From Magnolia sinica (Eukaryota; Streptophyta; Magnoliopsida; Magnoliales; Magnoliaceae), in contig NC_080583.1 of NCBI RefSeq assembly GCF_029962835.1, positions 2,961,001 to 3,025,000 on the forward strand: a DNA stretch of 64,000 bases, read 5' to 3'. Below the pieces are notes generated by a model. That model saw nothing but the letters and a program-made list of their open reading frames with translations. It did no database searches and was not told where the DNA came from. Positions 1-64,000 of this stretch are shown here, piece by piece (within the stretch, counting starts at the first letter, position 1; the number at the start of each line of letters is the position of its first letter). Made by a program: the position numbers and the translations under genes.

Positions 1-305
1 AGAAAAAAATAAAAAGGCATTTATTTCATATACATATCTTCCTTGCCACCAGCCACACCTCGTTGAGTCATTTTATCAAATATTTGATGGGCATCAAAAG
101 TAATCGGGTCACCTAACTGGTTCAATCTGAGTTCTATTCGAGTTGAGTTCGACCATGTCGAGTCGAGCCAGGGCCAGCTCAAACTCGACTGAAAACTCGA
201 GCTCAAAAAATTAGCCTGAGTAGCACGAACTCAGCTTCGAACCGAGACAAATCGAGCTTTTTCGAGTTGAGTCGAGCGAGCTAGCTCGATTCATGTACAC
301 CCCTA
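1..305. mobile_element. hAT-like nonautonomous element, cut by window edge
   Basis: The right end reads CATGTACACCCCTA, the inverted form of the TAGGGGTGTACATG terminus shared by other copies in this window. The body is rich in TCGAGTTGAGTCGAGC-type words and matches the interior of the complete copy at 6636-7207, including the shared stretch CTTGCCACCAGCC. The left end lies outside the window, so its target duplication cannot be checked. Confidence 0.75.
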
Positions 306-2179
306 GGTTTATCTAATAAAAGTGAATCTTCTTAGCCATAACCAATCTATGATGAGTCCCAACAAATGGATGGATCCTATTGTTGATGGGACCTAAATGA
401 TCTCAACGGTCTACTTGGTAAGCTATTGATCAGATGGATAGAATCTTCTGATCGGGGTGATTTTGTGTGGGGGCCCATTAAATTTGTGTTGGACCTAATT
501 GACGGCCTGGATGAATCTATCAAAGTGTCTAAACGTCCTGATGCAAATAGAGGTACCATATAAGGCTTCCCATTGAATGCCACGAGGGTACATGTACCGA
601 AAACATGTGACATCCCTAAGAAGACAGTAAGGTAACACTCGGTAGAACCGGAATATGGTAGAGCCATCGCACTACGCTCTACACGTGGCAGGTTAATTGT
701 CAATCAGGACCGTTGATGTAGTGGTACCTACTATAGATACTAAATCGTAAAGATACACATAGATACGATGATCCTAGCCATCTGAATAGTAGCATTTAAT
801 CTAACGGTAGATGAGAAAACTTATCAATTGTCATAATCAAGTACTTCGAAGTGTAGGAAACTGATGGTTAGGGCTGTCTGGTAGGTGTCAGTTTCGAAAC
901 ATATGCCATCCATGATGAGGCCCACCATATGGACAGTCCTGATCGACACATCTCACTCCTACGTTCTTAGGGCTCTACCGTATCATCTCTTGCGGCTCAG
1001 TAGGAATTAAATCCTCTAACGTGTCTAATGTCCTTAGCTTTTAAGGGTAGGTGGCCCACCTTGATGACGGTTCTGGCCATTCCCAATCTACCCCGAAGTG
1101 GACCCCACATTGTATAACCAAAATTTAAGTACTCTAACGACTTTCCACCTACCCTTTCGTCAAGAACTAAAGTACAAAGACAGATAGGGGGTGGATGATT
1201 TGGGCCGTCCATTGGATTGGTCTCATAGTAGGTATGATCATCGATGCATCGCTTTGTGAAAACTTGTATAAATTGGACAATGCTGCCAATCTGATTGGTG
1301 GACCACTTTCCATTTTTCATCTACCCTCATCCCAATTAATTGGGGTCAGCTACATGAATTGACAGCCCGGATCATCGACCGCTTATCCCAACTAATTGAT
1401 CGGCTACATGAATGGACGGCCCAGATGAACGACCCTTTATCAGTCTTTATACTTTAGTGCTTGACAAAAGGGCAGTGGGGAAGTGGTTAGAGAACTTTTC
1501 ATTCAGTGCTGGTTATTTCCTCTTTTCCTTTTTTTTTTATTTTTTTATTTTTTTTGTGCTCATGGATTGGAGATCATCTGGGCCGTCAATTAAGTCCACC
1601 GGATGGGCCATCAAGATCGTACACTTTTTGTCAAATGCAATGATGAGCAAGTGGATAACTTTTTTCCTTTATGTTGAGGACAGCAGGCCGCACATGGTGT
1701 ATCTGGTGATCGTCACCGTTGATCTGGTGGGCCACTGTGGGAACGGTGTATACGGAAAAATATCTCATTGATTGGACAACTCCTAGCATCATTGCTGTGA
1801 ATTTAAATGGTTCAATCTGGACCGCTGCTCTTACCGTTCCTTTCGTAGGTCGCTTATCAAACGTCCATGACAGTTCACTCCCTGGATATTTTTGGCTAGT
1901 GGCTATCCATGTGATGGCCCACCAGATCCATGGTCCCTCGGTGGAATTCCATTAGGACTGTAAACGGGCCGGGCCTGAGGTTCGTTTCAGCCCAGGTATG
2001 GATCCGCCGGGCCAGCCCTATTCAAAATTTCGATTTTCTTTGCCTGGGTGTGACCCACTGACAGCCTAACTGAGATTCCCTCAGATCTACGGACAGGATG
2101 AGTTGATTTGTCGCTGGTCCAGGCCCATCTCAGAAGACAGAGGCCCATCCCAGGCCCAGATAGCATGGCAGTCTGGAGC
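306..2179. other. Intergenic, no gene recognised
   Basis: I see no coding gene here. Open frames are short and lack recognisable motifs. Two imperfect copies of a roughly 50-bp unit lie head to tail at about 1330-1380 and 1387-1434 (shared words AATTGAT/GGCTACATGAAT). At about 1954-2170 a GC-rich segment begins TAGGACTGTAAACGGGCCGG, which resembles the start of another hAT-like family, but I cannot find a matching end. Confidence 0.5.
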
Positions 2180-2645
2180 TAGAGCCGTACATGAACCGAA
2201 CTAGCTCGGTTAGCTGGCTTGCTGGCTTGACCCGGCTCAAAAGAGTTCAAATCAACTCGGTTCGAAATTGAGTTCGAGTCTAATTCAACTGATTTTTCGA
2301 ACTTAAAAAACTTTCCGGCCAATTTCAACCTGACCCGAGCTTGACTCGACTTAGATCAAACCCAAACAAATCCGATTACTCAATTATTTTTATATTGATG
2401 TTGCTTACCAAATGTTTCATGAAATGGAGTATCAACTGATGGCGAGAAAGGTATAGATATATATGAAATACTTATATATCTTGATTTTGATATTGCATAT
2501 TGAGTGTATGATGAAATACTTGTAAATTTCATCATACAATGAAAAATTGAATGTACACTCCACGTATTTAAAAAAATGCCACACACACTCCATCTTAGCT
2601 TGAAATGACTGGAGCTGTTGACCTAACCAAGCCGAGCGGGCCACA
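2180..2645. mobile_element. Divergent hAT-like element
   Basis: It begins TAGAGCCGTACATGAACC, a variant of the terminus seen in the other copies. It is rich in AACTCGGTTCGAAATTGAGTTCG-like words and then matches the interior of the 6636-7207 copy in reverse orientation. The right terminus is not recognisable and appears truncated. Confidence 0.6.
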
Positions 2646-4059
2646 CATGCCAGTTGTCAGCTTTCCCAACCATCCATTCTCTCACCACGCAATGCCCACC
2701 CAATGAATCAAGCTGTTTGATTTTTGACACTGTGGCCCCCACCTGATGGACGGCCCAAATCACGTACACACGAGCCAGGCTGTCACATTGGAAGAGAATG
2801 ATTTGGATAGATACTCTGGCGAGTGCTGGAGCGTGCCTCAGCATGATAGTGACATATTTGTAATTACGTAACTATTTCCATAATCCCTTGGGTTTGAGAA
2901 AAGAGAGTGGTCCAATCCCCTCATACCACCATAACTTGTATATGCTCTTAAGTTCCATCGGGAGACTTAGAAAGTCTAAACGGATGATCTGAACCGTCCA
3001 CTATGTTCAGAACACATTCATTGTGTAAAAATCACAATCATAATGATCAGACGGTCCAATCTATCCGTAATTTGGCCCTTTTGTTTATATAGCTGTCCAT
3101 TTGAAAACCTCATATACAGGATGGTTAGGATTTCATAACAGAATTGATTAGAATAATAAGATATCCATCATGGAATCGAACTAACAGATGTATGAAATTT
3201 TTGATTGGGCCTATTTTTGTAATAATAATCTTGACCATCCATATGAGATTCTATTGATCGGACGGTTAATACTTTCAGATCATTGTGATTTTTATGTGGT
3301 AGCCAATGATATTTGTGTTGGAGATAATGGATGGTCCAGATCAATAAATTGTACGGCATATGTACCGATTCAACTAAGAGTATGACTTATGGAAAATGCT
3401 ACGACGATTCACTGGGGTTGGTTCCTCGGGACGATTCTCTAAAAGAAAGCGACACGTGTCATTGATTACTTTAAAAAAGGGCAGATTTCTTTGTTAGTCT
3501 TTCACCATTTTAGAAAACGGGAGTGACTTAATATCGATAGGGATTGCTAGAAAATGGTGGTGGTCCAAATTCAAAGAATGTTAATAATATATTATCGGTG
3601 AAAATCTTTTTTTATGGTCCATCCACAGTTGGGTCAGCGATTTGGACGATCTAGATTACTGTACATCTAAATCTTGTGGACGTTTGAAGAGTCAATGCCA
3701 TTTATCAATGGTGAATAAGCAATAGAGGACACCACTATTTAAGCTTCATCAACCACTTTGATGTGTGTGTAAAATTCTCGCCGTCCATTTCTGTGAGACT
3801 ATGGGGACTTGACTGTGAAAATCAGGATGATAAAAAACCAAGGTGGGCTACCATCACAAGGAATAGTGAGGGTGCCAAGGCCCACAATTGAAAACCTCGC
3901 TGGCCTCCACAAAAGCTTTTGATTATGCCTACACACACACTCTCTCTCTTCGTCCTCACCGCACGAATGAATTAAATTGTTGTGATTTTTGAAATATGCT
4001 GGAAAATAAAAGATTTTAAATTTAAATTTAAATTTTATAGATATATGAATCTCTACTTA
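2646..4059. other. Intergenic, no gene recognised
   Basis: No coding gene is seen. The stretch carries scattered short words of the GATCAGACGGTCCAATC kind (near 3050 and 3255) that recur all over the window and are probably worn repeat remnants. Confidence 0.45.
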
Positions 4060-4307
4060 ATAGCTAGAGCTAGGCTGGACTGACTCGACCCAAACCATAA
4101 AGCAGAGTCACGTACGGATCGAGTAGCCTCATCCATATCCGAATCCCGACCAACTCAAGTTCCAGTTTCATAGTAACTCGACCCAACTCAAACCGAAACT
4201 CAATCTAAAACCCAACTCGATCTGGGATCGGGTAGTATATAAGGCAAATTTTTTACTTTTTATCTCCACCTTAACCCTACCCGCGCCGCACCCAATCAGA
4301 ACCCAGC

Positions 4308-4344
<37 letters not shown>

Positions 4345-4850
4345 CTCGTCCAGCAGCAGCAATCCACCCATCTGTCAACACAACAATCCACCTATTTGGT
4401 GGCAACAATCCACCAGTCTAGCAGCAATCTGCCCATTTTAGGTCAAATATAATTTTTTATTTCTCTGCAGTGGTTCAAGCACTCACTATGGTGGTCCCGG
4501 CTAGCTCAATGTGGGCCCCACATTGATGCATGTGTTTATCCATGTTGTCCATCCATATACACTCTTTACATATGATATTCGATTTATATATGTGTACACG
4601 AGACAAACATTTGTTGTGAATTTGGTTCATTGATTACAATTTGACCCGATCTGAATTGTAGCCAACTCGATCCGACTCGGTATCTTTGATTGAATTGGAC
4701 TCGGTTCGGGTCAGCCCAGCTAAGATCCGATTCAAATTGAGTCAGGCCCGTTGGATTCGGTACCAAGTCAGATCAAGTTCCAGCCAGGGATTTAACAAAA
4801 CCGGATCGAGTCGAGTTGGACCTAACTCAGTTTGGACTCGTTGCCCACCT
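4060..4850. mobile_element. Old hAT-like element with CT microsatellite
   Basis: The 9-bp word CTCTACTTA occurs on both sides, at 4051-4059 and 4849-4857, as expected of a target duplication or of a duplication overlapping the CTCTA terminus. The interior carries the CGACTCGACCC/CGGGTCAG words of this family and a (CT)n run at about 4311-4341. Its termini are worn, so the family assignment is moderate. Confidence 0.5.
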
Positions 4851-4853
4851 CTA

Positions 4854-5474
4854 CTTATACTTCTCAAAATTCTATAAAAGTGAACTCATAATTTAAGATG
4901 AGGATTTATATGATTGATTGATGTTGCCTATAAATCATTATTTAAAGTTACATAGGAAGTCATTGACAAAGTACAGGTAGCGTGTATGTGACTCGTATAT
5001 CTACAGTGCTGTCATACACATGAACTCAGTGGTTGTCTATGTGAAACTCTTATGTAGTTAATACACACAAACTCTTCTGTGGTCTACTTCAAAACATGAG
5101 TTCATCTGCTCATGATGCTTCCTGCTTTTCATATTAAATATATATTTTATGGATAGCAGTGGTGGGAGTGGGCATACAACCACCCATCCACTCTGGAACC
5201 CACAAACTGGACGTCTCAGATTGAAGCATACGTGTGCCAAACTACAAGGGCTGTGTATGCAAGCATAAACTATATCATGATCTGGCAGAACAGGTGTAAT
5301 TCCTCGACTCACAGTATATGGGGCCACTTTGATGCTAGTGATAAATCCACCCTATCCATCCATTTTTACAGCTATAGGACATGAGCTCCAAAATAGGAAG
5401 ATCCAAAACTCAAGTGATCCACACGGCTCGAAACAGTGGGGATTGATCCACACCGTTGAAACATACTTAGGGCC
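4854..5474. other. Intergenic, no gene recognised
   Basis: No open frame with recognisable protein features and no clear repeat boundaries are visible here. Confidence 0.4.
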
Positions 5475-5985
5475 ATCATGCACTGTGGATTCGAGGGAAT
5501 CTGAGGGTATTCCAAATCTATGGTCATTTGGTAGGGTAGATTAGAGGGTATTCCAAATCCTCACTTTTGCTTAGATTACAAATCCTCCTGAGTTTTGTTT
5601 TCCCCCCTTATTTTTAAAGTATAATTAGTTACATGTGTAACATGTGTCACTAATTTACTATTCTATTGTACGGGTTTCCCCACTGATGATATCTTAAAAC
5701 AATCTACATCACTAAAATTACATTAATAAAATGATCTTTGGCTAGTCTCCGACTACATATTTCAATGGGCTTAATACAATTCTATATACATTACTAATTA
5801 GTAATTAAATTCAAACTCCTACAAATATAATACATAATTTAAGTGCATAGATATTTTTGCATTATAGGGATTCTAAATTAGCGGTGCCAAGCACAATTGG
5901 AGAACTCCAAATTCAGGGTATTCCAAATCCATGGGCTAGGTATTCCGTATTCGCAATGTTAAACTAGGCCCTAAGACCACTAAAA
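5475..5985. mobile_element. Nonautonomous TIR element (family M, copy 1)
   Basis: The left side reads CTTAGGGCCATC and the right side AGGCCCTAAG, an inverted terminal match. The AT-rich body, with ACATGTGTAACATGTG and CATTAATAAAATGATC, closely parallels 15215-15640, so the two are copies of one family. The repeated word GGTATTCCAAATCC occurs near both ends. No coding capacity is seen. Confidence 0.55.
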
Positions 5986-6290
5986 TTCTAAATCATGCCA
6001 GCATTTTTATGTTTTCATTGATATGAGTGGGAATGAGTTTACCAATAATTTAGATGGCAAATGTTCTCTCCACATTCCTATGGATAAGCTTATTTGAGTT
6101 TTGGATCTACCTTATTTTTAGGCTCATGCTTTGCATGATCTAGCAAAATACACAGAGGAAAGATTTATCACAAACATCATCATGGCCTCAATGAGGTTCA
6201 GACGGTAAGGTCGAAATTCTGCATGGAGCAAAAGATGTGTCTGAAGCTAGGTGGGGCTCACTGAGATGTTTGTAAGAAATTCACCTCGAA

Positions 6291-7391
6291 GCGGATTGTG
6301 TACTGAGTAACTTATCACACCAAATGTATTTAGTAAAATTTGTAGAGTCCACTATGATTTATATATTTTATCCACTCCATCCATCCATATTACCATATAA
6401 TTTTAGAGCTTGAGCCCAAAATTGAAGCATATCTAAAGTTCAAGTGGACCACACCATAGGAAAAAGTGTGAATTGAACATCTATCATTGAAAAATTCTCG
6501 GGCATCATAGAAGTTTTGGATCAATTTGATAATTTTGTTTCCCTACATCCATGTTTGTGTGATCTTATAAACATATTGATAAACATTACTGTGGGCCCTA
6601 GCAAGGTTTCAATAGTGGAAATCATTATTCCCACTTAGAGGTGTACACAAGTTGAACTGAGTCGAGCTTGGCATAACTCAACTCAGCTCAGCCACTGGCT
6701 AACCCCAGCTTGAACTCAGCTCGGCTTGGTCCTTGAGCCTAATTGGCCAGCTCGGCTCGATTCGATCAGCAGCTCGGGCCAGTTCAAGGCAAGATGCGGC
6801 ATTTTCACAAACACAAGGAGTGCACTTTCAATTTCTTACTGTATGTAAAACAGTAGCAGCTGTTTACAGGTATTTCATCAAACACCTTGTAGGCAACATC
6901 AAAATCAAGAAAAAAAAGGGTTTTTTTTTTCATATACATACTTTTCTTGCCACCAGCCGACACTTCGTCGAGTCATTTCATCAAACACTTGGTGAGCAAC
7001 ATCAATATCAAAGTTATCGAGTCATCGAACTGGTTCGATCCAAGTTCGATTCGAGTTGGGGTTCGATCCGAGTCGAGTCAAAATTTTTTCACGCTAAAAA
7101 AATCAGCTCGACTTAGTTCGAACTCAGTTTCGAAACAGGTCGAATTGAGCTTTTTCGAGTCAAGTCGAGCGAGCTAACCGAGCTAACTCGGTTCGTGTAT
7201 AGCCCTATTCCCACTGTTTCCTTTAGTGTGGTCCATTTGAGATTTGGATATGCTTCAATTTTGGGCTCAACCCCTTTGATGAGCTGGAAAAATGGATGGA
7301 CAATGTGGATAAACCACATACATTCATGGTAGGCCCAACAAAGTTTACTCAATACAATAAAAGCGTGCTGAGTAACTCAGTCAACAATACG
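6291..7391. mobile_element. Foldback element interrupted by a hAT-like element
   Basis: The ends form an inverted repeat (ATTGTGTACTGAGTAACT at the left, and the reverse of ATTGTTGACTGAGTTACT at the right). The body matches the recurrent foldback family, with AAGTGGACCACACCA and GTTTCAATAGTGG. It is split at 6636 by the complete hAT-like copy, which shows it is the older of the two. The 305 bases before it (5986-6290) hold nothing I recognise. Confidence 0.7.
6636..7207. mobile_element. Complete hAT-like nonautonomous element
   Basis: It starts TAGAGGTGTACACAAG and ends GTGTATAGCCCTA, which are inverted copies. The 8-bp word TTCCCACT flanks it directly at 6628-6635 and 7208-7215. An 8-bp duplication with TAG...CTA ends is the mark of the hAT superfamily. 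It is 572 bp long and encodes no transposase. Confidence 0.85.
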
Positions 7392-8941
7392 ATTTCATTC
7401 ACGTCATTCATCTGTTTTGCCAACTTATTTTAAAAGATGAGATAAAAATGAGGTGGATTCAAAACTCAAATGGGCCACATAATAGGGAAAAATGAAAGAG
7501 AAATGCCTACCCTTAAAACTTTTATAAGGTCAAGGGCAATGTTTACATGCCATCTAACATTTATTCTCACCCAAATAAACTAAAAACACAAAATTGTTAG
7601 CCCTGTTGTACTCCAATTTAATCAAATTGGACTACTCCTGTGACAGAGGGTTAAGATTGGATACACGTGTGTGAGTAGGATGCATAAGCATGTCAGAGTC
7701 TGTCTAACTTAAGCGTTCATTGAATTGTTAGTGTCCCCTTCATTAAGACAGATAGATTAGAGACTGGTATCAAAGATCTAGAGTCCTCTCAGCCACCAAT
7801 ATTGCACTCCTTTGAGGGGACTAGTAAAAGGAAATGAGGTTAATCCTTCCGAATAAATTCTTTTTGCCTTGTGACAATAGACGTGAGTCTACAGCTTTAA
7901 GGACTTGTTATTTCACTAATACTTTAAGTTCAAAACACTTCTCAAATGAATTAAGATACACGTTCAAATTAAATAAGACAAAATGTTGTTGATTTCATTA
8001 GGTATTGTGAAATAATGTTTATTACAACTGACAACTTTCGAAACAAGCAAATGAGTAAACAAAATTGAAAATGGATAAATACCTGATACCCTTATTAGAA
8101 CAGACGAATTGAGGAAAGTATAATCAACCAAATTAGAACTTAGAATATCACGATTTACAACTTAAGATTGCAGAAAGACAATCTCTACCCCTAAGGTACT
8201 ATAGTGGGAGCCATTAAGTAGTAGCTAAACTAAGATAAGCTATGCTAAAAAAACATAAAAGATAACTTGATGTGTTTGGCATAGGGCTTCGAGCTCTTTT
8301 TCAATTGCTCATTTTATAGATCATCAATGAGGTGAAACCCTCGTTAGAGTTTTTTTGTTACTTATGAATCCTTCAAACTTACGTCACGACTTTTGGTTAA
8401 GAAAGTCTTGTAGAAATATTTGAAAACTCTTAACAGGAAGGTCTCCGAAAAGCCTGCAGACGCCAGATATTAAATTCCCACTTTTATATGTAAATGCTCC
8501 CTGATAGAACTCGCACTACCCAAATGAGCATCATTCTTTAAGATCCATCATGATTGTTCATCTAAGTGACTAGGTCTAGAGCACTCAGTTCCTGACTCTA
8601 TAGTGATATTTGACACCTACTACGGATCTATTATTGGCGATGGGTCACACCCGTTGGATTAAGATCTCCCATTCTTTTGGTTATAATGGGACTTCAATTG
8701 TTGGATAAGATCTCCCAACATGACCTCTGGGTAATCTCTCTGTTTCCTTTGATCTCCTTGATGAGTGGCCCTGATCTGTCCATTATTAATATTTTATCAG
8801 CCATATTCTCGTTGCTCATTCTTTCTGTTCTCATCGAGGCATGGTTGTGTAGACACTCCACCCCCAAGCTGATAAGCTGATTGAGTTTGAACTGATGGAT
8901 AGACAACCAAACCCCAATCCTAAACCTTAACCCCAAAAGTC

Positions 8942-9070
8942 TAAATCCTATGAACCTGTCCTAAACCCTAAACTCAGCCTATTCAACCCCACAAGCCAGT
9001 CAAACCAGTCAGCATAACCCTGAACCCTAAGAACCTAAAACCCTAAACCTTAAGAACCCAAAACCCCGAA
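8942..9070 (+). repeat. Degenerate CCCTAAA (telomere-like) patch
   Basis: The plant telomere unit CCCTAAA and near variants recur in short runs, for example CCTAAACCCTAAAC near 8970 and AAAACCCTAAACC near 9038, separated by other sequence. Runs are only one to two perfect units long, so this is interstitial and degenerate, not a telomere. Confidence 0.55.
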
Positions 9071-9565
9071 GCCTTGAGTCAATTCGGCAAGTCAAATTAC
9101 CCAGTCAACTCACCCGGTCAGCCTACCCAATCCCACAACTCAATCAACTCACTTAGTTAAACCTAAAACCAAGCCCGAACCCAATCCTAAAAGCAAGCCC
9201 AATCGAAGAAATGGTTGAAACCCGAAATCAACAACCTTCACAGCAGAGCCTCCACATGCTTGGAGGATGCTGCCTACCAAACCAGGGAGTCCAAGTGGAG
9301 ACCAACGTTAGTCAGGTTGCTGACACCCATGTTGCAATCCCTCTCTTTGGTACAACATCCCTCAGGCATATGGAACTCTCCTTTTTCAAACATGTATAGT
9401 TGATGTGCATTTACTCCGATACCCATCTCCTTACCCAAAATTATCCTTTTGCCACCTTATCTAACCCATGAGATGATGTCATGTGGTAATTTCTAACCCC
9501 AATCCTTCACTTACTTTTTTCCCCATAGGTTTAGCAGGAATTACAAGAAAACTGGGTAGGGAGAC

Positions 9566-9574
9566 TATAAATAG
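9566..9574 (+). promoter_or_regulatory. TATA box candidate
   Basis: TATAAATAG is followed by a pyrimidine-rich leader (CCCCCTTCCCCTTTCATTTC). The match to the plant core-promoter consensus is strong, but no convincing gene follows. It may be the promoter of a dead retroelement LTR. Confidence 0.4.
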
Positions 9575-9873
9575 CCCCCTTCCCCTTTCATTTCAATGAT
9601 CCACTCCCATTTCCAACAATCCCTCTCATTTTAGAGACCACACACATTAAGGTCCATTCCTCCACCAAGGAGAGTGAGAGCCTAGACCTGATCTACTTTA
9701 GCTTAGTTAGAGTTTAAGCCTCCTAAGCCACGTAAGTTCAAATATGAGCCACTCAACCTAGCCTTGTAACAATATCGTTCATCCAAACATTCAAGCTTCT
9801 ATCAGTTTAATAAAAAAATCCGAGCATTAGCATCGTGCAACATTCATTCCCTTCGCAACTCCATTGCTCCTCA

Positions 9874-10250
9874 TATACATTAGCATCATAATGTATTTCG
9901 TCATTTTCTCACATCTAACTGGAGGACGCATGCTTTAAGATTTGCTGATATAATCAGATCTTGCCCACCAGAAACCTTAGCCAATTTGTCGTTGTTTTAG
10001 CACATACATTGCATTTCATCGTTTTCTCAGATCCAACTAGCAGATGTATATTCTGAGGCATGTCGATATAATTGGAGCAGGTCCACCAGAAACCTTAACC
10101 GGTTGGTCGTCGTTTTATCATAAGCATCCATATAGCATCAAGTTTCCCATACATACATACTTGCACCTTGCACTTGATCGTTTCGAACGTATGCTATGCA
10201 GCTTTTGGATATTGTCAGATTTTACCCATCAAAAATTCGGATCAGTCAAT
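9874..10250. repeat. About three tandem copies of a ~120-bp unit
   Basis: Two good copies (about 9874-10001 and 10002-10126) share TTTTCTCA-ATC-AACT, CCACCAGAAACCTTA and TTGTCGTTGTTTTA-like blocks in the same order. A third, worn copy follows, with CGTTTCGAACGTATGC and TACCCATCAAAAA. Confidence 0.65.
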
Positions 10251-10371
10251 CATTATTACTATTGTATCACATTATATTTTCTGCACGTGAGAAATGCCAT
10301 TATTCATTCGAAATTAGTCATATCTTGTGAAATAAAGACCGCACGTCTGTATAGGTAGATTGGGTGCCTAA

Positions 10372-11089
10372 GGGCCTGTTTGGTTTTCTGGCTCAAGTGT
10401 AATTATATTGTAAATGAGTAATTATTATTTACCAAGGTAATTACCTGCATCTTTCCCAATGCTGACTTGATCAATTACTTTTTAAGCACTTAAATCGAGG
10501 AATTTGTAAAATAAATATAGGGCCCATCATAATGTGTGTGGCTTATCCACACCGCCCATTCATTATGCCAAATGAATTTAAGGCATGAGCCCAAAAATTA
10601 GGCAAATCCAAAGGTCAAGTGGACCACACCACATGAAATTATGAGAATTGAATGCCTATCATTAAAAACTTGTTGAGGGCCTTAGAAAATTTAGATTAGG
10701 CTTTTATTTATATTTTCATTTATCCATGTCCATGTGACCCTATGAACGGGTTAGATGTTAAATAAACCTCAATGTGGGCCCAATAAAATAATCAACTTTC
10801 AACGGTGGACAAATTAAGTCCATTGTTTCCTTTCATGTGGGCCAATTGAACATTAGATCTTCCTAATTTTTTCGGATCAAGCCTCAAAATATTCTAATAA
10901 AACAGATGGGCGACACGGATATATTATATACATTATGGTGGGGCCCACGGATTTAAGTCAACATTTTTGGACCGGTTTTCTAGGTGAAATTACTCACTTG
11001 TTTCCAAACAAGTGAAAAAAAATGTAATAATTACTTCTTTACAGTGATTTACAGCAATTTACTTAGATTATGGAAAACCAAACAAGCCC
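10372..11089. mobile_element. Tourist-like (PIF/Harbinger) nonautonomous element
   Basis: The ends are GGGCCTGTTTGGTTTTC and the inverse GAAAACCAAACAAGCCC. The 3-bp word TAA flanks it directly at 10369-10371 and 11090-11092, the usual PIF/Harbinger target. Subterminal TAATTATTATTTAC/GTAATAATTAC words also pair. Its centre is the same GGGCCCATCATAATG...GGTGGGGCCCAC foldback core found in elements with quite different ends. It has no coding capacity. Confidence 0.8.
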
Positions 11090-11092
11090 TAA

Positions 11093-12493
11093 CACCTTCT
11101 ATCTCTGTAATCGCGGTTACTTCTTGTAATCTCTGGAACGTAAACTCATGAGTCATTTTAAGGTTAAAGATCTCCGGGGTCCTCAATTTTAAGCATTTTT
11201 ATAGGGTCTAATCGATTGTATAATCATAATAATTAGTTCGTAGCGACTTTACTCAAGTATAACATCATTTTACTCCTTTAACTAAAGTTCTCGAGCGATG
11301 CAACCAATGAAAGAAGAGAGTTGATCTCTCGTCCCCTTGTGAAATCCGCCTTCCAGCGTCCACATGCTGTAGACCAAACCTGGATGATGTATCCGTTTCT
11401 CTTGATTCGGGTTTGAGCTGTGGTTGGGTTTGCTTAGACACCAGTCCAATCTTCAGATCTTTGGAAACTTCTTGAATGGTACAGTCTTTCCAAACGTTTT
11501 TGGGAGGATCTCCTATTTTGGAAGAAATGTGAGAGATGACCTCACTGAGAAAATCATATCTAGTTTATAATAACTTTTGCTCTCTCTTGACGGGTCTCTT
11601 ATAAATCAGGTGAGCACATTGCCTCATCAATGAATGTGATAACAGTAGTCACATTACATGTGATGATTGGCTCTTGGAAGGCAAGTTTAAGAACTTGTGC
11701 ATTCACATCTATAACATAATAAGCATTTACAACATAATGTATATTTTTGAAAAAGGAAAAACACGAACTACAATACTCTCACCTAAAAATGGCTGCATGT
11801 GATTGGCCCACATCAGGCCTCAAAAATAAGCATAAACAAGCCCAACAAATGTTTCAACAATAGTGCTTAATCTCTACTAGTTTTTTTTTTTTTCTTGTGA
11901 TAGTGGGGAGGCTCACTTGAGTTTTGTATCTGCTTCCTTTCAGAACTTTATGTCCTAAAAAGATCCAACAAAATCAACGGACATGACCGACGGACAGGGT
12001 GCATTTTAACAACCATCACAGTGGACCGCACTTAGCGTTGAATCGGTAGGGTCTAACGCAAATCCGCATCCCTTATCTGGTAATATGGAGAGAGTGATGT
12101 TTGATAATAGGCACGATGAAGCTGTACACGTGACATTCATTAACTCAAGATCACATGCAATAAACAATTCAAAATTGATATTTCTTGTTGAAATCTGGCC
12201 ATTAATCGGTTCCCATTACAACCGTCTATTAAATGTCCACGAGCTACCGTTTTGGAAAAAGATAAACATTGAATTTTTGTTTATTGTTCATCGAATTTAG
12301 AGCCTACAAAATTTTACAGTCTAGCTTAAGTTAATCTGATGGCTCGTGTACAGTCTCTTAAAACCAGAGCATCAACTATCACAGAGCCGAGTATCAAAAG
12401 TCTTCCCTATCAAATAACCGCACATCCCCGCGAAAGCGAGAGCGCGAGAGAGTGAGAGAGTTGTCAGCAGCGAAGGAGGAAGAAGGAATAGCG
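11093..12493. other. Intergenic upstream of the ATL gene
   Basis: No gene is recognised. The last 70 bases are a GA-rich leader (GAGAGCGCGAGAGAGTGAG) that probably includes the 5' untranslated region of the downstream gene. I see no clear TATA box close to it. Confidence 0.45.
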
Positions 12494-13606
12494 ATGACAC
12501 CAGCTAGTCCACCGGAGTACCAGTTCGAGTGGCCCGCACCTCCGTCAATCTCCCGTCAGCCGCCATCATCACTGACGGTCGATTTCAGCCCGCCGTTAAT
12601 CGCCATGGTCGTCGTGGTTGGCACCGCCTTCCTGATCGTCGTCTACTTTCGACTCATCTCCCACCACCTCCTCCCGCCTCTCCTCCGCCGCTGGCGTCGC
12701 AGGCGTCGCTGGCGCCACCATCCCTCATCTCCCTCAGACGTCGAGTCTCCGACCGACACCTCCGCCAGCGGCGTCTTCAACACAGCCTTCCAATTCCTCA
12801 CCCCGTACGGCCTCGACGAGACGGCGATCAAGACAATCCCCCTCTCCGTCTACGCCAAGGGCAAACGACGCTCCATTTCCATCGACAGCAGCGTTAACAG
12901 CCGTGACTGCGCCGTCTGCCTGCTCGAGTTCGAAGAGAACGACTGCGTCCGTACGCTCCCGGCCTGCGCCCATGCCTTCCACGTGGACTGCATCGACATC
13001 TGGCTCCGCTCCCACGCCAGCTGCCCGCTCTGCCGCGCTGGTATCTTCCGGCCAGAATCCCCCTTCCTGCCGCTGATGTCAGCTAGGATCCGACCAAGCC
13101 TCGACGACGTTGTGCTCAGAAGCCTCCTCCTCCCCAACCCGCCGGAATCCGACCCGCCGGCGCAGACTCCGGAGATCGTCCCCTTGGAGGCGTCACCGAG
13201 GAACGAGACAGAGAGGCGAACCAGTCGCCGGGATTTTCTCCTGAAACGGTCCTACTCCTTCGGTTTCGAGCGGAATCTGGCAGTTGATCGGATGGTGCTG
13301 GACACCGCGACGGCGTCGCCGTGGAGGTACCGCCGGGGAAACTTCTGGAAGCGGCCCTCGCCGTCACCGTTCACGTCGAAGGCTCGTGTCTTCTCCTTCA
13401 GAGGGATGAAATCCCCCTTCTTCCGGCGGAGGAGAGGCTTCTTCCCTCTGTCGGAAAGTGGCGTCAGATTCGCCGGCGGCGGTTCCTCCCGCCGGAGCAA
13501 GTCATTGACGAGCCCGTTCTTCGGCCGGTCCTCGGCGTGGTCGGTATCGAGCCGGATGCGGTGCGGTGACCCAGAAGCCCTACTGTCGCCGGAGAGGCTG
13601 AAGTGA
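12494..13606 (+). CDS. ATL-family RING-H2 E3 ubiquitin ligase
   Basis: This is a 370-residue intronless gene. ATL proteins are membrane-anchored E3 ubiquitin ligases that bring an E2 enzyme to their targets, often in defence or hormone responses. A short N-terminal tail is followed by one hydrophobic segment (about residues 34-52, [16 protein letters not shown]), a basic Arg-rich stretch (65-75), the ATL hallmark GLD at 106-108, and a RING-H2 domain with Cys139, Cys142, Cys158, His160, His163, Cys166, Cys177 and Cys180. The spacing matches the ATL consensus, including Trp170 and the proline before the last cysteine. The C-terminal half is Ser/Arg/Pro-rich and low in complexity. The start is the first ATG in frame; an upstream extension would need a GTG. 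Coding GC is far above the surroundings. The substrate and the exact ATL member cannot be told from sequence alone. Confidence 0.93.
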
Positions 13607-14619
13607 AGTGATCGAGAATATCCGGTTACTGCCGTAGTTCTGACCGGGAGAGAATACAGTCGTCGGAAAGGATGACCGGGAATCTCCGGTCACTGCAGCT
13701 GGGGTCTAGTTTTTAATGGCGTCGCATGCAGGAATTAATGAATTGCTGGGAAACGGAGGCATTTAATGTCATAAATGATGGTTTGGAAAGCGGGAAAAGA
13801 GAGCTTTCGACGGAGATCGTGACGCCTCTTTGACGGGTTTTGCGGTCCACATGACGGTAAGGGCGTCAAATTCAAATAAATACGGAGTAATGATTCACAG
13901 GCAACCATGCATTAGGACACGTAGGCAATTCATATTATCAATCCAAACCGTCCATTCTTTCATCTCAGTCCCAATGGCGTGACTTGAGAAAATTGTACTT
14001 ATCTGATGATCAAACGGTCTGATTGGTGGGATGGAAGAATTGATGGATGAGATGGTTCCTACCATGATTTTGAATGGACCGTACCTAATGGACGGTCTAG
14101 ATAAGTGATGTGGATGACGTGGAATCCTCATGCAACTCGCTGCATGCGAAGGACTCCGTACACGTACGTGCACTATAGTATACGATACGCAGGGGGTGCG
14201 TAGTGCGCCTGGTTGTTGTTGTCTAGACAGTAGAATCGACCACACGACGAAGGAGAAAGCGGCGAAGGCGGGGTGCGTACGATACCATCCCCGGCGTATG
14301 GTTAGTATCATTCCCACGGGTGTGTTTGGAGGGGAAACGCATTTATATTTAAAAAAATCTCCACCCGTTGTTAGGTGGAACCCGCTTGCGGAAATTTACT
14401 TATTGGGGGTGGAAATATCAACTTTTGGGGGGTTGGAAATAACATTGCGCTTTGTATTTTGAAGGAAAATGTGCAATAATGAAATTATAGAATTATATAT
14501 TTTTATTTTCAAATTGGTGTGTATTTGGGTTCATCTTTGTGGGTCCCATAATGTATGATCAGACGGTCCTAACCATCTTATTTCTAGCTTGTAAGTGGCC
14601 ATTAAAATAGATGCAACCA
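13607..14619. other. 3' flank of the ATL gene
   Basis: Apart from the probable 3' untranslated region, no gene or bounded repeat is visible. Confidence 0.4.
13875..13880 (+). other. Candidate polyadenylation signal
   Basis: An AATAAA hexamer lies about 270 bases after the stop codon of the ATL gene. It is the first canonical hexamer I see on this strand downstream. Confidence 0.35.
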
Positions 14620-14681
14620 TCCATGTTTCATGTTCACGGATTGAAGGGTGTCCCTAACTTGATTTCAAATCCTCACGTTTA

Positions 14682-15211
14682 GGGCTTCTTTGGGAGCGTG
14701 GATTTGAAATCCTCTTGTTGTGTTTGGCACCTTAGATTGAGAATCAACTTTAATCCAAAAGTAGCTATTCATAGTATATTTGCAGGGGTTTGAATTTAAT
14801 TACAAAATCAACTTTAATATCTCTAATTAGTGAACTTATGTAATTTATGACACAATGGTTGTAATAAGCTCGCTGAAATATATACTTCGTCAAAAAATAA
14901 TGAAATTCCAAGTCTCAGATGGCCTACAAGTATAAGATCATGTCGGAGTGACTAACCAATGATTTTTAACCGTGATTTTTAACCATTGTTTTACATGGGC
15001 AATGTTTGAACGGTGCTAATCTTCGTATTAAAGTAATTATAGTGATGCAATTGATAATCTAATTAGTTGTAATCAAGGTCTCACCTTGGATTTGAAACCC
15101 CCTATTGAGGGGATTTGAAACCTCCTGGATTTGAATCCCTTGGTTATTTTATTGTGCCGAACAACCCAAGGGATTTGAAATCCCCCTAAATCCATGGTGC
15201 CAAATGATCCC
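14682..15211. mobile_element. Tourist-like nonautonomous element, nested
   Basis: It starts GGGCTTCTTTGGGAGC and ends CCAAATGATCCC, with TTA directly repeated at 14679-14681 and 15212-15214. The subterminal GGATTTGAAATCC occurs at both ends. A 3-bp TTA target fits PIF/Harbinger. It is 530 bp long with no open frame of note. Confidence 0.75.
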
Positions 15212-15457
15212 TTAGTAAGTTTTGCAATTCCTTCCTTTTTATTTAGATTTACAATTGGTTCTAATTCACTACTTTTGCTCATTTTTTAAAATGAGAGTCA
15301 CGTGTATAACATGTGCTAAATGTGGCCCATTGATTATATTCCAAAACAATAATATTTTTAACTGCATCACTGAAACTACTTTAATAAAATGATTTGTGCA
15401 GTCCAAACATTGTCCTTGTAAATCAACAATTAAAAACTGATCGGGTTTCCGATGGTT

Positions 15458-15460
<3 letters not shown>

Positions 15461-15527
<67 letters not shown>
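15461..15527. repeat. (AT)n microsatellite
   Basis: About 33 uninterrupted AT units. Confidence 0.95.
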
Positions 15528-15528
<1 letters not shown>

Positions 15529-15692
15529 CTTGTAGCCCCATCCAATGCTTGTAATTTCATCATTTCAGTTAAAGTGATATTTCAATGGGCTTATTCCAAA
15601 TCCAGGGCATTTTAAATCTAGGGAATCTCTAACACTTTGGTTGGGCAATTGTAACAATCCATCTAATGGCTAACAAGATGGACACCCAGATC

Positions 15693-15785
15693 CATAGCTC
15701 AACCAGCAGACTGAGTGGATATACCTCGTTTCGACACTTGAGGTCTTGGTATCGATCCCTAGTGGGGGTGGCTACCCCCCCCCCC

Positions 15786-15819
<34 letters not shown>

Positions 15820-15855
15820 GAATTGAAAAAGAAGAAGAAGAAGAAGAAGAATTGA
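15693..15855 (+). mobile_element. tRNA-derived SINE
   Basis: A polymerase III promoter is visible: an A-box-like CAGACTGAGTGGATA near 15707 and a B-box-like GGTATCGATCCC near 15748. The element ends in a C-run, an A-run and GAA repeats. It is flanked by imperfect direct repeats of 18-19 bp (AAGATGGACACCCAGATC at 15675-15692 and AAGATGGACAACCCAAATC at 15856-15874), as expected of LINE-driven insertion. SINEs encode no protein. Confidence 0.8.
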
Positions 15856-16639
15856 AAGATGGACAACCCAAATCATCATTATAAAATCTCGCTCGGAGGA
15901 TCTAGATCTTATCTAGATCTTCCATTAGGTGGGGCAGCTTATTGTCATCAAGGCCATTTTTATTTGCTTTTAAAATGTGAGGCCACATGCTGCTAATTCT
16001 GTCAATGTGTGACATATTGTATTGAATAGTATCATTTCTATCAAACAACCACTTGAGCCTTCAGATGATGGTGCATCAATGTATTTTAAGGGTTTTTAAC
16101 ACTCCCCCGAACGTGCATACTTTTCCCGGCTCCTCATGGGAGAATATATTAAATGAGAATATTTGCTATTTTTGGAATTTAAATACATGTCACTCTATAC
16201 CATGGCAAACAATTACTTGATCTAAAAGCTTGAACCTTTAGATGATAGTGTATCAAGGGACTTTAACAATTTCTATATTAAGGTTTCACTATCAGTTGGA
16301 CCTGCCCATTCAAAGGACTTACTTGGTTGGGACTGGGTGAATGATGTTTTACTTTACATGGAGCTGCATTTTGAGCCCGCTTTCAAAAATAAATAAATAA
16401 ATAAATAAAAGAAAAGGAAAAACATTCTTACTTTTATTGTAAATTATATTTCTCTTTCCCACGACTCCAATTGACATGCAACATATGCATTATATATAAT
16501 GAGAGGTTGTAATGGGCAAGAGTGTTGTATGATATTGTTGTTCTTTTAGTTGTTATTGCTATGCATTATTTGAGGATGTGGGAAGGGTTTTAAAAACAAA
16601 ATTACAGGATACAGGTTGTGTATTGACGATGCCATAGCA

Positions 16640-17344
16640 AGTTGCTATTGAAGGGTCCTATGTGAGCTCCATCATGATGTATGTATTTTATCTATGTTGA
16701 CAATCCATTTTGCTAGCTCATTTTAGAGCATGAACCCAAAAATGTGTTAAATCGAAATATCAGGTTAACCACGCCATTGAAAACATTGGTGATTGAATGC
16801 CCACCATTAAAAGCTTCTTGGGAGCAACAATAGTTTTCATCAAGCTAATATTGGTATTTTCCTTTTATTAGGTTATAAAGACCTAATCAACAACTTGGAT
16901 AGTGAGCTCTTACTCATGCCTCGGTGGTAGACTCACAAGAGTTTCAACACTAGGTCATGGGTTCGCGTACCTATTGTAGTGAAATTTAACCGGAGTGTGA
17001 GCGTGTGTTTTTTAAAAAATTTAGATGACAGATTAACATTACATTAGGCTTTAGGAAGTTTTTGATGGTAAGCACTCAATCACTACTATTTTTATGTAGT
17101 GTTATCCCTTGAGATTTGGATCTACCTCATTTTTTAAAATGGCACAAAGCTCATACATCCTTACATTTTCACTTTATAGGATTACCATTTTTACCTTGAT
17201 TTATAGGGTGAAACAAATAATATAGTAAAATTAAATTATTATTGCTGTCAAATATAAGTGATGTCACCACACAATTACCTGAGTAAATAATAATTACCCT
17301 TCTATGGTCATTTAACGTTGTAATTTGAAAACTAATCAGGCCCT
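16640..17344. mobile_element. Worn Tourist/foldback element with SINE inside
   Basis: The body shows the foldback core (CCATCATGATGTATGTATTTTATC at the left, TTGAGATTTGGATCTACCTC at the right). The right end, with TAATAATTACC and AATCAGGCCC, matches the Tourist-like copy at 10372-11089. The left terminus is not clear. A SINE interrupts it at about 16900. Confidence 0.55.
16900..17030 (+). mobile_element. tRNA-derived SINE, second family
   Basis: An A-box-like TGCCTCGGTGGTAGAC and a B-box-like GGGTTCGCGTACC are spaced as in a tRNA gene. They are followed by a T-rich and A-rich tail, GTGTTTTTTAAAAAATTTAG. It splits the foldback body. Flanking duplication is weak (ACTTGGATA and ATTTAGATG). Confidence 0.6.
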
Positions 17345-18946
17345 TGGATAATTTACAAGCTAAAGAAATGTGCTAAGTGGGAATCTATGCTTCTCCCCCA
17401 GTCTTCCAAGCCACTTCCTTTTCTCCACATGCATTGCATGTGCCATCTCTACTGTTTGATAAACCACATCAATTCGCTCTTTTCCCAATGACATCGGACG
17501 GTTAGGATCGTCCAATCGAGCAAACACCAGGAGCTTAAGTGAGATCTGACGGTTAAAATCATTCCATGCTCAATTCCATATATCCTTCCTGTAGGTGATC
17601 GCATTGAAGGGGATCTGCACCTTGAATTTGTGGACCTCAAAGGAAACAGGTGACAGCCTAAAACTCTCGAAATCAAACCAACCATTTGTCGGGTCCACCA
17701 TAGTGATATGTGATCTTCACGTACAGATTCTCTTCGGTCGACATTCACTTAAATCGAAGACTAGGTTGATAGTACACCACCCTTTTAGTTTGTGTTGTCT
17801 CATCCATCCTAGAAGTGGCATGCACACATGTAAATCTCGAAACATGATCCATCCACAACAGGGCAATGGCCATTCGTATATGCCATCTGAATAATGGATG
17901 GGACCCCAGATCTTAAATACGGTTATATAATCGGATCAATGATCTATCTATACTTGGGGTAGCAAATTGGACGGTTCAATCTAAACTATTTTTACTCCAC
18001 ATATACAAACTGAGTATCAACTATTATACTCCGCCAGAGTATTGAAGTATTTCTTCATAATTAACCAGTCCTAGCATGACAGATTTTTATGTCATCTAAA
18101 CCGTTTATCCAACTTGTCTCACTGTATGGATGGATGGTACAAAACCTACCCTTTGGATTGTGGCCTCTGAATGGATGGTTAAAGAAAGAATTACAGCAAT
18201 CGTTAGGATCTTCTAATCTAGGATTGGGGGATGTACCATCTACGTGCGTATGAATATGATTCCTGTTTGTAGTCTTGATTGTGGCACGTGGATGGCCTAC
18301 ATACCGTTAAAGAAAACAACAAATTCGAAGGAAATGCTCAACTTGCTGGAGTGCACTATGTACGTGTGGGGTCAAAAGCAACCATTCATGTGTTTTCCGT
18401 ATATCAGGTGGGCCACACATGGGGAGCACCTCCATTCATTGCTCCTGCACACGTCCTACTTACACATGTTACGCGAGTACGCTTGCACTTTGTACACTGG
18501 TTTGAAGGCTTATCACATATGGAAAAGAGGGCCTGATGAGTGTGGTTTCTTCAACTGTGGGCCCCACTAGGGAGACAGTCCGAATCTCAAGCCATTCATT
18601 CCTCAGCCGCCAGTGGCCTGTTTGCCACCCTACCAGCAACCGGTGGGTCCCACGGTCCGTTGACTAGCTTTACTTTTTAGCTAAATCATCAAACGGGGTA
18701 AACTTGTGTGATGATTATTGCTATGACTATCTCTAAATAAATTTTTGAAAAAAATATAAATTATGAATGGCTCAAATTCAACTATTAAAATCCACGGTTA
18801 GGATGAACATTAAAGTATGATTATTGGATAATAGATTATTCTTGCACTAAAGAGAACATGGACGGTTCTGATCATCCATCCATCAAGCATGTGGATCCTG
18901 AATCGCAGCTGAAATAAAAAACGAACACGCGTTTAAAAAGAAAATG
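17345..18946. other. Intergenic, no gene recognised
   Basis: Open frames are short and resemble nothing I know. I see no clear repeat boundaries. Confidence 0.4.
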
Positions 18947-19018
18947 CGCCGTTGCCGGGGATCGAACCCGGGTCACCCGCGTGACAGGCGGGAATACTCA
19001 CCACTATACTACAACGAC
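18947..19018 (-). tRNA. tRNA-Asp (GTC anticodon)
   Basis: Read on the minus strand, this is a 72-nt gene. The acceptor stem pairs GTCGTTG with CAACGGC (one G-U pair) and is followed by discriminator G. The D-loop A box is TAGTATAGTGGTGAG. The anticodon arm CCCGCCTGTCACGCGGG presents GTC. The T arm is CCGGGTTCGATCCCCGG, containing the B box GGTTCGATCC. It decodes GAC and GAU. No intron is present. A TTTTCTTTTT run just past the 3' end serves as a polymerase III terminator. All paired arms are intact, so it looks functional. Confidence 0.96.
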
Positions 19019-20399
19019 TTTGATGCTTCTTATTGGAAATATAATTTAATTAATACCTTATGAATAAAGATTTCAGAATGATATTTTCAGATTTTATGGG
19101 GAGCGTTGCTATGTTTTTGAGTGAACTATCTGTTTACTGGGCCTACTGATCAAAAGGTTGCCGGTATCTGATATACTTCACTTCTGAAATATGGCCCACT
19201 GAATCAATGGCCTTGATGAGTGACATATGTATAGTACAAAACAGCCATGAGCGTGTGTCATTGTAGGCTACCATGCGAAAGAGGAATTACAGGATGCAAT
19301 TCTCTCAGACTTACAATTGGGGCTCATTTATTTTTATTTTTATTTATTTTTAATGTTAATGTGATGGGCTTCACCCCAAAAGGCGCAAAAATTCTTTCAG
19401 ATTGGAAGATTCCAGCCGTTGAATCTTCCTCTTTTCTATACCATATATTACTTGCTTTCTTAGCCATCATAATTGTGGGCCAGTTACTGCACCAGATCCT
19501 CAATGCAAGATAAATTAGATTTAAAAATTACTAGTCAATCAAGGCCCTTACTTAGAATCTATGTATAAATTAAGCGAAGTTATCAATTCAAAAGTATATT
19601 AAACCCTTAGGTTATCATGACTCCACGGTGTCTGACCTACCATAGATTCCTAAATTTTAGATGGTATTGACTTCATAAAGCATTTCTCTCATGCTCCTGC
19701 TGCATCCCTGCTTTCAGTGAGCTGTGTCAGATCTATTTCATACATTCTCAAAATATTTTTGGATAAATATAATAATGATCCATCTCTAGGTGAGGACCTA
19801 GGATAGGAAATCACATTGTGTTGTTGCTACATATGATCCGTTGGCTAGATTGTGTCGAAACTGACTTGAGTTCTTCATGTTGTGAACTAGGTATGAACCG
19901 TGTAGGAATCTATTCATGTATGGAGTATAAATACAGTGTAAGATAGTTGCATAAACAGTTGTCTATGTACATATTAGGAAAAACATAAATGTAATATAAT
20001 CATCACAACTGTATAAAATATTCATACATCTGTACCTAAGCATTCCTTTGAGATTACAAAAATCCATAGTTTGGGTAAAAAGAATATATGAGAAAGAGCC
20101 AAAATTTAAACCATTTATCTCACCTGACCTACCATTTGACTAGTTCTTTCAGCTTTCTAGGGAAAACGCCATTATCAGTTTACATTTGCAACTGTGTATT
20201 ACCAATGAAATTAGTGCGGGTAGTCCGATATTTGATTTTATATATTAGTTTAGTAGAAGTTCCCATTGATTAGAATTTTAAATGCTTCTGGTTGGATATA
20301 GTCCAGTACTCCTGTTGATGTTGGGTTGGGATTGGGTTGACCCTCAACCTGACTAGACTTACCCAATGATGTAGAGTGGGTCAGAGAAACTTTCATGGA
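19019..20399. other. Intergenic, no gene recognised
   Basis: AT-rich sequence without a convincing open frame or bounded element. Confidence 0.4.
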
Positions 20400-21115
20400 A
20401 AAGATGGCTCACAAAAGGCTGATTGGAGGCAGAAATGACCAGGATGATTAAAACCTTAAAACTGTTATATCTCGCAAACCAAAATAAGCTTTTCCACATG
20501 TGGTATATGATTTTGGAGTTGAAGAAGCTATTTTAGCCCACCAACCTTATCATATATGATTTTACAGTAGAAGAAGCTACTTTAGCCAACCAACCCTGCT
20601 ATGTTGGGTTTCACGCGTCGGATTTGCGAGATTCCATCATATTGAAGGTAAAAAGTCTATTTTATTTTTATTTTTACTATAAATAGTAAGTTTTAGTTCA
20701 ATAATAACTTTTGATCGAGTTGTAGGATTCATGCCCAACATGAAAATGGCTTAGAAAAATTGGGAGAATAACATGGTTAGGCCAAATTGGACACTATTTT
20801 TGGCCAAAAACTATAAAGCTTAGTAGGAATGATGATTTACTATTTATAGTAAGTCACGTTTTCCAGGGAGTGAGAGTATAACACTCCATCCTAAGTTTGA
20901 AATCATTATTTAAAGGATTGTAATTTGTTTTTTATTTTTTATTTTATTTATTTTTTTATTTTTTTATTTTTTATATATCATCAATCAACTTATTTTTCAA
21001 TGTATTAGAAATTATTTTTATCTTATACCTTTTAATTTTGAGAAAATTCTACGAAATGTAGAGAGTTAAGTGGATTTGGAGTAGTTATCACTAAGGAAAA
21101 CGGCGATCAACCTCA
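20400..21115 (+). repeat. LTR fragment of an unplaced retrotransposon (fossil)
   Basis: Blocks such as GGAGGCAGAAATGACCAGGA, TATATCTCGCAAACC, ATTTGCGAGATTCCATC and the end GGCGATCAACCTCATCATG recur in the same order in reverse orientation at 24360-24925. The last part recurs around the Tat element (27240-27593 and 37748-37965). These look like old LTR pieces of one family. I see no coding region joined to them. Confidence 0.55.
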
Positions 21116-21442
21116 TCATGTTTGCATCATGCTGGCCCAAGTTGTACCCCCATTATATATTATCTGTGTGGATCAACTAATCATATGCCCAACATGCACA
21201 AAATTCTATTCCTAAAGTGCCTCATACCTCATAATCATAGACATTAAATAATAATAATAATAGTACAATATAGAAATCCTAACCAAAAAAAAAAAACCAG
21301 GATACAAAAGTACAGTCCAAAACATGGTTTTAAGACTCGGACGAGTCGACTCGGATTTGGTTAGACCTGATCTGGCTCAACAGCAGTGAGTCACAAGGAC
21401 GAGTCACCCCTGACAGAATATATACAGCAACCAAAACCCTAC

Positions 21443-23496
21443 TCAATTAAGTTGTGCATACCAGACCCCTTGGATCTTCACATCCTTTGGGGGCTTGGCC
21501 CCCAAATCCGTATCAGACGGCTGGATACTCTCAAACACTCCAATCACCTCCCCTGAGTCTGCCTTGCTCTTCGTTACACTCAACGTAATCTTCCCTGTAG
21601 ATGATGAGGGATCTTTTATATTCTCCTTCTTCAGCTCCTCCTCATCTCCCCTCCCTCCAGCCGGTAGAGCGACCGCATTATCATGCCCGGTGGACCCGCC
21701 TCGTCCCTTCGGATCCAGAAACGAAGAACCCCGATAAAACGGAACAAGGAACTGGCCTCCGAAACTCTCAGGCTTCCCAGATGCTACTAACTGTTTGATC
21801 GTGAACAAGAACGGGACGCGCTCTCCGCCTGGGAGCTGGACAGTGACAGCAGCGAGGTCGATGCCGTCTTTCTCTTCGAACTTGACAGTGCCGTCTGGAG
21901 AAACCTCGAACGGGCCCTCAATCTCGTGGAGGGTGTAGGTGAGACGGGTCATGAGCTTGGTTTTCTGGAACTCGGGCGGGGAGTTCTTGTTGACGCTCTC
22001 TGCCTTGACAGTGAAGGAGGTGGGTTCGAGGCAGAACTTCGTTAAGTTGTATTTGCCGGACTTGAAGGTGAATGAGTCGACTCCGCCTTCAATCGTGGGA
22101 CATTGGTTCGCCGTGCCTGTTCCCTTCACTTCCATGTATGTCTTGCTCTGTATCTCGTCGTAGGTCAGGCGCTTTGGTAATCCTTCAGCACTAGCTCCCT
22201 GCCAGATAAGAAGATTTCAAGCAGGTTGAGAGCCGTTACTCCTTTCAAAGAAGGGCGGGAATTGGGTTTTCTTTATTTATTCATGTATGTGGACCGTTGG
22301 ATTTGAAGGATCCGCTGTGAACCTAACAGCAACATGATCTGATTGGGAAGGAAAAAAGGAAAGAAAAAAGAGGTCATCTGATTGGGGGACTGTCATTGTG
22401 ATTTTAATAGTGGGGTCCACATTTTGGACGAGTCAGATGGCCTTCTATTTCTTCCCCCTAACATACGGCATATGTAGAATATCTGATCCGTTGAAAAGGT
22501 GGTCCACACCATGATGATCGGCTGATATTAAAATCACGCTGATCCGTACATAACACAGTATCAATATCAACGGACAGCAGGTTGTACGTACGACTTAGAA
22601 TTATAGTGTGGCCCACCCAATGTGCGCATCCTCCTGATTTTCGAACCAGGTGATTACAATGGTGTGGCCCATTTTATAATACGGCAAAGAGAACTGAGAC
22701 AACAAGGGACGCAGTTTGGCTAGGGACGCTGCTACTACCAAGGTCGTTAGTGGTCGGTGCTATGTGGACCCCACCATGATGTATGTGTTTTATCCACGCC
22801 GTCCATCCATTTTGAAAGATAATTTTATATCTTTATACCAAAAATTAGATGGATATAAATCTCAGGTGGGCCACACCATGGGAAAAAGTAGTGATTGAAT
22901 GTCCACCATTAAAAGCCTCCTAGGGCCCACTTTAATGGTTATTTGACATCTAACCTGTTGATTAGGTCATACAGACTTGGATGTAGGGAAAAATATATAT
23001 CAGCTTGATCCAAAACTTTTGTGGCCGCCAAGAATTTTTTAATGGTGGGCGATCAATCAACACTGTGTGGTCCACTTGAGATTTGGATCAACTTATTTTT
23101 GGGCTCATGCTATAAAATGATCTGGAAGAATGGGTGGACGGCATGGATGAAACACATACATCATGGTGGGGCCCACATAGCACCGACAACTAGCCATTAG
23201 CTAGTGGCAGGGCAGTAGCCAATCCGTCTCTGACAACAAGGGATGCATATTACACACCGCGCAACAAGGAGCGCTGACGTGGCAAGCACGAACCCGGCGA
23301 TCTTGGTGGCGTCGGCGCATTTCTGAGCCAAGTCTTTCAGTTCGGCTTGCAGCGAACAGGTCAACCTGGCGCCAGCCGGCTCGTAGCCGAAGGCCTTAGA
23401 CACCTGCGGAGTGGATCTCAGCTGGAGGCCGCTACAAGCCGTAACGCCGACCTTAGCCGGCTGCAAGAACGTAGCCGCTGCTTGAAGAGACGCCAT
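21443..23496 (-). CDS. psbO: PsbO, oxygen-evolving enhancer protein 1, two exons
   Basis: PsbO is the 33 kDa lumenal extrinsic subunit that stabilises the manganese cluster of photosystem II. Exon 1 is 23496-23256 and exon 2 is 22194-21443, joined across a 1061-nt GT-AG intron, giving 330 residues. Residues 1-83 form the bipartite targeting sequence: a chloroplast transit peptide ([10 protein letters not shown] start) then a thylakoid signal ([12 protein letters not shown]) ending at SSA before [11 protein letters not shown]. The mature part is 247 residues, the usual length. It keeps the two disulfide cysteines (in NQCPTI and KFCLEP), the GGERVPF and [16 protein letters not shown] blocks, and the C-terminal WYAQL. 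The splice pair was chosen because it preserves frame and family length at this point. No break is seen. The intron is half filled by a foldback element. Confidence 0.96.
22714..23231. mobile_element. Foldback element inside the psbO intron
   Basis: Almost the whole 518 bp is an inverted repeat. A left arm (about 22745-22930, GTCGGTGCTATGTGG then CACCATGATGTATG) pairs with a right arm (about 23015-23205, reading CATACATCATGGTG then CCCACATAGCACCGAC), with a loop of roughly 85 bases. It is flanked by near-identical 16-bp direct repeats, GACAACAAGGGAYGCA, at 22698-22713 and 23232-23247. It has no coding capacity. Long terminal inverted repeats recall Mutator-like elements, but the superfamily is not certain. 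Confidence 0.8.
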
Positions 23497-23760
23497 TTTC
23501 CTCGACCTTGGATCTCTCTCTGCTAAAACTTGGGAGATGGAGAAAGAGGGGGTAATATTGGTTGGCGCCGGGGTGCGAAGGATAAGAGACTGGATAAGGG
23601 AAATCTCATGTTCGAAGCTTTGAAGCTACGCCCCTCATGTCGCTTCTGCCACGTGGCGGCCCCTTGGAGGGTCTTGTGATATGGAGAGCAAATCCAGCTT
23701 CTGGATGGGACCCACATGGGGGGGTTTCTGGATGATCCCAACCGTCAATGTCCCACAGTT
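23497..23760 (-). promoter_or_regulatory. psbO promoter with G-box and paired I-boxes
   Basis: The region holds a perfect G-box core CCACGTGG at 23649-23656, two GATAAG I-box words at 23581-23586 and 23593-23598, and a CCAAT word on the coding strand near 23557-23562. G-box plus I-box pairs are known light-response modules in nuclear photosynthesis genes. I see no clear TATA box, which is common for photosystem genes. The pyrimidine-rich TCTCTCTCC leader precedes the start codon. Confidence 0.6.
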
Positions 23761-24359
23761 GCTGATCCTGGTCATCCGAACCAACGGTTGGAAGAAAATC
23801 TTATGAATGGTCCACAGTCAAATTGAATTGCCTGCGGATAAGGATATTGGGTGGTTGTGATTTTTGGATCATGGCCCATCCACGATCATCAAAGCCATTT
23901 GCACATTTCACTACAGCTGCGTGCTGCCTCACGTAGCACTTCGGCCACTGAACGATCATCCCGACCGTTCATCAATTATTTTTCATCATAATTGGGCAAT
24001 GTGAGAAAATGGACGGCTTTTAACTTGATTTGGGCTGTACATATGATCGCAGATTGGGATTGGGCCTCAATTTTCAGCCGGGTAACCAATTGGGCTAGGC
24101 CTGGGCCTGGGCCGTGTCTGCCTGTGGGCCTTTACATGTTTCACTGGGCCACTCTACCTTGAAACTTCAAAGCTGTGCTTTGACGGACACCGATTTTCTA
24201 CAACACTTGTTGAAGGGAGCCCAGAGCATGCGCAACAAAGGCCCCACCTTTGATGGATGTCTGTGCAACATCCACGTTCTAAGGAAAGAGCCAGGATGGG
24301 GATGGGACGCAGGGATAGATGTAATGATGTGAATCACTGTCTTCCTCAAGTGGATAATT
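23761..24359. other. Intergenic, upstream of psbO
   Basis: No second gene is recognised. A 72-residue open frame at 24114-24332 has no family features that I know. Confidence 0.4.
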
Positions 24360-24925
24360 ACGCTGAATCTACTAAGTTTATCTGGACTCTTCACAAATAT
24401 TCACAACGATTCATTGAATCTACGTGAAAAGATAAAAAATAAAAATAAATTCTAATAAATTTAAAATAAATTGATATATAATAAAAAACGAATTTGAAAT
24501 CCCTTAACTAGTAATATCAAACTAAGAAGAATTTTCAAAATCCAACTCCAACTCAAACTCCCTGAAAAAACGTTTAGGAAGCTTACTTTTTCCAGAGGTC
24601 TTGGTTCTCGGCCTGGTACGGCATCTCCTAGTTTTTAAAGCTCTTTTATTGTTAGGCACAACTCCTAAAGTTCCATGGTCAAACTAAAACTTAATATAAA
24701 GAGTAAAAATGAAATAAAAAAGGACTTTCCACGGTCAATCTGATGAAATCTCACAAATACGGCGAGGGCAACCCAATGTAATGAATTGGGTGGATAAAGT
24801 AGCTTCTCCTATCCAAAATCATATATGGTACATCCAATAATTCATTTAAGTTTGCAAGATATGCTTGTTTTAGGGTTCTAGCGGTCCTGATCACTTCTGC
24901 CTCTTATCAGGCCTTCTTTGGACCA
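24360..24925 (-). repeat. LTR fragment, inverted relative to the copy at 20.4 kb (fossil)
   Basis: Reverse-complemented, this reads AAGAGGCAGAAGTGATCAGGA, then CATATCTTGCAAAC, ATGATTTTGG and TTTGTGAGATTTCATCAG, in the same order as 20400-21115. The two copies face each other across psbO. Confidence 0.55.
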
Positions 24926-26645
24926 TCTTGAACATGAAAGTGTCTGTGACCGCTTTACATCAGGATGCCCGGCCACCTTTGAAACCTTCCTGGGCCCACT
25001 TCACTGTTTACATGCCATCCAACTGATGGACGGAGTAGATGTGACACAGATGGTGGAACCCATAGAGATTCACTTTCATGCTTAGATGGCGTTTGTCCAG
25101 GTGGGACCCGCAATACCGGTGGCCAATCCCAAGCCCAAAACAAGCCCATTTTTATCTCAATGGGTGGATTGACCTTTAAATTGAAGGTCCGACGACTAAG
25201 TGGGCCACGCATAAGATGATTTCGAGCTTTACTACCCATTGCGAAATTGGACCATCTAAAGCCTAGCGTCATCCCAGCCATCCATCACCAAATGTTGCCA
25301 TATTTTGATTATTCTGATTTGCATGATACTGTCCAAGGCCCAACGTGGATGGGCCATACTTTACGAATGACTCTGATTGGACGATCCTAACCGCTGGAAC
25401 GGAGGTATCTTTCTTTCCCTTAAAACTCCTCTGATGGAATGTTACGATCATCCAATTGCCAAGGGATACATGTGATGTGGCTATAGATATGGTAGATGAA
25501 TGTTTGTATATACACATGCATGGATTGTGTCCGTACCGGAGATTCACGTTACAACCGTGCATGATATTAGCATTCCTCTTATTGCTACTAATGAACGGCT
25601 TGGATTGATTGATGGAGAAATTGTGTAAGCGTGAGTGTGTGTTAAAAATAAATAAATTTCCATTAAAAGCCCTGCATCCTACAAGTGACCCCGGTGTGAA
25701 AATGCAAGCTCGAACTGTTAGATTATGGTGAATTAATCCCTTTATCTCATAGCTCAGGCCCCACATCGCATGAGTTAGGACCTCAACCAAACTTCCTTTG
25801 TGGGCCCCAAATCATGAGTTGCCCATCCCGAGTGTGCCCCTACATCCCACAAGCGACCCTACTCAAACATGGTGTGAAAATGTCCTTGCATTAATAACCC
25901 TCTCTCTCTCTCTCTCTACTAACTTGTTCCAAATGTAGGTTATGAAACATATTTTCATTGATTCCAATAAATTTCAATTACAAACTATAATTCACATAGA
26001 TTTCATGACAATTGCAAATGCGTATCAAACACATGCTCCCAAATGAGGTATAATTTAAATTGATTGTATGTTTTTTTAGCAGAGAGGAGTGTGAATATAG
26101 AATCCTCCCTACACCTTTTATTTATAAAAAAAGAAAAAAGAAACCCTAATTGAAGTGGGCCCAACAAGAGCATAAAAATATTCAAGCCCATTGCCAAAAA
26201 ATCTGTTCTCCAGCAACAATAATATTCAATTTCTAAGTGCTTGTGTGACATCCATCATATTCTGTCACAGTATCAAAGTTTTTCTCATAATCTAATTTAA
26301 TACAACGGTTCTATATGATTATATCAACAAAATAAAGTGTAAGTATGCTAAGGACAGTTCCTCGGACGGGATTGAGTGGCGACCCATCTAAAAGCATGTT
26401 TGAAAAATTGTTAGGTCGGATTTGATTTGACCACAAGCAGCAGATGAATCCCATTCAAAAGCATGTTTGAAAAATGTTAGGTTAGCCCCATCTATGCTAG
26501 TGGTATGTGGCTCAATCAAATTCTACATCATAGATTCACTATGCAACAGATGTCATGTGTTTCACTCTCCCACTGTCTGCTCAACCACCCATCAAAGGAT
26601 TAATTAAGGCGGTTCTTGCAATGAACCTTTAGAGAGAAGTAGACT

Positions 26646-26691
<46 letters not shown>

Positions 26692-27239
26692 GGCTGGACT
26701 TCTTTGGAATGATAGTGACACTTAAACCATAAACATGGTATAGATGCATGGAAATCCACACCATCCAAACCACTGATCTAATTGTGTAGATGGGGCTCAG
26801 CCAAAATTTAGAGTAGCAATATTATAGTTATAATCTGTTTTTTTTTTTTTCTTTTTCTTTTTCCTTTTGTCCTTATAATTTGGACCACTCACTATTTTAG
26901 ACTAAAATCGTGCATGCAGTTCAATTCAGGCCATTTGAATGGCTCAGCTATACCCACGGAACAATGACAAGCTCCGTATCAATGTGGAGCTTGGCTCTTT
27001 GAAGTTGATTTGATGGGGTCCAAATCCATTAGGTGGGCCCAACCATGTGAATGCTCTTATTCTTCTCAAAACCTACATTCAAAGACCCAACAGGTGCCTC
27101 CAACTTCACACGATCCGGGTCTGGATTTCAAGAACTAGAGCAGCAGGACCAGAACCGAGTTTGGCTAGGTTCAAATACTTTAGGACCGACTTAAACCAGA
27201 TCCATTGATGGCCCTATTCCATTGCAGCTCTTGTCATAT
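24926..27239. other. Intergenic, no gene recognised
   Basis: It contains a (CT)n run at about 26650-26689, another short one near 25905, and a pair of related 40-bp segments near 25669 and 25838 that share ATCC-ACAAG-GACCC and GGTGTGAAAATG. No protein family is recognised. Confidence 0.4.
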
Positions 27240-27593
27240 GGTAGGATATTTCAGTTGGGGTTTATCGTAAGTAGGACATTCCCAAGTCCTTTAGTTCGAG
27301 TTAGATGCACGTCATGTTCTTATAATTAGTAGGACTTTCCCAAGTCCTTTTTAGTTGGAGTCACACGCATATAACGTGCATACAATTAGTTTCAACGTGA
27401 TTGGAATTTTGTGCTATTATATTTTCCAAGTAGTTAATATTATAAGTTTGGGTCCGTTGAATTGATGCCACATCGATTAATAGTGTTAGTAGAGAATCTT
27501 AAGGCATGGGTTTGAGATACATGTAATACTTATAAATAGTATCAATGGATTTGTGGAAGCCTTGTGAAGAGTTATAATTTTTAAAATGAAATC
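27240..27593 (+). repeat. Older LTR fragment, left part (host of the Tat element)
   Basis: This is LTR-like sequence with two TAGTAGGAC-TTCCCAAGTCC units. It breaks off at AAATC, where the Tat element is inserted, and resumes at 37748. The resumed part carries GTGAAGAGTCTAGAGAGC and GGTGATCAACCTCATCATG, matching 20400-21115. Confidence 0.55.
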
Positions 27594-28395
27594 TGTTAAT
27601 ACAAAAATCTGATCCACCCTCTTTAGACCTTCGAGTACCTGCACAGGAAGAAGACAAAGGAGACCCTGGCTAGAGCAGGGGACTCTCCGATGCCAAAGTC
27701 AGGCTAGAAATCTGGGTCTTATAATATTGAGGGGGTTTGGGAGAGTTTTTTGCGTACCCTTTATGTTGGAGACGTCCTCCTTTTAAAGGAATGAGAGGTC
27801 CCGCCGTACAAGAATTTTCTTCCGAATATCTTAGAGATTTGATTTAGTTGCAATTTGTTTATGTATGCTTCCCGATCCCGAGATTTTCGGGGTTGGAAAT
27901 CCTTTTACAAGATTTTCGGGATGGTGTTTATACTTACACTGTCTCTTCCTTGCTCGGCTCGGCCCTAACCGACTCTAGTGAGAGATGAGTCTCGGCTGGC
28001 TGCAAGGATAAGGCTTTTTGCCTTCTGTTGGATGAAATAGAGTCAGTCCGTAACCGATACCCCTTCTCACTCCGATAGCCGACACTACAACCGATTTACT
28101 ATGGGTCGGTTTTGTGATCGATCAGGTAACTTATAGCCTTGGGCCTTAATTGGTATCATTTAGACGTTGCTGGCTCATTATCCGAGATAACTTTATGCGT
28201 CTTATATATTTTGCCTATGGCTCTTGACTCTTTGAATCTCGTTCGGGATTCATTTCCTGCAATCCGAGCTAAGTCTCTCCTTTAGGCTTTGTCTTATCTC
28301 GGTCTAACCTGTTGCCTCGGAATCTCGGGCAGTGTCAGCAGAGTTGGTCCATTCCATAACTGGGTCTCCAGACTTGTCATATTTTTTCCCCAACA
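27594..28395 (-). repeat. 3' LTR of the Tat element
   Basis: 802 bp, bounded by TGTTAATAC and CCCCAACA, preceded by AAATC. Shared blocks with the other LTR include CCACCCTCTTTAGACC and GATTTTCGGGATGGTG. Confidence 0.92.
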
Positions 28396-28411
28396 GTTAG
28401 CCCCCCTTACT
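28396..28411 (-). other. Polypurine tract of the Tat element
   Basis: The minus strand reads AGTAAGGGGGGCTAAC directly before the 3' LTR, a purine-rich primer for plus-strand synthesis. Confidence 0.7.
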
Positions 28412-28699
28412 CCTTGTGTCAGCTGTGTCGACACTAAGGAGTAATGAGTTTTTTGTATCGGTTTGCACTGGAGATCGGGGCTATGATGAAACATTTAATA
28501 CTTCTTATATCGTCCTTAACAGGCATCGGTTCGATGCTCGAGGTAGCGCGAGTGGATAGTCGTCAGAACGTTTCGTCCGCTTATGAGCGACGGACGCATG
28601 GCGAGGGCATTGTTTGGTCAGTCGGCGTGTGCCACGTGTCAAGCGGGGGAGTCGAAATAAGCATCGATTCGACTCCTCCTTAAATGCCTCTGCCACGTG

Positions 28700-31384
28700 G
28701 CAGAGTATAAAAAGAGGAGAAGGGCGCTACTTCACCATTTTCGCACCCGCCTCTCTCTTCTCTCTCTCTTGGCTGCCTTCACTGTTCCCGTATTCCGCCA
28801 TTTTTCAACCATTTTCTTATCTTCCTTTTCGGTCTTTGCCTTCTCGTCTGCATTTATCTTGTCATCTCCGGTGAGTATCAAGCTCCCTCCCTCCCTTTAT
28901 TTTTCAATTTTCATGGTGTTACGAGGTTCTCAGAGCCCTCGGCAGGGAGCTTCCGGTAATGAGGACGAAACGAGATATCTCTGGAATGTGTTGGAATCGC
29001 TTTCATCGCTGACGGAGATGGCGATTGGTGCCAATGAAGCTTTCCAGTTCTCCGAAAGAGTGTCTGGGACTTCAGCGGAACATCTTGCTTCGGCAGGTCT
29101 TTTTGACGGTGGCGTGTCACTAACGACTGCCCCTAGGAGGCCTAATCCTCCTGGGGAAGACTTAGAGGAAGATGATGAATGTGAGGAAACCACTGAGTCG
29201 GTTCCTCTTAGAAGATCGGCACGGGCCGTTGAATTGACAGATGAGGAAGAGGAGGCTGCCGAGGGAGAGGAGGCTGGAGATGAGCAAAGGGGTTTAGTCC
29301 CTTCGGTCTTAATTGAAGCGGATTTGGATAGAATTCGAGTCAGGTACCATGTCCCCGACTCAGTTATTCTTCATCTCCCCCTCCCTAGTGAATTACCTGA
29401 CCATCCTCCTGCTGGGATGGTCGCGATTTTCCAAGTCGCTATGCAATGTGACTTGCGTCTGCCCCTTCAACCCATTGCACGGGATTTTCTTTCCCGACTC
29501 CGAATCTTTCCTGGAAAGATAGTTCTGAACGGGTGGAGGAACTTGTTCGGATGTTAAGTGTTGTGGGCTGAGACAGAGCAGCCCTCACTAATTATCGACG
29601 AGTTCCTCTATTTGTACCAAGCATGGCCAAACCCTCAAAAGCTCGACTGGTACTTTTTGTGCGCTTGGCAGAACAAGAGCGGTCCTTTGATAACCGACCC
29701 TCCTACCTCCAATAAGCACTGGAGAGAGAGATGGTTCTAAGCATGCGGTTGCTGGGAGACTGTCGAGTCTGGACTCTTCGAACCTCGTATTCCCCGAGCA
29801 TTCTCTGAAGCAGGTGACTCGGCGTGCCTTTTCTACGTATTTTCTTGCTATGATATTTCTGAGTCTTACTAAACATATTTTGCAGATATCCTCAAGAAAA
29901 GGCTGAAGTTAGAAGCTAACGCTCTAGCTCAGATCAAAGATCTGAAGGCGCTAAATCCGGAGGATCGGTCTTGGAAAACTCTTCTTCAGTCAGAGCGTCT
30001 TCTTCTCTCGGGCTTAGACTCGTCCGTGACAGGTATCCTTTGGTTGTTCTGACGTGTTCTTCTTGGATTTTATTTAACTCTGTGCCTTATCTAATACACA
30101 AATGGCTGAAGTTCGGCCCCTTCTGAAACTAGCTTCCAAGATGAAGGCTCCTTCGAGATCAGTGCTTCTGTCGGAGACTCGACTTTCGAAGAACCAAAAG
30201 ACGGCTCCAAAGGCTAAGGGGCCTTCCGCCCCGGTTGTTCCAACCGTGGTCGTAATCTCTCACCCAGAGGAGAGGGCGAAAGAGGTGAGCATGGCTCTTG
30301 CCGAGCCCCAGGTGGTTTCGGAGCCAGGACTCATTGGAGAGCGGGTCTCAAAACTGAGAGAGGAGCAGAGAGAGGAGACCTCAGGGGGCAGATGACTCAA
30401 TAGGAGCCTTCGCCCCTTCAGCGCAAGTGTCGGCCATGGTCCCTTGGGCCATCTCTCACGAAGGAGAGAAGGATTATGCTGGCCTCTGTAGCTACCCCTC
30501 AAGGCAGATTCTTGCTCACTTGGAGAAGGTGCTACTTGAGATAACGTCTCTGATTTTTGCCGTCTTAAGTAGCTTCGTATTTGTCTTAGCGACTCAGTTC
30601 TGACCTCAAGTTTTTCTTTTTGCAGTTTGCCCCTTGTGTGCTTAGGGGTAAATTGGATCTTGCTGATGCTAAAAAGTGAGTCACTAAGCTGGAGGCGTAG
30701 CTTGAAGGCGCTACGACTTGGGTCGCTTCCTGACGGGCGATTTGAGTCTTACTAAAAAGGCTGCCGAGGACACCAAAGCTAAGTGTGCCCATGTGGCCTT
30801 GCTACTGAAAGAGGCTTAGGAGGAGAGTCGGCGAGCCCGTCAAGCTCATGCCTCTTGTGGGGACAAAATGGCCCGGGTCAAGGCTGAGGCTGGGGTGGCC
30901 ATTGAGTAGGCCAAGGACCAAGCCATAAAGGCCTTTCTTGAGTCCCAAGAGTTTTCAAATGAGAGGGATCGCTTGTATCAAGGTGGGTACACGGTTTGTA
31001 TCCAGCTGATGAAGTAATCTTTTTTCGACCTTGATCTCTCGGGATTCGATGACGATGCCGCTGGTTCTGAGGGCCCGGAGGCCGGAGCTACCGAGTCTGA
31101 TGGTGTTGCGGCTGGTATCGAGGTCGAGTCTGAAGCAGCTCCAGAGGTCGCTCCAAGTGGTGGTAGTAGCTGAGTATGAGCCACCTCCTGAGTTCGCTAC
31201 TGATGAACCTTGGAGCTTGATTTTTGTCACTCACACCAGGACTTTAAGCAGACCAAGCTCCAGGGCATGCTCGAGAGTATCTACAGTCGAGGAAGAGGCT
31301 CGCACGTCTCAGCCAATCTTTCTTTTGCCTTTAACCTTTCTACTCTATCAATGTAGTGTTAAAGCAAGATGTAACCCGATGTAA
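28700..31384 (+). pseudogene. Antisense additional gene (aORF) of the Tat element (fossil)
   Basis: On the strand opposite gag-pol and next to the 3' LTR lies a plant-retrotransposon additional gene. An acidic N-terminal part (EEDDECEETTESV) is followed by DLDRIRVRYHVPDSVILHLPLPSE and PPAGMVAIFQVAMQCDLRLPLQPIARDFL. This resembles the putative gypsy-type transposon (Transposase_28) domain known in antisense aORFs of Tat elements. Later parts (about 29.9-31.4 kb) are Lys/Glu-rich and broken. The family is known to splice this gene, and GTGAGT-like donor words are present. Its role in the element is unknown. Confidence 0.7.
28706..28713 (+). promoter_or_regulatory. TATA box of the antisense gene in the Tat element
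   Basis: TATAAAAA follows a CCACGTGG G-box at 28693-28700 and lies about 200 bases before the start of the antisense gene. An own promoter for the additional gene is plausible, facing against gag-pol. Confidence 0.5.
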
Positions 31385-31773
31385 TAAACATACCGATGAA
31401 TGAATATACTTTGGTTTTTCTTTTATTCATTTCGACTCAGTTTACATGTTGTCATCTTTGAGTCTTCTTACATATTTAATTGGTTGACGTAAGGGCAGTA
31501 TATCTTTAGATGCTCGACATTCCAAGGGTGAGGTAGTAATTGCCCAGTTAGGTTTTCCAATCGATACGTTCCTGGTCGGATAGTACTTGAGACGACATAG
31601 GGTCCTTTCCAATTAGGTCTCAGTGTGCCCGCACCAACTTCCTTGGTATTGAGGAACGTTTTTCAGAGGATCATGTCCTCGACTCGAAAACGCCTGACCT
31701 TGACTCGAGTATTGTAGAACCGAGCTACTTGTTGCTGCTGAGCCACCAATCGCAGCCGAGCTCTTTCCCTTTG

Positions 31774-32422
31774 TTAGTCCGCAAGATCGATTCCGAGGAC
31801 TAAGAGTTCTTCATTATCCTCCTCATTAAAAGAATTAACTCTGGCTGAAGGCAACCTGATCTCAACTGGGGTGACGGCTTCCAAGCCATAACCGAGGGAG
31901 AAAGGAGTTTCTCCCGTAGCGGTTCGAGTCGTGGTTCGGTATGCCCACAGTATCTTCAGAATTTCTTCAGCCCACGCTCCTTTGGCTTGGCCGAGCTTGG
32001 TTCGGAGATGCTGTTTGATGATCTTATTGACCGCCTCAACCTGTCCGTTCATCTGAGGATGATGGGGCGATGAGTACACTTTTATAATCCCGAGATTATT
32101 GCACATTTCCCGATAGCTCCTATTCTCAAACTGCTTCCTATTGTCAGTAATAATAGTCCGGGGTATCCTGAATCGATAGACAATATTTTTTCATACAAAG
32201 TCCATGATTTTCTGTTCGGTTATCTTCGCCAATGGCTCCGCCTTGGCCCACTTTGTGAAATAATCCACTGCTACGACAGCAAACTTGGTCTAGCCTTTCC
32301 CCACAGGGAGTGGTCCGATAATGTCTATTCCCCATTGTGTAAAGGGCCAAGGACTGGTCATAGGATTCAGCTCCTCCGAGGGCTTCCTTGGAATGGTCAC
32401 GAACTGTTGGCATTTGTCGCAT
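31774..32422 (-). pseudogene. Integrase region of the Tat element (fossil)
   Basis: The segment at 31774-32106 shows SSPHHPQMNGQVEAVNK, containing the catalytic glutamate, and ILWAYRTTTRTATGETPFSLGYG, a signature of gypsy integrases. The zinc-binding part lies towards 32422. The region is broken. Confidence 0.88.
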
Positions 32423-32650
32423 CTTTGGACGAGCTAATGAGCGTCGTGCTGGATGGTTGGCCAGTAGTATCCCTGACGTAAGACCTCGTGTGCGAGTGAT
32501 CGCACTCCTGAGTGATTTTCACAGATCCCTTTATGGATCTCTCGTAGTACGTAGTTGGCTTCATCGAGATTTAGACATCGTAATAAAGGAGCATATAAAC
32601 TTTTTTATATAACATCTCGTTAAGAATGGTGTAGCGGGAAGCTCGGATCT

Positions 32651-33915
32651 TCAATCATCGAGCTTCGGCACGATCTTCAGTAACTCCTCATTGTCGAGAT
32701 ATCGGACGATCGAGTCGAGCCAAGTAGGTCCTAAATCAATTGTGTGTATGGTCACGCTAACCGGGTCAGTGATACTCGACTTAGTGACATATTCGATTGG
32801 AACGAACCTGGGTATGTCGTCTTCGTCGGCAGAGGCAAGTTTTGCTGGTAGATCGGCTTTAGCATTTTCTGTCCGAGGGATCCGAGTAACCACACACTAT
32901 TGAAATCTATCGATTAACTCTTTGGCTTTCTCCATGTATGCTTTCAACTGCTCTTTTCGTGTCTGATACACACCGGTGACTTGATTGACGACCAATTGTG
33001 AATCGCTGAAGACGTTGAGATAAGTAACGCCCAAACTGGCTACAAGTCAAAGGTCGAGCAATAAAGCTTCATATTTCGTTGTATTATTTGAGGCTTGAAA
33101 TCCAAGTCTTAAGGCATACTGCATGTAGGTTTGATCGGGAGTTTCTCGGAAGCGATCGTCGATTCCTCTATAGGCTCGGTAGCATGCTCATTCATTGGAT
33201 CGACTTGTGGTGTTACTTCAACAATGAAATCGGCCACGACCTGCCCTTTGATTGCTACTCTCGGCTTGTATTGAATGTCGAATTCGCTGAGTTCGATCGT
33301 CCACTTTGTGAGTTGGCTAGATGCTTCTGGCTTCTGAAGAATTTGACGCAGTGGGAGGTCAGTCATAACGACAATGGTATAAGCCTGAAAGTATGGTCGA
33401 AGTCGTCGCGAGGAGACTACAAGGACTAAGGCCACTTTTTCTAGGAGTGGATATCTTGTTTCTGCTGGTAACAGTGTTTTACTGACGTAATAGACCGGCA
33501 GTTTCTTTCCTTCGTGCTCCCATATCAGAGCCGAGCTAACCGCTACGTCGGACACCGCGAGATACAACAACAGAGCTTCCCCTGGTTCGAGTTTTGACAA
33601 GAGAGGTGGAGATCCGAGATAAGACTTCAATTGCTGGAACGCTGCTTCACACTCTTCCGTCCAGTCCATCGTTTGCCGTCCCTTCAGTTGTTTAAAGAAT
33701 GAATGACATTTATCAATAGCTCGAGAGAGGAAGCGGTTGAGCACGGCTACTCGTCCGATCAGCCTTTGTATGTCTTTGATTATTTTTGGAGACTCTATGT
33801 CGAGTAATGCTTTGATCTTCTCCGGATTTACCTCGATCCCTCGTTGGCTAACAAGGAATCCGATGAACTTTTTCCAGTTCACGCCAAAGGCACACTTGCT
33901 CGAATTTAACTTCAT
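32651..33915 (-). pseudogene. RT thumb and RNase H regions of the Tat element (fossil)
   Basis: 33109-33915 carries the connection and the first RNase H (WTEECEAAFQQLKSYL, LLYLAVSDVAVSSALI, LPVYYVSKTL, RYPLLEKVAL). The stretch 32651-33110 holds a second, plant-type RNase H, a known feature of Tat elements. The region is broken. Confidence 0.8.
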
Positions 33916-34711
33916 TGCGTAAAATTAAGAACATTTCTTTTAAGTCGGCTATATGGTCGGCCGCATGTATACTTTTGACGAGCATGTCGTCAATGTATAC
34001 TTCCATGGTTCGGCCGATTTGCCGAGCAAATATTTTGTTCACTAATCTTTGATAAGTCATCCCAGCATTTTTCAAACCAAACGGCATCACACGGTAACAA
34101 CAAAGACGTTTGTCAGTGACAAAGGTGGTCTTAGATTTATCAGATTGATTCATTACAATTTGATTGTATCTTAAATAAGCATCCATAAAACTAAGAAGTT
34201 CCTGCCCCGCAGTGCTATCCACCAACTGATCGATCCTCGGAAGAGGAAAACTGTCCTTTGGGCAGGCTTTGTTTAGGTCGGTATAGTCAATACAGACTCG
34301 CCACTTCCCATTGACCTTCTTCACAAGTACGACATTAGCTACCCACTCTTGGTAGTATATCTCTTCTATAAATTTGGCCTTGAAGAGCTTGCTGACCTCT
34401 TCTTTAATAATAGCATACCTTTCAGGGTCAAGCGGGCATCGCTTCTGTCGGATCGGCCGGTAGGTCAGATCGATGTTGAGTCGATGAGTCATTACTGATT
34501 GGTCGATTCCTAGCATGTCTTCATGGTTCCATGAAAATACATCAGCGTATCGTTGGAGCAGGGCTATCAAATTTTCTTTCAGGGGAGATTGCAAAGGCGA
34601 GCCAACTTGCACCGTTTTGGAGTTATCTGTCTCGACCAAAGGTACCGAGATAAGGTCTTCAACCGGTTGTCCACGTTCGTGAGTTTCGACCCGAGGATCC
34701 AGTGACTCCAT
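33848..34711 (-). pseudogene. Reverse transcriptase region of the Tat element (fossil)
   Basis: Motifs appear in order: WRVCIDYTDLNKACPKDSFPLPRID, SFMDAYLRYNQI, FGLKNAGMTYQRLVN and the catalytic YIDDMLVKS. These place it firmly in Ty3/gypsy, close to Tat. This segment reads open over 287 residues. Confidence 0.9.
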
Positions 34712-34864
34712 CGTGGATATCTCGGCTGGAGCTTTTATGGCTATCGCGTAACAACGTCTTATGTCTTACTGATCTCCTTTGACGACTCCTACTCCCGACT
34801 CAGTCAAGAATTTCATGGGGAGGTGGTATGTAGATACCACTACTTGGAGGAGACTTAGAGAAGG

Positions 34865-35193
34865 TCAGTCGAGTATAGTGTTGTAAACGGACGACTGATC
34901 GACTATCAAAAAGTCGACCATTACTGTCACCTGATACGAAGGGTTTCCAGCTGTAAGTGGCAGTGAAATGATTCCTTCTGGGAATGTCTGTCCTCCTGAG
35001 AATCCAATCAATGGGGTACGAACCGACCGTAATGCCGATCGTTCAACACCCATTTTGTCGAACGCCTGAGTGAACAGTAAGTCAGCAGACTATCCTGTGT
35101 CGACAAGTATGCGGAACAGCCTACAGTTCGCGATGGTGAGAGCGATGACCAATGCATCATTGTGGGGGTGATGAATACCCCGAGCATCTTCAT
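34865..35193 (-). pseudogene. Protease region of the Tat element (fossil)
   Basis: It includes DFLIVDQSSVYNTILD, which resembles the conserved C-terminal part of the aspartic protease in Tat elements. The region is broken. Confidence 0.6.
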
Positions 35194-35296
35194 CAGTGAA
35201 TGAGATGCAGTATTTTTCCCTCTTGTTTTCTTTAGAAGGCCGAGCTATCAGCAGGATCTCGGATTCGGGTCGACTGATGCTCCTGGTGTGATTTTT

Positions 35297-36850
35297 TCAA
35301 GCATTGTTTGAGTCGTCTCCGCCTCGGGGACCACCGACAATACTTCGGATTTCTTCCGTGGGTCGGTTGTCACCCGAGCGTTCTTCCACTTTCCTGATTC
35401 TTTCGACGTATTCTCTAAGTCGGCCATCTCGGATGAGCCTTTCGATCTCTTCTTTTAGGTGAAAATAATCACTCATATTATGCCCATGATCGCGATGATA
35501 GTGGCAATACTTGTTCTTGCTTCGTCGGTTGGGATTGCTTCGAAGTTTGTCTGGCCAGTTCACGAATCCTTCAGCTTTAATCTCCATCAACACCTGCACT
35601 TGGGGTTTATTAAGTGGGGTGTATGTAGAAAACTTTCAATCAGGTCACTTACCCGAATTGCGCTCTTCGCGCATTCGGTCGTCCTTGCGCTTCTTTCCTT
35701 CGTCCGAGTCAACTTCCTTTTTAGCTGACTCTTTGGTTGGGGCTTTTGCATTTTGGGCGGCCTCGCGCATAATTTGGGTTTCCTCGGCATCCGCGTACTT
35801 ATCCAATCGAGTCATAAACTCGGCCAGAGTCATAGGCAGATTCTTATCCAAGGATGACAGAAACAGTTTATCCTTAACGCCTTGCATGATTGAATTGAGT
35901 GCTATCTCCTCTAAATGTTTTCGAGCTTGGAGCGACTCAAAATTGAAACGCTTGATGTAGTCTTTCAGTAGCTCTCCCTCCTTCGAAATTATGTTGTTCA
36001 GATGTACAGGGGGTTTTAACTTCTTCTTTCCACCAATGAAGTTAGTGAGGAATGCATCACTGAGCTTCATAAACGAGCCAATGGACTTTCGTTTCAGCTG
36101 TTTGAATCAAACTTGACCTACGTTGGCTAAGGTGAGGGAGAAAGCTTGGCACATCATGGCATCTGAGGCATCGTGCAATTCCATGTATGTTCGAAAGCAT
36201 TCGATGTGTTCAGTTGGGTCAGTTTTTTCGGTGAAAGGTGTAATTTATGAAAGACGAAACCGTTCCGGTAGCCGAGCATGCATTACTTCCTCCACAAACG
36301 CCGATGCCTTTGTTTCGGACCTGTTTTGATTTACATCCCAACTCTGCTTCATGTCCGCAATCTCTTCCCATACTGCTTTCCTGAAGTACTGGAGGTCGAT
36401 TTTTCAAGGCTCGTCGCTTTCTGACATCCCCTCAACCGGAGGCCACCTATGCCTCCGCCGATCTATCTCGTGTCGGAAATTAATGGAATGAGCGGGCGCT
36501 GGCTCGGACGAACTGTGGGGCTGACTTCGCTGAGGGACTGATCGCAGAGCGATAAGATTAGGGTCGGCTACTTGTTGTGGGACGTTCATTGTCTGACCAT
36601 AGGGCTGAACTTGCTACCGATGTATTTGCTCCAACATTTATTTCATGACGTTTATGTTGGATCTGAGCTCCTGGCCTCTTTATCCAATCGCCCATTGTCT
36701 CGGTTCCGCTAGGTATTTCTTGTCACAACAGAGGCCGCTGGACGAGCAGCGGAATCTTGTCGGTTGTCGGGTTGATTCTGAGTTCCTTGAGCTACGCTCT
36801 CACCTGACGGTCCAGTGACGGCGGTGCCATTTGGCTCTTCTTGGACCATT
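35297..36850 (-). pseudogene. gag region of the Tat element (fossil)
   Basis: This encodes remains of the capsid/nucleocapsid protein. The segment at 35645-36070 has the retrotransposon gag fold words (LKDYIKRFNFES, LAEFMTRLDKYADAEE). The segment at 35297-35599 has CHYHRDHGHNMSD...LKEEIERLIRDG, typical of the end of Tat gag. The region is broken. Confidence 0.8.
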
Positions 36851-36921
36851 CTTCTAGTTATCGCCATTATAATGCATTCACAACTTTTGAGTAGAGCGTG
36901 AAAAATAAATTTTTGTACAGA

Positions 36922-36942
36922 TTTCCACAGACGGTGCCAAAC
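36922..36942 (-). other. Primer-binding site of the Tat element
   Basis: Just inside the 5' LTR the minus strand reads TTTGGCACCGTCTGTGG, a tRNA-3'-end-like TGG start of the kind found in Tat elements. The primer tRNA was not identified. Confidence 0.6.
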
Positions 36943-37747
36943 TGTTGATGCAAAAATCTAATCCACCCTCTTTAGACCTTCGAGTACCTGCACAAGAAGA
37001 CGACAAACGAGACCCTGGCTAGAGCAGAGGACCCTCCGATGCTAAAGTTAGGCTACGAATCTGGGTCTTATAGTATTGAGGGGGTTTTGGAGAGAGTTTT
37101 TTGCATAGCTTTTATGTTGGAGATGTCCTCCTTTTATAGGAATGGGAGGTCCCGCCATGCAGGGATTTTCTTCCGAACATCTCGGAGATTTGATTTACTT
37201 GCAATTTGTTTACGAATGCTTCTCGATCCTGAGATTTTCAGGGTCAGAAATCATTTTACAAGATTTTCGGGATGGTGTTTATGCTTACACCGTCTCTTTC
37301 TTGCTCGGCTCGACCCTAACCAACTCTAGTGAGAGATGAGTCTCAGCTGGCTGCAAGGATAAGGCTTTTTACCTTCTGTCGGACGAAATAGAGTCGGTCA
37401 GTAACCGATATCCCTTCTCACTCCAATAGCTAACACTACAACCGATTTACTATGGGCCGGTTTTGTGATTGATCAGGTGACTTATAGCTTTAGGACCTTA
37501 ATTGGTATCATTTAGACGTTGCTGGCTCATTATCCGAGACAATTTTATGCATCTTATATATTTTGTCTATGGCTCTTGACTCTTTGAATCTCGGTTGGGA
37601 TTCATTTCCTACAATCCGAGATAAGTCTCTCCTTTAGGCTTCGTTTTGTCTCGGTCTGACCTATTGCCTTAGAATCTCGGGCAGTGTCAGCAGAGTTGGT
37701 TCATTCCATAACCGGGTCTCCGGACTTGTCATATTTTTTTCCCAACA
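36943..37747 (-). repeat. 5' LTR of the Tat element
   Basis: 805 bp, bounded by TGTTGATGC and CCCAACA, followed by AAATC. It aligns along its length with 27594-28395 and is the 5' LTR in the element's own orientation. Confidence 0.92.
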
Positions 37748-37965
37748 AAATCCATGAGAAGACATTTCTAAAATTAAAGGGTTATAATTTTATTTTATTT
37801 TTTAATCATTAATCAAAATTTAAATTTATTAAAAATTATTTTTATTTTTATCCTCATGGATTTGGGGAAGCTTTGTGAAGAGTCTAGAGAGCTATGTGGA
37901 TTTGGAGTAGATATTCCCGAAGCAGATGGTGATCAACCTCATCATGTCCCTCCCCAAAAATGCCA
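37748..37965 (+). repeat. Older LTR fragment, right part (host of the Tat element)
   Basis: This is the continuation of 27240-27593 past the Tat insertion. It ends with the GGTGATCAACCTCATCATG word that also ends the copy at 20400-21115. Confidence 0.6.
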
Positions 37966-39034
37966 CTTGAACCTAATTGACCAAACCCAAGATCAGGTTG
38001 AGTTGGGTTGTCATGTCCGATCAGGTTGAAAAATGCCAACCTGATTAGATCAATTTCAGGCTGAACGAATTAATGTTGGGTTAGGTCAGGCTGGAATAAT
38101 CACTTACTTGGGTCAAGTTGGATGGAATATAAGGGAATTTAGGTTGGGTTGGGTTGCTGGATTGGTCCTCTTAAGGTCAGGCTCTAATTGGGTTGACCCT
38201 CAACCCAACCCAACCCAACCAGCCCGACTCCACCCCCAGTCATGCTCCATTAATTGGATGAGTGATTTGAGCAGTCCATCTCAGTGTATGGTTGGAAAGT
38301 CACATTCATTTTCTAAATGGTGCTAAACTAATCCAGGAGTCATGTCAGTAACGACATGTCGTCTAATCCTAACCGTTAATATATATATATATATATAACC
38401 TGGTGGCTCGCTCAATTAAGAAGTTGAGGCTTGAAGTTGAGGCTAGGTGTCTGGTTAGGGTAGGCTCACAATCATCAAGAGGGCGACACTTTTGAGCCCT
38501 ACAATTTAGGGTCATGTTCTAATGATCCAACGGTTTGTTTGATAGGACTTATCATGGATGAACGATTTTTAGAGCCAATGCAAGAGCCAGGGATGGAGTT
38601 AGGCCGGTCTAGGTCTAACCCTAGCCAATGTACGATCTTTCACCAGCCCTGCCTTTGGGAAATTGCACCATGGGTGGCAATGAGTTGGGTCAGCTTGCAG
38701 GTCAAGTGGGCTGCTGGCTTCTACTAGGAGCGTTTGAGTTAAGCTAAATAGGTAGTGGGTTGAGCTCAGGATATAAGTATGGCTTTTTTAGTAAATGGGC
38801 GGGGGTTGGTTTGGACCCTACTAACTAACCCACAATATAGCTTATCCATGGGCTGGGCCAGATGACCTCATGAGGTCCATCTCAAAACCTGAAGTGAACT
38901 AATTCATGACAAGTATCAATGGCTCTACATGAGGCATATGTAGAGACACATTCACAGATGTACACATGCAATCTGCATTCACAAAGGGCCCCTTTGGATA
39001 CCATCCAATAAGTTAAAACGTTTTAAACTCATGT
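37966..39034. other. Gene-free region with TTGGGTTGGG-type words
   Basis: 37980-38230 is rich in GGGTTGGGTTG and its complement CCCAACCCAACC, like a worn element of the kind also glimpsed at 20300-20350. A short (AT)n lies at 38379-38396. No gene is recognised. Confidence 0.4.
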
Positions 39035-40280
39035 AAGGGCCATTTGGATGACACCCAGTAAATAATTTTTTTAACTTAAGTTAATAGGCACTGTTGTAAA
39101 AGTAACTTATGCGGTGAAAGTTACTTATCTTGACATTTTTTTTTTTACTTTTCAGCTTTAAACTTCTCTCTCTCTCTCTCTCTTATGCGGTGAAAGTTAC
39201 TTATCTTGACTTTTTTTTTATACTTTTCAGCTTTAAACTTCTCTCTCTCTCTCATGGATGGTCTATCTCAAAGGAGGCCCCACATGATCCGTGGTCCACA
39301 TCAAAGGTGGGGCCCACATGATGGATGATCAACATCAAAGGTGGGCTCCACATTATAGATGACCCACATCAAGGTAAGCCTACATAATAGATTGTCCACA
39401 TCAACGGTAGGACCCTAATGATGCATGACCTACATCCGAAGTGGGCTTCACATGATGGACGACCCACATTGAAGGTGGGGCCCACACAATAGACAGTACA
39501 TATTAAATGTGGGCTCCACATGAGGGGCAGTGGATATGGAAGGTGGCCCCACATAACGAACAATAACATTAAAAGTGGGCCCCACATGATGGATAGCCCA
39601 CATCAAGGTGGGCCTCACATAATGGACAATCCATGTGAAAGGTCGGCCTTATGATCAATGTCCCACATCCAAGGCAGGCCCTGCATGATCAACGACCCAT
39701 ATCTAAGGTGTGGCCTGCATGGTAGACGGTCTACATCAAAGGTGGGCTCCACATAATGGGTGATGGATATTAAAGCCGGGCCTATATGTTCGATGACCCC
39801 TTACATGAGGACAGTTCACATAGAAGGTCAGCCCTTTAATGATGAAAGAACCACATCCAAGGCAAGCTTCCCTTGATGGATGACCTATTTTGAAGTTCGG
39901 CCCTATTATGGACAATCCACGTTAAAGGCGGGCTCGAACAATGAACAGCCCACATCCAAGGTGAGCTTCGCATGATGGATAGTCCACATCGAATGTTGGT
40001 CTTGTAAAGTAGATGGCCCACACTGAAGGCATGCCCCAGTTGGATGGTTCACATTGCAGAGCGGACTAAGTTAGGCCGAACATAATACACGGTTCATGTC
40101 AAAGGTTAGGCTCACATGATTGGCAATGGAATTGATGCTGGAAATCAAACATATTTTTCTACTTTTTAGTTGATAAGTATATTATTTAGAAAATATACTT
40201 ATTTACTTAATAAAAATCAAAATAAGTTATTTAATGTATAAGTTGCTTATACAAAATAACTAGCAATTCAAACATCTCCT
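39035..40280. mobile_element. Nonautonomous element carrying a minisatellite
   Basis: The left end (AAGGGCCATTTGGATGACACC) and right end (the complement of GGAGATGTTTGAATTGC) are loosely inverted, with subterminal AAGTAACTTAT/ATAAGTTGCTTAT words. A 75-bp segment with TTATGCGGTGAAAGTTACTT is duplicated at about 39108-39250. Most of the interior is the tandem repeat described separately. The ends are approximate. Confidence 0.45.
39255..40130. repeat. Degenerate minisatellite, ~36-bp unit, over 20 copies
   Basis: The phrase CCACATCAAAGGTGGGCTCCACATGATGGATGA is repeated head to tail with substitutions and small length changes, about every 36 bases. The best-kept copies are at 39290-39360 and 39560-39640. 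Confidence 0.85.
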
Positions 40281-41839
40281 ATATAAGTTACTTTATTAAC
40301 TGAAGTATATTTGTGATGAGTTGGTCTAGTCCGACCTATTACAATTAAATCGACCCGGTAGAGTGGGGTTGGGCTTGGGTCCGGTGATTTTTAAGTAGCT
40401 TGGGTCGGCCACATGGTAATGAGTTATGGTCCGATTCGAGCCAAAACTGTTAGCTTGCTTACTAAATCACTGGTACTTGGGCTGACCTCGACCTAGCCCG
40501 AACTCGATCTATTGTCCCCTGAATAATTTGCACCTGCGAACTGCACACGTGTGGTTATTCCCACGTGTGAGTGACATGACGCATTTTTGGCATTTTTCCC
40601 TGAAAAATTTGATAGGAGCCGCTGGTTCCTTTTGTGGGTTCATGGGCAGGTGGCCTTCTTTAAAAGATGCACTTTTATTCCTGCTTTCTTATCTGTTTGA
40701 GTGGGCATTTATGTCCCTGTTAGTTCAGTGTTAGAAAGCTGCACCTACCTCTTTTAAATACAAGCTGTTGAAAAAAGTGGACCCATGGTCAGTGGTCCAT
40801 ACTACTGTTTTCTTTAGCTGATCTCTCTCACATATTGAAATATCTGACCACTATTTTTATTTTATTTTTTAAATACACCTACCTCTTTTAAATGCAAGCT
40901 GGGATTTATTTATTTATTTATTTTATTTTTACCCCACTTGACTGTGGACAGCTGGCGTATCTCTTCATGGCTGTCAATTTGCAGTCACAGATTGAAAGGT
41001 AAGGATTGTCCCATTAAGGAGATTTCCAGGGCATGGTCCATCCACAACCACCCAATAGATACCAATGGTTTGGATCTTTGAACAGTGGACCTCATTTGTA
41101 GAGACTGGACCTGAGTATGTTGTGCATATGAGAACGGGACAATCTTCCAAAAATTGCAAGTGCCAAGTCGAATTTTCTGATATGCTGGCTGTCTCTTTCC
41201 TTCAACAAGTCTAACAAACCACCGGATATGATGAAAGCTACCTTCTGTAATCAACGGCTCGGATCAGATATCACGATAAGCGCTTGGACGGTTATACTAT
41301 ACATTGAAAAAAAAATGAGACATGCTTGGACGGTTAAATAAATGACGACAGCTGTTTCGTTTCCGTCTTTCTTTGATTTTGTCGTTTTTATGTGATTGCA
41401 TGGACGGCTGAGCTTGCTCACTCATCCACCGCCTAGACGGTATAGTTTTACACGATCCAGACCGTTTAAATCTCTCGCCCACTTGTGGATGGAGCATAAG
41501 TCGAATATCACATTGAACGGATGATATAAACATCCATATGATAGCCACAAAATGGATGGCTAGGATTGGGAGACAGATTTGATTCCCAACCTATCGTCCA
41601 TTCAGAATCTGCATCATAATTTGGATGGTCTGGATGGCGCGTAAAAGATGAGTCACCAACCTATTTAAAGAAATATAGCGGTGAACTTCCATGGAAGGGA
41701 GGGTCATTTTCGTCATTTTAATTTTTGGGATCCAACGTTTACAGCCTAAACTGTACTAGTATACAACAAAAAGTGTGGAAAAGGTTGGATCTATCAAAAA
41801 AAAGGGTTTGAACCGGTCAGAGGGCCGCACGGGATTCTA
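40281..41839. other. Intergenic, no gene recognised
   Basis: Two copies of CACCTACCTCTTTTAAAT-CAAGCTG occur near 40743 and 40876. Otherwise nothing is recognised and no open frame is convincing. Confidence 0.4.
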
Positions 41840-42425
41840 CAGGGATTCTCTGGACGCGGATTGGGTCGTGTTGCCAACACCTCCTCCAGTGGTGATGTGG
41901 TTATGTGTTGGGCCCTGTGGGGCCCACCTTGATGTATGTATTTTATATCCACGCCGTCCATCCTTTTTGCCAGATCATTTTAGGTTACGAACCCAAGAAT
42001 GAAGCAGATCTGAGGTTCAAGTGCACCACACCACAAGAAAAAATAGGGATAATGAAACCCACCGTTGAAACCTTCCCAGGGCCACCATAATGTTTGTTTG
42101 CCATCCAACCTGTTGGTTAGGTTAGAAAGACCTTGATGAATGGTCTGCGTCCAATCACCACTGTTTCCATCCATCCAAAACTTTCGTGGCCTCCAAGAAG
42201 TTTTTAATAGTCGGCGTTCAATCAACACTTTTTCCTATGGTGGGGTCCACTTGAGAATTTTATTTTCTTCATTTTTCGGTTGACATACTAAAGTGAACTG
42301 GAAAACCGATGGACGGTGTGGATATAAAACAAATACATTACAGTAGACCCCACAGCGCTCAACACATCACCACACCATGGATGGGGGTATTGTCATCACC
42401 ACCTTATCCGCGTCCGGATTCTTTC
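41840..42425. mobile_element. Foldback element
   Basis: The left arm (GTGGTGATGTGGTTATGTG, then GTGGGGCCCACCTTGATG) is inverted at the right (CACATCACCACAC, preceded by GACCCCACAGCGC). An outer match, GGACGCGGATTGG against CCGCGTCC, suggests the arms reach 41840 and 42425. The core words are those of the psbO-intron element. Confidence 0.65.
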
Positions 42426-42870
42426 GTTTCGCCTGCAAATTTAAGAAATCGACTAAAATATCCTAATATAAAATGAAGTTACACGTGTGAAATTTGACCA
42501 TATCTTGTGGCTTTGCCATGTATCACCACGTGGCTGAATGACAAGAGAAGTATAAATTATTCAAATTATACTGTCCAAAATTATAGATCCGATTCTAATG
42601 GCCCTATTTTAATAGATCCCATCCTAATAAACTGTCCAAAGATGTATTGAAAAAAAAAAAAAAAAAAAATTACCTGATCTTTTTTGTTTTTTTTTTAGAA
42701 GGAAAAGGGGCTTCCATTTCATAAAAACAGGATTTACAGAAGGTGATTCGCATCACCCAAGATTCGGGCTTTCCCTGACAAAAAAAGGAAAGGAAAGTCT
42801 ATCATAAGAAACAAAAAAGAAGAAACAAAGGCGGGGCCGGCTTGACCCCAAAAAGAAGGGGAAAAGAAGG

Positions 42871-43421
42871 CTAGATCCCCCTTCTAACTGTGCCTAAACT
42901 CATCCTGTCGAGGAAGAGGAGGCCCCTGGGGATCGGCGGGAGATCAGCATGGCCCAAGAATAGAGCTGACCTTTGGTTTTCGCTCCCCATACGGGCCAAA
43001 GCATACGCCGGCCCATTCCTTTCTCTAAGGATATGAACAAATTGAATGTTACTTGTTATGTTGAGGTTCTTGATTCTATCGATCCAACACTTCCATTTCC
43101 AACCCGGAACGGATCGACCAGAAAGGAAATTCACTACTAGAAGAGAGTCAGATCCACTAAAATGTTGGAGTATCCCAGTTGGAGACAATGTTGAAGACCA
43201 TCATGAATGACCCGCAGCTCCGCTCTTGTGTTGGAGGCGACACCATAGCCAGCATAAAAACTGAAGTAGAACTCCCCTTTCTCCCCTCTGCAAACTCCCC
43301 CTCCCCTTGCTGCGCTTGGGTTACCTCTGGAAGAACCATCTACGTTCAATTTAAACCAGCTCGGCGGGGTTTTCCTCCAAATCACCACCTAGGACGAACT
43401 TCTTGGCTGAGGAAGTGCTGA
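42871..43421 (-). pseudogene. LINE RNase H domain, broken
   Basis: 43137-43388 has FKLNVDGSSRGNPSAARGGGV (first catalytic Asp) and NTRAELRVIHDGLQHCLQLG (catalytic Glu). 42871-43188 has the later part, with NIQFVHILRERNGPAYALARMG. The two lie in different frames. Such RNase H tails are common in plant L1 elements. Confidence 0.85.
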
Positions 43422-43540
43422 AATACCGATGGCTGCTAGAGCCTTGCTAGACGAGCCTAGCCGAGAACGTGGAATGCCCCATCTGTTGATGAAGAAACGA
43501 ACCCAGCCACTGATGCGGGAGATGAGCACACCCACCTTCA

Positions 43541-44320
43541 TCAACACCCCTTTGTAGCGCGCCGCATTCCTACTCTTCCAAAGCTCCCAAAGAATAACAC
43601 AAGGCAAAATCTTCTTGAAAGGTGTCGATGGCCCATTCGATGAGCGGGATCTCCACCAGTGGGCAACCAGCCTTCCACTGAGGGGAAATGGGCCATCTGA
43701 ATGTTGAAAATGATGGAGAAATGGGACCAGACATCTCTCGTGTGCTTACTCTGTAAGAAAAGGTAGATGGAAGTCTCAACCGCAGGTCTTAGCCTCTGAC
43801 AAGGATCGTTAATGCAACAGCAGCAGCGGGACGCGAGATGGATGCCACGAGATTGAACACTCACATCAACTGGAAGGGCACCCTTGAGAATCCTCCAAAT
43901 TAATAGAGAAATCTTTAGAGGGATTTTGACGTTCTAGATTTTATCTCCCCAGGTTGTGTCGGGCCTGCGCGTCCTGCTGATATCCCAGGCCGATGCAATT
44001 GTGAAGGTACCTGAAGGGTTTCGCGGCCAGATAGGTAAGTCAGGGCCTTCAGATAAACAATGTCCCCCTTGGAAGATGGAGGCAAGGTCCTGTTGGGACA
44101 GAACGGTCAGAACCGCTGAAGGCGGAAGCGGGCCGGATTTGTCGAGGAAATCTTTGATTTGAAGGTTCCGTAGAGACGGTCTGATGGAGCAAATCGCCCT
44201 ACTTTCCAAAGAACCCAAACCGGTCCAATTCACTCGCCATAAGCTCCGATTTCCTTCTCCGATTTGCCATTGAATGTGAGAATCTAGAACCGAAAAGAGG
44301 GCTCGAATTCTCTTCCACAA
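43541..44320 (-). pseudogene. LINE C-terminal linker, zf-RVT-like
   Basis: The segment at 43934-44320 reads LPIWPRNPSGTFTIASAWDISR, like the W-x-x-x-x-x-G-x-F-S/T-V-x-S-A motif preceding the zf-RVT region of plant LINEs. Downstream frames are disrupted. Confidence 0.65.
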
Positions 44321-44466
44321 TGGAGAAAAAGAGGAAGAGGATTGGAGGTGGCCCTCTCCCTGGAGGTCTTGGGAATATCTGGACTGAATAAACGTGCATC
44401 ACATCCCTTGTTAAGTACTAAAACTTCACAGTCCAAGCCATTTTCAAGCGGAACGCAGCCATGACG

Positions 44467-45626
44467 TTAAACAAGGTCCTGATGCCCATCCCCCCTTCCA
44501 GCTTTGGAGCAGTAATTTGCTTCCAACTCCTCCAATGCAGCTTTTTCCTGCCATCCGCCTAGCCCCAAAGAAAGTCTGCAAAGTGTTTTTCCAAAATCTT
44601 CAATACCATTAAGGAAAAGTAATGTGTCATCTGCAAAGAGGAGATGAGACACCACTACATTTCGACGGCGGCCTTTGAAAGGGAGGTAAGAACTAGAACC
44701 CACCAGCTTATTGAAGCCTCGGCTGAGCACCTCAGAGGCTAAAATGAATAAGCTAGGGGAGAGCGGGTCCCCCTGGCGGAGACCCCGAGTGGACTTAAAG
44801 AAGCCTCCTGATTCACCGTTAATTAGAATCGAGAACCAACAGTTGCTCTAATAGCGTTCCACGAGTGTAAACCAGGTAGTGGAGAAACCAAAGCACCCGA
44901 GCACCCTTTTGAGGAATAGTCAATCCACTCTGTCATAAGCTTTCTCCATGTCCAGTTTCACCACGATGTTCACGCATTTGACTTTTCTATTCAACTCTCT
45001 AAGAAGCTCTTGGGAGAGGACTATGCTTTCAGAGATGGAGCGGCCCTGGATGAAAGCACCTTACTCCAGAGAGATCAGCTTGGGCAGCAACTTACTCAAT
45101 TTGTTGGCAATGATTTTCGCAAAAATCTTATAAACCATGTTGCAAAGACTATGAAAAACGATTTGGCACTGCCTTCTTAAGAATGAGGGCAATTAGGGTA
45201 GAAGTGAAAGCCTTAAGCATAGAGCCTCCTTCGAACAGAAAGGTTGCTGCTTTGAATAAATCCTGCCCCACAATTTCCCAACACCCAGTAAAGAAAGCGC
45301 CGAAAAATCCGTTCGGGCCCGCTGCCTCATCTCTTGGGATAATGTTAATCGCCTGCTGCACTTCCTGGATTGTAGGGTCGGCCATGAGCTGAGCGTTGTC
45401 CTCTGCCAACACTAAGGGAGGGGATGGAAGAGAGGAGATCATCCCCCTGATCTACCTCACCTGCGGAGAAACGACGATGAAAATGTCTGGCTGCCTCATG
45501 TTTGAGTTCCCCTTGCGAGTCGACAGTCCGACCAGAATCCAGTCTGATGGAGGTGATAATAGCTCTCCTAGCCAGCTCAAACGCTGACGCATGGAAGAAG
45601 GCAGTGTTCATGTTGCCTTTCTCCAA
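44467..45626 (-). pseudogene. LINE reverse transcriptase domain, broken
   Basis: Recognisable blocks are AAGPNGFFGAFFTGCWEIV, LIALILKK and the catalytic SHLLFADDTLLFLNG, in order on the minus strand. The frame changes several times between them, and the stretch between the two blocks has stops. The sequence is typical of non-LTR plant elements. Confidence 0.85.
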
Positions 45627-46110
45627 CCAGTTGTTCCTAGCTTTCTGTTTCTAGAAAGTTTCCTCCATAAGCTCCAAGTGGGAGAGGGAGGCTCTTGCTT
45701 CCAAAAGCTGCGGGATTAAGATCTGTAACTGGCCCCTTCTCTTGCTAAAGAATGTCTTCCAAGGCTGTTAGCCCTTCTTCGGCATGTTTAACTGCTGGAA
45801 AGATGTTCCCAAATTCCTCTCTGTTCTAGCACTTCAACCGCGTTTTAACAGCCTTGAGTTTGATAAGGATGTTGATCATGGGGTGGGGGTTTTCAGCTGA
45901 TGACCAGGCTGCCTTCACCAAAGGGAGGAAAGCATCGTGGAGGAGCTACATCTGCTGGAAGCAGAAAGGTTTTGGGCTAGAAAACTGCTGACTAGGGAAT
46001 ACAAGTAACAATGGGGCATGGTCAGAGTTATGGTGAGGGAGATGGCATACCTGAAAGGAGGGGAATGAGCTGCTCCAAGCCGCATTGCATAGCACCCGAT
46101 CAAGCCTTGC

Positions 46111-46604
46111 CTAAACCCGAGCCGAGCCAACCTGGTTATTGGACCAAGTAAACCTACTGCCCAGAAAACCAGCATCCAGGAGACCCGCATTGTTAATGGC
46201 GTCCACAAAATCTCTGGAGCTTCCACTGTCGAACCTCCTTCTGCTACGCCTCTTTGAAGCATCAATGACAGCGTTGAAGTCGCCACCTAAGGCCCAAGGG
46301 CCTTGCACAGATCTGGACAACACTGCAACATCCTCCCAAAGAGTTCTTCTTTGGATTCTCGAACATCTCACATAGACCGCAGACAATGTGATCAGGTTGT
46401 TGGATTGCTGAAGGCTCAATGTCAAGGAGATCATTTGATTTGTCGAGGAAACCCTGGAAACAGAGAGGACTGAAATTTGGAAAATATCCATATCTTACCC
46501 CCAACCTCCACATTGGAGTAGGAATAATGGAAACCAAGGTGGAGGCCGATCTCAATTCGCTGGGAATCCCTGATCATGGGTTCAAGGATAGCCACAATCC
46601 CTGA
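46111..46604 (-). pseudogene. LINE endonuclease domain, truncated
   Basis: It contains WALGGDFNAVIDASKRR and FLGSRFTWSNNQ, which match the C-terminal motifs of apurinic/apyrimidinic-type endonucleases. Residues upstream are out of frame and the N-terminal third is absent. It stands at the 5' end of the LINE copy. Confidence 0.8.
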
Positions 46605-46628
46605 TCATGGGTTCAAGGATTACCTGAT

Positions 46629-47642
46629 AATGTGATTATCTGATTGGTGCATATTAATTAGATGGTTAAAAATGAAAACATCAATGGGCCCATGGGATTG
46701 GTGCACAGTGATTAGCCCGTTTATTTTGAGTTAATGCATCAACGCATACAATTTCTTAGTGGCTGCATATCAAACATAAGGCGCTGCGAGAGTACCAAAT
46801 ACCCCTTATTAACGCGCCTCCATGGGGTTAGGAGTGATGAACGAAATTGCCCAAATTTCCTTTGCAAATTACTTCAGTGCCCATTATAGATGGACCATGA
46901 ACACCAAATGTTTCGAATGGGAAGATCTTGGCCGTTGAATTTTGGTCCTTCCTTCATTGAGCAAATTTTTTTGGGGATGCTACATCTATGATAGGGCCAT
47001 TATATCAATGGCTTGGATAAATCAACCACAGCTCCTACATGTACAAACTTGGTACACAAAAAGTTCATGTTGGTTTCAAACGGGGACTCAGTGTCTTATA
47101 TCTTTTGTGGATTTTTTTCACGAGATTTATCAAAAATTAGGATTTCTCAATAATGCATATGTGAATTAAAATTCAAGTGCTTTCTGGACAATGAAACCAC
47201 AATAATGCTCCCTATATACATATTTTTTTAGAAAAGTAATAAAGTAGAAAATTATGTGCCCCACGTGATATTTATATGATATACAATCCATTTAATGGAT
47301 GCAATCCATCGTGATATTTAGAAGAACTAAAAATTTATTCTATGTAAATATAAATATAAGGTGAACCATACTTTTAGAAATAATATACTCCACTTAAAAA
47401 ACATCGAAATGCATGCACAACTATATGATGATATGATCACAAAGATTTTTGGTTTATGTTATTATCATCGTTGGGTGCATGTTTTTCATAGGTGAGATGA
47501 AATATACATGTCACATGGGCTCAAAAAGTTATCTAACTTTATTACTTTCTTAAAGAAAAACAATATAAGAGGGTACTTTGGGTGCAACTTCATGGCTTAG
47601 TTATGGAGAGACTTCATTTCAACAAGGAGACTAGGGATCGAC
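46629..47642. other. Intergenic, no gene recognised
   Basis: AT-rich, with no protein or bounded repeat recognised. The bases next to the LINE (42600-42668 and 46629-46700) may belong to one older, split repeat. Confidence 0.4.
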
Positions 47643-47890
47643 TAGAGCTGTATGTGAGTTGAATTATGTTGAGCTTGGCCCAATTCAGCTCGGCCAATAA
47701 GCTATCCCAACTTGATCTTGGCTTGACTTACTCCTCAAGCCTAATTGGCCAACTTCGCTCAGCTCGATCAGCAGCTCTAGCCAACTTGATTTGAATTAGA
47801 GCTGAGCTTGAGCTTGAGCTTTTGAGCCGAGCTTGAGTTCCAGCCTACGAGCTAAGTTAAAGTTTAGGTTTTAGGGTTTTATATATATAT

Positions 47891-48404
47891 AGTTCTATGC
47901 GGTCAAGCTCATGGGAACTTCCCATGAGCTCTAGTTGTATGGGCCCCACCATGATGTGTGTTGAAACATCAACACCGTGCATTTGATGGGTCCCCTTTAA
48001 ATTATGGGATATCCCAAAAATCAGTTGTACACGGAACTCAGGTGCACAATACCATCTAAAATCATATGAAGACATGCTAAAACATATAAAAGCACTTGGT
48101 GGGGGCCACTTGAAACTTGGTCTGACCCCTCATCCAAGTGGGACACACATAATGGATGGGCTAGATTTGTGAACGACATCTCGGCGGGCCCAAAAAAATG
48201 ATTATGAATGTTTTAACAGGAGGATAACCCCTCTCAACTTTTGTACGTGGTGTGGCCCACAAAGGTCATGGATTGACTTGATTTTAAGCCCAAGTCCCAC
48301 TATGGAATGGTGCATCTGATTGATGGGGTAGATGTTCGACATGCATCATGGTGGGGCCCACACAACCTCATGGGAAGTTCTCGTGAGCTTGACCGCATAG
48401 AGCT
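47891..48404. mobile_element. TIR element nested in the hAT-like element
   Basis: The left end AGTTCTATGCGGTCAAGCTC is the inverse of the right end GAGCTTGACCGCATAGAGCT, and the match runs on through CATGGGAACTTCCCATGAG and GGGCCCCACCATGATG. It lies between AT-rich stretches, so its target duplication cannot be read. Confidence 0.75.
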
Positions 48405-48409
48405 ATTTC

Positions 48410-48412
<3 letters not shown>

Positions 48413-48477
<65 letters not shown>
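48413..48477. repeat. (AT)n microsatellite
   Basis: About 32 AT units directly after the nested TIR element. Confidence 0.95.
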
Positions 48478-48480
<3 letters not shown>

Positions 48481-48728
48481 AATATATAAATATTTATAAA
48501 ATATTTATATTAAGTGAACCCTATCCAAGTGGAATCAATTCGAACCGAGTTGAGTTTGGATGAAGTTCCAAGTCGAGCTCAGACTCCACTCGAATAATTT
48601 TTCAAGCTAAAAAAATCAGCTCAACTTGGCTCAAACCCAATTTCGAGCCGAGTTGAGTCGAGCTTTTCTAAGTTGAGTTGAGTGAGTTAATCAACCTAAC
48701 TTGATTTGTGTACAGCTCTAGGATCGAC

Positions 48729-49343
48729 TACGCATGCAGGGTGGGTGGGTGAGAGACTTAAATCTGGAATTTGTGGATTTTTTCTACAAAAATTCTTATC
48801 CTTTATTGTTGGGCTATTTTCCACAAAATTCGTCAAGATTTTAGTGTCTTTAGCTAAGAAAAAGTTTTAAAAGGTGAATTTAGGAGAGTTGAAATTACCA
48901 AAATACCTTTGATAGAGTGGAGCGGCAGAACTGGATTAATGCAACTGACTCCAATTAATTGAGATAACACTTAAATGTTGAAAGCTAAGAAATCATATTA
49001 GACTCTACAACCAATGAGTAATGACTCGAACAAGTCTAATAAAATTTTATCAGGTTTTTATATTTTTTGAAATAAAATAAACAGAAAAATGGTAGAATTA
49101 CATGGATTGGCAGTATTCACATTTATGCGTTTCTTCTGCCATGGCCCATACTTCATAAGGCCCACAAAATGAATGATATAGCTCAGTGGGCCATTGTTCA
49201 CATATCACGTCAATTCTAGGGTATTTTGGAAGAAAGATCAAATGAAGGGCCCTGTGTTTGAAAAGTGGAGATTTTAAATATATACCTTTCAACACATTTA
49301 GCACATTGTAACTTTGAATGGATGTGGATTGCACCCTTCCTCT
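48729..49343. other. Intergenic, no gene recognised
   Basis: No open frame or bounded repeat is recognised. Confidence 0.4.
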
Positions 49344-49804
49344 GCAAGGACTGACTCAGTCTAGGTAGGAGCTTTATGGGGCCCACCATAATGTATGTGT
49401 TTTATCCATTGTCCATTCATTTTCTAAATCAATTTAGGACATGAGATTTTTTATTTTATTTTATTTTATTTTTTAAAGGCAAATCTAAGGCTTGAGTAGG
49501 GCTGTCCATCGAGCCGAGTTGAGTTGAGGTGGGTCAAGCTTGGCTTGGCTCATTCGTGCTCTCCTCGAGTTCGAGCTCGAGCTCGATCTCAGCCTCAAGC
49601 TTACCATTGGAGCTTGGCTTGTTGCCAAACCTTTCAAGTTGAGCTCGAGGCGAGCTTATCTTTAGTCGAGTCGAGTCTACTCCCAACCCGACCTGACCCA
49701 GCACTCAATTCGCACCTAACTCAACCTAATTGACCCTACCCCCAAATCAAATATTCAATTAATAATGTGTATAAATAAAATATTAGATAGAGTCATAGAG
49801 GGTA

Positions 49805-52754
49805 TGTAACATCCCGTCCAGCCAGAATAGTGTCCTGGAGCGTCCACGTAGGATTTGTTGCATGACTGTTCGATTATACTACTTGTGGGGAGGTTCCATA
49901 AATAAATTAATCTAGGATTAGTCAGATTGAGAGGACCAGACAGGTCATGGCAAGACTAAGTGCGGGCCGCTAAGTCGGATGGCCGTTTACGCTTAGGAAC
50001 AGCCTGTATGTGTTATACCGCGGCGCGGGAAGGTCAAAAAAATCTAAAAATTTAGGGAACCATAGAACTCACTGGGCTTGTGGACCATCGCAGGCCACGG
50101 ACCCAGTGGACACCCAGAAGTGGGATTTGGCACTGACTAAATACACCCCACCAATGCCAGAACCGGAATCTGGTGCTTGCAATGAAACCGATGTACCAGG
50201 CTATCCAACTGTCGGATCTCTTCTACATTTACGGTGGTGGTCTAATGAATTTTCCTACACCCGTCCACAAACTCTGGGACCCGATCGTGGAACGGTGACC
50301 GTCGATCACAAATCAGACCCGTACGACCAAATCCCAGATTCGATCGTCCCTAAATTTTGCATGGCCCTTCATCGGGCCATGGAACTGCTATTCTATGAAT
50401 TTCATAGCTGGAGGGCCACCATAACCACTCCAATCACCAGAATGGACCCCTCAGGGCCGTTTAAAGATCAGAACCGTTGACTCAAACCCCACAACCGTTC
50501 ACCCGTTTGTTCCTAAATTTTACACGGGCCCTAATCGGGCCATAGGGCACCTACCCACCAAATTTGGTGGCCAAAGAAGTATTAGGGCCACTCCAACTCC
50601 AAAAGTGAGTCCTAGTAGGCTATTCTGGGAATTTGAGGAAACTTAATGCCAAAGGGCCCAAGTCTAGAGAATAAACCCTAACTCTCATAACTCTCCCTCA
50701 TTTGCCACAACCACCAAGAGAGAAAGAGAGTAAAGGAGCCAAGAGGAGAAGATAGTGTGAGGGGAGGAGATTTAAGGTGGACCCTAGATCGAGGTGGGGA
50801 CTAAGGAAGCCGATCTTGCATTTTCCTATCCTTTTTTCAAAGGGAAAACCCAACACTACAACCCCAAGGATCGTCCGTTGATTGTCTAGGTAAGATCCTT
50901 CATCTCTTTTTGCTTGAAACCCTTGTGTAGAGGAGAAACTTACATGAGATTCTAACATACAAATGTATGCTTTAGGGATTCCGGCAATTCGATCCCAAAA
51001 TCCACACTCCTAGGTCGTTTTCAAACCTCCAACGAATCCAAAGGTGCGGACTATTGTTCTTAGGTGGCCTAGCACCAATTTTAGTATAAGCTTAATGATT
51101 TTGATCGTTTGGATACAATATTTGAAATTCTAGAGAAGCCCTAGGAAGTATATGTTTGTGAAATTGTATGGATTGCATGATTGGCTCTCTTGATGTCGTT
51201 CTTGCCTCTCACATGATTTTGTGTATGTACGATTACATGATTATACCTTAATGATTTCTTCATGTATTGTGCCTCATAGTATATATGATGTCATTTCGCT
51301 TGTGTACATGATTTCGTAATATGGGGGAAGTGCTTAACTTCCTCGTAGGCTCATACAACTCACATGCACTTGTTCCTGATAGCGATAGCTTGCTCGTTGA
51401 GAATATATGATTTGTATGATTGAGGTACATGAAAACATGATGTGATATGCTAGTTGATAACTTGGATTGTCGGTATGTCATGGATCCCCTTACCCTCTTG
51501 GGTTGGTCAGGAACTTGAGGAGAGACAGTAGTCCCATCAGTAGGACTATGCTATGGTTAGACCCGTGGATTTGGACAGGTGTGTTCGAGTGGCTGTAGTT
51601 TGACTACATGGGTCCTTTGTACTTGATGTTACTCGTCTCACGCTCACCTGACTCATGCGGTCTAGCCTACTGTCTGACCAACCTTGTTTGTTAACCATGT
51701 TTGCTCACACATGTATGAAACCTGAAACACACCACAACCGTTGTAGCTTATTAGTAACCGACTTGAAATTGGTCCACAGCCTCGTGAGCCGAGCATGGTG
51801 GAATGAGACACTGTGTCCGAGCTGTCGGCCTACGCTGGAGTACCGCGTCTCCTCGTTGTGACCGCGAGCGATCCCTTTTCTCTCGGCACTCCTCATGTGC
51901 TTGAAGTCAGGAATGAGGAACCCGATGGGATCAAGGACCGCGGGGTCTCGGGGTCTTGGCCTCGTACCCAGTTTAGGGCATTAATACGTGGGGTGTATCA
52001 GACTCCTCAATCTGCTAGATGAATGGACCTAAATAATAACTCCGCTAACACGATCGCATTACATCGCACTAGTTAAGGTGGCGACTCGGCAGTCAAGGTC
52101 GCATTGAGGGAGTGTTGTCATACGCGATCGTTAGACGGAGTCACTCGAGGGAGCGTTGTGGCGAGGGCATGCATCATATCATCCTGCATGCATGCACATT
52201 AATAAGACTAGTTAGGTGTTTATGATTGACTGCTTTTCATTAAGATCATATTATAATTGATGCCTGTGATAACTTGAGACTAATAGCACCCACTGAGTTG
52301 ATCACTCACTCCCACTCTAGGACGGTGTTTTAAAACACCAACCAGACTTGTTCATATATGCAAGTGACCCAGGGCTGGAGGAGCCTGGCGAGGCGAGCCT
52401 CGACGAGGAGGACGAGCTATTTTATTTCCAGTTAATGGACGGCTCTCCATCAGCTTGATGGGCAGGATTGGGATTGTTGGGCTTTGGGCTCAGCCGTATT
52501 ATTTTTTTGACATAGTATTCTTTTGTTATTTTAGTTGGGCAACACCTTGTGCGACCCATTTATATTTTGGACCTGTATATATGATAGATCTCTTTCACCT
52601 CAGTAGACTTGTGTGGTTATGTTCATGTTCCAGGAAATTTCAGGCTGCGTGATTAAACTGGATTTAATGCACATTAATGAAAATAGGTTATAAGTGACTC
52701 TCGGAAACTCGGGAGTTGAGCGCATGCGCGACCCCTGGATTTCAGGGCGTTACA
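49805..52754. repeat. Solo LTR, inner layer of the nest (fossil)
   Basis: It starts TGTAACATCCCG and ends GGGCGTTACA. The perfect 5-bp duplication GGGTA lies at 49800-49804 and 52755-52759. It is 2950 bp with no internal coding region, the footprint left when the two LTRs of an element recombine. Long LTRs with TGTAAC...GTTACA ends are known in chromovirus-type Ty3/gypsy elements such as Tekay/Del, so that family is likely but not proven. Confidence 0.82.
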
Positions 52755-52774
52755 GGGTACCTTGTTGTTTGTGT

Positions 52775-52847
<73 letters not shown>

Positions 52848-52891
52848 GACTGAGATAAATCAGGTAGATGCTGAGTCAAGCTCGGGCGAGT

Positions 52892-52934
<43 letters not shown>
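52775..52934. repeat. (GT)n and two (GA)n microsatellites
   Basis: A GT run at 52775-52798 passes directly into a GA run to 52844. A second GA run lies at 52896-52934. All lie inside the hAT-like element. Confidence 0.95.
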
Positions 52935-52937
<3 letters not shown>

Positions 52938-53906
52938 CTCAAACGCAACGAGTTAGGTAAGGAAGGGAAATAGTAAGAAAGGGATGGACGGGTATGATAT
53001 GGTTTAAGTTTTAATTTTATATATATATATATATAATATTCGAGTCGAGCCGAGCTTGTGCTTTGAGCCAAGCCAGGTTCAAGTCGAGTTGAGTCAAGTT
53101 CTATTGTGTTCGAACTTGACTTGTTTTCAAAACGAGTTGGGTCATATGAAGCTTGGCTTACCTTGAGTCATCGTTCAAGTCAAGTCAAGTCGAGCTAGAT
53201 CGAGCCAAGCCGAGCGAGCTTTTCAAGTTAGCTTGGCTCGTGTATAGCCCTAGGCTTAAGAGGACCATATCACAAGAAATATTGGGCTTGAACGCCCACC
53301 ATTATCAACTTGTGGCCACTGAAGTTTTTGGATTGACCTAATATTTGTGTTTTCCCATCATCTAGGTCAAGAGTGATCTTATAGTTGTGTTTTCCTTCAT
53401 TCAGGTCAAAGTATCAATGGGCTTGATGGCAAATAAATATCAAGATTGGCCTCAACAAGGTTTCAACAGTGGGTGTAATTATTCCTACTATTTCTAGGGG
53501 TGTGTTTCATTTGAGCTTTGAATCTACCTCATTTTTTTATTTTTATTTTTGTCTCCTACCAAAATGACTTAAAAAACGAACGAATGGCATGGATAAATCA
53601 CATAAATTATGGTGGCCCCATATGGTCCTTGCCAAGAGGGAGTCCACCTTGCTAAGTGCATGATGTATTTACCTTTAATGGACATGGATTGGGTACTGTC
53701 GGTGCCTATATACCACAACATGGTATGATTCATTTAAAGGTAGGTTGTTGTAAGATATGGAGCTTGGTTAAGTCAAAGATGGCCATGCTCCATCTCCGGC
53801 AGCGGCTTTAAATCCTGTCATGTCAAAGTAGGGGCAATACGTAATCCATGCCCCCTTTTAATGGAGTTAATAAAACAAGGTAATCTTTGTAGAGAGATTT
53901 GAATTA

Positions 53907-54299
53907 TGGTCGTTTGGATGCTTGTAAAGTTATTAAGTTGTAATTTGATTACAGGCTTAAAGTATTTACATGCAATTCTATTCGGATTTTAGTTGTAATG
54001 TGAATGTAGGGAAACAATTGTCTATATTTGGAGACCTTGAAATTTGTTTACGACCTGTAATTAGGTATTCACTCACAACATAGGTTAGAGTGGTATATTC
54101 TTTAAAAATAATCTAATAACATATAAAGCTTTTATATAAGATAGATCATTGGCATAAGCCCAACTCAATAAAAACTATGTCCGATTTTTAAAGTAAATAA
54201 ATCATTTGGTGGGACACAAAAGTAGAATCACTGATTCAAATACGGCACTAAGATTTTATAATATCCCAACATATGAGAAGCTTCAACTCTAGTAACAAT

Positions 54300-54341
<42 letters not shown>

Positions 54342-54654
54342 AAAAAGTTTATCTTTTCATCATTCCTTTTTTCTCCGTCGTCTTCTTATTTCGTTTTGAG
54401 TCATTGTAACCATTGGAAGATGATCCGCAACTTTCTTGCTTGGAATTTTTTAAAAAAATTATAGTTCATTGCCTTAAATCTCTTTATCTATAATATGAAA
54501 CATGATTTTTTTTAATTTTTTTTTTTTCATGTTTCAGATTATCATAACCTATAATCTGATTACATGCAAATATACACATCCAAACACCCTCTATAATCTG
54601 ATTACCTGTAAACAGATTAGTATTTAAGAACTTTATAGCCATCCAAGCAACTCC
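53907..54654. mobile_element. Tourist-like nonautonomous element
   Basis: The left end TGGTCGTTTGGATGCTTG and right end CCATCCAAGCAACTCC are inverted, with TTA at 53904-53906 and 54655-54657. Subterminal TGTAATTTGATTACAG/CTGTAATCAAATTACA-like words match repeatedly. A (GA)n run lies at 54303-54340. The 252 bases before it hold nothing recognised. Confidence 0.65.
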
Positions 54655-54657
54655 TTA

Positions 54658-55119
54658 ATACCTTCTATTAATTTTTTTCTTCAAAAAGTAATAAAGTCCG
54701 AATTGTAGGGATCATGTGCTCTGTGTACCGTCAAACACACAACGTGGTGATCACCCAAACAAAATATGAGGCCTATCAAATTATTAGATGGGTTACAAGT
54801 GAATTGGATGTTTTTATGTGGTGTAAATTATTTTTTATTAATATGGCCCACCTAATGGTTGGATCCACCGTATGTTTTGTTCATCTAATCATCATCATGG
54901 GCCCACAATTCTTGAATTCAAGACTTTAATCATCATCACGGGTCCACAATTCTTGAATTCAACACTTTCTAAAGGAAAATAATAAACGTACGTACGTGTC
55001 TTTTGATAATTTCGCACCGCCAACTTGTGACTAGCGTTGCTTTCGTTTATAGATTTTATGAATATAATTATGTCCAACTAGAACAGACCGTATGCATTAA
55101 TCATAACAAAATGTCAAAT
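54658..55119. other. Intergenic, no gene recognised
   Basis: Two copies of CATCATC-TGGG-CCACAATTCTTGAATTCAA lie in tandem at about 54889-54964. No gene is seen. Confidence 0.45.
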
Positions 55120-56030
55120 GAATGTAGATACTTAATTTTCTTGCCTACTTGTGTGCCTCTCAAGAATCACGTTGATCACATCATCCTAACCATTCTACCA
55201 AATGTTAATGGAATGAATGGTTGAGATTTTTCACAAACAATAATGACCAAGCATTAATTTGGACCGTCCCTTACCTTTAAATGCACATGGATCTAAAGAT
55301 TCACTTTAATTAGATCATCCTAACCATTGGATCAATTGTGGGGAAAATGTTCTATCATCCAGTTGGATCGTCCATCATATGAACCACATATTTAATTGCA
55401 TGTGTTCCAGAATAATTACTTTGATCAAACGTACTAACCATGAAATCAATTGCCATGAAAATAGACGGCTCAGATTGATGCGGGGAAACTGGTATAATCA
55501 CCAGCTTAGACAATCTGTCCTGTAGGCCCCACTTTGGATGCGCAATTTTTTTAATCCATAGAATCACTTTGATTAGGATCATCTCAGCCATTTAGTCAAT
55601 TGCTTAGGAAATGTACCGTCCATCTTTAATTATTTTAGAAAAATGGCATAATTATCAATCTGGGTCATTCATCGAGTGGCCATGGCTCTTGATTGCATGT
55701 ACCTTGCGAGGATCACTTTGATCAGGTCATCCTAACCATTCAATCAATCTCTAGAAAATGAGACTCCATGCAAATCATAAAGAAATGCGTGTATCATATG
55801 CGCCCCACTTTTGTGTTTTCTTCAAGAATAATTTTGATTGGATCGTTGTAAACATCCTATTAGTTTCTGGGAAAATTAATGGTAGATATTGATTATAATC
55901 TGTAGGAAAATGGGTCTAAGAGTCAATCTGATCATGCGTTCTTCAAAATCAATTTGATGAGATCATCCAACCACTTGATATTTTTTTAGAAAAATGGATG
56001 GTCCATATTTACTGAGATACACCTGATTAA
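55120..56030. repeat. Tandem repeat, ~140-bp unit, about six diverged copies
   Basis: Each unit carries, in order, a GCATGTNCCT word, AGAATCACTTTGATCAGATC, CATCCTAACCATT-AATCAATT, GGAAAATG and a TCCATCAT-TG block. Copies begin near 55150, 55280, 55395, 55550, 55690 and 55805, with a worn one near 55945. Confidence 0.75.
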
Positions 56031-57309
56031 TGGTTTTGATGGACCAAAATAACTTTTAGAACACTTAAATTCTTAGTTTGACTCACCTGAAAATTGGATC
56101 AGGATGCTTCTTGTGTGTGATTTCCATTCTACTGAGATATACCTGATTAATGGTTTTGATGAAAGATAAATACCACGGTTTCCCCCACAGATTAACCTAT
56201 GGTGATCATCCCATCCTCATTGTTCCCACTAGTGTTGCCCACCTGAATTTTGTATATGGCTGATTTTTGGCCACAGAGTCTAGGATTGAGGATAGAATAA
56301 GATGTATGGAGTGAATTTTACATATACAAAATGGTGGGCCCCACAGAGTTTTGTGTTTTATGTACCGCCTAAAATAGGTGTTGTACAGGATTCCAGTTGC
56401 TAGTATCTGTCCCTGCCACCCTGGTAATTAAAGTTCCCAATTTTTAATTACACCCAACAAAACTCTGTTATTGTCGGATTGTGATCGTGGACAGTTATTG
56501 GACGGTGGAAAATTAAAATTATTCAACGGTCCTTTTTAAAAAACAAGAGTCCACCAGTCAAAGCTTTAGTATCCTCCAACCAATTTGATTCTAGAGATTT
56601 GAATTAGCCGACAGTTACACAATTTAGCCTCTTTGGGAATTTTGTATATACTCCGGTGCGTATGTCGCTTGATGCACAGGCACTTGGAAGTGGTACACGT
56701 GGCATACAATTAAGTATAAATTTAATTTGAACTGACAAAATTATGGAGCTTACAGTCCAAAAATCAAATTGGTTTAACAATCTTAACCTCTAGTTGCTGG
56801 ACACGTGTTTATTGAAATAAGACCAATGGATTTTTTATTATTATTTTTTTTTTCATTTTTAATGGTCCAATATATGCCTACATATTTGAATGTCAGATAA
56901 TCAAACAAAAGTAAGTTTTGGTCCATCATTTCTATGAGCGCATTTTGCGTCCTAATTCTGCCCCTTAGCTAGGAAAGTTTCAGTGGTGAGTTATCACCGC
57001 TGCTTCATGTGGTGTGGTCCACTTGAGCCTTGGATCTGCCTCAGTTTTAAGCCTAATCCTAAAATGATAATGAGAAATGGATATAGTCTGTGTGTATAAA
57101 ATCCATAAATGATGGTGGCTATCAGAAGTCAGAGCCCTGCCCACATTTTTGCCATGCAATTATTTCATGGAGAGAAGTAAAGTTTGAGATTTTATAAGAT
57201 AATAAATGAGATTTAAAAAAAAATGCGTAGTATTTCTTTAATTTGAAAATCAACATACTATGAATGTAGGGCTTGGATTTAATCTCTGTCAACAAACTCT
57301 ATTCCTTGG
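56031..57309. other. Gene-free region with element fragments
   Basis: ATTCTACTGAGATATACCTGATTAATGG appears near 56008-56036 and again near 56128. The second copy leads into a TIR-like fragment ending GGTGGGCCCCACAGAG at about 56347. Half of a foldback element (GTGGTCCACTTGAGCCTTGG) lies at about 57005-57130. No gene is recognised. Confidence 0.45.
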
Positions 57310-57480
57310 TAGGGCTGTACACGAACCAGGCTAGCCCGGTTAACTCACTCGACTCGGCCCGACCTGGAACTGAGTTCGGTCCGGGACGGGTTATTTTCTT
57401 TAGATCACATTGTGCGGGCTACACACACATATCATCTTCAACATAAAAGAGAGAAAATGAAATAAGGAGGGAGATATAGA

Positions 57481-57547
<67 letters not shown>

Positions 57548-58140
57548 TCATGCTCCCCTGCGTACCTATGCACGCGCGCACCTTTGCACACATGTCATGG
57601 GTGTCTAATCTGAACGGTCCATGTGATGCGGAATCCCATGAAACCTCATGTGACAAAATTTCATCCTAATCTAAAATTCTGGTGGGCCATAGCAAAGAGA
57701 AATGCAAATCAAGGGAGAAAATTGTTTTCATTTTTCATGGCCCATCATAGTTTTAGATCAAAGTAAAACTTGGTCTTGGGAGGTTTCACGAGGTGCTGCT
57801 TCACATGAACGGTTCAGATTTTGGATCCACATCACGAACGAACTAGTTCGCAGGTGAGTGTTTCCGTGTGTGCGTGTGTGTGTGTGTGTGTGTTCTTAAA
57901 TCCTTACCCTAACCTTTTGAGACAAACAGGTGAGAATGCCACCCGATCCATAAATGTGTTGTAAGGTCTGAAACTGGCTCGAGCTCGGCCCGAACTCGCC
58001 CGATTGCCAACCGGGCCGAGTTCGGGTTGGACATGTTGGCCCGGTGATCGGGCCAGGCCAGGTTCGGGCTGGGTTTGGCTAGTGACCGAGTTGGGCCGGG
58101 TTTAGCCAAGTTCGACTCGGTTCGGCCGATGTACACCCTA
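57310..58140. mobile_element. hAT-like nonautonomous element
   Basis: It starts TAGGGCTGTACACGAACC and ends GATGTACACCCTA. The 8-bp flanks TTCCTTGG (57302-57309) and CTCCTTGG (58141-58148) differ by one base. It contains a (GA)n run at 57485-57543 and a (GT)n run near 57865-57892. Confidence 0.83.
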
Positions 58141-58170
58141 CTCCTTGGTGATAATTGTTTGGTTGCAGCA

Positions 58171-58622
58171 CATCGGATTGCATACTGTACTTAGTTCGCT
58201 TTTGTTGTACTGAGTAAATTCTGTTAGGCCCACCTTCAATGTATGTGGTTTATCCACGCCGTCCATCCTTAAGGCCCACAGTGGACCACACCACGGAAAA
58301 TTGGGGAATAATGTTTTCCACTGTTGAAACCTTCCTTAAGGCCCACAGTGATATTTAATTGTCATGCAACCTGTTCATGGGATCACATAGACGTGGATGA
58401 ATTAAAAACAAGAATATCAGCTTGAGCCTAAACTTCTATGGCTGGCAAGAAAATTTCAGCCTTAGAAATTTCACGCTGTTGCCTGTTGTGTGGTCCATTT
58501 GAGATTTGAATATTCTTCATTTTGGGGCTCAAGCTCCGAAATTATATGGTAAAATGGATGGACGGATTGGATAACATAAATTATAGTGGGCCCACAGAGT
58601 TTACTCAGTACGCAGTCTGATT
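58171..58622. mobile_element. Foldback element (GTACTGAGTAAA-ended subfamily)
   Basis: The left end CGGATTGCATACTG with GTACTGAGTAAATTCTG pairs with the right end CAGAGTTTACTCAGTACGCAG. The core has the usual CCACGCCGTCCATCC at one side and GGATGGACGGATTGGATA at the other. The subfamily matches 6291-7391 and 59533-59870. Confidence 0.72.
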
Positions 58623-58956
58623 CCCCCTCCACCCGCATTTAGCAAATGGCGCACAGTAGAGCATTAGGAAAAAAGCTGTGGGCCCCACTGATGATCATGT
58701 ACCATCCATACATCTGCTGTCCAGCCTCATCATTCAATTTTATTTTTTTAAATTTATTTATTCATCTCTCGCCCATTTCTCATCACTGCGTCTACTCCGT
58801 TTGATTTAAATTACGATATTCTAGGTATTCAATCTAAAGTAATTTATAAGTAACTGAGTATCATCCAACACATCATGCCGGAGTATAAAAACTTTTCTTA
58901 TTAATTTTACTTCATGCAGGCTGGAAGCCGATTGCCTCCTCTCCCGTACGGAATAG

Positions 58957-59404
58957 GTCCAAGTAGGGGCCTGTGAGGCCCATCATGATGTATGGTGTTT
59001 ATCCACGCCGTTCATCCATTTTTACATTTCATTTTAGAATACAACGAAAAACGAGGCAGATTCAAGCTAAAGTAGACCACACAGTGGGGATTAAACTTCC
59101 ACCATTAAAATTTCCTGAGGACCACAGAAATTTTGGATTTAGTTGAAAGCTTTTTTTCCCATCATCCATGTCCATGTGACCTTACAAATAGGTTGGGTGG
59201 CAAATAAACATCACGGTGGACCCTAGGAAGGCTTCAACGGTGGGTGTCACTATCATCACTGCTTTATGTGGTGTTGGTACACTTAAACCTTGGATATGCC
59301 TAATTTTTTGTGTTCGAACCTAAAATGATCTTTAAAAATGGATGAACAGCATGGATAAAACCCATAGAGGGCCCCACAAAGCCCCTGCCTGGACCGACGG
59401 GGGC
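58957..59404. mobile_element. Foldback element (AGGGGCCTGTG-ended subfamily)
   Basis: GGTCCAAGTAGGGGCCTGTG at the left pairs with the inverted CCCCTGCCTGGACCGAC at the right. The core words and the internal fold are as in the other copies. Length is about 450 bp. Confidence 0.72.
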
Positions 59405-59532
59405 AGGCCGAGTATGCAATTTCCGAATGCGTGCGTATCAATCTTCATGGTCTCTAAGAGCATCAAATAAAATATAAAACCGTAATTCTATCCCAAAACG
59501 ATGTGCTATTGTAAACGTCAATGTAATTCTAC

Positions 59533-59870
59533 ATCAGGAAGCGGATTGCGTACTGAGTAACTCAGTACCCTTAGCGTACTGAGTAAACTCTGTGGGGCCC
59601 ACCTTAATTTATGCATTTTATTCAACCTGCCGTTGAAAAGTTCTTAGGGGCCAAAGAAGTTTTAGATCAAGCTGATATTTGTTTTTTTCCTTCATCCATT
59701 TCTATTTGATCTTATTAACAGGTTGGATGAAAAATAAACATTACTGCGTGCCTCAGAAAGGTTTCAACGGTGGAAACCAAAACTTCCACTGTTTCATGTG
59801 GTATGGTACGGTTGAGGTGTGGATATACTTCCATTTTGATCTCAACGCCTAAAATGATATCGCTATCTTT
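59533..59870. mobile_element. Foldback element, right part missing
   Basis: It begins GCGGATTGCGTACTGAGTAAC with an internal repeat of CGTACTGAGTAAACTC, then enters the common core at GTGGGGCCCACC. The opposite end is lost after about 59870. Confidence 0.6.
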
Positions 59871-60839
59871 CACCTCTCTTATCCGGTTTGTTCGGCGGTA
59901 ATTAGATTAGATTGAAGTGATAGTTAGCCACCGCTTTCTAATTTTCGTTGTCTCATCCACCGTACAATTGTCGACGGATAACAACATGAAATTCCTGCAT
60001 ATTGAAAAATGATGGGCCCGTTTGCCACCAAGTGTGGAATGTGGACCGTGAAATAGCAGGGTTCAATGGGGATTGAGGGCCTTAAAATCTTCTCGAATTT
60101 TAAAGGATGCTAACCATTCGATCTGCGCAATTGTCCAACCGGTATGGAATTTAAGACCTAACCACGACGTGGGCATGCTCTATCCACAGCAAGCCTTTCT
60201 ATTTGACGGTCTAGATCTCATACGTGCATGCCATGCTGTGGCAAATGGCCAGGTTCCAGCCATAAAAATCCAGGCCCATGCTGATAGCCTGATAGGAGAA
60301 AATAAGTGGTGGTGAACTATCACTTGAAGTTTTAGGGGGGCATTTTTGTCTATTTGGTATATATTTAAATGATCGCCTGCTTCGTGGAGCGGCCCCCACC
60401 TGTAAGCTCTCAACCAGAAAGAGTTTGTTTGACTCCGTCGCGACATAGAATTCATCGTGTGTCGCCTCACACTGGGCTACATCCTGAGATAGGTCCGACA
60501 ATCGGAGCCTTCCATGTTCTGAAATGAATGCTATGAGGTCGAGGACAGGAAGTTAAACCGAACAGATTATTTCTATGATCAATCCATAAGAAATTTTAAA
60601 ATTACCAAAAAAAAAGTTTCAATGGCTAACATACAAATCTAAAAATCAAACGATAGGATTATCAATAAAGCATGATTAAGTAACAATATCTTTCTTATGG
60701 TACTAAACTGAAAACAAATGGACGGTTCAAATAGGAGAATCTCAGCATGCGCACTCAAGCGGGTGGCGACACACAATGGTCTGTCAGCCGCGTGACGGAG
60801 AGAAAACGGAATCGGATTCGATAGAGATCCCTGTCGTAC
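59871..60839. other. Intergenic, no gene recognised
   Basis: Open frames on both strands near 60073-60501 overlap one another and show no family features. Confidence 0.4.
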
Positions 60840-61335
60840 CAGGTCGGTACTGGTCGGGTCTCGAAAAAGCTTTGTGGGACCCACCAATATGAACATGTTT
60901 TATCCACGCCATCCATCCATTTTTCCAGATCACTTTAGTTTATGAAACCAAAAATGAGAAAGATCCAAATCTAAAGTGGACCACACCACGGGAAACAGCA
61001 TTGATTGAATGTACACCATTAAAAACTTCTTGGGGCCACAAATGTTTTAGATCAAGCTGATATTTGATTTTTCCCTTCATCCAGATCTGTGTGAACTATT
61101 CAATGAGTTAGATGGAAAATAAACACCACAATTGGGCCTAGGAAGTTTCTAATGGTGGGTGTTCAATCACCACTGCTTCCTGTTGTGTGGTCCACCTTAG
61201 ATTTGGGTCTATCTCATTTTTTATTTTATGCCTTAAAATGATCTGAAAAAATGGTTTGACGGTGTGGATAAGATACATACATCATATACATCATGTTGGT
61301 CCCACATACCTTTTCCAGCACCGTCCCACCGAATG
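60840..61335. mobile_element. Foldback element upstream of the acyl-CoA synthetase gene
   Basis: The left arm (GGTCGGTACTGGTC, then TTTGTGGGACCCACC) is inverted at the right (GTTGGTCCCACATACC, then CCAGCACCGTCCCACCG). The internal arms pair, for example GATTGAATGTACACCATTAAAAAC against the inverse of TTTCTAATGGTGGGTGTTCAATC. It ends about 240 bases before the start codon of the gene. Confidence 0.75.
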
Positions 61336-61572
61336 CGATTGAGAAAGCGAACTCGAATTATAAAAGCTGTAGCATTTTCATTAATAAATCGCCGAAAGAA
61401 AGCTAGAAAATGGTTGGAAGCTGTTTCCATTCCGTCTTCTGAATTTATTGCTCTGATCTAACAACCATTTTCCCTCAACCCTCTTTTCTCCTCTCTTCTC
61501 TTAAATTTAGCTCTCTCCCCTCACATTCTTGCCACCCCTCCACACCACACCCCTCCTCTCACTTCAAGAAAA
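61336..61572 (+). promoter_or_regulatory. Promoter and leader of the acyl-CoA synthetase gene
   Basis: TTATAAAAG near 61357 is a TATA candidate, right after the foldback element. From about 61470 to the start codon the leader is C/T-rich (CTCCTCTCTTCTCTT, CCACACCACACCCCTCC), usual for plant 5' untranslated regions. The start site is inferred. Confidence 0.4.
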
Positions 61573-61718
61573 ATGGCCGTTTACACCGTCAAGGTCGAAG
61601 AATCTAGACCGTCCATTGGCAACACGCCGTCTGCAGGCCCTGTTTATCGTAGCATCTACGCAAAAGACGGTCTGATGGAGTTGCCACAAGGAATTCAGTC
61701 TCCTTGGGAGTTCTTCAG
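61573..61718 (+). CDS. Long-chain acyl-CoA synthetase, first exon (partial gene)
   Basis: Long-chain acyl-CoA synthetases activate fatty acids to acyl-CoA with ATP for lipid, cutin and wax synthesis. This exon encodes 48 residues and two bases of the next codon. MAVYTVKVEE is followed by SAGPVYRSIYAKDGL and SPWEFF, which align with the N-terminus of plant LACS proteins (K-V-E-E, P-S-x-G-P-V-Y-R, W-D-I-F). They look closest to the LACS1/2/4 group. The AMP-binding domain would lie in later exons. The exon ends at CAG before GTAAGAA, a strong donor. The start is the first ATG after the pyrimidine-rich leader, in AAAAATGGC context. No second exon is recognisable before the window ends. The isoform cannot be fixed from this part. 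Confidence 0.8.
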
Positions 61719-64000
61719 GTAAGAATTAGATTTCCTTTTTCATTTTGGTTTTTAGTTTTCTCAAAGATCTTTATCTTTCACGATCACCACTGTCTGATTG
61801 GATCAAGATCGAAGGTTACCGGAATTAAGCCACATTAGAACATGGACTAGTTGCATTTATTCTTCGAAATGGAGGAATGCTGCATAAAAGGAAAGAATTT
61901 CGCAATCTCGCAATCATTTAAAATGTCGGCCTTTTGGATTTATTTGAAATGAAAGATTCATTTCGGCAATGGTTTACAACACGTGTAAGTCGTTTAAGTA
62001 AAGAACACATATTTTATATTTACAATTCAAACGGTCAAAAATGTTCAAACTTACTGTAAAAATTAATCTATGTATATTTCATATAATTAAGATATTAAAA
62101 AAGATTAAAAACTATGAGATGTATTACTGAGATTTGTCATAAGTTGTCCTCATCCATTGGATTTTGGCGTTTTTTAGAGATGCAAACCATTTATTTAATA
62201 GGACTCTCATGGGATGAAAGATGTGTGAAAAAAACAAAACAAAAAAAACTCTCAAATTGAAAATTGCAATCCATTCATCATATAAAAGATTAATGTGATT
62301 ATTCAATTTCAAATCAAAGGGTTGAAATAGTCTGATTGAGAGATTTGATCGTCAAAAGATAGACCAAGTTTCAAAGGGTGAAGTTCCAATGCATCACATT
62401 GCAAAATGTGAGTTGTATTGGAACAAAAATCAGTTGTAGTTACAACCATGAGATATGGTAGTTAAAACAGAGTGATATTTTTAGATTTCATAAAACAGTT
62501 TTATTGCTTGTGCTTATCTTTAATTGGGCCCACAAGGGATTGGGAATGGATGGTACTATTTTTATACCACATGTAGAATGGACTTGAACGTAAACATTAT
62601 TGTAAATCTATGATTTTATGTGTCCATGGATTCAACGGATGAGATCATTTTGTAGAAACATATTCTTTTCCCATGGCCCGTTGTGGGTGACCCAACGGTT
62701 TGGATCATCCATACACGTGGCTCGCGTGCCCTCACTGCAAAACGTGGGAGGATGGAAAATGAAATATCTGATGAGTAGTGAAAGAGACCGGAATATTCTG
62801 CAACGCCTGTAACGTTTTTACGTAGCTGTAAGAAACAACCACTTTGTGGGGCCCACCATCTTTGATATGTGAATCGACTCAGTCTATCAGGTGAGAATTA
62901 TCATTTGATCCGTGCATACAAAAGATAAACCCGGTAAAGTCTCTGATGGAGCTGTACCAATGTGAACAATTTAAAACTACTTCTCCTAAAAGCTTTAAAT
63001 TCGCATGGAGTGGTCCACCTGTCATTTGTATTAAGCTGATTTTTATATTTTTACTCTAACTTGTGAGTTACACCTGATTAACGGGTTGGATGAAAGATAC
63101 ACACTATGGTGGCCCCACACAAAAACTTATGGTTGACATTCAATTCCCATTGTTTACTGTTGTGTGGTCCACTTGAGATGTCGATATCTCTGATGTTTTG
63201 TTTTAAAACTTAAAATCGAGGAAATAACCTGATGAGTGGAGTGGATTTCACATATACAGCATGGTAGACCCCACAGGCTTTGGTGTTTTAAGGGCTGCAT
63301 AACGCAGAAGATTGCAGAGGATTCTTGTCCTAGTAAAAGAACGGAACTACATCGAATGCCGAATTAAGTAAACGAGAGGCTTCTTGCTATTCAAATTCAA
63401 TATTCGAAATGATTTGTCAACTACACTTGTTTTTAACAGAGCAAGCAACTAATCTTTATGTGGTCATATTTGGGTGGGAGTATCAGGCCCGAGGATTGGG
63501 CTTGAGCTTAAAAATCAAGCATGTTTCAAAATTGGGCTAGTTTTGGACATAGCGCCAACATGTGTACCTTTAAAATCACAACTATAACAACTTAAATAGA
63601 TGACTATGAAGATGAAGGGCCATTTTCTATATGGAGTTTACCATGCCAATGGAAGAGGATGAGAGGGAGGAAGACAGATACAAAAAAGAAGACATGGTCT
63701 AATGGATTCCAAATGGCAATTCCCCATCTCTTTCCTCATGGGAACCACAACCTGTGAGAGATCTGAAGGCCATACGCTTTCTCACTTTTTTGGGATTGGG
63801 TTTGAATTGGACAATTTTGGCCCATCATGGGCTCAGGTTAGGTTTGGACTTTCATACAACAATGTGGGCTAGCTAGGGTAGAGCTTGGCTTGGCCTTAAC
63901 CCGTCCATTTGTTGGGAAATAGTGTTAAAAGTAGTAGATAAAATTCACAAATAGAAAATAAAATAAAATAAAGATGACTTATAAAGTTGAGTTAAGGTGT
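61719..64000 (+). other. First intron of the acyl-CoA synthetase gene, or its start
   Basis: It begins GTAAGAATTAG. At least 2.3 kb without a recognisable exon follows. It holds one TIR element, listed separately, and otherwise AT-rich sequence. The gene must continue past the window edge if intact. Confidence 0.6.
62830..63310. mobile_element. TIR element in the acyl-CoA synthetase intron
   Basis: The left arm (TTTGTGGGGCCCACCATC, TATGTGAATCGACTC, ATCAGGTGA) is inverted at the right (ATGAGTGGAGTGGATTTCACATATAC, GGTAGACCCCACAGGC). Arms are about 60 bp or more. A related fragment lies near 56250-56370. It has no coding capacity. Confidence 0.65.

Follow-up and report, generated by a model that had tools for sequence, protein, structure and literature searches.

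A foldback element in the coding-region intron of one of two psbO genes of Magnolia sinica: probable origin as a Mutator-type MITE

According to the part of a survey cited here (PMC12550479), Mutator accounts for 41.5% of the MITEs in 207 plant genomes; in the same part, expression was raised, not lowered, where a gene had a MITE in its promoter, an intron, or the downstream region. Descriptions of MULE families such as MuTAnT include 9-nt duplications and long foldback arms; where these elements have inserted into transcribed sequence, the sites are in UTRs or introns (excerpts of PMC4486113). The transcripts of MITEs can fold into hairpins from which 24-nt siRNAs are produced; of 634 Arabidopsis inverted repeats located near genes, about 486 give rise to siRNAs of this size (excerpts of a review, PMC12595863). 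Introns rich in siRNAs have been termed "sirtrons" (excerpt of PMC5260113). In rice, siRNA-linked repression by an intronic MITE has been described for EUI, and IBM2 is needed for genes with heterochromatic introns (both as given in the cited passages of PMC7145194, the former as a citation). In sugarcane, small RNAs arise from the intronic AddIn-MITE, and a similar case in a POPDK intron is cited; in leaves of sorghum and maize, hardly any small RNAs, or none, mapped to AddIn-MITE (excerpts of PMC6331000).

The locus described here lies in a 64,000-nt stretch of the Magnolia sinica genome (contig NC_080583.1; referred to here as the window). The foldback element in the intron of its psbO gene is real, and its limits are corrected below. 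The element is very probably an ordinary non-autonomous Mutator-type foldback MITE that transposed into one of two psbO introns, was flanked by a 9-bp duplication, and later decayed.

Limits, ends, and relatives of the element

We searched the genome (1.84 Gb; 127 contigs) for copies and set the element ends from an alignment of the window copy with 39 other copies fetched with their flanks. In this comparison, the start of the element is at 22707 and not at 22714, as a preliminary description had it; the end that it gave, 23231, stands. The terminal inverted repeats GGACGCGGTTTGGCTA and GGAAACGGATTGGCTA are common to the copies in the 40-copy alignment, and the profile match of the psbO-intron element spans positions 1 to 528 of the 529-position model. 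The element is on the plus strand in family orientation, and psbO is transcribed from the opposite strand (Table 1).

Table 1. Features of the psbO locus and its foldback element (window positions)
Feature	Position	Strand	Basis or detail
psbO exon 1 (coding part)	23254..23496	-	Translation; PsbO precursor match; putative in-frame GTAATA donor
Only intron of psbO coding region	22199..23253	-	Exon ends; putative donor
psbO exon 2 with stop codon	21443..22198	-	PF01716 (manganese-stabilising protein family), E 2e-95; ORF
Full-length Mutator-type foldback MITE (probable class), 525 nt, non-coding	22707..23231	+ (family orientation)	Alignment with 39 other genomic copies
Left target-site duplication, GACAACAAG	22698..22706	.	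9/9 identical to right copy
Right target-site duplication, GACAACAAG	23232..23240	.	Perfect 9-bp pair with left copy
Left terminal inverted repeat, GGACGCAGTTTGGCTA	22707..22722	+	Family form GGACGCGGTTTGGCTA
Right terminal inverted repeat, reverse complement AGAGACGGATTGGCTA	23216..23231	-	Family form GGAAACGGATTGGCTA
38-bp uninterrupted helix, one side	22753..22790	+	Predicted; minimum-energy fold of transcript strand
38-bp uninterrupted helix, other side	23150..23187	+	Predicted; minimum-energy fold of transcript strand
Second, weaker inverted repeat in same intron	22500..22671	+	52-nt arms, 71%

Flanking 16-bp repeats had also been reported. A direct repeat of this length is present there (94% identical), but the duplication is only 9 bp: the repeat consists of the perfect 9-bp duplication plus 7 bases in which the element start (GGACGCA) and the host (GGATGCA) agree at 6 of 7 positions. 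The 7-base extension is probably due to chance because the other 39 copies match at most 4 of 7 bases beyond the duplication, a result that also ruled out a target preference of the family behind the extra match. A 16-bp target-site duplication was ruled out, given that the family duplicates 9 bp.

Duplications with at least 7 of 9 identical bases flanked 19 of the 40 copies (psbO copy included) versus 6 of 1,560 mismatched flank pairs, and 11 of the 40 had a perfect 9/9 duplication. Because the flanks of two copies (L013 and L018) are nearly the same and these copies are not independent, the numbers of independent copies with a duplication are 18 (at least 7/9) and 10 (perfect). No duplication of at least 7/9 was seen in the other 21 copies with the ends fixed by the alignment. 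At the eight loci listed first for the exact terminus pattern, with shifts of up to 4 bases either way allowed, seven reached only 5 to 6 of 9 matches and one reached 8 of 9; five of these eight loci match the profile only partly (>30 positions missing).

The longest stop-to-stop frame lying mostly inside the element is 66 amino acids (aa), and the 142-aa frame of exon 1 extends 35 bases into the element end. The element thus combines the attributes of Mutator-type MITEs, i.e., shared terminal inverted repeats, a 9-bp duplication, short length, no coding capacity, and high copy number. We place it among the non-autonomous Mutator-type MITEs because its ends and the 9-bp duplications are common to other copies in the genome.

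At least 40 copies (including the psbO copy) were found over most of the element, the other 39 at 88 to 92% identity. This count is a lower bound and the set is biased toward close relatives because only the best 40 of 11,717 first-look candidates were scored. The exact 25-base terminus pattern occurs at 290 genome sites (141 + 149), and its backwards control occurs at none. We derived a profile from the 40 aligned copies and applied it (E 1e-5) to 20 random 10-kb samples (200 kb; 20 of 40 regions drawn on 15 contigs). It matched 43 non-overlapping stretches, which were distributed over 15 of the 20 samples and made up 6.5% of their sequence; among these stretches, 13 run from model position 60 or lower to 470 or higher. 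The window itself contains 22 such stretches (10.2%), and the same profile gave no match on 264 kb of reversed sequence. Judged by these profile matches, the broad related group exceeds in size the narrow family containing the psbO copy. Since many matches cover only about positions 50 to 480 of the model, there may be several related MITE subfamilies that share this core and differ in their ends. The foldback core was seen without the ends of the psbO copy in the window and at random loci L050 to L069, and the sequences at window positions 6288 and 59538 start GAAGCGGATTG(T/C)GTACTGAGTAAC beside such cores. The wider family, which seems to fill several percent of the genome, may merit proper annotation.

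The genome is rich in MULE transposase domains, even by a lower bound obtained from the best 150 of 1,104 candidates. A search for a MULE transposase sharing the ends of the MITE, in which 100 of the 290 terminus sites were set against 36 of the 150 transposase matches (contigs C1 to C5), found none; the nearest terminus-transposase pair among the matches listed was 420 kb apart. We propose that the MITE would have been mobilized in trans by a MULE transposase, that its insertion into the psbO intron would have generated the 9-bp target-site duplication, and that mutation after insertion would account for its decay.

Other repeats were observed in the window. Within the psbO intron, the stretch from about 22470 to 22671 matches one random genomic locus (L067:4474-4678) at 70%, and the weaker inverted repeat located there (Table 1) is possibly another old MITE. 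Direct repeats at 27590 to 28395 and 36939 to 37747 (89 to 92% identity; about 9.35 kb apart) enclose matches to gag, reverse transcriptase, RNase H, and integrase (below cut-off), the layout of an LTR retrotransposon. On the minus strand, the stretch from 42874 to 46494 contains reverse transcriptase, zf-RVT, RNase-H-like, and endonuclease (below cut-off) fragments and is, by this domain content, a degenerate LINE-like element. At 15461 to 15541 and 48397 to 48487, inverted matches (64 to 67 nt; 97 to 100%) occur in several registers, pointing to simple short-unit repeats.

The host gene and its paralogue

When the two exons are joined in concept, the resulting protein aligns with plant PsbO precursors from residue 2 to residue 331 of 332, which leaves room for one coding-region intron. 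The element ends, the PF01716 match of exon 2, and the precursor alignment agree in placing a full-length foldback element inside the only coding-region intron of psbO, as the preliminary description had proposed. By exon 2, the genome contains two psbO genes (3 candidates scored, 2 matches). The second, which we refer to as the paralogue (locus L049), is 92% identical to the window copy in exon 2 and has an intron at the same codon. The MITE is absent from this intron, where the best match of the element had an E value of 0.76. The paralogue intron cannot serve as an empty site because the two introns are too diverged to align.

The two genes differ at the splice donor. In the paralogue, GCG is followed by a conventional donor, GTATGT, versus CGGTGTGTAATATGC after GCG in the window copy. 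The latter has CG instead of GT at the donor position used by the paralogue (within 23245 to 23262). An in-frame donor, GTAATA (preceded by TGT), is located six bases downstream and is predicted to add Arg-Cys before the lumenal cleavage site. Two bases on lies GTGTGT; its use with the conserved acceptor would disrupt the reading frame, as judged by reading the sequence. We infer that GTAATA is the donor of the window copy, in which case 22 intron bases would be ahead of the first transcribed base of the MITE.

We compared both gene copies with PsbO of pea, spruce, spinach, and Arabidopsis (entries 5xnl, 8c29, 3jcu, and 9i4t, respectively, which we take to belong to these plants). The window copy carries five changes (K134T, D172H, Y196L, Y253H, and P294A in precursor numbering; all within 21443 to 22198) at residues that are invariant in the paralogue and all four of these plants. 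Within the mature protein, the only region compared for pea and spruce, the paralogue is unchanged at such invariant residues. We also counted unique changes, i.e., those in one copy at positions where the other copy, spinach, and Arabidopsis are alike. In the mature part, there were 7 in the window copy versus 1 in the paralogue.

These differences, together with the missing GT at the donor place of the paralogue, favor an alternative in which the window psbO is a duplicate that is decaying or has little expression, and the MITE just sits in a dying gene. However, the reading frame of the window copy is fully open, and the divergence between the two copies (dN, 0.064; dS, 0.80) indicates past constraint. 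Moreover, the distribution of unique changes is opposite in the transit part (3 in the window copy versus 5 in the paralogue) and not significant over the whole precursor (10 versus 6; chi-square, 1.0). We regard a dying duplicate as possible but rather unlikely.

The element had been presented as part of a very highly transcribed gene. This is doubtful for the window copy: given the paralogue, the donor change, and the five residue changes, high transcription cannot be read from the name of the gene. Under the preferred reading of an ordinary MITE insertion, the MITE would leave with the intron at splicing and would have no special role.

Hairpin, small RNAs, and splicing

The inverted arms are present, although not at the length of roughly 185 bases each that was first given for them. 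Positions 22748 to 22851 pair with 23089 to 23192 (104 nt ungapped; 84% complementary), and shorter paired stretches occur inside. The stem predicted for the psbO (minus) strand extends from 23228/22708 in to 23021/22930, with 90 nt inside the innermost pair; the predicted arm lengths are about 208 and 223 nt, and the arms take up most of the MITE, as in a foldback element. RNA folding thus predicts the long hairpin that had been proposed for the psbO pre-mRNA, with a 38-bp helix (Table 1) and an energy of -242.2 kcal/mol for the transcript strand of the MITE. The mean for shuffled sequences was -132.3 kcal/mol, and the resulting z of -17.0, with 0 of 100 shuffles as stable, excludes chance for the foldback.

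The consensus of the family folds more stably (transcript strand, -325.6 kcal/mol). The psbO copy differs from it by 34 substitutions at 525 compared sites (6.5%) and ranks 30th of 40 copies by divergence and 32nd by the folding energy of the transcript strand. From the consensus, we generated 200 simulated copies, each with 34 random substitutions plus 4 deletions. The simulated energies averaged -248.8 kcal/mol (sd, 14.3), and 70 of the 200 copies were as weak as the psbO copy or weaker, in a comparison for which the consensus was derived from the copies most like the psbO copy. Under this model, the decay of the hairpin is as expected from neutral drift, and the simulation gave no sign of selection keeping the hairpin. 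Given the 6.5% distance from the consensus and a weakness that matches that of random substitutions, nothing shows that the fold has been kept. From this neutrality under the model, we argue that the MITE would have no function in the psbO intron.

Dicing of the hairpin is possible because the 38-bp uninterrupted helix remains, and production of small RNAs is, by analogy with other MITEs, a known possibility in general. A more specific alternative is that the psbO intron is a working sirtron, i.e., an siRNA locus at which the hairpin would be diced into mostly 24-nt products that direct methylation in cis, on the intron itself, and in trans, on related copies. The long hairpin with its perfect helix is what such a locus would contain, and the excerpts cited here provide precedents in Arabidopsis inverted repeats (PMC12595863), rice EUI (PMC7145194), and sugarcane (PMC6331000). 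Against these stand the results for AddIn-MITE in sorghum and maize (PMC6331000) and the raised expression of genes with MITEs (PMC12550479), which make the precedents mixed as far as these excerpts go. In addition, the same siRNAs could come from related copies (290 exact termini; 6.5% of the sample), the hairpin is without a sign of being kept, and an Rfam search of positions 21400 to 24000 (E 0.1) returned no match. A working siRNA locus is therefore distinctly unlikely in our judgment. If the element is an ordinary MITE, as we favor, any small RNAs from it would be incidental, of the 24-nt kind usual for plant MITEs, and redundant with those of other copies.

The preliminary description had also suggested an effect on splicing, for which we found little support. 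In folds of 120 nt of exon 1 plus nearly the whole intron, the predicted unpaired probabilities of the donor GT were 0.04 and 0.29 with the MITE and 0.06 and 0.16 when it was left out, and those of the next four donor bases were 0.58 to 0.80 and 0.72 to 0.93, respectively. The MITE therewith modestly alters predicted donor access, in both directions. These modest differences, a donor change that may predate the insertion or be unrelated to it, and an ancestral donor assigned from the paralogue alone all weigh against a third alternative, in which insertion of the MITE just inside the donor helped to remodel splicing through loss of GT and use of GTAATA six bases downstream, with the addition of Arg-Cys. 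The contrast between GTATGT and CGGTGTGTAATATGC after GCG would fit such remodeling, as would the sequence reading that the downstream donor and the conserved acceptor retain both the frame and the ASA/EG site. Overall, we consider this history improbable.

That a hairpin precursor is transcribed from the psbO promoter and yields siRNAs that methylate the repeat family in trans is hardly credible; if true, it would tie the silencing of a family filling several percent of the genome to the expression of a photosynthetic gene. Nor would the hairpin be a unique tag for its repeat family, with profile matches (not each folded) present in 15 of the 20 random samples of 10 kb.

As an insertion, the ordinary MITE that we favor is nothing unusual. 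Its modest usefulness is that of a marked test case: its 34 differences from the consensus and the element-free paralogue in the same nucleus make unique small-RNA mapping and copy comparison feasible.

Comparison with described elements

Among the titles and parts of open-access literature covered, we found no report on such a MITE family in Magnolia or its kin and none on a MITE in a psbO intron. POPDK, the host gene in one of the sugarcane cases, is a photosynthetic (C4) gene. Both the AddIn-MITE (in an intron of a WD40 gene) and the sugarcane POPDK MITE resemble the psbO-intron element in that a MITE hairpin lies in an intron of a protein-coding gene (excerpts of PMC6331000). They differ in that small RNAs were mapped to them (PMC6331000, same excerpts), whereas the psbO-intron MITE is known from its sequence. 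The AddIn position is common to sugarcane, sorghum, and maize according to the cited part of that report (PMC6331000), whereas the psbO-intron MITE is known from one genome.

Sirtrons are alike in having an intronic foldback that potentially makes siRNAs, but they are defined by small-RNA evidence (excerpt of PMC5260113). The rice EUI MITE shares the intronic position and the potential siRNA output; repression is described for EUI (cited passage of PMC7145194).

MuTAnT of Medicago truncatula, as described in the excerpts cited (PMC4486113), is likewise short and non-coding, with hairpin arms, a 9-nt duplication, and insertions in introns and UTRs. Its terminal sequence (PMC4486113, same excerpts) differs from that of the psbO-intron family, for which no matching transposase was found among the matches compared. 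MuTAnT has a (TA)n target preference (PMC4486113), whereas none is evident in the flanks of the psbO-family copies. Finally, 218 MuTAnT elements are given in the cited part of that report (PMC4486113), and the psbO-intron family probably comprises more copies.
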